A stretch of 33,620 nt of DNA from a bacterium 1XD21-70 (GTDB lineage: Bacteria > Bacillota > Clostridia > Lachnospirales > Lachnospiraceae), in contig RAYB01000050.1 in the NCBI GenBank assembly GCA_003669055.1, forward strand, positions 1-33,620, read 5' to 3'. Positions 1-33,620 of this stretch are shown one piece after another. Numbering within the stretch: position 1 is the first letter of the stretch; each line of letters begins with the position of its first letter. A program made the translations under genes and the position numbers. The notes beneath the pieces were generated by a model. The model had not been told where the DNA came from, searched no databases, and saw nothing but the letters and a program-made list of their open reading frames with translations.

Positions 1-264
1 AAATGCAGGCACCCCTCATTGTCCCCCGCCCCTGCCTCCTCTCCCCCCCTATGCGCTCGCCCTGCCGTGCCTCCCCCTGGGCTGCTTTAATTTCTGCCGT
101 TGCTGTTTAGTGTACACCATATACGTCAAGTGGCATCTATATTGGCAAACGCCAAAAGATGTCACTTGGGTCTAGACACTAGCTTTGCCAACTAAGAATC
201 ACGCAGCAGAAGGAAAGGGAGATAAGGAAAATAAAAGAACGTAATGGCAGCCAGTACAGCAGCG
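1..264. other. Gene-free leader region
   Basis: I see no supportable gene here. The first 90 bases are strongly C-rich on the plus strand, and the reading frames on either strand show no recognisable protein and no ribosome binding site. The only structure I can support is the short inverted repeat at 127-168. The first six bases resemble the edge of the long-hairpin core described at 265-463, which is discussed as a finding. Confidence 0.5.
127..168. repeat. Short imperfect hairpin
   Basis: The left arm begins CAAGTGGCATCT and the right arm ends AGATGTCACTTG. An inner TTGGC/GCCAA stem closes on an AAAC loop. The arms are complementary apart from one G-T type mismatch and a small bulge. No T-run follows, so it is not an obvious terminator. 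It may be an operator or an RNA structure; its role is unknown. Confidence 0.5.
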
Positions 265-463
265 TTTGTGGGAGGGGGATGGGCGGGGTGCATTTGCAGG
301 GATTTTAGGAGTTCTTAAGCTTACAGATTTTGCGTTAAAAAGAAAATGCATACTGTCTGAGCGCAGCGAGTTTATGCATTTTCTTTTTGCATTTAGCACA
401 ATCTGCAAGCTTTAGAAATCCTTCAATCCCGAAACAGCGCCCCGCCCATCCCCCTCCCACAAA
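265..463. repeat. Long-hairpin element, copy 1
   Basis: This 199-bp segment folds back on itself along nearly its whole length. The outer arms (265-288 and 440-463) are a perfect 24-bp inverted repeat made of G-rich/C-rich sequence. The inner arms (337-352 and 373-388) are a perfect 16-bp inverted repeat ending in ATGCATA. They close on the 20-nt loop CTGTCTGAGCGCAGCGAGTT. The middle sections pair imperfectly. The core is homologous to the element at 26969-27237, which lies in the opposite orientation, but the outer arms are unrelated in sequence. It encodes no protein. It sits just upstream of the promoter of the phosphate transporter gene. I do not recognise it as a named family. Confidence 0.8.
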
Positions 464-516
464 AGCGTCCCTTTATACGGGAATGGGTTGAAATAGAAGC
501 GTATTCTGTGGTATTA

Positions 517-546
517 TTGACATGATTTTGCTTTTTATGGTGCAAT
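517..546 (+). promoter_or_regulatory. Possible sigma-A promoter of Na/Pi cotransporter gene
   Basis: A perfect -35 box TTGACA (517-522) is followed after 18 bp by TGCAAT (541-546), a 4-of-6 match to the -10 consensus. It lies about 55 bp before the chosen start codon, a suitable distance. The weak -10 makes this tentative. Confidence 0.4.
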
Positions 547-600
547 ATCGGGAGAAGAGAAAATGAAGGCGTGGGCAAAAGGACGGATAGGGAGAGAAGC

Positions 601-2268
601 ATGACGATTAGCGATATTTCAAATGGTTTTGGTTTTTTGGGCGGCTTGGGCATGTTTTTGTATGGCATGAGCATTATGGCAGATGGGATGCAGAAGACGG
701 CGGGAAGCCGGATGAGCAGCTTTTTAGGGATGCTGACGAACAACCGTTTCCTGGCGGTTGTGCTGGGAGCGCTGATAACGGCGATCATCCAGAGCAGCGG
801 CGCCACTACGGTGATGGTGGTGGGGTTCGTCAGCGCCGGGGTTTTAAATTTGTCCCAGGCCGTGGGGGTGATCATGGGCGCCAATATCGGAACCACGATC
901 ACGGCATGGATCGTATCCATGAGCCAGTTAGGGGATGCCTTTGAGATTATGAAGCCCAGCTTTTATGCACCGCTGATTATCGGGGTGGGGGCGCTTTTGC
1001 TGGTTTTTGCCAAGGGGCAGAGAAAGAAGACGGTCGGGGAGATCATGATCGGGCTGGGGCTTTTGTTCACCGGCCTGGATTTTATGTCCGGCTCTATCAG
1101 CCCTTATACGGAAGCACCCATTTTTGCGGATGCTTTTGCGCTGCTGGGAGGGAATCCGCTGCTGGGGATGGCCATCGGGGCGGTGGTGACGGCTCTTTTG
1201 CAGAGTTCCTCGGCATCGGTAGGTATTTTACAGACCCTTGCCATGAACGGGGTAGTGACCACGAATGCGGCAATCTATATCACCCTGGGGCAGAACATCG
1301 GCTCTTGTGTCACGGCGATGCTCTCGAGCGCAGGCGCTTCCCGGACAGCGAGGAGGGCGGCCGTGATGCACCTGGCTTTTAATATGATTGGCGCGGTGGT
1401 ATTTGGCGTGCTTGGCTTTGTGGTGTTTGCCGTGCTGCCTGCTTATGCCTCTTCCCATATCAGCGCCGTGCAGATATCCATGTTCCACACGGTGTTTAAC
1501 CTGACGATGACGGCTCTTTTGTTCCCCTTTGGGGACTGGCTGGTAAAGCTTTCCGGCATAGTGGTGAAGGGGGCGGAAAAGATGCCGGAAGGCGATAAGG
1601 AGACGGCAGCGACGATCAGGCATTTGGATGAACGTATTTTTGAATCCCCGGCTTTTGCGGTGGAGACGGCGGCGCTGGAGGTTGTCCATATGGGCCAGAT
1701 CACCATGAAGAACGTAAAACGTTCGCTGGATGCCGTTTTTACCGGCAACCTGGAGCAGATAAAGGATGTGTATAAAACAGAAAAAACAATAGATAATATG
1801 GAAAAGATGCTGACAGAATACCTGATTAAGGTAGATAACCTGTCCCTGACAGAACGCCAGAAACGGGTGGTCAACAATCTGTTTTACAGTGTCAGCGACA
1901 TTGAGAGGATCGGCGACCATGCGGAGAACATGGCAGAACAGGCAGAATACCTGACAGAGCATGGCCTGGATTTTACCGAGACAGGGATGCAGGACTTAAA
2001 AGATATCAGCAGCAGTGTGATCAAATCTTTCCAATATGCCATCGATGCGCGCCAGAACGGCAGCATGGATGCCGTGCGCAAGGTCAGCCAGTATGAAGAT
2101 GACGTGGATAGCCAGGAGGAAGAACTGCGGGAGAAACATATCGAACGCCTGTCCGCCGGTAAATGCGAGCCGTCCGCCGGTGTGGTGTTTTTAGATATTT
2201 TAAGCAGCCTGGAGCGGATCTCAGACCATGCCTATAACCTGGCCGGATACGTCAAGGATGAGTTATAA
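601..2268 (+). CDS. Na+/phosphate cotransporter family protein with PhoU-like domain
   Basis: The 555-residue protein is an inner-membrane transporter of the NptA/YjbB type, expected to move inorganic phosphate with sodium. Two Na/Pi cotransporter repeats are visible: the first has IIQSSGATTV near residue 60 and the second LLQSSSASVG near residue 205, the paired QSS motifs of this family. About eight to nine hydrophobic segments occupy residues 8-320. The last 200 residues are a PhoU-like helical domain with repeated ERIGDHAENM and ERISDHAYNL motifs, typical metal-binding PhoU signatures. I chose the ATG at 601 because GGGAGAG lies just upstream. A GTG at 571 in the same frame would add ten charged residues and has no better site. 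The gene stands alone; no phosphate regulator is adjacent. Family assignment is firm, but the exact substrate is inferred. Confidence 0.92.
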   Translation: MTISDISNGFGFLGGLGMFLYGMSIMADGMQKTAGSRMSSFLGMLTNNRFLAVVLGALITAIIQSSGATTVMVVGFVSAGVLNLSQAVGVIMGANIGTTITAWIVSMSQLGDAFEIMKPSFYAPLIIGVGALLLVFAKGQRKKTVGEIMIGLGLLFTGLDFMSGSISPYTEAPIFADAFALLGGNPLLGMAIGAVVTALLQSSSASVGILQTLAMNGVVTTNAAIYITLGQNIGSCVTAMLSSAGASRTARRAAVMHLAFNMIGAVVFGVLGFVVFAVLPAYASSHISAVQISMFHTVFNLTMTALLFPFGDWLVKLSGIVVKGAEKMPEGDKETAATIRHLDERIFESPAFAVETAALEVVHMGQITMKNVKRSLDAVFTGNLEQIKDVYKTEKTIDNMEKMLTEYLIKVDNLSLTERQKRVVNNLFYSVSDIERIGDHAENMAEQAEYLTEHGLDFTETGMQDLKDISSSVIKSFQYAIDARQNGSMDAVRKVSQYEDDVDSQEEELREKHIERLSAGKCEPSAGVVFLDILSSLERISDHAYNLAGYVKDEL

Positions 2269-2338
2269 AGAAACGGGAGCCGGAGAGCCGATTCTTTAAA
2301 AAAGATTCATAAAGACAGGTGAAATGGCAAAAAAACTC

Positions 2339-2367
2339 TTGCTATTTTGTCCATAATTGGGTAAAAT
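2339..2367 (+). promoter_or_regulatory. Sigma-A promoter of gap
   Basis: TTGCTA (2339-2344) and TAAAAT (2362-2367) are separated by exactly 17 bp, close to the vegetative consensus. The resulting leader is about 60 nt. It contains two copies of TTTAACAATC (2389-2398 and 2407-2416) 18 bp apart, which could be a regulator site or a stability element. Confidence 0.6.
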
Positions 2368-2431
2368 AGGAAGCAAGGTTGATTATAATTTAACAATCAA
2401 TAATTTTTTAACAATCTAGGAGGAATTGATT

Positions 2432-3460
2432 ATGGCAGTAAAAGTAGCAATCAATGGTTTTGGACGTATCGGCCGTCTGGCATTCAGGCAGATGTTCGGG
2501 GCAGAGGGGTATGAGGTTGTAGCCATCAACGATCTGACCGATCCGAAGATGCTGGCTCATTTGCTGAAGTATGATACTGCCCAGGGCGGATATGCAGGCC
2601 ATATCGGCGAGGGCAAGCATACTGTTGAGGCCGGGGAAGATTCCATTACCGTAGATGGAAAGACCATCCGGATTTACGCGGAGAAGGACGCTGCGAATCT
2701 TCCGTGGGGAGAGATCGGCGTTGACGTAGTTCTGGAGTGTACCGGCTTCTACACCTCCAAGGCGAAATCCCAGGCTCACATTGATGCCGGCGCCAAGAAG
2801 GTTGTTATTTCCGCACCGGCTGGCAATGACCTGCCGACCATCGTATTCAGCGTAAATGAGGACACCCTGACCAAGGATGACACCATCATCTCCGCCGCTT
2901 CCTGCACCACCAACTGCCTGGCTCCGATGGCGAAGGCACTGAATGACTATGCTCCGATCCAGTCCGGTATCATGAGCACCATCCATGCTTACACCGGTGA
3001 CCAGATGATCCTGGACGGCCCGCACAGAAAAGGTGATTTGAGAAGGGCAAGAGCAGGTGCTGCCAATATCGTTCCGAACTCCACCGGCGCTGCTAAGGCA
3101 ATCGGCTTGGTTATCCCGGAATTGAACGGCAAGCTGATCGGCTCCGCACAGCGTGTTCCGGTTCCGACCGGCTCCACCACTATCCTGACTGCAGTTGTCA
3201 AGGGTGCCGATGTGACCAAGGAAGGCATCAATGCTGCTATGAAGGCTGCTGCTTCCGCATCTTACGGCTACAATGAGGATCCGATCGTTTCTTCCGACGT
3301 TATCGGGATGAAGTACGGTTCCCTGTTCGATGCAACCCAGACCATGGTTGCCAAGATTGCAGACGACCTGTACGAGGTTCAGGTAGTTTCATGGTACGAC
3401 AATGAGAATTCCTACACCAGCCAGATGGTAAGAACCATTAAGTACTTCGCTGAACTGTAA
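2432..3460 (+). CDS. gap: Glyceraldehyde-3-phosphate dehydrogenase, type I
   Basis: This cytosolic enzyme oxidises glyceraldehyde-3-phosphate to 1,3-bisphosphoglycerate with NAD+. The 342-residue protein opens with the NAD-binding motif INGFGRIGR (residues 7-15). An aspartate in AINDLTD favours NAD over NADP. The catalytic cysteine is C158 in SAASCTTN, and the C-terminal WYDNENSY motif is intact. I chose ATG 2432 because AGGAGG lies at 2418-2423 with ideal spacing; two extra codons upstream (TTG) are unlikely to be used. It is followed by its own terminator, then by pgk and tpiA on the same strand. The uniform codon choice fits very high expression. No CggR-type repressor gene precedes it. 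Confidence 0.98.
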
Positions 3461-3485
3461 TTTAGGGCAGAGTAAGGCTCAGGCG

Positions 3486-3517
3486 GGGTCCGGTCTTGAC
3501 AAGGACCGGACCCTTTT
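3486..3517 (+). terminator. Rho-independent terminator after gap
   Basis: The perfect 10-bp stem GGGTCCGGTC/GACCGGACCC closes on an 8-nt loop and is followed by TTTT. It lies 25 bp after the gap stop codon, so gap can be transcribed apart from pgk. Confidence 0.85.
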
Positions 3518-3533
3518 CACTTGTTTTGGCGGG

Positions 3534-3587
3534 AATCCGGCTTGCGGGTGCCCTGCCAGGCATGCCGGCAGGGCATTTGGCCGGATT
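3534..3587. repeat. Nested inverted repeat in the pgk leader
   Basis: The outer arms AATCCGGC (3534-3541) and GCCGGATT (3580-3587) enclose a second hairpin, TGCCCTGCC/GGCAGGGCA (3549-3557 and 3567-3575). No T-run follows, so it is not a standard terminator. It ends 27 bp before the pgk start and could be a 5' RNA stabiliser or processing site between gap and pgk. Confidence 0.55.
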
Positions 3588-3614
3588 GATCATAAGAAAG
3601 GGGTATTTACAGAT

Positions 3615-4841
3615 ATGCTGAATAAAAAGACCGTAGATGATTTGAAGAATTTAGAGGGGAAGAAGGTGCTGGTGCGCTGCGACTTCAATGTACCGCTGAA
3701 AAACGGCGTGATCTCCGACGAGACCCGTATAGTGGCGGCACTGCCCACCATCCAGAAGCTGATTGGCAAAGGCGCGAAGGTGATCCTCTGCTCCCACTTA
3801 GGAAAAGTAAAGAACGGCCCGAATGAGGGGGAATCCCTGGCTCCGGTTGCCAAGAGGCTGTCAGAGAAGCTTGGCAAGGATGTGGTATTCGTATCCGATT
3901 ACAATGTGACCGGCGAGGCCGCTACCCAGGCAGTTGCGGGGATGGGGGACGGCGATGTGGTGCTGCTGCAGAATACCCGTTTCCGCGGCAAAGAAGAGAC
4001 CAAGAACGGCGAGGAGTTCAGCAAGGAACTGGCTGACCTGGCTGACGACTATGTATGCGATGCTTTTGGCTCTTCCCACCGTGCACATGCCTCCGTGGAA
4101 GGCGTTACCAAGTTTATCACGGCTAAGGGCGGCACCAATGCAGTGGGTTATCTGATGCAGAAAGAGATTGACTTTTTGGGCAATGCCGTTGAGAACCCGG
4201 TAAGGCCTTTCGTGGCTATCTTAGGTGGCGCTAAAGTGGCGGATAAGCTGAACGTAATCTCCAACCTGCTGGAGAAATGCGACACCCTGATCATCGGCGG
4301 CGGCATGGCATTTACCTTTTTGAAGGCTCAGGGCAAGGGAGTGGGCGATTCCCTGGTAGATGACAGCAAGATTGATTACTGCAAAGAGATGATGGAGAAG
4401 GCCGAGAAGCTGGGCAAGAAGCTTCTGCTGCCGGTTGACACTACGATTGCGGCTGCTTTCCCGGATCCGATCGATGGGCCGGTAGAGGTAGAGGTGGTCG
4501 CTTCCGATGCGATCCCGGCTGACAAGCAGGGCCTGGACATCGGGCCGAAGACGGCAGAACTGTATGCAGAGGCAGTGAAGACGGCCAAGACGGTTGTCTG
4601 GAACGGGCCGATGGGCGTATTTGAGAATCCGGTTCTGGCGAAAGGGACGATTGCGGTTGCCAAGGCGCTTGCAGAGACGGAAGCGACCACGATCATTGGC
4701 GGCGGCGATTCCGCAGCGGCGATGAACCAGCTGGGGTTTGCCGATAAGGTAAGCCACATTTCGACCGGCGGCGGCGCTTCCCTGGAATTCTTGGAGGGTA
4801 AGGTGCTTCCTGGTGTGGCGGCAGCCGATGACAAGGATTGA
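3615..4841 (+). CDS. pgk: Phosphoglycerate kinase
   Basis: The enzyme transfers phosphate from 1,3-bisphosphoglycerate to ADP and makes ATP in lower glycolysis. The 408-residue protein has the usual family length. The N-terminal substrate-binding motif VRCDFNVPL is near residue 20, LCSHLGK near 60, and LQNTRFR near 117. The C-terminal nucleotide-binding domain has WNGPMGVFE near residue 330 and the glycine-rich GGGDSAAA near 370. The start is supported by AAAGGGG about ten bases upstream. tpiA begins 37 bp later on the same strand, and the pair is probably cotranscribed. Confidence 0.98.
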
Positions 4842-4878
4842 AGAACCATAAAGTAATCGATAAAGGAAGGATAAGAAG

Positions 4879-5631
4879 ATGTCCAGAAAGAAAATTGTTG
4901 CAGGCAACTGGAAGATGAACATGACCCCTACGGAGGCCGTTGCCCTGGTGAACGAGTTAAAGCCGTTAGTAGCCAATGACGAGGTAGATGTAGTATTCTG
5001 TGTACCGGCGATCGACATTATCCCTGCCATGGAGGCAGCCAAAGGAACCAACATCAATATCGGTGCCGAGAATATGTACTATGAGGAGAAGGGAGCCTAT
5101 ACGGGTGAGATTTCTCCTGCCATGCTGACGGATGCCGGTGTAAAATATGTGATTATCGGCCACTCTGAGAGAAGGGAATATTTTGCAGAGACGGATGTGA
5201 CGGTCAATAAGAAGGTTTTAAAGGCATTTGAGCACGGCATTACCCCGATTATCTGCTGCGGCGAATCCCTGACGCAGAGGGAGCAGGGGATTACCATTGA
5301 CTGGATCCGCCAGCAGATCAAGATTGCATTCCTGAATGTGGCTGCTGACCAGGCAAAGAAGGCTGTGATTGCTTATGAGCCGATCTGGGCGATCGGCACC
5401 GGCAAGGTGGCAACCACCGAGCAGGCCCAGGAGGTCTGTGCAGCGATCCGTGTGTGCATTGGGGAACTCTATGACGAGGCTACGGCAGAGGCGATCCGGA
5501 TTCAGTACGGCGGTTCCGTATCAGGCAGCAGTGCCCCGGAACTGTTTGCACAGCCGGATATCGACGGCGGCCTGGTAGGCGGCGCCTCCCTGAAGCCAGA
5601 TTTTGGAAAGATTGTCAATTACAACAAATAA
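4879..5631 (+). CDS. tpiA: Triosephosphate isomerase
   Basis: The enzyme interconverts dihydroxyacetone phosphate and glyceraldehyde-3-phosphate. The 250-residue TIM barrel has all key residues: K12 in GNWKMN, the catalytic histidine in IIGHSERR near residue 95, the catalytic glutamate in [11 protein letters not shown] near 167, and the phosphate-binding YGGSVSG near 210. GGAAGGAT upstream gives a ribosome binding site. It completes gap-pgk-tpiA. The phosphoglycerate mutase and enolase genes that often follow in Firmicutes are absent; a sensor kinase gene follows instead. Confidence 0.98.
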
Positions 5632-5643
5632 GAATATTTTCCG

Positions 5644-5673
5644 GGGCGGGGGGCGCGGCGCTTCCCGCCCTGT
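5644..5673 (+). terminator. Weak terminator-like hairpin after tpiA
   Basis: GGGCGGG (5644-5650) pairs with CCCGCCC (5664-5670) across a 13-nt GC-rich loop. The hairpin is followed only by TGTTT, so the U-tract is poor and termination is uncertain. Confidence 0.4.
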
Positions 5674-5708
5674 TTGCCGGATTTAAAAATATGCACATGA
5701 GAGAACCG

Positions 5709-6806
5709 ATGGATAAAAAAATATTGCTGATGAATTTTCTGACAACGGTCGGCATTTTTGTCATTGCGACTCTGCTGGCAGTCGCATTTTTTCATTATAG
5801 CCGCAATTCCACAAGCGTGGCCATTATTTATGTCCTTGCCGTTATGCTGGTTGCCAGGTATACCAGCGGATATGTGCCGGGGGTTGTGGCCTCGTTTTTG
5901 GGCGTTGCCTGTGTGAACTATGTGTTTACGTATCCTTTTATGCATCTGAATTTCAGCATTGACGGGTACCCGGTGACCTTTGTCGCCATGGCGGTCATAT
6001 CAGGCCTGACAAGCATGCTGACCACCCAGTCTAAGAAGCAGAACCAGATCCTGAATGAGCAGGAAAAATTCCTGATGGAGGCAGAGAAGGAGACCATGCG
6101 TGCCAACCTGCTGCGTGCAGTGTCCCATGACTTGAGGACGCCCCTGACAGGGATCATAGGGATGGCAGATGCGTACCTGGCAGACAGTGGGCGCTTGACA
6201 GAAGACGAAAAATCGTATATGGTAAGAAGCATCAGCGAGGATGCTAACTGGCTTCTCAATATGGTAGAGAACCTTTTATCCGTCACCAGGATCCGCGTGG
6301 GGGGAACCCGGGTCAATACCAGCCCGGAACCGCTGGAGGAAGTGGTCTCGGAAGCAGTACAGCGCCTGAGGAAACGTCTGCCGCAGGCAAAGGTACAGGT
6401 TCAGGTGCCGGAAGAATTTTTGATGGTTCCTATGGATGCAATGCTGATTGAGCAGGTGATCATCAATCTGCTGGAGAATGCGGTGTACCATTCCGGGACA
6501 GAAAAGATTGACCTGTATGTGGTCAGGGAGGAGGAGTGTGTGTCATTCCATATCCGTGACTATGGCAGGGGGATTGCCCCGGAACGCCTGGAAGTAATCT
6601 TTGACGGCGGGGGGACGGAAGGGAACGAGAGCGGGGATTCGCACCGGGGGATGGGGATCGGGCTGAGCATCTGCAAGACGATCATCCACGCCCATGAGGG
6701 AAGCATCCATGTGAATAACTGGGAGCAGGGCGCTGAATTTATTTTTACATTACCATTGAGAGAGGATAAAGGCAATGGCAAACAGACAAACCATTTTGGT
6801 TATTGA
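5709..6806 (+). CDS. Sensor histidine kinase, KdpD C-terminal-like (DUF4118)
   Basis: This membrane kinase should autophosphorylate and pass phosphate to the next gene product. Four membrane segments within residues 8-105 form a DUF4118 module as in the centre of KdpD. HisKA follows, with the phosphoacceptor H140 in AVSHDLRTPL. The HATPase_c domain has its N box INLLENAVYHS, and the G boxes RDYGRGI and MGIGLSICK. The large N-terminal KdpD and Usp domains of classical KdpD are absent, so the protein is only 365 residues. I prefer ATG 5709 because GAGAG precedes it; ATGs at 5691 and 5697 lack a site. It overlaps the response regulator by 32 bp, which implies translational coupling. No kdpFABC is nearby, so a potassium role is not shown. 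Confidence 0.9.
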   Translation: MDKKILLMNFLTTVGIFVIATLLAVAFFHYSRNSTSVAIIYVLAVMLVARYTSGYVPGVVASFLGVACVNYVFTYPFMHLNFSIDGYPVTFVAMAVISGLTSMLTTQSKKQNQILNEQEKFLMEAEKETMRANLLRAVSHDLRTPLTGIIGMADAYLADSGRLTEDEKSYMVRSISEDANWLLNMVENLLSVTRIRVGGTRVNTSPEPLEEVVSEAVQRLRKRLPQAKVQVQVPEEFLMVPMDAMLIEQVIINLLENAVYHSGTEKIDLYVVREEECVSFHIRDYGRGIAPERLEVIFDGGGTEGNESGDSHRGMGIGLSICKTIIHAHEGSIHVNNWEQGAEFIFTLPLREDKGNGKQTNHFGY

Positions 6807-7470
6807 GGATGAGAAAACCATTGGGAATTATATCGAGACCATTCTGCTGTCCAACGAATACAAGGTGCTGCGCGCGATGAACGGGACGACAGGGCTTTCT
6901 TTGTGCACCTCGCACCACCCGGAGGTGGTTCTTTTGGATCTGGGGCTTCCGGACATCGACGGGATGGAGGTTTTGCAGCGAATCCGCGGATTTTCCGGCA
7001 TCCCTATTATCGTGATCTCGGCGCGCAGCCAGGAGAAGGAGAAGGTGGAAGCCCTCGACAGCGGGGCAGATGACTACATCACCAAACCATTTGGGGCGGA
7101 GGAACTCTTAGCAAGGATCCGCACTGCGCTGCGCCACCAGCTGCACGTGGGGAAGGGGCAGATGCAGCCGCCGGTGTACTCCAGGGACGGACTGGTGATT
7201 GATTTTGAACGGCGCCTGGTCACGCTTGGGGGGAATGCGATCCATCTGACGCAGATTGAGTATAAGCTGGTCTCTTTGCTGGCACAAAATGCCGGCAAGG
7301 TCCTGACCTATGATTTTATCCTGAAAGATATCTGGGGGCCGTATGCAGACACGGATAACCAGATCCTGCGGGTAAACATGGCAAATATCCGCAGGAAGCT
7401 GGAAGCAAACCCTGCGGAACCGCATTATATTTTTACGGAGATCGGTGTAGGTTACCGGATGCTGGAATAA
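6775..7470 (+). CDS. Response regulator, OmpR/KdpE family
   Basis: The 231-residue protein has a receiver domain with the acidic pocket E11-D12, phosphoacceptor D55 in LLDLGLPD and K104 in ITKPFG. An OmpR-type winged helix (roughly residues 130-228) follows and ends in the typical IFTEIGVGYRM. It should bind DNA as a dimer when phosphorylated by the upstream kinase. Its closest relatives by motif are KdpE-type regulators, but the target genes cannot be read from this window. It begins inside the kinase gene, and GAGAGG upstream serves as ribosome binding site. A lipoprotein gene converges on it with only 18 bp between the stop codons. Confidence 0.92.
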   Translation: MANRQTILVIEDEKTIGNYIETILLSNEYKVLRAMNGTTGLSLCTSHHPEVVLLDLGLPDIDGMEVLQRIRGFSGIPIIVISARSQEKEKVEALDSGADDYITKPFGAEELLARIRTALRHQLHVGKGQMQPPVYSRDGLVIDFERRLVTLGGNAIHLTQIEYKLVSLLAQNAGKVLTYDFILKDIWGPYADTDNQILRVNMANIRRKLEANPAEPHYIFTEIGVGYRMLE

Positions 7471-7481
7471 CCATGTCTTAC

Positions 7482-7504
7482 AACGGCCTTAATGGCCGCT
7501 GTTG
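7482..7504. terminator. Short convergent hairpin
   Basis: CAACGGCC and GGCCGCTGTTG flank a TTAAT loop between the response regulator and the converging lipoprotein gene. The structure overlaps the lipoprotein stop codon. There is no clear T-run on either strand, so a terminator role is only possible. Confidence 0.3.
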
Positions 7505-8106
7505 ATGACTTTCCAGCTGTCGGATTTGGAACGGCGGGCAATGCTGATGGAACGCATAGGGCTGCCTTCTGTTTTGTCCTTGCCGGTGAGGACCATATAG
7601 ATAATGATATTCCCTGGGTCGTACTCTGCCTCAATGCCGGTATTCTGGTAGAGGGGGCTGCTATCGTCTGCGGGTTGGATCTTTTCCACGCCGTCAAAGC
7701 CTATAGAACCCTCCGTGAAATAAAAACGGGCCAATTCCTCTGTCTCTGACTGTTCTGCCTCGGTCAGGGAAGCCAAGTAGGGGGGAGCCTTTAAGGTGCC
7801 GGTCTCCTCCGTCACGGCAGTGCCGGGAGCAGCGAATTCATTGGGGACAAAGGAGAGCGCATCACGTTCATCTTCCGGCAGGGACTGATACCACTCCAGC
7901 CATTTTAAAGTGTCTTCGGAAAGTTCACTTTTTATTTTGGTGATGCCGTTGAATTCTACCAGCAAATCTTCTTTGGCCGCAGCAGCCAGGACATCGGCGG
8001 ATTCGATGCTGCATGGGAGGGCGGCAGAAGAGCCGGGCTTGGCAGCTGTGCCGCAGCCGGTAAGAAGCATGGCGGCAACCGTAATCAGCAGTATTTTGGG
8101 ATGCAT
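7489..8106 (-). CDS. Predicted lipoprotein of unknown function
   Basis: I do not recognise this 205-residue protein. It has a clear type II signal peptide: a hydrophobic stretch followed by the lipobox LLTGC with the lipidated cysteine at C18. It should therefore be anchored on the outer face of the membrane. The rest is an acidic, soluble region containing EWYQSLPEDERDALSF and ending near SDSWKVINSGH. No cysteine pairs, repeats or metal motifs stand out. The start has an excellent GGAGGGG site upstream. It faces the KdpDE-like pair tail to tail and has its own extended -10 promoter. An envelope stress or ion-related role would be a guess. Confidence 0.8.
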   Translation of the reverse strand: MHPKILLITVAAMLLTGCGTAAKPGSSAALPCSIESADVLAAAAKEDLLVEFNGITKIKSELSEDTLKWLEWYQSLPEDERDALSFVPNEFAAPGTAVTEETGTLKAPPYLASLTEAEQSETEELARFYFTEGSIGFDGVEKIQPADDSSPLYQNTGIEAEYDPGNIIIYMVLTGKDKTEGSPMRSISIARRSKSDSWKVINSGH

Positions 8107-8141
8107 GGAATCCCCTCCTTGTGCATATATTCCGTGTCCCC

Positions 8142-8150
8142 ATTATACCA
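8142..8150 (-). promoter_or_regulatory. Extended -10 promoter of lipoprotein gene
   Basis: Read on the minus strand, TGGTATAAT is a perfect -10 box (8142-8147) with the TGn extension. No good -35 box lies 17 bp upstream, which is normal for extended -10 promoters. It is about 36 bp before the start codon. Confidence 0.55.
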
Positions 8151-8214
8151 ATGATACAGCAGAAAAAAATGAAGAGTTCCTTAAATTTTGAGGAATTTAC
8201 GTAAAAAGGCGCTT

Positions 8215-8237
8215 GCCGGCCATGGCGGATGGCCGGC
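8215..8237. repeat. Perfect hairpin before the DegV gene
   Basis: GCCGGCCAT (8215-8223) and ATGGCCGGC (8229-8237) form a 9-bp perfect stem with a 5-nt loop. It ends 47 bp before the chosen DegV start. There is no T-run downstream. An upstream palindromic TTCCT/AGGAA pair lies at 8177-8195. Both may be regulatory. Confidence 0.5.
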
Positions 8238-8284
8238 GGAAAAGGAAACAGAGCCGGAAACGGCGGCAGAAGGGTGTGTGGAAG

Positions 8285-9163
8285 ATGAAAGAAATAGGAA
8301 TTATTACGGACAGCCACAGTGGCATTACGCAGAACGAGGCCAAAAAACTGGGGATCCTGGTGCTTCCGATGCCGTTTTATGTGGGGGAGGAGTGCTGCTA
8401 CGAAGGGGTATCCATGGCGAGGGAGGAGTTCCTCAAGAAGCTGCGCCAAGGGGCAGAGGTCAGGACGTCACAGCCTTCCCCGGCAGAGGTGGCACAGATC
8501 TGGGACCGGGCGCTTGTGGAATATGAGAAGGTGTTATATATCCCTATCAGCAGCGGGCTTAGCGGCTCTTATGCCACGGCGTGTATGCTGGCGCAGGAAG
8601 AGCCCTATGCAGGCCGGGTATTGGTGGTGGACAGCGGACGGGTATCCGCCCTTTTGCACCGCATGGTGCTGGATGCACGGGAGTTGGCCGGGGAAGGCTA
8701 CCAGGCAGAAGAGGTCCGGGAGATCCTGGAGGCGTCGAGGGACAAGATGGTGATTTATATCGGGGTGCAGACCTTGGAGAATTTGCGGCGGGGAGGCCGG
8801 GTTTCCCCGGCAGCCGCTGCCCTGGGCACGATACTGAGCATCAAGCCGGTACTGCAGTTTGACGTAGGGACATTGGATGTCTTCAAAAAATGCCGGGGCT
8901 TTGCAAAGGCAAAAAGGACGATGCTTACGGCCATGCGGCATGACCTGGAAACCCGCTTCCGGGAATGGTATAGCCGGGGGGAGATAAGCCTTTTAGCTGC
9001 CTCAAGCGCACCGCCGGAGGAGACCGCAGAGTGGGTGGAAGAGATCCGGGAGGAATTTCCCGGGCTGGATGTGATGTGTGATGACCTCTCGATGGGGGTA
9101 TCCTGCCACATTGGCTATGGGGGGCTGGGGATCGGCTGCTCCTGCAGGCCGCAGAGGCCGTAA
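8285..9163 (+). CDS. DegV family fatty-acid-binding protein
   Basis: DegV/FakB proteins bind a fatty acid and present it to the fatty acid kinase FakA for incorporation into phospholipid. The 292-residue length matches the family. The N-terminal IITDSHSGI, the TSQPSP motif near residue 60, and the SSGLSGSY motif near residue 93 are typical lipid-head contacts. TLENLRRGGR near residue 165 is also characteristic. An open frame extends to 8213, but the added residues are a basic stretch unlike the family. ATG 8285 fits both the conserved N-terminus and the GAAGGG upstream. No FakA gene is adjacent, so its lipid partner is inferred. Confidence 0.9.
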   Translation: MKEIGIITDSHSGITQNEAKKLGILVLPMPFYVGEECCYEGVSMAREEFLKKLRQGAEVRTSQPSPAEVAQIWDRALVEYEKVLYIPISSGLSGSYATACMLAQEEPYAGRVLVVDSGRVSALLHRMVLDARELAGEGYQAEEVREILEASRDKMVIYIGVQTLENLRRGGRVSPAAAALGTILSIKPVLQFDVGTLDVFKKCRGFAKAKRTMLTAMRHDLETRFREWYSRGEISLLAASSAPPEETAEWVEEIREEFPGLDVMCDDLSMGVSCHIGYGGLGIGCSCRPQRP

Positions 9164-9212
9164 AATACAGGCAAGGGCTACATTTTGACATATGGAAAGA
9201 GGGACTTTTCCC

Positions 9213-9245
9213 TTTACGGGCGCCGGTATCAATGATATCATAACC
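9213..9245 (+). promoter_or_regulatory. Promoter with overlapping palindromic operator before amylosucrase gene
   Basis: TTTACG (9213-9218) and TATCAT (9236-9241) are 17 bp apart and make a plausible promoter. The -10 box lies inside an imperfect palindrome at 9225-9245 with a perfect ATGATATCAT centre (9232-9241) and GGT/ACC edges. This is the layout of a repressor site. The centre lacks the CG typical of LacI-family operators. Confidence 0.45.
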
Positions 9246-9295
9246 AGTAATATGTGGCATGGCCATCTGTAGAAAAGCCGGAGGGATGAGAGAAG

Positions 9296-11200
9296 ATGAA
9301 CAAGGGGAAGTTATTGGAGAAGCCTGTGAAGAAGCAGGGTGCCGACAGTGTGGATAAGACCTACCAGAGCCGCCTGGAACGCCATATGGATGAACTGAAG
9401 TGGCTCTACATGGAGTTATATGACAGCCAGGAATATTTTGGCAGCCTGCTGGAAAACCTGCAGAAGTTTTATGGCCAGCGCAAGCCGGACTTAAAGAAGC
9501 AGGATAAGGCGAGGGAGCAGGAACCGGGCTGGTACCGCAAGAACGGGATGCTGGGGATGATGCTATATGTGGACCAGTTTGCCGGCGACTTAAACGGGGT
9601 GAGGGAAAAGCTGGATTACATCAAGCGCTGCAATGTCAACTATGTGCACCTGATGCCGCTTCTGGACACGGTAGAAGGGCGTTCGGACGGCGGATATGCC
9701 GTGGCGGATTTTAGGAAGGTGCAAGAGAAATTAGGGACGATGGAGGATCTGGAGAAGCTGGCAGACGAATGCCGGAAAGAGGGGATCAGCCTGTGCCTTG
9801 ACTTTGTCATGAACCATACCTCGGAGGACCATGAATGGGCGAAGCGTGCCAGGGCAGGGGAAAAGGAATACCAGGACAGGTATTTCTTCTTTGACAATTA
9901 CTCTATGCCGGCTATGTATGAAAAGACAGTGCCCCAGGTATTTCCGACGACGGCACCGGGCAACTTCACATGGCTGCCCGAGCGGCAGGAATTCGTGATG
10001 ACGACGTTCTATCCCTACCAGTGGGATTTGAATTACCGCAACCCGGTGGTTTTCAACGAGATGGTGTACAATTTCCTCTACTTGGCAAACCGGGGGATTG
10101 ACGTGCTGAGGATCGATGCGGTGCCCTATATCTGGAAACAGATCGGAACGAATTGCCGCAACCTGCCCCAGGTGCATACCATCGTGCGCATGATGAGGAT
10201 GATCGGGGAGATTGTGTGCCCGGGCATTGTATTGCTGGGCGAGGTGGTGATGGAACCAGATAAAGTAGCCCCTTATTTTGGTACAGTGGAAAAGCCGGAG
10301 TGCCATATGCTCTACAATGTGACGACCATGGCCACGACCTGGCATACGGTGGCTGCCCGGGATGTGAGGCTGCTAAAACGGCAGATGGAGATTATCAGCG
10401 GGCTGCCGTCGGATTATACCTTCCTCAATTACCTGCGCTGCCATGACGATATCGGGTGGGGGCTGGACTATCCGCTGCTGGAGGATTGGGGGATGTACCA
10501 AGTGCCCCACAAAAAATATTTAAACGATTATTTTACCGGCAAATGGGAGGGCAGCGTCAGCCGCGGCGAATTATACAATGAGGATTTTGTTACCGGCGAT
10601 GCCCGTTTCTGTGCGACCACGGCTTCCATGTGCGGGGTGGAAAAGGCCGGGTTTGAGCAGGACGAGGCGGCGATGGGGGCGGCGGTCCAGATGGATGTGA
10701 TGCTCCACGCCTATATGCTGTTTCTGTCGGGGATCCCGATGCTGTACAGCGGGGACGAGATCGGCCAGGTCAATGATTACACTTACAAGGAGGATCCCAA
10801 CAAGGCAGCAGACTCCCGTTATCTCCACCGCGGCAAATTTATCTGGGAACTGGTGGAGAATATCGATAAGCCGGAGACGGTGCAGGGGAGGCTGTTTGCC
10901 CGCCTGGACAGACTGGAGAAGATCCGGGCAGGTGAGAAGGTATTCGATGCCTCTGCCGGTTTTTGGACGCTGGAGACCTGGGACGATGCCGTCCTGGGGC
11001 TGGTGAGGGAGAGCGGCGACGGGAAGCTGATCGGACTCTTTAATTTCAGCGAAGATCCCAGGATGGCGTGGATCAACGAGACGGACGGACTTTATGAGGA
11101 TCTGTTAAGCGGGAACGAGATGGCGGCCGTTGGAGTCCGGATGGACGGGCATGGTTTCTATTGGCTGAAACGGAAGAAGGCATCCGAACCGGAAAAGTAA
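9296..11200 (+). CDS. Amylosucrase-like glycoside hydrolase family 13 enzyme
   Basis: The 634-residue protein follows the amylosucrase/sucrose hydrolase pattern (GH13 subfamily 4) along its full length. A helical N-terminal domain covers about residues 20-85. The barrel then has MLYVDQFAGDLNG, VHLMPLL and LDFVMNHTSEDHEWA, which includes the family's NHTS motif. The catalytic nucleophile is D274 in DVLRIDAV. The acid/base is E316 in LLGEVV, and the transition-state stabiliser is D384 in CHDDIGWG. Such enzymes either build alpha-1,4-glucan from sucrose with release of fructose, or hydrolyse sucrose. No signal peptide is seen, so it acts in the cytosol. GGAGGG precedes the ATG. No sucrose transporter is adjacent, but a fructokinase gene lies 14 kb downstream. 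Polymerase versus hydrolase activity cannot be decided here. Confidence 0.88.
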   Translation: MNKGKLLEKPVKKQGADSVDKTYQSRLERHMDELKWLYMELYDSQEYFGSLLENLQKFYGQRKPDLKKQDKAREQEPGWYRKNGMLGMMLYVDQFAGDLNGVREKLDYIKRCNVNYVHLMPLLDTVEGRSDGGYAVADFRKVQEKLGTMEDLEKLADECRKEGISLCLDFVMNHTSEDHEWAKRARAGEKEYQDRYFFFDNYSMPAMYEKTVPQVFPTTAPGNFTWLPERQEFVMTTFYPYQWDLNYRNPVVFNEMVYNFLYLANRGIDVLRIDAVPYIWKQIGTNCRNLPQVHTIVRMMRMIGEIVCPGIVLLGEVVMEPDKVAPYFGTVEKPECHMLYNVTTMATTWHTVAARDVRLLKRQMEIISGLPSDYTFLNYLRCHDDIGWGLDYPLLEDWGMYQVPHKKYLNDYFTGKWEGSVSRGELYNEDFVTGDARFCATTASMCGVEKAGFEQDEAAMGAAVQMDVMLHAYMLFLSGIPMLYSGDEIGQVNDYTYKEDPNKAADSRYLHRGKFIWELVENIDKPETVQGRLFARLDRLEKIRAGEKVFDASAGFWTLETWDDAVLGLVRESGDGKLIGLFNFSEDPRMAWINETDGLYEDLLSGNEMAAVGVRMDGHGFYWLKRKKASEPEK

Positions 11201-11231
11201 AATCATTCCTGAATATTTCAAAACCTGTTGG

Positions 11232-11245
11232 ACAGAATATTCTGT
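11232..11245. promoter_or_regulatory. 14-bp perfect palindrome upstream of ytvI-like gene
   Basis: ACAGAATATTCTGT is a perfect palindrome about 36 bp before the start codon, with TATTCT as a possible -10 inside it. This suggests a dimeric regulator site. It does not match the Firmicute LexA box. Confidence 0.4.
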
Positions 11246-11281
11246 GTACAAAGGAAGTACAAAACAGAAACGGGTGAGTCC

Positions 11282-12367
11282 ATGGGTAAGCCAGATAAGA
11301 AACTGAAGAGAATTTTATGGATTGTGGGGATCACAGGGGCAGTATACGGGATATTTCGTTATTTGCTGCCGCTTGTGGTTCCCTTTTTGATGGCCTGGAT
11401 ACTGGCGCTTGTGCTGAGGCCATCGGCCTTATGGCTGGCGCGCCGCTGCCGGGCCAGGTTTTGGATCAGGGGCAGGCAGGTGGAGTTTGCCATTCCGGTG
11501 GGGGTCATCGGGGTGGCGGAACTTCTGATAGCGGCTTTTTTGGTATCTTTTTTGCTATATTATGGTGGATGCCGGTTATGCATGGAGGCAGGGCTTCTAT
11601 TGGATCAGGTTCCTATTTGGGTGGAATCGCTGGATTTGTGGCTGACAGCCATGTGCCACCGCTTGGAGGAATGCCTTTGCCTGGATCCGGATTGCCTGGT
11701 ACTTCTGATGCGGGAGATGCTGCGGGGGATGGCGGATAAGCTGAAATATGCGGCAATGCCCTATCTGATGGCAAATTCCGTATCTATCTTCCAGTGGGGG
11801 CTGAAAATGTCGGTGGTGTCCGTGATTTTGCTGGTATCCGTGGGGCTGGCCATCCAGGAGATGGAGACATGGAAACAGCGCTGCCAGGCATCCTTATACC
11901 GCAAGGAGTTCTCGATGGTCGGCCACCGGCTGGCAGTCATAGCCAATGCCTATTTAAAGACGCAAGGCATCATAATGTTTCTGACGACTTTGATCTGCAT
12001 GGCGGGATTTTGGGTGATCCAAAACCCATATTACATTATCCTGGGGGCGGGGATCGGGATACTGGATGCCCTGCCGGTATTCGGGACAGGCACCGTGCTG
12101 GTACCCTGGGCTGTTATCTGCTTTTTCAGGAGGCAGTGGGGGAAGGGGCTGCTGCTTTTGGCACTCTATCTGGTCTGCTATATCCTGCGTGAAATCCTGG
12201 AAGCCAAGCTGATGGGGAACCAGGTCGGCCTTTCTGCATTAGAGACCCTGGTATCGATGTATGTAGGTTTGGAGTTATTTGGGATATACGGTTTGCTGCT
12301 TGGGCCAGTGGGGCTTTTGCTGGTGGAAGACCTGGTAGAATTATGGGATGGGCAGAGGGAACCTTAA
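11282..12367 (+). CDS. ytvI: AI-2E family transporter, YtvI-like sporulation membrane protein
   Basis: The 361-residue protein has about seven to eight hydrophobic segments and belongs to the AI-2E/PerM superfamily. The N-terminal LLPLVVPFLMAWILALVLRP and the late GIGILDALPVFGTGTVLVPW motif are typical of YtvI, a membrane protein associated with sporulation in Bacilli and Clostridia. Its molecular function is not established in the family. ATG 11282 is preferred, with GGTGAG upstream. A TTG at 11228 in frame would add a charged leader with no family support. Its last codons form the left arm of a strong terminator, and the stop codon lies in the hairpin loop. It is probably monocistronic. Confidence 0.78.
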   Translation: MGKPDKKLKRILWIVGITGAVYGIFRYLLPLVVPFLMAWILALVLRPSALWLARRCRARFWIRGRQVEFAIPVGVIGVAELLIAAFLVSFLLYYGGCRLCMEAGLLLDQVPIWVESLDLWLTAMCHRLEECLCLDPDCLVLLMREMLRGMADKLKYAAMPYLMANSVSIFQWGLKMSVVSVILLVSVGLAIQEMETWKQRCQASLYRKEFSMVGHRLAVIANAYLKTQGIIMFLTTLICMAGFWVIQNPYYIILGAGIGILDALPVFGTGTVLVPWAVICFFRRQWGKGLLLLALYLVCYILREILEAKLMGNQVGLSALETLVSMYVGLELFGIYGLLLGPVGLLLVEDLVELWDGQREP

Positions 12368-12392
12368 AGGTTTTCTCTGCCCGTCCCTTTTC
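12345..12392 (+). terminator. Strong terminator overlapping the end of ytvI-like gene
   Basis: Two 19-nt arms (12345-12363 and 12369-12387) pair with only a few mismatches around a 5-nt TTAAA loop, followed by TTTTT. The left arm encodes the last residues of the YtvI-like protein, and the stop codon begins inside the loop. Confidence 0.85.
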
Positions 12393-12430
12393 CGGCTAAA
12401 GAAGCTATTGCGGCAGCATGCTTGGGAAAA

Positions 12431-13699
12431 CTAAGAAGAAGCGGTAATGAGGGTGCCGTCCGGTGTGAATTGGGTTTCCAGCTTTTGGAGCAGTTCCTGC
12501 GCATCCTTGGTGCGTTTCAGGATGATGTCGGTCTCGGGGATCTCGATATCATGGATCAGCACATTCCGCAGCTTGCGCAGGGAGATAATGGCTCCGATGC
12601 AGTCCTGGCTCAGCAGGTTCGTGCGTTTCAGGGAATTGATGTGGAAGGCGCCGCGCTGCTTGGGCGAGTTGCGGTAGGTAATGTGGTTGAGCAGGTTCTC
12701 CAAGGGCACCCAGCTGTCTAAGAAGCCGTGGATGGCATGGGAGGCAGCCTCGTCACAGGCGTGGTTGGCAGTGCGCAGTTCCTGGTAGGTTTGGTAATGC
12801 ATGGCATTGCCGGTAATCACCTGGTCGATGATCTGCTGGGAGATATTGCGTTTGTCCTTCTCAAATTTGACTGATTTCATGACAGGCTCGATCGACTTGA
12901 CGCTGTTCATCTCCAGGCGGCTGATTAGGCGGTACAGAAGTTCGATATCGCCCATGCGGAGTTCCACATCCTCCTTGCGGAAATTGCTGCTTAAATAGTT
13001 GTACAGATATGAGGCGAGGTCATACTGGCTGTCGAAGGAGGACTTCTTGCTTAGGATGCGCTTATCGCCGGCGCTCTGGAGGCGTTCCAGGGCAATCTCG
13101 CCGGAGAGGACCAGGCCGTTTAATTCGTCAATGATCGCGAGTTCTTCCTCGGAAAGCCGGCCCTGGAGCGGCTTATACACCAGGTCATGCTCCACTTCGG
13201 ACCAGGCGTGCATCAATAGGGAGGCAACCTGGATCTCTAAGCGTGCGGAGGAAAAACGTTTCTGGGCGCCGGATAAGGTGTCTTGTTTTAACAGGACGCG
13301 GTAGTGGGTTGCCCAGTAGCCGGAAAAGCGCCGGTTGTAGGTAGGAGGGCTGGACTGCTCCGGGAAATGGCGGATGTCCTGGATATCAAACTGGTCGGAG
13401 ATAAGGTCTCCGGTTTTGTTGCGGTCTCCGGGAAAGTACAAAGATACCCGCACGCCGCAGAGGTCGGCAATGTCATCGTAGATTTCCCTCATATTTTTGT
13501 AGGGGACAGGGCGCCGCAAGTTGCGCCGGGTGACCTTGGCCATCAGGCGGTCAGGGCTCTTGACACGGGAGGTGACCATGGCCCGGATACCGGCGGACTG
13601 GAGGACTGATTCCAGCTGGGAAGCAGCGACCCTGCCGGCAGCCTCATAAAACGGAATTTTCTTTTTATAATTTTCGACAAACTGGCTGACTAGATCCAT
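12431..13699 (-). CDS. RelA/SpoT-domain protein with HEPN-like C-terminal region
   Basis: The 422-residue protein begins with a (p)ppGpp synthetase-type domain at about residues 40-180. Visible motifs are RVKSPDRLMAK, DIADLCGVRV with the metal-binding D79, GYWATHYRVL, and LEIQVASLLMHAWSEVEHD with E155. These cover the pyrophosphate-transfer site. There is no HD hydrolase domain, TGS or ACT domain. The remaining 240 residues are helical and longer than in small alarmone synthetases. Near the end, LRKLRNVLIHD contains R378-N379-xxx-H383, the R-N-x3-H signature of HEPN domains, many of which are RNases. ATG 13699 has a perfect GGAGG site. The frame continues upstream to 14212, but that part is antisense to another gene. 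It is divergent from a YgjP-like peptidase. The HEPN assignment is motif-based only. Confidence 0.85.
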   Translation of the reverse strand: MDLVSQFVENYKKKIPFYEAAGRVAASQLESVLQSAGIRAMVTSRVKSPDRLMAKVTRRNLRRPVPYKNMREIYDDIADLCGVRVSLYFPGDRNKTGDLISDQFDIQDIRHFPEQSSPPTYNRRFSGYWATHYRVLLKQDTLSGAQKRFSSARLEIQVASLLMHAWSEVEHDLVYKPLQGRLSEEELAIIDELNGLVLSGEIALERLQSAGDKRILSKKSSFDSQYDLASYLYNYLSSNFRKEDVELRMGDIELLYRLISRLEMNSVKSIEPVMKSVKFEKDKRNISQQIIDQVITGNAMHYQTYQELRTANHACDEAASHAIHGFLDSWVPLENLLNHITYRNSPKQRGAFHINSLKRTNLLSQDCIGAIISLRKLRNVLIHDIEIPETDIILKRTKDAQELLQKLETQFTPDGTLITASS

Positions 13700-13730
13700 G
13701 ATAACCTCCTTTGAAAATGCATTGTCTTTA

Positions 13731-13759
13731 AGTATAACAAATCGGGGGAGGAAAACAAG
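13731..13759 (-). promoter_or_regulatory. Possible promoter of RelA/SpoT-domain gene
   Basis: On the minus strand CTTGTT is followed after 17 bp by TATACT (13731-13736), about 32 bp before the start codon. The -10 box is good and the -35 box is weak. Confidence 0.4.
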
Positions 13760-13817
13760 TAGTTTCCGTGAAGATTTCATTAAAATATCGTCAGGAAATG
13801 ACAATAGGCGACATACA

Positions 13818-13846
13818 TTGACGGAAAAGAGGAAATATATTATGAT
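13818..13846 (+). promoter_or_regulatory. Sigma-A promoter of YgjP-like gene
   Basis: TTGACG (13818-13823) and TATGAT (13841-13846) are separated by exactly 17 bp, a near-consensus vegetative promoter. The start codon is 60 bp downstream. Confidence 0.65.
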
Positions 13847-13905
13847 ATGGCAAGGCATAGGAAAGAAAAACATGGACGTCAGAGGATACGGCAGGAGGCA
13901 TGGGT

Positions 13906-14505
13906 ATGGACAAAAGGAAGGCGGCAGAAACCGGCCGGGCCGGGCTGGTGGAGTTTGAACTGGTGCGCAGTTCCCGCAGGACACTCGCGATTCAGGTATC
14001 TGCGGATGGGGCGGTGACGGTGCGTGCCCCTTGGCAGTGCAGCCGGGCCAGGGCCAAGGCATTTGTGGAGGAGAAGCAGGGCTGGATTTTAAGGAAGCAG
14101 GAGGAAATGCGCAGCCGGTCCAGGGAGAAGGAAAGAAAAAAGGGGCAGCTGCCGGAGTGGGGGGCGGAGGATTATAAACGCGGCCGGGTACAGGCGGCGC
14201 AGGTATTTGCACAGCGGACGGCTTATTTTGCCGGGCGGATGGGGGTAAGCTACGGCAGGATCACCATACGGGACCAGAAGACCCGCTGGGGGAGCTGCAG
14301 CGCGAAGGGCAACTTAAATTTTAATTGGCGCCTGGTCCTGGCGCCGCAGAAAGTGCTGGACTATGTGGTGGTCCATGAACTGGCGCATAGGAAGGAGATG
14401 AACCATTCCCCTCGTTTCTGGAAGCTGGTGGAGGAGGAAATGCCGGACTACCTGCAGCAGAAAAGGTGGCTGAAGGAGAATGGGGAATTGCTGATGGCAC
14501 GGTGA
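13906..14505 (+). CDS. YgjP-like M48-type metallopeptidase (DUF45)
   Basis: The 199-residue protein carries a zinc metallopeptidase site: HELAH at about residue 161, followed by MNHSPRFW, in which the second histidine supplies the third ligand. RWGSCSAKGNLNFNW before it is the highly conserved YgjP/DUF45 signature. Members are cytosolic; E. coli YgjP has been reported to act as a UTP pyrophosphatase, so proteolysis should not be assumed. I chose ATG 13906 because AGGAGG (13893-13898) is seven bases away, whereas ATG 13900 is only one base from it. It runs divergently from the RelA/SpoT-domain gene. Confidence 0.85.
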   Translation: MDKRKAAETGRAGLVEFELVRSSRRTLAIQVSADGAVTVRAPWQCSRARAKAFVEEKQGWILRKQEEMRSRSREKERKKGQLPEWGAEDYKRGRVQAAQVFAQRTAYFAGRMGVSYGRITIRDQKTRWGSCSAKGNLNFNWRLVLAPQKVLDYVVVHELAHRKEMNHSPRFWKLVEEEMPDYLQQKRWLKENGELLMAR

Positions 14506-14533
14506 TTTTTAACACTTTTTCATTATTTTTTAA

Positions 14534-14562
14534 TAGACATCCTCCTTTGTGGAAATTATAAT
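14534..14562 (+). promoter_or_regulatory. Sigma-A promoter of hicB-like gene
   Basis: TAGACA (14534-14539), 17 bp, then a perfect TATAAT (14557-14562). The start codon follows 32 bp later, so the HicB-like gene has its own strong promoter. Confidence 0.7.
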
Positions 14563-14594
14563 AGAGTTCAGAAAAAGATTGGAGAAAATAAGAG

Positions 14595-14870
14595 ATGACA
14601 TTTACTTACCCGGCGGTGTTTACGCCGCATAAAGAAGGCCAGGGGTTCCATGTGGCATTTCCGGACCTGGAGTGCTGCGAGGCGGACGGCCCGGATCTGG
14701 AGGATGCCCTGGAGGAGGCTAAGGAGGCGGCTTACAACTGGCTTTTTGTGGAGCTGGAGGAAGGAGGGGATTTCCCGGCGCAGAGCCATGAGGAGGACCT
14801 GGAACTTTCGGAGGGGAGTTTTGTCCGGCAGATTATGGTGCGGATTAAGCTTTTGCCGGATAATGATTGA
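14595..14870 (+). CDS. HicB-like protein without HicA partner
   Basis: The 91-residue acidic protein matches the HicB antitoxin fold: YPAVFTPHKEGQGFHVAFPDLECCEADGP-type start (shown here in part), followed by the EDALEEAKEAAYNWL helix. HicB antitoxins have a partial RNase-H-like fold and neutralise the HicA mRNA interferase. No HicA-like gene (short, basic, with GSH motif) lies on either side, and the nearest spaces are too small to hold one. No C-terminal DNA-binding domain is evident. GGAGAA precedes the ATG. It may be a solitary HicB used for other regulation, a relic, or an antitoxin acting on a toxin elsewhere. Confidence 0.8.
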   Translation: MTFTYPAVFTPHKEGQGFHVAFPDLECCEADGPDLEDALEEAKEAAYNWLFVELEEGGDFPAQSHEEDLELSEGSFVRQIMVRIKLLPDND

Positions 14871-14882
14871 AAAGGACAAGCC

Positions 14883-14911
14883 TTGTGATTCCCTATAAAA
14901 TATGCTATGAT
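14883..14911 (+). promoter_or_regulatory. Sigma-A promoter of the nusB operon
   Basis: TTGTGA (14883-14888) and TATGAT (14906-14911) are exactly 17 bp apart, directly after the hicB-like stop codon. This probably drives nusB and the genes behind it. Confidence 0.65.
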
Positions 14912-14989
14912 AAACGGATACTGGCGCAACATCAAAAATTGGTATGTCTGAGTGAAAAGGACGGAATCGGGAAGCGGGAGGGAGCTGGC

Positions 14990-15442
14990 ATGACCAGGAG
15001 AGAGATGAGGGAGCATTGTTTTAAGATGCTGTTCGGGACAGGGTTTTACCCGGCAGAGGAGGCCGCAGAGCAGGCCCAAAGATACTTTGAGTCGCCGGAG
15101 GAGGAGGACACCGCGGAGGATGGCTCAACGGTGGTCATCCATCAGGTGGACATGAAGGAAAAGCAGCGGGAGTTTCTGGCAGCCCGGGTGAAGGATATGG
15201 CAGAGAAGATTCCGGAACTGGATGAACGCCTGAATGCGGTGGCTCAGGGATGGAAGACGCGGCGCATGGGCAAGGTGGAACTCACCATCCTGCGGCAGGC
15301 TTTATATGAGATGACCTATGACAGCGAGGTGCCGGAGAAAGTGGCGATCAATGAGGCGGTTGACTTGGCAAAGAAGTACGGCGGGAAAGATTCGTCGGCG
15401 TTTATCAACGGGATCTTAGCCAAACTGGTGACAGCAGAATAA
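14990..15442 (+). CDS. nusB: Transcription antitermination factor NusB
   Basis: NusB binds boxA RNA with NusE (S10) and promotes rRNA antitermination. The 150-residue protein starts with the typical MTRREMREHCFKMLF. It ends with EAVDLAKKYGGKDSSAFINGILAKL, the family C-terminal signature. An acidic insertion near residues 35-60 makes it slightly longer than E. coli NusB. The open frame runs back to 14867, but GGGAGGGAG directly before ATG 14990 and the conserved N-terminus decide the start. xseA begins one base after the stop codon. Confidence 0.93.
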   Translation: MTRREMREHCFKMLFGTGFYPAEEAAEQAQRYFESPEEEDTAEDGSTVVIHQVDMKEKQREFLAARVKDMAEKIPELDERLNAVAQGWKTRRMGKVELTILRQALYEMTYDSEVPEKVAINEAVDLAKKYGGKDSSAFINGILAKLVTAE

Positions 15443-15443
15443 T

Positions 15444-16667
15444 ATGGCGAGTATATATTCGGTGTCACAGGTGAATTCTTATATTAAGAATATGTTTGTC
15501 CAGGATTTTGCCCTCAGCCGGATCACGGTCCGGGGGGAAGTGTCCAATTGCAAGTACCACAGTTCCGGGCATATTTATTTTACGCTGAAAGACAAGGGCG
15601 GCACCTTGGCGGCAGTGATGTTTGCCGGGCAGCGCAGGACGGGGCTGCGTTTCCAGATGCAGGAAGGGCAGCAGGTAGTGGTGACAGGGGCTGTGGATGT
15701 CTATGAGCGGGACGGCAGGTATGAACTGTATGCAAAGAAGATAGAACCGGACGGGCAGGGAGGGCTGTTTGAACGGTTTGTCCGGCTGCGCGGCGAATTG
15801 GAAGAGATGGGGATGTTTTCACCGGAATATAAGCAGCCGATCCCCAAATACGCCATGCAGGTGGGGGTGGTGACAGCGCCGACCGGAGCCGCCATCCAGG
15901 ATATCATAAATATCACATCGCGGAGGAACCCTTACGTGCAGCTGGTGCTTTATCCGGCGCTGGTACAGGGGGACGGGGCGGCAGAGAGCATCGTGGCGGG
16001 GATCCATGCGCTCGATGAACTGGGGCTGGACGTGATGATTGTCGGCCGCGGCGGCGGTTCGATCGAGGATCTGTGGGCATTTAATGAGGAAATTGTGGCG
16101 CGTGCGATCTTTGAATGCCATACGCCGGTGATCTCGGCAGTCGGGCATGAGACAGATGTGACGATTGCGGATTATGTGGCCGATCTGCGGGCGCCGACCC
16201 CGTCGGCCGCAGCAGAACTGGCGGTGTTTGATTACCGCCAGTTTGAAGAGCAGCGGATGCTGTACGAGAGGAACCTTGTCCGCGCAATGGGCAGGAGGAT
16301 GGAGCGGCTGCGTTACCAGATGGAGCAATGCCGGCTGAGGCTGCGTTTCCATGACCCGGAGAGGCAGATCCGCGAGAAACGCCAGCTGCTTTTTAATATT
16401 GAGGAACGCCTGGGCCAGGTGATGGAACAGCGGATGCAGGCGGCAAAGCACAGGCTGGCATTGTCGGGCGGGCGGCTCCACGGCTTGTCCCCGTTAGCGA
16501 AGATCAGCGGCGGTTTTGGCTTTGTGACATATGGGCCGGGCAAGCGGCTGGAGAGTGTACGAAAGGTACAGGAAGGGGACGAGATTGAGGTGCGGGTCTC
16601 GGACGGAAAGCTGACGGCACAGGTGACCGGCACAGAGGAGGCGGGGATGCCGGGGGGATCGGAATAG
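15444..16667 (+). CDS. xseA: Exodeoxyribonuclease VII large subunit
   Basis: This is the catalytic subunit of exonuclease VII, which degrades single-stranded DNA to oligonucleotides. The 407-residue protein begins with the OB-fold domain (SVSQVNSYIKNMF). The catalytic core has VVTAPTGAAIQDI and the hallmark GRGGGSIEDLWAFN near residue 200. SAVGHETDVTIADYVAD and RAPTPSAAAEL follow. A long helical region forms the stalk. Start and stop are tightly packed with nusB and xseB, which implies one transcript. Confidence 0.96.
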   Translation: MASIYSVSQVNSYIKNMFVQDFALSRITVRGEVSNCKYHSSGHIYFTLKDKGGTLAAVMFAGQRRTGLRFQMQEGQQVVVTGAVDVYERDGRYELYAKKIEPDGQGGLFERFVRLRGELEEMGMFSPEYKQPIPKYAMQVGVVTAPTGAAIQDIINITSRRNPYVQLVLYPALVQGDGAAESIVAGIHALDELGLDVMIVGRGGGSIEDLWAFNEEIVARAIFECHTPVISAVGHETDVTIADYVADLRAPTPSAAAELAVFDYRQFEEQRMLYERNLVRAMGRRMERLRYQMEQCRLRLRFHDPERQIREKRQLLFNIEERLGQVMEQRMQAAKHRLALSGGRLHGLSPLAKISGGFGFVTYGPGKRLESVRKVQEGDEIEVRVSDGKLTAQVTGTEEAGMPGGSE

Positions 16668-16725
16668 CTTCCGTTTTAGGCATGGCCGGGACGTGGCGGT
16701 AAAATCCAGAGGAGGAGAGCCGGAG

Positions 16726-16929
16726 ATGGAAAAATCGATAGAACAGACTTTTGCGCAGCTGGATCAGATCCTGGAGAAGCTGGAGGCAAAGGACACCTCG
16801 CTGGAGGAGTCTTTCGCCTGCTACGAAGAGGGGATGAAGCTGGTGCGCTTGTGCAGTGAGAAGATAGACAAGGTAGAAAAGCAGATGATTGTGATTCAGG
16901 GAGGTGGACAGGCAGATGGCGGCTGCTAA
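16726..16929 (+). CDS. xseB: Exodeoxyribonuclease VII small subunit
   Basis: The 67-residue helical protein binds the stalk of XseA to form the active exonuclease VII. The sequence FAQLDQILEKLE and SLEESFACYEEGMKLVR match the family closely. GGAGGAG before ATG 16726 marks the start; a GTG at 16693 in frame would add a non-family leader. Its end overlaps the ispA start by 14 bp, so translation is coupled. Confidence 0.93.
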   Translation: MEKSIEQTFAQLDQILEKLEAKDTSLEESFACYEEGMKLVRLCSEKIDKVEKQMIVIQGGGQADGGC

Positions 16930-17821
16930 GGAGGCAGGGCTGAGGGAACTGCTTAGCCAGAGGACAAAAGAGGTGGAGGAAGTGGTGGGGCGCTACCTCC
17001 CGGAGGAGGCGGGCCATCAGCGGATCATTTTTGAGGCTATGAATTACAGCGTGCGTGCCGGGGGCAAACGCCTGCGGCCGATGCTGATGCAGGAGACATA
17101 CCGTCTGTTTGGCGGCTGCGGGCAGGAGATTGAGCCGTTTATGGCGGCGGTCGAGATGATCCACACCTCCTCCCTGATCCATGACGATTTGCCCTGCATG
17201 GACAATGACGAACTGCGCCGGGGCAAGCCGACGACCTGGGTGAAATACGGCTATGACATGGCAGTGCTGGCCGGGGATGCCCTCCTGATCTATGCGGTGG
17301 AGACGGCAGCCAAGGCCTGCGCCATGGCAAGGGATGCGGCCGCAGCGGCAAAGGCTGTGGGGATCCTGGCACAAAAGACCGGTGTCTACGGCATGATCGG
17401 CGGCCAGGTGGTGGATGTCCAGCTGACGAACAAGCCGGTTCCGAGGGAAAAGCTGGATTTTATCTACCGCTTAAAGACAGGGGCGCTTTTGGAGGCTTCG
17501 ATGATGATCGGGGCGCTGTTGGCGGGAGCCGGTGAAAAGGAAGTAAAGCAGGTGGAAGAACTGGCCTCCCTAGTCGGTGTCGCCTTCCAGATCCAGGATG
17601 ATATCCTGGATGTGACGGCTACCACAGAGCAGCTTGGCAAGCCTGTGCTCAGCGACGAGAAGAACCAGAAGACTACTTACGTGACGTTAGAGGGGATCGA
17701 GAAGGCACGCAGGGATGCGGCGGAACTTTCGGACAGGGCGATTGCTTTGCTGAAAGGGCTTCCGGGGGAGAACCCGTTTTTGGAGGGGCTGATCCGGATG
17801 CTGATTACAAGAGAAAAATAA
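16916..17821 (+). CDS. ispA: Farnesyl/geranyl diphosphate synthase (polyprenyl synthetase)
   Basis: The enzyme condenses isopentenyl diphosphate with allylic diphosphates to build C10-C15 precursors of undecaprenyl phosphate and quinones. The 301-residue protein has GGKRLRPML near residue 45, the first aspartate-rich motif in IHDDLPCMDND near 85, and the second motif in FQIQDDILD near 227. The residues before the first aspartate motif fit short-chain products. GGGAGGTGG lies just upstream of ATG 16916; a GTG at 16904 falls inside that site. dxs, the enzyme that starts the same pathway, follows after 14 bp. Confidence 0.94.
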   Translation: MAAAKEAGLRELLSQRTKEVEEVVGRYLPEEAGHQRIIFEAMNYSVRAGGKRLRPMLMQETYRLFGGCGQEIEPFMAAVEMIHTSSLIHDDLPCMDNDELRRGKPTTWVKYGYDMAVLAGDALLIYAVETAAKACAMARDAAAAAKAVGILAQKTGVYGMIGGQVVDVQLTNKPVPREKLDFIYRLKTGALLEASMMIGALLAGAGEKEVKQVEELASLVGVAFQIQDDILDVTATTEQLGKPVLSDEKNQKTTYVTLEGIEKARRDAAELSDRAIALLKGLPGENPFLEGLIRMLITREK

Positions 17822-17835
17822 AGGGGCGATGGGGA

Positions 17836-19719
17836 ATGCTGCTGGAACAGGTAAGAGGGCCGCAGGATATCAGGGACCTTAGTGCAGAACAATTAAAAGA
17901 ACTGGCAGAGGAGATCCGTCATTTCCTGATTGACAAGATCAGTGTGACCGGGGGGCACCTGGCATCTAATCTTGGGGTGGTGGAACTGACGATTGCGCTT
18001 TATCTGGCATTTGACCTGCCTGGGGATAAGGTGATCTGGGATGTGGGGCATCAGTCCTATACCCACAAGATCCTAAGCGGGCGGCGGGAGATGTTTGACG
18101 AACTGCGCCAATATGGGGGGCTAAGCGGCTTCCCGAAGAGAAAGGAAAGCCCGTATGATGCCTTTGACACGGGCCATAGCTCGACTTCGATTTCTGCCGG
18201 GCTGGGGATGGCCCAGGGGAGGGATCTTCTGGGGGAGGATTATTCGGTGGTATCCGTGATCGGGGACGGTGCGCTGACCGGCGGCATGGCCTATGAGGCA
18301 CTGAACAATGCGGCGCGGATGAAGAGGAATTTTATCATTGTGTTAAACGACAACAACATGTCCATCTCAGAGAATGTAGGCGGCATGTCAAAATACCTTA
18401 ACGCGATCCGTTCCGGGGAGGGCTATAACCGCTTAAAGAAAGATGTGACGGCAGCGCTGATGCGGATTCCGGTGTTTGGGGAAAGCCTGGTGGACAAGAT
18501 CAGCCGTACTAAGAACAGCATCAAGCAGCTGGTGATCCCGGGAATGCTGTTTGAAAATATGGGCATCACCTATTTAGGCCCTGTGGACGGGCATAATGTC
18601 CGGGCGATGGTCAAGGTCTTCCGGGAGGCCAAAAAGATGGATCATGCGGTGCTGATCCATGTGAATACGAAAAAAGGGAAGGGCTATATGCCTGCCGAGA
18701 AGAACCCGTCCCATTTCCATGGGGTGGAGGCTTTTGACCCGGGGACAGGAAAGCCCATAAAGGAGAAGGTCTATCCTGGCTACACGGATGTGTTCTCCAA
18801 GGAACTGTGCCGCTTGGCACAGAAGAACCCAAGAGTGGTGGCGATCACGGCGGCCATGCCGGACGGTACAGGGTTAAAGGCATTTGCCAAGCGGTACCCG
18901 GAGCGTTTCTTTGATGTCGGGATCGCGGAGCAGCATGCGGTGACCTCGGCGGCAGGGATGGCGGCGGCAGGGCTAAAGCCAGTGGTGGCTGTGTACTCTT
19001 CCTTTCTGCAAAGGGGGTTTGACCAGATTCTCCATGATGTCTGCATCCAGAACCTGCCGGTGGTGTTTGCCCTCGACAGGGCCGGGCTGGTAGGCAGCGA
19101 CGGGGAGACCCACCAGGGGATTTTCGACTTGTCGTACCTCACATCCATACCGAATATGTGTGTGATGGCGCCGAAAAACCTATGGGAACTGCGCAGGGAA
19201 ATGGAGTTTGCCATCGAGCGTTACGACGGGCCGGTTGCCATCCGCTATCCCCGGGGGCAGGCATACCGGGGGCTGAAGGAATTTGATTCACCGGTGGAGT
19301 ACAAAAAGGGGGAGATCCTTTTTGAGGGCAGGGAGATTGCCCTGTTGGCCGTGGGCAGCATGGTCAGCACCGCGGAGCATGTGCGGGACAAGCTAAAAGA
19401 AGAGGGCGTGGAGTGCACACTGGCGAACGGGCGGTTTATCAAACCGGTGGACGAAGGTCTGGTAGGGTACCTGGCGCGGACACACGAACTGATCGTCACC
19501 CTGGAGGAAAATGTCTTGCAGGGTGGGTTTGGGCTGCAGGTGACGGCACTTGTCCATCAATGTGCGCCGCAGGTGAAGGTACTTAACATTGCGCTCCCGG
19601 ATGCCTATGTGGAGCACGGGAACGTGTCTGTGCTGCGGGAGAGCCTGGGGATCGACAGTGATTCGGTCATAAAAGCCATGAGGGAGTTTTACCCGGAGAA
19701 GCTGGGAGGGCCGGTATGA
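17836..19719 (+). CDS. dxs: 1-deoxy-D-xylulose-5-phosphate synthase
   Basis: The thiamine-diphosphate enzyme joins pyruvate and glyceraldehyde-3-phosphate in the first step of the methylerythritol phosphate pathway. The 627-residue protein has the expected length. GHQSYTHKIL near residue 75 holds a conserved active-site histidine. GDGALTGGMAYEALNNA near 145 is the cofactor-binding motif with metal ligands. The pyrimidine domain has DVGIAEQHAVT near 363 and RAGLVGSDGETHQG near 415. The C-terminal transketolase domain is complete. It follows ispA closely and overlaps tlyA by four bases (ATGA). Confidence 0.97.
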   Translation: MLLEQVRGPQDIRDLSAEQLKELAEEIRHFLIDKISVTGGHLASNLGVVELTIALYLAFDLPGDKVIWDVGHQSYTHKILSGRREMFDELRQYGGLSGFPKRKESPYDAFDTGHSSTSISAGLGMAQGRDLLGEDYSVVSVIGDGALTGGMAYEALNNAARMKRNFIIVLNDNNMSISENVGGMSKYLNAIRSGEGYNRLKKDVTAALMRIPVFGESLVDKISRTKNSIKQLVIPGMLFENMGITYLGPVDGHNVRAMVKVFREAKKMDHAVLIHVNTKKGKGYMPAEKNPSHFHGVEAFDPGTGKPIKEKVYPGYTDVFSKELCRLAQKNPRVVAITAAMPDGTGLKAFAKRYPERFFDVGIAEQHAVTSAAGMAAAGLKPVVAVYSSFLQRGFDQILHDVCIQNLPVVFALDRAGLVGSDGETHQGIFDLSYLTSIPNMCVMAPKNLWELRREMEFAIERYDGPVAIRYPRGQAYRGLKEFDSPVEYKKGEILFEGREIALLAVGSMVSTAEHVRDKLKEEGVECTLANGRFIKPVDEGLVGYLARTHELIVTLEENVLQGGFGLQVTALVHQCAPQVKVLNIALPDAYVEHGNVSVLRESLGIDSDSVIKAMREFYPEKLGGPV

Positions 19720-20567
19720 AAGAACAGAAGGAACGCCTGGATATGCTTCTGGTGAACCAGAACCTGGCTCCGTCGCGGGAAAAGGCCAAGGCAATTATTA
19801 TGTCAGGGATTGTCTATGTGAACGGGCAGAAAGAGGACAAGCCAGGGTCTGTCTTTGATGCGGCGGCAGTGGTGGAGGTGCGGGGAAGCACACTGAGATA
19901 TGTGAGCCGCGGCGGCCTTAAGTTAGAGAAGGCCATGGAATCTTTTGACGTGTCCCTGGAGGGGAAGCGGTGCATGGACGTAGGGGCTTCCACCGGCGGG
20001 TTCACGGACTGCATGCTGCAAAACGGGGCAATAAAAGTCTATGCAGTGGACGTGGGGCACGGACAGCTGGACTGGAAGCTGCGCACGGATGAGCGGGTGG
20101 TCTGCATGGAGAGGACGAACATCCGCTATGTGACGCCGGAGGATATCCCGGATCCGGTTGCTTTTTCCTCGATTGATGTGTCTTTTATCTCGCTGACCAA
20201 GGTGTTAGGGCCGGTGCAGAGGCTTTTAGCCCCGGACGGGCAGGTTGTGGCGCTGATCAAGCCCCAGTTTGAAGCAGGCCGGGAGAAAGTAGGGAAAAAG
20301 GGGGTTGTGCGGGACAAGGGCACACACCTAGAGGTCATTGAGAAGGTGGCCAGCTTTGCACAGGGGCTGGGGTTTGCGGTCTTGGCACTCGATTATTCCC
20401 CCATCAAAGGGCCGGAAGGGAATATCGAATACCTGCTGCACCTGCAAAACGGTGCGAAGGCGCCGGGGCAGGGCGAAGGGATGCCGGAGCCGGCCGAAAA
20501 AAAGAGATCCGCAGGAGGCTGCGTGGATCCGGGACGGATCGTGGAAGAAGCGCACAGAAATCTATAG
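19716..20567 (+). CDS. tlyA: TlyA family rRNA 2'-O-methyltransferase
   Basis: TlyA enzymes methylate ribose 2'-hydroxyls of cytidines in ribosomal RNA; family members are often misnamed hemolysins. The 283-residue protein has an N-terminal S4 RNA-binding domain (about residues 6-65, with ERLDMLLVNQ and SREKAKAIIMSG). An FtsJ-like methyltransferase domain follows, with the SAM-binding DVGASTGGFTDCML near residue 87 and ALIKPQFEAGR near 178. The ATG overlaps the dxs stop codon. The dxs-tlyA-nadK-argR-recN order is common in Firmicutes. The last 40 residues are charged and less conserved. Confidence 0.94.
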   Translation: MKEQKERLDMLLVNQNLAPSREKAKAIIMSGIVYVNGQKEDKPGSVFDAAAVVEVRGSTLRYVSRGGLKLEKAMESFDVSLEGKRCMDVGASTGGFTDCMLQNGAIKVYAVDVGHGQLDWKLRTDERVVCMERTNIRYVTPEDIPDPVAFSSIDVSFISLTKVLGPVQRLLAPDGQVVALIKPQFEAGREKVGKKGVVRDKGTHLEVIEKVASFAQGLGFAVLALDYSPIKGPEGNIEYLLHLQNGAKAPGQGEGMPEPAEKKRSAGGCVDPGRIVEEAHRNL

Positions 20568-20580
20568 ACGGGAGAGACCA

Positions 20581-21423
20581 ATGAAACATTTTTATCTGAT
20601 TGCAAACCCCTCAAAAAGCGGAGCGGTGCAGATGGCAGAGCAGATCACAGGCTATCTTCGTGCCAGGGGCGCGGCCTGTGAGGGAAGCGCCCAGGAGAAG
20701 AGACGGGAGGGGGCGGGCTATGGCTACACAGACCAGAGCCTGGTTCCCCGTGGGACGGAGTGCGTGATCACCTTAGGCGGTGACGGAACGCTGATCCAGG
20801 CAGCCAGGGATCTGGTGGATCTTCAGATCCCCATGATCGGGGTGAACATGGGCAATCTTGGCTACCTGACCCAGATCGCCCACGGGGAGGCGCTGCCGCC
20901 AATGCTGGATGCCCTGCTGGAGGGGGATTTCCGGCTGGAGAGGCGGATGATGCTGGAGGGGTGCGTCGAGGGGGCGGCAGGGATTGCCCTCAATGACATT
21001 GTCCTTACCCGTAAGGATGTGATGCAGGTGCTAAAGTTCCAGGTCTATGTCAACGGTGAACTTTTGACAGAATACACGGCGGACGGCATGATTGTGTCAA
21101 CCCCTACCGGGTCCACTGCATACAACCTGTCGGCAGGCGGGCCGATTGTGACGCCCGGGGCAAAACTTTTGATGCTGACGCCGATCTGCCCGCATTCGAT
21201 CCATTCACGCAGCATCATCCTTTCCCACCGGGATACGGTGGGCATCCGTGTGCTGGAAAATGCAGGGCAGAAGCAGATGGCAGTTTTTGACGGGGACCAG
21301 GTGATGGATCTTGGGGCAGGAGAGGTGCTTAAGATACGGGAATCGGACAGATATACCACCTTGATCCAGTTAAAGGATGTGCCGTTTTTGGAGAATATCC
21401 GTGAGAAGCTGACGCGGGTATAG
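20581..21423 (+). CDS. nadK: NAD kinase
   Basis: NAD kinase phosphorylates NAD to NADP. The 280-residue protein carries the family hallmark LGGDGTLIQAARD near residue 60, NMGNLGYLTQ near 90, and TPTGSTAYNLSAGGPIV near 175. All catalytic and NAD-contact motifs are present. The reading frame is open further upstream (to 20338) across the tlyA end, but ATG 20581 has GGGAGAG upstream and the conserved N-terminus FYLIANPSK. It lies 13 bp after tlyA and is followed 44 bp later by argR. Confidence 0.95.
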   Translation: MKHFYLIANPSKSGAVQMAEQITGYLRARGAACEGSAQEKRREGAGYGYTDQSLVPRGTECVITLGGDGTLIQAARDLVDLQIPMIGVNMGNLGYLTQIAHGEALPPMLDALLEGDFRLERRMMLEGCVEGAAGIALNDIVLTRKDVMQVLKFQVYVNGELLTEYTADGMIVSTPTGSTAYNLSAGGPIVTPGAKLLMLTPICPHSIHSRSIILSHRDTVGIRVLENAGQKQMAVFDGDQVMDLGAGEVLKIRESDRYTTLIQLKDVPFLENIREKLTRV

Positions 21424-21467
21424 GAGGAGTGCCGGATTAGGAGAGATGTGGGCTTTGGGAGGGAATC

Positions 21468-21923
21468 ATGAAACTGGAACGACACAGTAAGATTGTGGAA
21501 CTGATTGGAAAATATGATATTGAGACCCAGGAGGAACTGGCAGACCGCCTGCAGGAATCAGGGTTTCGGGTGACACAGGCGACGGTTTCGCGGGATATCC
21601 GGGAACTGAAGCTGACGAAGGTCCAGGGGGAGAACGGACGGCAGCGGTATGTGGTAATGCAGAACCAGGGCTCCTTTAGCGATAAGTATATCCGGATCCT
21701 GAGGGACGGCTATCTATCCATGGATATGGCACAGAATATCCTGGTAATCAAGACTGTGTCCGGCATGGCAATGGCAGTGGCGGCAGCGCTGGATGCAATC
21801 CATTTTTATGAGATTGTGGGCTGCATTGCCGGGGACGACACGATCATGTGCGCCGTGAGAAGCGTGGATGATACCATCGTGGTCATGGATAAGATCCGCA
21901 AGATGGTGGCAGAGCAAAAGTAA
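21468..21923 (+). CDS. argR: Arginine repressor
   Basis: ArgR binds ARG boxes as a hexamer with arginine and controls arginine synthesis and breakdown. The 151-residue protein has a winged-helix N-terminal domain with ETQEELADRL and VTQATVSRDIRELKL. The C-terminal oligomerisation domain has IVGCIAGDDTIMCAVRS, in which the GDD aspartates bind arginine. GGGAGGGAA precedes the ATG. Location between nadK and recN is conserved in Gram-positive genomes. Confidence 0.95.
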   Translation: MKLERHSKIVELIGKYDIETQEELADRLQESGFRVTQATVSRDIRELKLTKVQGENGRQRYVVMQNQGSFSDKYIRILRDGYLSMDMAQNILVIKTVSGMAMAVAAALDAIHFYEIVGCIAGDDTIMCAVRSVDDTIVVMDKIRKMVAEQK

Positions 21924-21962
21924 GCGGCAGAAGGAGTACATAGAAGCAGAATAGGAGGAGAT

Positions 21963-23651
21963 ATGCTATTAGAATTGCACGTGAAAAACCTGGCGCTGAT
22001 TGAGCAGGCGGATGTGGAATTTGGTGACGGCCTCAATATCCTGACCGGGGAGACCGGCGCGGGAAAGTCTGTGATCATCGGCTCGGTGAGCCTGGCGTTG
22101 GGGCAGAAGGCGCCGAAGGATATTATCCGCAGCGGCGCGGAGTATGCCTATGTGGAACTGATTTTTTCTGTAGAAGAGGAGCGGAGGAAGGAATTTGAGG
22201 AACTGGAGGTATATCCTGACGGGGACGGGCTTTTGATCGTCACCCGCAAGATTATGCCCGCCCGCAGCGTCAGCAAGATTAATGATGAGACCGTGACGGC
22301 GGCACGCCTGCGGCAGGTGACAGGGCTTCTTATGGATATCCATGGCCAGCATGAGCATCAGTCTCTGCTGCATATATCCAAACATCTGGAGATTCTGGAT
22401 ATTTTCGCAAAATCCCGTACCGAATTACGAAAAGCTGAGATTGGGGAAGCATACCGGCAGTATAAGGCGCTGCAGGCGGCCTTGGAGGAGTCGGAGGGCA
22501 ATGAGGAGAGCCGGAGGCGTGAGGCGGATTTTTTGCGGTTTGAAATCAAAGAGATCGAGGATGCAGGATTAAAAGAAGGCGAGGAGGAAGCGCTGACGGA
22601 GAGTTACCGGAAATATACAGGCAGCCAGAGGATCCTTGAAAATTTGTCCGCGGCATACCAGATGGTGGAAAGCGACCGGATCGGTCAGGCGATCCATCAG
22701 GTGAACGAGGTGTCCGCATATGACGGACAACTCAAAGGGATTTTGGATCAGCTTTATGATGCGGAAGCGATTTTAAGTGATGTGCACCATGAAATTGGCT
22801 CTTATCTGGACAATATAGTTTTTGATGAGGAAGAGATGGAACAGGCCAGGCAGCGCTTGGATCAGATCCATGGGCTGCAGGCCAAGTACGGCAACACATT
22901 GGAGCAGATTGAGGCAGCGCTGGAAGAGAAAAAAAGCCGTCTGGCCAAACTGGAGAATTTTGATGAATACCAAAAGAAAAACCAGGCAGAATATGAACAG
23001 CTGACAAAAAAACTGGAGAAGCTATGCGGGCAATTGTCAAAGGAACGGAAGGCGGCGGCCAAGGAACTGGCGGGGCAGATCAAAAAGAACCTTGTGGAAC
23101 TCAATTTCCTGGATGTGGAATTTGCTATGGAGTTCCGGCGGCTTGGGCATTTTACGGCACAGGGCTATGATGAGGCGGAGTTTGTGATCTCCACCAATCC
23201 GGGGGAGCCGAAGCGTTCCCTGGGGATGGTTGCTTCCGGCGGTGAATTGTCACGGATTATGCTGGCGATTAAGACAGTGCTCGCAGAGAGCGACGAGATC
23301 CCGACCTTGATTTTTGATGAGATAGACACAGGCATCAGCGGCAGGACGGCGCAGAAGGTGTCGGAGCAGCTGGCAGTGATCTCTAGGAGCCACCAGGTAG
23401 TCTGTATCACGCACCTGCCGCAGATTGCGGCGATGGCAGACTGCCATTTTGAGATCGCGAAGTCTGCGGGCAAGGGGAAGACGACAACCAAGATCCGTAA
23501 GCTGGATGAAATGGAGATGGTGGAAGAACTTGCACGGCTTTTGGGAGGGGCACAGATTACCGATGCGGTACGGCAGAATGCCAGGGAGATGAAGGCATTG
23601 GCAGGGGAACGCAGAGGGGGATGGAATAAAAACAAAAAAATGACAGTGTGA
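21963..23651 (+). CDS. recN: DNA repair protein RecN
   Basis: RecN is an SMC-like ATPase that holds DNA ends during double-strand break repair. The 562-residue protein has Walker A GETGAGKSVI at residues 29-38, two long coiled-coil segments (about residues 150-220 and 270-370), the ABC signature ASGGELSRIMLAIK near 425, and Walker B TLIFDEIDTGISG near 447. AGGAGGAG precedes the ATG. The C-terminal tail is lysine- and tryptophan-rich and seems unstructured. A terminator hairpin follows within 26 bp of the stop codon. Confidence 0.96.
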   Translation: MLLELHVKNLALIEQADVEFGDGLNILTGETGAGKSVIIGSVSLALGQKAPKDIIRSGAEYAYVELIFSVEEERRKEFEELEVYPDGDGLLIVTRKIMPARSVSKINDETVTAARLRQVTGLLMDIHGQHEHQSLLHISKHLEILDIFAKSRTELRKAEIGEAYRQYKALQAALEESEGNEESRRREADFLRFEIKEIEDAGLKEGEEEALTESYRKYTGSQRILENLSAAYQMVESDRIGQAIHQVNEVSAYDGQLKGILDQLYDAEAILSDVHHEIGSYLDNIVFDEEEMEQARQRLDQIHGLQAKYGNTLEQIEAALEEKKSRLAKLENFDEYQKKNQAEYEQLTKKLEKLCGQLSKERKAAAKELAGQIKKNLVELNFLDVEFAMEFRRLGHFTAQGYDEAEFVISTNPGEPKRSLGMVASGGELSRIMLAIKTVLAESDEIPTLIFDEIDTGISGRTAQKVSEQLAVISRSHQVVCITHLPQIAAMADCHFEIAKSAGKGKTTTKIRKLDEMEMVEELARLLGGAQITDAVRQNAREMKALAGERRGGWNKNKKMTV

Positions 23652-23674
23652 AATCCGTATTTTCTCACATACTA
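23646..23674 (+). promoter_or_regulatory. Possible sigma-G-type promoter of spoIVB
   Basis: GTGTG (23646-23650), 17 bp, then CATACTA (23668-23674). This fits 4 of 5 positions of the GHATR -35 and all fixed positions of the CATnnTA -10 used by forespore sigma-G in Bacillus. spoIVB is a known forespore gene there. The predicted start site falls inside the recN terminator hairpin. Confidence 0.4.
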
Positions 23675-23676
23675 GG

Positions 23677-23699
23677 AAGGAGCCAAGAGGCTCCTTTTT
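23677..23699 (+). terminator. Rho-independent terminator after recN
   Basis: AAGGAGCC and GGCTCCTT form a perfect 8-bp stem with an AAGA tetraloop, running into TTTTT. It separates the long housekeeping operon from spoIVB. Confidence 0.88.
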
Positions 23700-23751
23700 A
23701 CGAACATTCCGGGGGATGTGGCAGTCCGCCTGAGAAGAGGAGGTATGTGAG

Positions 23752-25041
23752 ATGGAAGGAAGGAAAAGGAAGAAAAGACCGTTTCGCCGGTGCCTGATAG
23801 GGACGTTCTGGCTTGCTTTGCTGTTTACAGCGGGATTTACGTGGTTTTATGTGGAGCGGAGGATCCCGGACCATTTGAGTGTGGTGGTGGATGAGAGGGA
23901 GGAGTTTGATTTTGCCTTGCCGTTCCAGGTAACACTACGAAGCGAGAGTGAGGAGGTGGTGCTAGGCAACCAGTCCGATATCCCTTCTGACGAGATCCGG
24001 CTAAAGGTAGACGAGCCGTTTTCTCTGTATGCCAAGAACCAGGGGAGTTACCGGCTAGGGCTGAATCTGTTTGGCAGGTTCCGGTTTAAGGAGATCCGGC
24101 TGGATGTGGTGGACACGCATTATGCGGTTCCCTGCGGGGTTCCGGTGGGCATTTACCTGCGCTCAAGCGGCATTATGGTGATCGGGACCGGGCGGATCCG
24201 CTGCCAGAGCGGCGAGGAGATGGAACCGGCCTACGGTGTTCTGCAGTCCGGTGATTATATAGAGGCGATCAACGGGGAGCCGTTGCGGGATAAGGAGGCG
24301 CTGATCAGCAACTTAAACCACAATGGAGGGCAGGAGGTGCTCCTTAAGGTGCGCAGGGACGGTGAGGAACTGGAAATCCGCATGAACCCGGTGCAGGCGA
24401 TGGACGGCAATTATAAGCTGGGGGCATGGGTGCGGGACGATACCCAGGGGATCGGAACGCTGACCTATGTGGACACCAACGGGAATTTCGGAGCCCTGGG
24501 GCATGGGATCAGCGACAGTGACACCGGAGAGGTGGTGCAGATTGAGGAGGGGGCGCTGTATGAGACGGAGATCATGGGGATTGAGAAAGGGAGCGCCGGC
24601 AATCCCGGCGTGATGGCAGGGGTGATTTATTATGGCCCCGGGTCACGGCTGGGGGCGATCGAGGCGAACACCCAGGTGGGGATATTCGGGAAGGTCAATG
24701 AAAAGCTGCAGAAATCGCTTCCCGGGGAAGCGATGGAGATCGGCTACCGGCAAAACGTAAAGAAAGGCCAGGCGTGGATTCGCAGCAATGTGTCAGGGGA
24801 ACTGCGAGACTACGAGATTGAAATCCAGAAGGTGGATTATAATCCCATCCAGGAGAATAAAAGCCTGGTGATCCGGGTGGTGGACGAAGAACTCCTGCGT
24901 CTGACCGGGGGGATTGTCCAGGGTATGAGCGGCAGCCCGATTATCCAGGACGGAAAGCTGGTGGGGGCAGTGACCCATGTGTTTGTACAGGATTCGACCA
25001 GGGGATATGGGATATTTATTGAGGATATGATCTGGCGCTGA
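23752..25041 (+). CDS. spoIVB: SpoIVB serine peptidase, sporulation signal
   Basis: SpoIVB is made in the forespore, crosses its membrane and cleaves SpoIVFA, which triggers SpoIVFB and pro-sigma-K processing. The 429-residue protein has one N-terminal membrane segment (about residues 12-32). A PDZ domain lies at about 130-205, containing VLQSGDYIEAINGEPL. The S55 peptidase domain follows, with the catalytic histidine in GALGHGISD near residue 248 and the serine in QGMSGSPIIQDGKLVGAVTHV near 393. All catalytic motifs look intact. GAGGAGGT precedes the start. Its place right after recN is conserved in endospore formers, so the host is very likely a spore former. Confidence 0.95.
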   Translation: MEGRKRKKRPFRRCLIGTFWLALLFTAGFTWFYVERRIPDHLSVVVDEREEFDFALPFQVTLRSESEEVVLGNQSDIPSDEIRLKVDEPFSLYAKNQGSYRLGLNLFGRFRFKEIRLDVVDTHYAVPCGVPVGIYLRSSGIMVIGTGRIRCQSGEEMEPAYGVLQSGDYIEAINGEPLRDKEALISNLNHNGGQEVLLKVRRDGEELEIRMNPVQAMDGNYKLGAWVRDDTQGIGTLTYVDTNGNFGALGHGISDSDTGEVVQIEEGALYETEIMGIEKGSAGNPGVMAGVIYYGPGSRLGAIEANTQVGIFGKVNEKLQKSLPGEAMEIGYRQNVKKGQAWIRSNVSGELRDYEIEIQKVDYNPIQENKSLVIRVVDEELLRLTGGIVQGMSGSPIIQDGKLVGAVTHVFVQDSTRGYGIFIEDMIWR

Positions 25042-25134
25042 CCTCTTTTGTTTGTTAAATTTGCCAAAATAAGGTTTCTTTATGTCTCTGTTTATGGTAT
25101 TCTTATGGTAATGTTGATACCGAGGAGGGAAACT

Positions 25135-26013
25135 ATGAGATTTGGAGCATTAGAGGCAGGTGGGACAAAGATGGTCTGTGCAGTGGGGACCGAGGACGGG
25201 AAGATCTTAGAACAGATGTCAATCCCGACAGAGACCCCGGAGGTGACCATGCCAAAGCTTTTGGCGTATTTTAAGGACAAGGATATCGCCGCCCTGGGGA
25301 TCGGCTGTTTCGGGCCGGTGGATCTTGACCGGGATTCAGAGACCTACGGCCATATCCTGATGACCCCCAAGCTGGCGTGGCGCGGGTATGATATCTGTGG
25401 GTATTTCCGGGACAATTTAAAGGTTCCGGTAGGGTTTGACACCGATGTCAACGGCTCCATGCTGGGGGAGAGCACCTGGGGCTGCGCAAAAGGCCTGGAC
25501 ACTGCCATCTATATCACGGTAGGGACAGGGGTCGGGGTTGGGGTGCTCGCCGGGGGGAAGCTGCTCCACGGGATGCAGCACCCGGAAGGGGGCCATATGC
25601 TGATCCCTGCCCGGAAGGATGACCCCTACAAGGGAAAATGCCCCAGCCACGGGCATTGCCTGGAGGGGCTGGCAGCAGGGCCGGCCATCGAGGAGCGCTG
25701 GGGAGCCAAAGGGACTGCCCTTGCAGGCAGGCCGGAGGTGTGGGAACTGGAAGCCTACTATCTGGCCTATGCCATCACCAACTATATCCTGGTTCTGTCC
25801 CCCAAAAAGATCATTTTGGGCGGCGGCGTCATGCACCAGCAGCAGCTGTTTCCGATGGTGCGGAAGAATGTGGGGGAACTGCTGGGCGGCTATCTTGTAA
25901 CGAAAGAACTTAAGGATATGGATACATATATAGTGCCTCCGTCCCTGGAGGACAACCAGGGGATCTTGGGGGCGATGAAGCTGGGGATGGATGCCCTTTT
26001 GGAAACCAGATAA
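25135..26013 (+). CDS. ROK family fructokinase
   Basis: The 292-residue sugar kinase should phosphorylate fructose to fructose-6-phosphate. The N-terminal phosphate-binding motif is FGALEAGGTKMVCAVG. TVGTGVGVGVLAGG near residue 130 is the second glycine-rich element. The zinc-binding ROK motif appears as CPSHGHCLEGLAAGPAIE near residue 168, and the CLEG form is typical of ScrK/GmuE-type fructokinases. An open frame runs back to 25048, but GAGGAGGG before ATG 25135 and the family start decide. TGGTATTCT (around 25095-25103) is a possible extended -10 promoter. A mannose-6-phosphate isomerase gene follows after 15 bp. Confidence 0.9.
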   Translation: MRFGALEAGGTKMVCAVGTEDGKILEQMSIPTETPEVTMPKLLAYFKDKDIAALGIGCFGPVDLDRDSETYGHILMTPKLAWRGYDICGYFRDNLKVPVGFDTDVNGSMLGESTWGCAKGLDTAIYITVGTGVGVGVLAGGKLLHGMQHPEGGHMLIPARKDDPYKGKCPSHGHCLEGLAAGPAIEERWGAKGTALAGRPEVWELEAYYLAYAITNYILVLSPKKIILGGGVMHQQQLFPMVRKNVGELLGGYLVTKELKDMDTYIVPPSLEDNQGILGAMKLGMDALLETR

Positions 26014-26028
26014 GGGAGGAAGCTGGAA

Positions 26029-26961
26029 ATGAGGGAAATCATAAGGCTGGAGCCTGTTTTTAAAGAGATGGTATGGGGCGGAAACCGGATGAGGGAGTAT
26101 TTTGGATATGAGATCCCGGGCGAGGACACAGGGGAGGCATGGGTGGTAAGCGCCCATCCCCAGGGGGACTGCCGGATATCAGGGGGGAGTTTTGCGGGAA
26201 AGAGCCTGTCCTGGCTGTGGAAAAACCACAGGGAACTTTTCGGGAATACGGAAGGGGAAGAATTCCCGCTGCTGGTCAAGTTCATCGATGCCAGGGAGGA
26301 CCTAAGCATCCAGGTGCATCCCGACGATGCCTACGCCAAAACCCATGAAAACGGGGCGAGGGGCAAGACAGAGTGCTGGTATATCCTGGACTGTGAGCCA
26401 GGTGCGGACATTATCGTAGGCCACCGCGCAGGGACGAAGGAAGAGATGAGGCAGCTGATGGAGGAGAACCGCTGGCAGGATTTTTTGAAGGTACGCCCCA
26501 TCCGCCCCGGGGATTTTTTCCAGATCCCGCCAGGGACCGTGCATGCGATCCGCCAGGGGACGCTGCTGATTGAGATCCAGCAGAATTCTGCGGTCACCTA
26601 CCGGATGTACGATTACGGGCGCATGCCTGGAGGGAAGCCCCGTGAACTCCACCTGGCACAGGCTCTTGACGTGGTACGGTGCCCCCATGAGGACGGCGCA
26701 GGAGAGCGCACAACCTCCCATGGGGAAGGCTACGACAAGGAATTTTTGGTTTCCTGCCCCTTCTACACGGTGGAGAAATATGACATCCAGGGTTCCATGG
26801 AAATGGAACAGGACCAGCCGTTTCTGATTGCCAGTGTGATCGGAGGGGAGGGAAGCATAGACGGATGCCCGGTAAAAAAAGGGTGCTGCTTCATCCTCCC
26901 GGCCGGTTATGGGAGGTTCCGGATGGAGGGGGACCTTAGTGTTGTGACGGCGCATATTTGA
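26029..26961 (+). CDS. manA: Mannose-6-phosphate isomerase, class I
   Basis: The zinc enzyme interconverts mannose-6-phosphate and fructose-6-phosphate. The 310-residue cupin protein has the metal site residues in IQVHPDDAYA near residue 97, KTECWYIL near 118 and PGTVHAI near 170. The short class I form is typical of Firmicutes. GGAGG lies upstream of the ATG. It is 15 bp after the fructokinase gene, so both enzymes probably work together to feed hexoses into fructose-6-phosphate. The long-hairpin element starts 8 bp after the stop codon. Confidence 0.93.
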   Translation: MREIIRLEPVFKEMVWGGNRMREYFGYEIPGEDTGEAWVVSAHPQGDCRISGGSFAGKSLSWLWKNHRELFGNTEGEEFPLLVKFIDAREDLSIQVHPDDAYAKTHENGARGKTECWYILDCEPGADIIVGHRAGTKEEMRQLMEENRWQDFLKVRPIRPGDFFQIPPGTVHAIRQGTLLIEIQQNSAVTYRMYDYGRMPGGKPRELHLAQALDVVRCPHEDGAGERTTSHGEGYDKEFLVSCPFYTVEKYDIQGSMEMEQDQPFLIASVIGGEGSIDGCPVKKGCCFILPAGYGRFRMEGDLSVVTAHI

Positions 26962-26968
26962 GGGGTAC

Positions 26969-27237
26969 GCCCTGTGGAAACAAGACGGCGCAGGCTGCCG
27001 GCGGCAGGGCACAGGCTTTGTCTGCTTTGCGGTTTCGTGATTTAAGGGTTTCTAAAGCTTGGGGATTTTGTGAAGAGCGAAACAAAAATGCATAAACTCG
27101 CTGTGCTCAGACAGTATGCATTTTTGTTTCATCACAAAATCCCCAAACTTAAGAATCCCTAAAATCTCTGCAAATGCAAAGCAGACAGAATCTGTGCCCT
27201 GCCGCCGGCAGCCTGCGCCGTCTTGTTTCCACAGGGC
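26969..27237. repeat. Long-hairpin element, copy 2
   Basis: This 269-bp segment is an almost complete inverted repeat. The outer arms (26969-27014 and 27192-27237) are perfectly complementary over 46 bp and GC-rich. A second block TGTCTGCTTTGC (27020-27031) pairs with 27176-27187. The inner arms (27079-27094 and 27115-27130) are a perfect 16-bp inverted repeat ending in ATGCATA, around a 20-nt loop that is the reverse complement of the loop of copy 1 with one change. Core and middle sections are homologous to 265-463 in opposite orientation; the outer arms are unrelated. No protein is encoded. It lies between manA and the AT-rich accessory region and could stop transcription from both sides. 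Confidence 0.85.
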
Positions 27238-27295
27238 TGGATGCCTGCCTTTTTGTGCAAGGCGTAAACGTTCTTAAAAAATTTACAAAGAACTA

Positions 27296-27323
27296 TTGGC
27301 AAAGGGGCATTGGTGCATATACT
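27296..27323 (+). promoter_or_regulatory. Promoter of arsR-type gene
   Basis: TTGGCA (27296-27301) and TATACT (27318-27323) are 16 bp apart. The start codon follows 35 bp later. An autoregulatory operator would be expected here, but I see no convincing symmetrical site. Confidence 0.5.
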
Positions 27324-27358
27324 ATTCATATCAAAAAAAATCGATGTGAGGTGGACGC

Positions 27359-27643
27359 ATGAGGACTCACCAAGAAAGTGCAAGGATATTTAAGACTTTG
27401 TGCGACCCTAAACGCCTTGCAATTTTGGAGCAATTGCGCAGTGGCGAGAAATGCGCCTGTGTATTGCAAGAACCGATGGATTTGACACAGTCGGGCCTAT
27501 CTTATCATATGAAAGTTCTATGTGATTCCGGGCTTGTGGTGAGCCGTCAAGAAGGCAAATGGACACATTACCGTTTGAGTAATACAGGCAGGGATGAAGC
27601 AGTAAAGCTACTACTGGCTCTTACTACACCGGATGCAGAATAA
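27359..27643 (+). CDS. ArsR/SmtB family transcriptional regulator
   Basis: The 94-residue winged-helix protein has the family pattern: FKTLCDPKRLAILEQLRSGEKCACVL, then LTQSGLSYHMKVLCDSGLV as recognition helix region, then the wing SRQEGKWTHYRLS. The cysteine pair in CACVL is the classical ArsR alpha-3 metalloid site, so it may sense arsenite or a similar ion. GAGGTGG precedes the ATG. Normally a transporter or reductase gene follows; here there is a hairpin and a broken transposase gene, so the target operon is missing or elsewhere. Codon use is more AT-rich than in the upstream genes. Confidence 0.9.
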   Translation: MRTHQESARIFKTLCDPKRLAILEQLRSGEKCACVLQEPMDLTQSGLSYHMKVLCDSGLVVSRQEGKWTHYRLSNTGRDEAVKLLLALTTPDAE

Positions 27644-27671
27644 GTGTGTGAATGTACCTCATATGACAGAT

Positions 27672-27698
27672 AAACGCCATCATAGCGAGATGGCGTTT
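27672..27698 (+). terminator. Hairpin after arsR-type gene
   Basis: AAACGCCATC and GATGGCGTTT form a perfect 10-bp stem with a 7-nt loop 28 bp after the stop codon. The T-run is short (TTT, within the stem), so it may be a weak terminator. Confidence 0.5.
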
Positions 27699-27701
27699 CA
27701 G

Positions 27702-28325
27702 ACTGTAGACAAAGTCCCGCATTTTTGTGCGGGATTTTTCTATGCCAAATGTCGTAAACTTCAGTGTTTATGCAGATTTTGGTGTACTTTTCTGGTATAT
27801 ATAGAAGCAACAAATCAAGGCAGGTATTTTTACTTATGATGACCCGGAATGCAGATAAAAAAAGAGGACAGGTGCAGTTTCTCTGCATGGATGACATGGC
27901 ACCACAGGATCACCTTCTACGAACCATAGACAAGGCGATTGGCTGGAACTTTATTTATGGCCTTGTAGCCGAAAAATATTCGCCGGACAATGGCCGCCCC
28001 AGTATGGATTCCATGATGCTGATCAAGATTCCTTTTATTCAGTATCTCTACGGAATCAAAAGCATGCGGCAGACCTGTAAGGAAATAGAGGTGAATGTTG
28101 CCTACAGATGGTTTCTTGGCTTGGATATGATGGATAAGGTGCCGCATTTTTCTACATTCGGAAAAAATTATACCAGACGATTTAAGGATACAGATCTTTT
28201 TGAACAGATATTCTCCCATATCCTGATGGAGTGTTATAAATTTAAACTCGTTGATCCCAGTGAGGTTTTTGTGGATGCCACTCATGTAAAGGCAAGGGCC
28301 AACAACAAAAAGATGCACAAACAAT
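27702..28325 (+). mobile_element. IS1182-type insertion sequence, left part only
   Basis: The segment holds a transposase start and its upstream end region. The left boundary is placed near the sequence CTGTAGACAAAGTCCCGC (about 27703), which looks like an IS end but is inferred. The right boundary is the point where the transposase reading frame leaves the family pattern, near 28320-28325. No matching right end is visible before the following element. Confidence 0.6.
27715..27739 (+). terminator. Terminator inside the IS left end
   Basis: TCCCGCA and TGCGGGA form a 7-bp stem over a T-rich 6-nt loop, followed by TTTTT. Such hairpins at IS ends can stop outside transcription from entering the transposase gene. 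Confidence 0.75.
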
Positions 28326-28327
28326 AA
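27836..28327 (+). pseudogene. Truncated IS1182 family transposase
   Basis: The frame gives 163 residues, while IS1182 transposases have about 450-550. The N-terminal domain is well preserved: QVQFLCMDDMAPQDHLLRTID, SMMLIKIPFIQYLYGIKSMR and NVAYRWFLGLDMMDKVPHFSTFGKNY. The first catalytic aspartate region is present as EVFVDATHVKARANNKK. The sequence then ends abruptly after KMHKQ with a stop codon. The remaining catalytic residues are absent, so the fragment cannot transpose. The break is where the next mobile element begins, which suggests that element inserted into or deleted the transposase. Confidence 0.88.
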
Positions 28328-28375
28328 AGTGCAGCACTACAGATCCTGAAAGCGGATGGTTCCGCAAAGGGTGAT

Positions 28376-28622
<247 letters not shown>

Positions 28623-28696
28623 AAAGCAGTTGTAGGAAAGGAGCAGGAAAAACCTTATAACCGCTGAAATTCAACGCAGAAAGGAGCTGTTGTTTT

Positions 28697-29068
28697 ATGA
28701 AATCTCTATTTGAGGAAATGGGCGGCACATATCGTCAAGAGGGTAATTATCTCATTCCCAACCTTGTTTTACTGGACACCGGCAATTATCAGATCGGCAA
28801 ATACGGGCGTATGCGCCGCAGCTATTTGAAAGAACATCATCCAATCCTGTATAACAACTATCTGTTAGAGGGAAGACTGTTCAGGCATTTGTCCGAGATC
28901 GACCACGCCTGCAACGAGCGTATGGAAATCATTGTCACTGCTATGACGAAACAGGAGGGCGTGGCCGAAGCACTCAAAGCGACTGACCAAATGGAATGGG
29001 TGCGCCGCATGAACAGCATCCGCAACCGTGCGGAGGAAATTGTGCTGACCGAACTTGTATATGCTTAA
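28697..29068 (+). CDS. TnpV family transposon-encoded protein
   Basis: The 123-residue protein matches the TnpV family known from Tn4451 and related clostridial elements. Typical features are the start FEEMGGTYRQEGNYLIPNL, the RRSYLKEHHPILYNNYLLEG block, and MEWVRRMNSIRNRAEEIVL near the end. Its function is not known. AAAGGAG lies upstream of the ATG. It is followed by a strong hairpin. It is a good marker that this DNA came from an integrative element. Confidence 0.88.
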   Translation: MKSLFEEMGGTYRQEGNYLIPNLVLLDTGNYQIGKYGRMRRSYLKEHHPILYNNYLLEGRLFRHLSEIDHACNERMEIIVTAMTKQEGVAEALKATDQMEWVRRMNSIRNRAEEIVLTELVYA

Positions 29069-29072
29069 ACGA

Positions 29073-29109
29073 ATGCCCGTTATCGGTTGTATTGGCTGAT
29101 AACGGGCAT
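29073..29109. terminator. Bidirectional terminator-like hairpin
   Basis: ATGCCCGTTATC (29073-29084) and GATAACGGGCAT (29098-29109) form a perfect 12-bp stem over a 13-nt loop between the convergent TnpV and AlbA_2-type genes. T-rich sequence follows on the plus strand, though not as one run. Confidence 0.7.
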
Positions 29110-29113
29110 AACT

Positions 29114-30571
29114 TTATTTCTGCGGCTCGATGAACTGATATTTTCCTTTTCCGTATCCGCTGACAGCCACAATCAATCCAGCATTTTTCAGCTTGGTAAT
29201 GAGATTGCCGGCAGCGGTAACAGAATCATTTGTAATAGCAGCAATATCGGAACGACCGAAAATGCCGTCAATTCCCATGCTTGCATAGACGGCCATTGCC
29301 TTTTCAATCGTAGATTGGCTTGCGTTTAGTTTCCTAATCGCAACCTCAATCGCAACATGATCGGGGGCAATCGCAAGATTTTCATCCTGAATCGTAACCT
29401 TTGCTGCGTTTACTGCTGTACCGTAATTCAGATTATATAGCGTGACTTGGAAGAAGGTAACATCGGAATAGAACTTAGGCTCCAGTTCCGCACGGTAGTT
29501 ATGGGCGGCATAGTAGGCTTCCGTGATTTTCTTGAATCCGCTGCCTTGTCGCTCCATATATCCCAACCGGGCAAATACGTCTGCCAGAACCGGATTGCGC
29601 CGGGTGGAGGAAATATTGGATATATCTCTTTCCTGTATCCGAGTGCCGTCAGCCATACCGCCGGGAGAAGTAATTGTAAGACGGTCATCATAAATATCAA
29701 TATGGACTTCGCTGCCCAAAATGAGATAATCCCGGTGGATCAGCGCATTGACAAGAGCTTCAAAAACGCTTCGTTCACAATAATCGGGCATTTCAATACG
29801 AGAGTTGGCGGTTTTCTTCCAGCGGGTTTTCATATTCCGCTTTACAAATCCTACGCCCTCATTGAGCAGAATAATCAAGCTGCCGGAATATTCTGCGCTG
29901 TCGAGAGCATCCACCATGCCGCCGCTTTTATCTAAGCCGTTCCATCGTGTGCAGAACAGACGAGAATATCTGTTCGGGGAATCGTCCGCAAGCAAAGCGC
30001 CTGTATTGGTCAGCTTGCCATAGTTGTCCCTTATGTCAAAGGAATCGAACAGCTTATCTTCCATGCTGTTGCCCGTCCAGACCTTGTACCGTTCCCGCAG
30101 CTTGGAAAAGGCGTAATCCTTGAAATCATATTCAGAGGTCAGCGCATCAAAGGTGCGGTTCATACCCTTTAGAATAAGCTGATTCAGCACATAGGCGGGA
30201 GCAATCACACTTTCATTGCCAATGCGGATGTAGGCTTCCATTACGCCATCGGCCTTGTAATAATAAGGCGTTGTGCGTCCAACGGAAACGGTCAGCACCA
30301 GAAGATCCTTTCCGTTTTCTCTTTCGGGGGCAAGGATGAAATTGGGGTACGGTGTGATGCGCTCTTTAATCAGGCGGCTGATTGCCTCCGCATCGGTTTG
30401 TGCATCGGCAAGGCCAATTACATTCCGGTCATTATCAATGCCGAAGAACAGAGTGCCACCAATTCCGTTTGCAAAGGCACTGACACTTTTAAGCCAGCTT
30501 TTCGGTTTCTTCACTTCCAAAGCAACCTTGAAATCGCATTCCGTTGCTTCTGCAATCCATCTGTCTATCAT
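29114..30571 (-). CDS. AlbA_2/Schlafen-type protein with GHKL-like domain (RecG-like C-terminus)
   Basis: The 485-residue protein starts with an AlbA_2 (Schlafen-type) putative nucleic-acid-binding domain, residues 1-120. It contains VSAFANGIGGTLFFGIDNDRNVIGL, quoted here only in its key part FANGIGGTLFFGID. The middle has a HATPase_c_4-like region with VFEALVNALIHRDY, YDDRLTITSPGGM and RRNPVLADVFARLGYMERQGSG. The C-terminal 70 residues look like a winged helix. Such proteins are often called RecG-like but have no helicase motor. I chose ATG 30571, with AAAGGAAG upstream. It begins 20 bp after the zinc-finger gene stop, and the two share a promoter. The role is probably regulatory or defensive; that is an inference. 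Confidence 0.85.
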   Translation of the reverse strand: MIDRWIAEATECDFKVALEVKKPKSWLKSVSAFANGIGGTLFFGIDNDRNVIGLADAQTDAEAISRLIKERITPYPNFILAPERENGKDLLVLTVSVGRTTPYYYKADGVMEAYIRIGNESVIAPAYVLNQLILKGMNRTFDALTSEYDFKDYAFSKLRERYKVWTGNSMEDKLFDSFDIRDNYGKLTNTGALLADDSPNRYSRLFCTRWNGLDKSGGMVDALDSAEYSGSLIILLNEGVGFVKRNMKTRWKKTANSRIEMPDYCERSVFEALVNALIHRDYLILGSEVHIDIYDDRLTITSPGGMADGTRIQERDISNISSTRRNPVLADVFARLGYMERQGSGFKKITEAYYAAHNYRAELEPKFYSDVTFFQVTLYNLNYGTAVNAAKVTIQDENLAIAPDHVAIEVAIRKLNASQSTIEKAMAVYASMGIDGIFGRSDIAAITNDSVTAAGNLITKLKNAGLIVAVSGYGKGKYQFIEPQK

Positions 30572-30590
30572 AAATTCGCTTCCTTTCCCA

Positions 30591-31493
30591 TCATTCCTTC
30601 TTATCCTTTGCCCGGCTCTTATAAACATTGTACTTATTCTTACACTGGGGGCTACAAAATACAGCGCTCGGTCTGCTTGCGACAAATGCTTTGGTGCAAT
30701 GCCTGCAAAGGCGGATCGGATTCTCGCTGTCGGTCAGCATGAAACTGAACATCATCTGTATACCAAGCAGCAGCGAATGAAAATCCCATACGATTGTCGG
30801 CTTGTCCAGCAGGGCGATGTGGTAGGTAGGCGCATTGCCGCCAAACGCTGCCATGCTCTCCTGCATGATCTGCCGGGTATCTTCATCCAGCGTGTCGTAG
30901 TCCTCGTAGTAGAGGAAACTGTTGACATAGGTAAATGCCCAATCAATAAACTGCTGCTTCATCCAGTCATAGCGTTCAGCATACTCCTGCTGAAAGCTCA
31001 TATTGACCGCCATGGGCTTATCTGTCATGGTCATGGCTAGTGCCATCATAATGCGGTCATTCTGAATATTCCACATGGACTCTACGCCACGCTTGATAAC
31101 ATCCAGCTTATCAAAAGGAAAGAACAAATCCAGATAGTCCTCCGTGGACATGGTTTCCTCTTTGATGAAATGATTTTTCGGCAGATATACCGCTTCATAG
31201 TCCATAAAGCTTGGCGTGGTCGGCAGCGCAGTCATCAGACCAAACAGGCCGAACTTTACGGCAAACTGCTGGATCGCCTTTTGGATTTCCGCATCTGGCT
31301 TCTTGCCCATACCCATGCGTCCGATGTTGATGGCATCCAGGACGATCCGCTGATACTCCGCCAGCGGGTCATAGATGCTCGGCTGTGCTGTTTTTGCGGG
31401 CGTGAGATATAAGGTGCCGTCTTCCGCCGCTTTCCATTCGTATTCACTATATCGCACCCAACCCATGCTGGTGCGTTCAAACAGGTTTTTCAT
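30591..31493 (-). CDS. Zinc-finger protein of integrative elements (DUF6076-like)
   Basis: The 300-residue protein has no enzyme motif that I recognise. The C-terminal LCRHCTKAF and FCSPQCKNKYNVYKSR form a four-cysteine CGNR-type zinc finger, which suggests nucleic-acid binding. The preceding 250 residues are mostly helical, with many tryptophans and acidic residues. Proteins of this type appear as cargo of clostridial integrative elements. ATG 31493 has GGAGGG upstream; a TTG two codons earlier is less likely. The AlbA_2-type gene follows closely, so they are one operon. The DUF number is from memory of the family and less certain than the zinc finger. Confidence 0.7.
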   Translation of the reverse strand: MKNLFERTSMGWVRYSEYEWKAAEDGTLYLTPAKTAQPSIYDPLAEYQRIVLDAINIGRMGMGKKPDAEIQKAIQQFAVKFGLFGLMTALPTTPSFMDYEAVYLPKNHFIKEETMSTEDYLDLFFPFDKLDVIKRGVESMWNIQNDRIMMALAMTMTDKPMAVNMSFQQEYAERYDWMKQQFIDWAFTYVNSFLYYEDYDTLDEDTRQIMQESMAAFGGNAPTYHIALLDKPTIVWDFHSLLLGIQMMFSFMLTDSENPIRLCRHCTKAFVASRPSAVFCSPQCKNKYNVYKSRAKDKKE

Positions 31494-31547
31494 CGTCAAA
31501 ACCCTCCGCTATGTATTGTAACCCAAATAACTCAAAATTATATTACC

Positions 31548-31576
31548 ATTATACTATTTCGCTTTCCCGGAATCAA
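31548..31576 (-). promoter_or_regulatory. Sigma-A promoter of the zinc-finger/AlbA_2 operon
   Basis: On the minus strand TTGATT (31571-31576) is followed after exactly 17 bp by a perfect TATAAT (31548-31553). The promoter overlaps the last codons and stop of the sigma-like gene, so the two downstream genes can be expressed independently. Confidence 0.65.
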
Positions 31577-32462
31577 CTGTTTTGCTGCTTTCCGATAAAA
31601 AAGCCTTTTCCAATAATGCCAATGGCTGCTGCTTTTCCGCCTTTTCTGTAATGGCGGCAAGCAGCTTTTTTCGTATCTTTTTTAGCATCGTGTTACGCAC
31701 CTTGCGGATATTCCGGTCACTCTGCTGCCGTATGGCAGCAACCCGTGTGGAACTGAACAGTTTAACAGCACACAGGAACAGTAATTCCTTGTGATCCTCG
31801 CTCAATTCCAAGAGGGTTTTCGACAGATATTCCTCCGTCACAAGCTCATGTATATCGTAGGGACAATAGAAAATTGCGTCAATGAAATCTCCTTTGCGTA
31901 TCTGCCTTTCCAAAACATCGTTCAGCGTATCCGGGAAAAAGAGTTCGTTGGCGGATGCACCGTAATCAAGAGGAACATCGTCACCGCTGCGGCTGAGTTC
32001 GTGATAACGTTCTCTGCGCTCCCGGTTGGCATCCAGCTTGTCCCACCAGACAACCACATTTTCAAAATCCTTTTGCGTTCTGGCGGCATCCTCCAGACGG
32101 GCAAGTGCTTCTGCCCGCAGCTCCCGTTTGAGCTTTTTTCGTTCCGGTTCTTCATCCCCGGCATCATCCTCAAAGGGATGTTCTTCGGCATCGGCTTCCA
32201 GTCTGTCTATGATATTCTGCTCCAGAGCGATCTGCCGCTGTGTCTGTTCCGCTACATCAGCTTCCGCTTCCTCCGGGCAGCTTTCAACGGCGCTGTCCTC
32301 GGATTCTTTTTTCTGTGGTTTCCGTTTTGGTTTGTCGGGAGGCTCGGCTATCTCTGTATCAGCGGTATCCTCGTCATCCCAAAGGGCGTTTTCATCTTCT
32401 TCATCATCTGTATACTCAAAATCGTCGGCTTCATCTTCATATCTGTAATCATCCTCAAACAC
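31554..32462 (-). CDS. Sigma-70 region 4-like protein with acidic N-terminus
   Basis: The 302-residue protein has a very acidic first 115 residues rich in Asp and Glu (for example YEDEADDFEYTDDEEDEN), which looks disordered. The C-terminal 130 residues resemble sigma factor region 4, with ELSEDHKELLFLCAVKLFSSTRVAAIR followed by QSDRNIRKVRNTMLKKIR, in which a helix-turn-helix can be placed. Only fragments of up to 20 residues are conserved by eye. No region 2 is present, so it is unlikely to be a complete sigma factor; it may be a regulator of element genes. The start is a GTG with AAGGGG upstream. Similar proteins are frequent in gut clostridial integrative elements. Confidence 0.7.
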   Translation of the reverse strand: MFEDDYRYEDEADDFEYTDDEEDENALWDDEDTADTEIAEPPDKPKRKPQKKESEDSAVESCPEEAEADVAEQTQRQIALEQNIIDRLEADAEEHPFEDDAGDEEPERKKLKRELRAEALARLEDAARTQKDFENVVVWWDKLDANRERRERYHELSRSGDDVPLDYGASANELFFPDTLNDVLERQIRKGDFIDAIFYCPYDIHELVTEEYLSKTLLELSEDHKELLFLCAVKLFSSTRVAAIRQQSDRNIRKVRNTMLKKIRKKLLAAITEKAEKQQPLALLEKAFLSESSKTVDSGKAK

Positions 32463-32619
32463 CGCAGACCCCTTCCTTTAAAAATATTTTTGAAATTTTC
32501 TGCAATTCTCCGTAAAAACAGTTCCGCTAAACCCCCAATATTTCTCCTATTGGCGAGGGAGTAATATATTTTTCCTCTAATTAGATTACTTACGACACTA
32601 AAGAAAGGAGGAACTGCCT
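32463..32619. other. Divergent intergenic region
   Basis: This AT-rich gap lies between the divergent sigma-like and Cys_rich_VLP genes. A CCAATA/TATTGG inverted repeat (about 32532-32551) lies in the middle and could be an operator. I find no convincing -35/-10 pair for either gene. Confidence 0.35.
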
Positions 32620-32994
32620 ATGTCGAACAACCATCATGAACTGACAGGCCGGGAGAAGCAGCGGATTAAAAAGCTGATTATTTCTCTCTGCGCCAACTAC
32701 GACAAGGAATACGGCTGCCTGCTGCTGGACTGCGAATGCCCTATTTTTGGTATCTGCTATACTAACAGCGCACTGTGCAGCTATTTCCGCAAGTCTGTCC
32801 TGCCGGAAGATGCGGAGCTGGAAGCTGTATTCACCCGCACACCAACCACTAACTGTAAGCAATGCGGCAAACCGTTTCCCGTGGATGGGAAGCGGGTGTA
32901 CTGCTCGGAACGCTGTGCCGAAGAAGCACGCCGCCAGCAAACCGCAGCACGGGTGCGTAAGCACAGAGAAAAGCAGAAGCAAGATACTATGTAA
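32620..32994 (+). CDS. Cys_rich_VLP domain protein
   Basis: The 124-residue protein matches the cysteine-rich VLP family found in clostridial conjugative elements. The first half has LTGREKQRIKKLIISLCANYD and the cysteine cluster CLLLDCECPIFGICY. The second half has a C-X2-C...C-X3-C finger in NCKQCGKPF and YCSERCAEEARRQQ, followed by a basic tail. It probably binds metal and perhaps nucleic acid. Function is unknown. AAAGGAGG before the ATG is a strong start signal. A terminator follows within 10 bp of the stop codon. Confidence 0.85.
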   Translation: MSNNHHELTGREKQRIKKLIISLCANYDKEYGCLLLDCECPIFGICYTNSALCSYFRKSVLPEDAELEAVFTRTPTTNCKQCGKPFPVDGKRVYCSERCAEEARRQQTAARVRKHREKQKQDTM

Positions 32995-33000
32995 CCATTT

Positions 33001-33047
33001 TGCCCTCGAAAAGCCTTGCGCCGCAAGGTTTATTTGAGGGCATTTTT
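33001..33047 (+). terminator. Terminator after Cys_rich_VLP gene
   Basis: TGCCCTC (33001-33007) pairs with GAGGGCA (33036-33042), with an inner CCTTGCG/CGCAAGG hairpin, followed by TTTTT. It is a strong intrinsic terminator. Confidence 0.85.
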
Positions 33048-33097
33048 GCGCAGGTAAGGTATTTATACTGTTTGCCAACTTTTAACCGCACAAATGG

Positions 33098-33126
33098 TTA
33101 CACAGCATCGGAACCAAAACTATTAT
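33098..33126 (+). promoter_or_regulatory. Promoter of TnpW gene
   Basis: TTACAC (33098-33103) and TATTAT (33121-33126) are separated by 17 bp. The -10 box matches 5 of 6 positions. The TnpW start codon follows 44 bp later, and the recombinase stub behind it would share this transcript. Confidence 0.45.
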
Positions 33127-33170
33127 ACGAGAATGATATGTATTTTTCAACACACGGAGGTATTCTGCCT

Positions 33171-33383
33171 ATGGCAAAAAACGAAAACGGAAATTTTTCC
33201 TATATGACTCGCCGTATCGGCGGCACAACCTACAAGGTGAAAATGGTATTTAATGATACCGGACACGAAACGATGGAAGATATAATTTTGCGCATTGTTC
33301 GCAATGAAGCGCTGGATAATGACGGAAAATGTGATATAATGGGTGTACCACAAATGAGCCGTCAGTCTGAAAGGAGCGCCTAA
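33171..33383 (+). CDS. TnpW family transposon-encoded protein
   Basis: The 70-residue protein matches the TnpW family of Tn4451-like elements: SYMTRRIGGTTYKVKMVFND, then a helix with ETMEDIILRIVRNEAL. Function is unknown; the gene usually lies just before the large serine recombinase gene, exactly as here. GGAGG upstream fixes ATG 33171; the open frame reaching back to 33000 has no family support. The stop codon lies two bases before the recombinase start, so translation is coupled. Confidence 0.87.
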   Translation: MAKNENGNFSYMTRRIGGTTYKVKMVFNDTGHETMEDIILRIVRNEALDNDGKCDIMGVPQMSRQSERSA

Positions 33384-33385
33384 CT

Positions 33386-33556
33386 ATGGCAGCAAAACAG
33401 ACTGAAGGAAAAATTACAGCCTTGTACGAAAGGCTGTCCCGTGATGATGATATGACAAATAGACGTAAAGCCAAGTTATTTTTTTCGGCATCCATAGGGG
33501 ATGCCGTTTTTGCATTATTGGATAGCCCCGACAAATTTGTAGTAGCCTGCAAATAA
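33386..33556 (+). pseudogene. Large serine recombinase, N-terminal stub 2
   Basis: The frame begins [20 protein letters not shown] and keeps the recombinase pattern to DDDM (about codon 23). It then enters unrelated sequence and stops after 56 codons. A strong terminator lies inside the foreign part, so this is clearly a chimeric end, not a gene. AAGGAG precedes the ATG. The DNA differs from stub 1 at many third positions, so the two come from different recombinase genes and not from one duplicated copy. Confidence 0.8.
33486..33511 (+). terminator. Strong terminator within recombinase stub 2
   Basis: CGGCATCC and GGATGCCG form a perfect 8-bp stem over a 5-nt loop, followed by TTTTT. It lies 30 bp past the point where the recombinase sequence breaks, so it belongs to the neighbouring DNA brought in at the junction. 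Confidence 0.88.
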
Positions 33557-33620
33557 AAAGTCAAGCTAAATTTTAAAGAACATCGAAAATTTTATACAGG
33601 TTGAAAAATGGGTATTACAA
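33557..33620. other. AT-rich end of window
   Basis: I see no gene or clear signal in these last bases. Confidence 0.4.

What the first reader, a model, noticed from the sequence alone, without database searches (positions are those of the whole stretch)
265..463. Long-hairpin family with a shared core and loop but locus-specific perfect arms
Copies at 265-463 and 26969-27237 share a 20-nt loop (one difference) and homologous middle sections in opposite orientation. Inside each copy both arms match each other perfectly, yet the outer 24-bp and 46-bp arms are unrelated between copies. The inner 16-bp arms differ between copies at several positions, each compensated on the other strand. An ordinary MITE would carry the same ends at every site. 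Here the ends look copied from, or matched to, the local flank. Possible explanations are a mobile element that makes a palindrome of its flank during insertion, or selection for a long structured RNA.
Basis: seen in the sequence. Interest (0 to 1): 0.72.

Follow-up and report, generated by a model that had tools for sequence, protein, structure and literature searches.

The report
Mobile DNA hairpins with self-matching arms
These are short mobile pieces of bacterial DNA that fold into a long hairpin with a shared tip found in several bacterial phyla; each copy has its own arm sequence, yet its two arms stay almost exact mirror images, most likely because DNA copying keeps rewriting one arm from the other.

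Summary
The window's genome has at least 21 copies (20, plus L286). They share a ~150-nt imperfect hairpin core and the apex AAACTCGCTNCGCTCAGACAG. Outer arms differ between loci but match within a copy: 29 mismatches in 1018 pairs, 19 copies.

The flank-copy idea fails. In a Hungatella-type genus the element is a ~289-bp palindrome with an 8-bp target duplication (7/8 or better in 36 of 54 copies). Two empty orthologous sites lack both arms.

Selection for an RNA is not favoured for the arms: no G·U excess on the loop strand, and 50 of 133 mirrored changes are transversions. I favour a non-autonomous mobile hairpin whose arms are homogenised at DNA level by template switching.

The apex occurs in several phyla: at least 120 genome stretches (capped); 103 of 110 testable hits pair next to it. 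None found in viral contigs (exact pattern) or E. coli (blastn).

Unresolved: no transposase found. Y1/HUH and IS66 domains are each missing from 5 of 9 carriers tested. The window genome's own copies show no target duplication.

The parts
265..463 (-). Copy 1 of the hairpin element, from outer arm to outer arm (apex strand is minus)
   Evidence: L007, palindrome length 199
265..288 (.). Copy 1 outer arm (3' side on the apex strand), locus-specific
440..463 (.). Copy 1 outer arm (5' side on the apex strand), complementary to 265-288
353..373 (-). Copy 1 apex AAACTCGCTGCGCTCAGACAG
   Evidence: 31-nt match 347-377
464..470 (-). Copy 1 outer left end GGGACGC, a diverged form of GGTACGCC
   Evidence: compared by eye with the other copies
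250..264 (-). Copy 1 outer right end CGCTGCTGTACTGGC, a diverged form of GGCTGTTTGCTGGC
   Evidence: compared by eye
26969..27237 (+). Copy 2 of the hairpin element, from outer arm to outer arm
   Evidence: L014
26969..27030 (.). Copy 2 outer arm, 5' side (62 nt, 95% complementary to 27176-27237)
   Evidence: 3 mismatches in 60 pairs
27176..27237 (.). Copy 2 outer arm, 3' side
27094..27114 (+). Copy 2 apex AAACTCGCTGTGCTCAGACAG
   Evidence: 31-nt match 27090-27120
26962..26971 (+). Copy 2 conserved left end GGGGTACGCC, just behind the stop codon of the upstream mannose-6-phosphate isomerase-type gene
27235..27249 (+). Copy 2 right end GGCTGGATGCCTGCC (form of GGCTGTTTGCTGGC)

Best explanation
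A non-autonomous, MITE-like mobile element built as one long DNA hairpin: short ends, a hypervariable self-complementary arm, and a conserved core with fixed internal loops and a 21-nt apex. Shown: insertion as a unit at new sites, with an 8-bp target duplication in the Hungatella-type genus. Inferred: a protein supplied in trans recognises the ends and/or the conserved core and apex. Inferred: because the two arms are adjacent inverted repeats, replication template switching (or hairpin-templated repair) rewrites one arm from the other. A mutation in one arm is then erased or mirrored, so arms drift apart between loci but stay matched within each copy, terminal repeats included. The core is kept in sequence, probably because copies without it no longer move (inferred).
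For: 20 + 1 copies in the genome, reversed control 0. 8-bp target duplications at 7/8 or better in 36 of 54 g81 copies, and 23 of 30 at 6/8 or better with ends set by the terminal repeat alone. Empty site of L230 in G107 with a single target copy; empty site of L020 in G017. Between-copy arm difference median 45%, within-copy median 1.5% (48 of 54 copies). 133 mirrored against 52 single-arm deviations in the three largest arm clusters (31 copies). Mirrored changes include 50 transversions of 133, not fewer than in target duplications (8 of 32; p 0.22). Arm mismatch rate similar in copies with intact and with decayed duplications (2.4, 3.35, 2.9%). Template switching between inverted-repeat arms is described in PMC8604942 and PMC8794818 (abstracts seen).
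Against: No transposase was identified. G000 copies show no target duplication and no duplication signal was found in the 111 copies tested from the genome-wide scan and two relatives. The conserved internal mismatches of the core, even single T.G pairs, are not homogenised, so the process must spare the core or selection must restore it. Core divergence does not rise with duplication decay either, so the duplication is a poor clock. Single-arm mismatches are poor in transversions (10 of 82 in g81, 0 of 29 in G000), and A.C exceeds G.T on the apex strand (63 to 38, p 0.017), which leaves room for pairing selection on the opposite strand. No orthologous copy pair could be compared between genomes.
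Confidence: 0.62

Rival explanations
1. Palindrome made at transposition: the element moves as a folded single strand or through a half-element, and the second arm is re-synthesised by fold-back copying at each move. Arms are perfect at birth and decay afterwards.
For: Arms and terminal repeats match within a copy and differ between copies. Internal loops of the core are kept while the outer arms match, as if only the outer arm were re-made. In the youngest-looking cluster mirrored and single deviations are about equal (22 to 19).
Against: Arm mismatches do not rise with decay of the target duplication, and the duplications differ more than the arms (36 of 296 sites in 37 of 54 copies, against 82 of 2526 pairs). 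No known machinery was found.
Confidence: 0.2
2. Structured RNA under selection: the hairpin is transcribed (many copies sit in sense just behind a stop codon) and compensatory changes are selected to keep the stem.
For: 21 of 50 core pairs with changes on both sides in G000 (19 copies) and 12 of 43 in the Ralstonia group (12 copies). Position behind stop codons. Single-arm mismatches are mostly transitions, and A.C (G.U on the other strand) is in mild excess, p 0.017. Core conserved with fixed internal loops.
Against: No G.U excess on the apex strand, the strand that is sense in the copies behind stop codons. Mirrored changes are rich in transversions (50 of 133), which stepwise selection through wobble pairs should make rare. 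Arm sequence and length vary freely. No Rfam match. Sporadic distribution, 15 of 397 genomes of the family with the exact apex.
Confidence: 0.12
3. A mobile element that copies its local flank into a palindrome on insertion.
For: Arms differ from site to site.
Against: Arms lie inside the element's ends, with the target duplication outside. Empty sites in G107 and G017 contain neither arm. In g81 the arms fall into clusters shared by copies at unrelated sites.
Confidence: 0.03
4. REP/REPIN-type repeats moved by a Y1 (HUH) RAYT transposase.
For: Hairpin DNA, no coding capacity, intergenic, multi-copy.
Against: PF01797 missing from 5 of 9 carriers tested. The one G000 match ends in a YIQNQ-type motif, the IS200 rather than the RAYT pattern by the table in PMC6006769 (passages seen). 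An 8-bp duplication is not what I recall for that class.
Confidence: 0.03

Closest known systems
Bacterial MITEs (non-autonomous TIR elements), in particular ones with IS66-like hallmarks
   Same: No coding gene seen, terminal inverted repeats, 8-bp target duplication in g81, internal-deletion derivatives with the same ends. IS66 copies in the family also have GTA-type ends and 8-bp duplications (L249; L334).
   Different: The whole element is one palindrome with a conserved apex and core; the arms and even the terminal repeats differ between copies and change in step. The IS66 ends seen (GTACATGG.., GTAAGCGCC..) are not the hairpin's ends, and no partner IS was found. G000 copies have no duplication.
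REP sequences / REPINs with RAYT transposases
   Same: Intergenic multi-copy hairpin DNA without genes.
   Different: Much longer, fixed 21-nt apex, 8-bp duplication in g81; Y1 domain missing from 5 of 9 carriers tested.
Selfish palindromic repeats of organelle genomes (Volvox; Allomyces double-hairpin elements)
   Same: Mobile hairpins of 11-77 nt with a recurrent loop and variable stems in Volvox (PMC2670323, passages seen). Allomyces: title seen in its reference list, contents recalled.
   Different: Those are far shorter with 3-5-nt loops in Volvox, and organellar; no target duplication or arm statistics were compared here.
Inverted repeats homogenised by replication template switching
   Same: Arm homogenisation and multi-base compensatory changes without selection (PMC8604942, PMC8794818; abstracts seen).
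   Different: Reported in those abstracts for yeast coding DNA and for RNA genes; here it would act on dozens of copies of a mobile element, including its terminal repeats.
Long perfect coding palindromes of Nematomorpha mitochondria
   Same: Long perfect inverted repeats (up to 284 bp) kept in evolution (PMC6649704, abstract seen).
   Different: Not mobile, no shared apex, inside protein genes.

Membership tests
Bacterial MITE | Terminal inverted repeats and a fixed-length target duplication | tested here: met
   g81: 8 bp at 7/8 or better in 36 of 54 copies; not seen in G000 copies nor in the wider set of 111
Bacterial MITE | Short, no transposase gene inside | tested here: met
   Elements of about 190-325 bp in G000 and g81
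Bacterial MITE | An autonomous IS with the same ends | tested here: not met
   None found at the solitary ends fetched or for the IS66 copies inspected; the search was not exhaustive
IS66-family derivative | Ends beginning GTA(A), 8-bp duplication (recalled; two local IS66 copies agree) | tested here: inconclusive
   GT[AT]AC ends and 8-bp duplication in g81, but end sequence differs from local IS66
IS66-family derivative | IS66 transposase in carrier genomes | tested here: not met
   PF03050 in 4 of 9 carriers tested; 0 in G000, G033, G445, G271, G347
REP/REPIN with RAYT | Y1 (HUH) RAYT in carrier genomes | tested here: not met
   PF01797 in 4 of 9 carriers tested
Known structured RNA (Rfam 15) | Match at gathering score | tested here: not met
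   0 matches in window, L003, L008, L019; best chance-level match E 0.48
RNA stem under selection | G.U excess over A.C among mismatches on the transcribed strand | tested here: not met
   Apex strand: G.T 38, A.C 63 over 67 copies; the opposite strand would show a mild excess (p 0.017)
Template-switch-homogenised inverted repeat | Mirrored changes of all base-change types | tested here: met
   133 mirrored changes, 50 transversions, in 31 copies; no difference from target duplications (p 0.22)
Template-switch-homogenised inverted repeat | Homogenisation seen after insertion at one site | tested here: inconclusive
   Flat arm mismatch rate across duplication decay, but the duplication is a poor clock and no orthologous copies were found
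Integron attC site | R''/R' core sites and an integron integrase | not tested
   No call made; considered only by analogy

The most novel reading that the evidence does not exclude
A cross-phylum class of mobile hairpin DNA that moves in folded form: the 21-nt apex and the fixed internal loops are the recognition device of an unknown mobilising protein, and one arm serves as the template from which the other is rewritten at each move or replication, so that even the terminal repeats evolve as a single sequence.
Probability: 0.25. Interest if true: 0.85.

Novelty: new variant of a known kind. Interest (0 to 1): 0.62.

Why it matters
Compensatory changes in both arms of a stem are the usual proof of a functional RNA. 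Here 67 copies in two genome groups (48 in g81; 19 in G000) show that pattern, apparently produced by DNA copying in a mobile element, so such covariation can mislead RNA discovery. The family also offers a natural record on which template switching can be measured in bacteria, with target duplications beside the arms. The 21-nt apex held between distant phyla, but not found in the viral contigs and E. coli genomes searched, points to an unidentified recognition partner. I found no description of the motif in the held open-access papers (letter searches; topic searches; listings seen); most subscription papers are not held.

Tried and rejected
Flank-derived palindrome: rejected by two empty sites. 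RAYT/IS200 as driver: Y1 domain missing from 5 of 9 carriers tested (a 36-genome survey). IS66 as driver of all: missing from the same number of carriers, and its ends differ; the other carriers were not tested. Linked gene: clustering of 3320 ORFs from the 143 loci then held gave one large cluster (14 loci) that I did not identify, and otherwise groups of at most 5 loci. Known RNA: Rfam negative. Copy 2 site in relatives: regions behind the orthologous gene are not conserved, so no empty site could be read. Orthologous insertions shared by G421 and G107: none among the loci held; only the LysR locus L320/L326, with solitary half-arms, matched over more than 330 bp. Empty-site queries: of three g81 loci asked (L230, L232, L281) one gave a readable empty site, one matched on the right flank only, one not at all; of three G000 loci (L003, L006, L020) against five relatives only L020 in G017 had both flanks joined, and about 100 nt of its G000 right flank is also absent from G017; L006 had two separate flank matches in G014 that I did not read further. 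Target duplication in the wider set: no signal in 111 copies. Plasmid and phage look-ups gave little; three Escherichia records match 23 nt at 91% with E 3, which I take as chance. One search printed no alignment; one search failed only when saving, after its results were printed. In one search my script dropped three g81 copies (L278, L283, L284) whose 140-nt core equals that of L264; checked later, two of the three have an 8/8 duplication and one has not.

Full report
WHAT IS THERE. The window holds two copies of one element, at 265-463 (apex strand minus) and 26969-27237 (plus). Both hairpins are far outside chance. A scan of the window's own genome (G000, 4.31 Mb, 137 contigs) with the 31-nt apex, up to 3 mismatches, gave 20 copies; the reversed control gave 0. 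One further copy with an exact 21-nt apex came (L286, fetched). The copies whose folds I could see (its output was cut) form one long hairpin, except L004, which is cut by a contig end.

ANATOMY. From outside in: a left end GGGGTACGCC, often with a G-run, and a right end GGCTGTTTGCTGGC, both diverged in some copies; a locus-specific arm of roughly 20-90 bp; an internal loop (GGTTTC against TGCAAA); stems that vary with compensated changes; further fixed internal loops; and the apex AAACTCGCTNCGCTCAGACAG. For 19 of the 20 copies (L004 left out) the core alignment has 50 consensus pairs, 21 of them with changes on both sides. Arms of the same 19 copies: 1018 pairs, 29 mismatches, all transitions.

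SPREAD. The titles shown (80 of 120) include Bacteroidales and Flavobacteriales, Gamma- and Betaproteobacteria, Clostridia and Selenomonas, Nitrospirae, Thermotoga and Deltaproteobacteria; Ilyobacter (Fusobacteriota) was seen on a megaplasmid. By my own arithmetic about one chance match is expected in that collection. Of 127 hits in these stretches, 110 had full flanks; 91 paired better than all 40 shuffles and 103 paired within 8 nt of the apex. Compensated variation is also present in the Ralstonia group (12 of 43 pairs, 12 copies), where one copy (L104, minus strand) has two unlike arms and looks recombinant. In the window's family 15 of 397 genomes sampled carry the exact apex. No hit in viral contigs (exact pattern), none in E. 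coli genomes (blastn), 3 and 10 plasmid records at loose E-values and one phage record.

IT MOVES. Two genomes of one genus in the same family hold 49 and 8 copies at up to one mismatch; I call this group g81. Of these 57 copies 54 entered the analysis; three were dropped by my script as core duplicates of L264 and were checked later. The element is typically 289 bp and palindromic from end to end, with GT[AT]AC... ends. 36 of 54 copies show an 8-bp target duplication at 7/8 or better when the best of 15 offsets is taken, and 23 of 30 at 6/8 or better when ends were set by the terminal repeat alone. The same ends also bound core-deleted palindromes of 74-91 bp with duplications (L309-L311) and a 151-bp element that is not one long palindrome (L287, L318). 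The empty site of L230 in G107 has one copy of the target and neither arm. In the window's own genus, the site of L020 is empty in G017; that alignment is not clean at the junction.

ARMS. In 48 of the 54 g81 copies (six had unclear ends) the left arms of different copies differ by a median of 45%, while the two arms of one copy differ by a median of 1.5%. The terminal repeats themselves change in step on both sides (GTAACAG, GTTACCG, GTTACTG, GTAACTA). Within the three largest clusters (31 copies) 133 deviations are mirrored, 52 are on one arm only and 4 differ on both arms. Mismatch types in arms: G.T 27 and A.C 45 in g81, 11 and 18 in G000. The arm mismatch rate does not rise as duplications decay (2.4, 3.35, 2.9%), although duplications differ at 36 of 296 sites in the 37 of 54 copies with clear ends. 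The core does not diverge with duplication decay either, so the duplication is a poor clock and I do not lean on it alone.

WHY DNA LEVEL. Under selection for an RNA stem, mirrored changes should pass mostly through G.U pairs and be mostly transitions, and single mismatches on the transcribed strand should be mostly G.U. Instead 50 of 133 mirrored changes are transversions, not fewer than in the target duplications (8 of 32; p 0.22), and G.U does not exceed A.C on the apex strand. Against this: single-arm mismatches are poor in transversions (10 of 82, and 0 of 29; mirrored against single p 4e-5) and A.C is in mild excess (63 to 38, p 0.017; also 218 to 150 in the wider set of 111, core positions included). 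Some selection or strand bias on the opposite strand therefore remains possible. Template switching between inverted-repeat arms is an established process (PMC8604942, PMC8794818; abstracts) and explains arm matching without function.

WHERE IT SITS. With simple ORF calls, sense copies start close behind the stop codon: g81, 24 copies, median 9.5 nt; the 27 copies whose left neighbour points away start at a median of 95 nt from it (3 undecided). In G000, 9 of 10 sense copies start 7-27 nt after the stop, 8 of 19 have a divergent left neighbour and one is undecided. In the wider set the bias is weaker (49 sense, 35 antisense left neighbours where one was called). This can be target choice or survival of harmless insertions.

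WHAT MOVES IT. Unknown. PF01797 is present in 4 of 9 carriers tested and PF03050 in 4 of 9, none in G000. IS66 copies in the family share the style (GTA ends, 8-bp duplication) but not the end sequence. No neighbour gene pointed to a mobiliser. G000 copies have no duplication, so they may be older, or inserted by another route.

VERDICT. A mobile, gene-less hairpin element with concerted arms. Mobility is well shown in g81 and supported in G000; arm homogenisation at DNA level is likely; the recognition role of core and apex is inferred. Novelty: a new variant of MITE-like elements, with an apex whose breadth is unexplained.

Noticed in passing
window 27764-28327 (+): ORF with a DUF772 transposase domain (PF05598) some 500 bp behind copy 2; its element was not delimited.
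   Followed up: no
window 28372-28448: Another inverted repeat, arms of 25 nt, 88% complementary, 27 nt apart, near the DUF772 ORF.
   Followed up: no
window 29114-30685 (-): ORF with Schlafen AlbA_2 and RecG-type ATPase domains (PF04326, PF13749).
   Followed up: no
L287, L289, L298, L302, L318 (G421 and G107): A 151-bp element with the same GTAACAGTTCAG ends and 6/8-7/8 duplications but its own short hairpins: probably a second non-autonomous family moved by the same enzyme.
   Followed up: partly
L309, L310, L311, L313 (G421): Palindromes with the same ends and duplications from which the core or apex has been deleted (74, 81, 91 and 238 bp).
   Followed up: partly
L320 (G107) and L326 (G421): Orthologous sites behind a LysR-type gene that each carry a solitary half-arm with the terminal repeat, of different sequence.
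   Followed up: partly
L104 minus-strand copy (Ralstonia group): Left arm of one type and right arm of another: a likely recombinant hairpin.
   Followed up: no
G000 contigs C63, C37, C74: Copies lie at contig starts (L004, L018), and the end of C74 carries an arm and part of a core, so the assembly breaks at hairpins and the copy number is a lower bound.
   Followed up: no
right flanks of L005, L006, L020 (G000): Long G-rich, C-poor stretches between the element and the next promoter; about 100 nt of that of L020 is absent from the empty site in G017.
   Followed up: no
L330, L331, L332 (G107): A 1900-bp segment in three almost identical copies with a distant IS66-type domain (PF03050, E 5.7e-8); ends not resolved.
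   Followed up: partly
L249 (G014) and L334 (G107): IS66 elements with clear ends and 8/8 duplications (GTACATGG.., 2434 bp; GTAAGCGCC.., 2917 bp).
   Followed up: yes
L329 (Ilyobacter polytropus plasmid pILYOP01): Seven or eight apex matches on one 0.96-Mb megaplasmid; their arms were not analysed.
   Followed up: no
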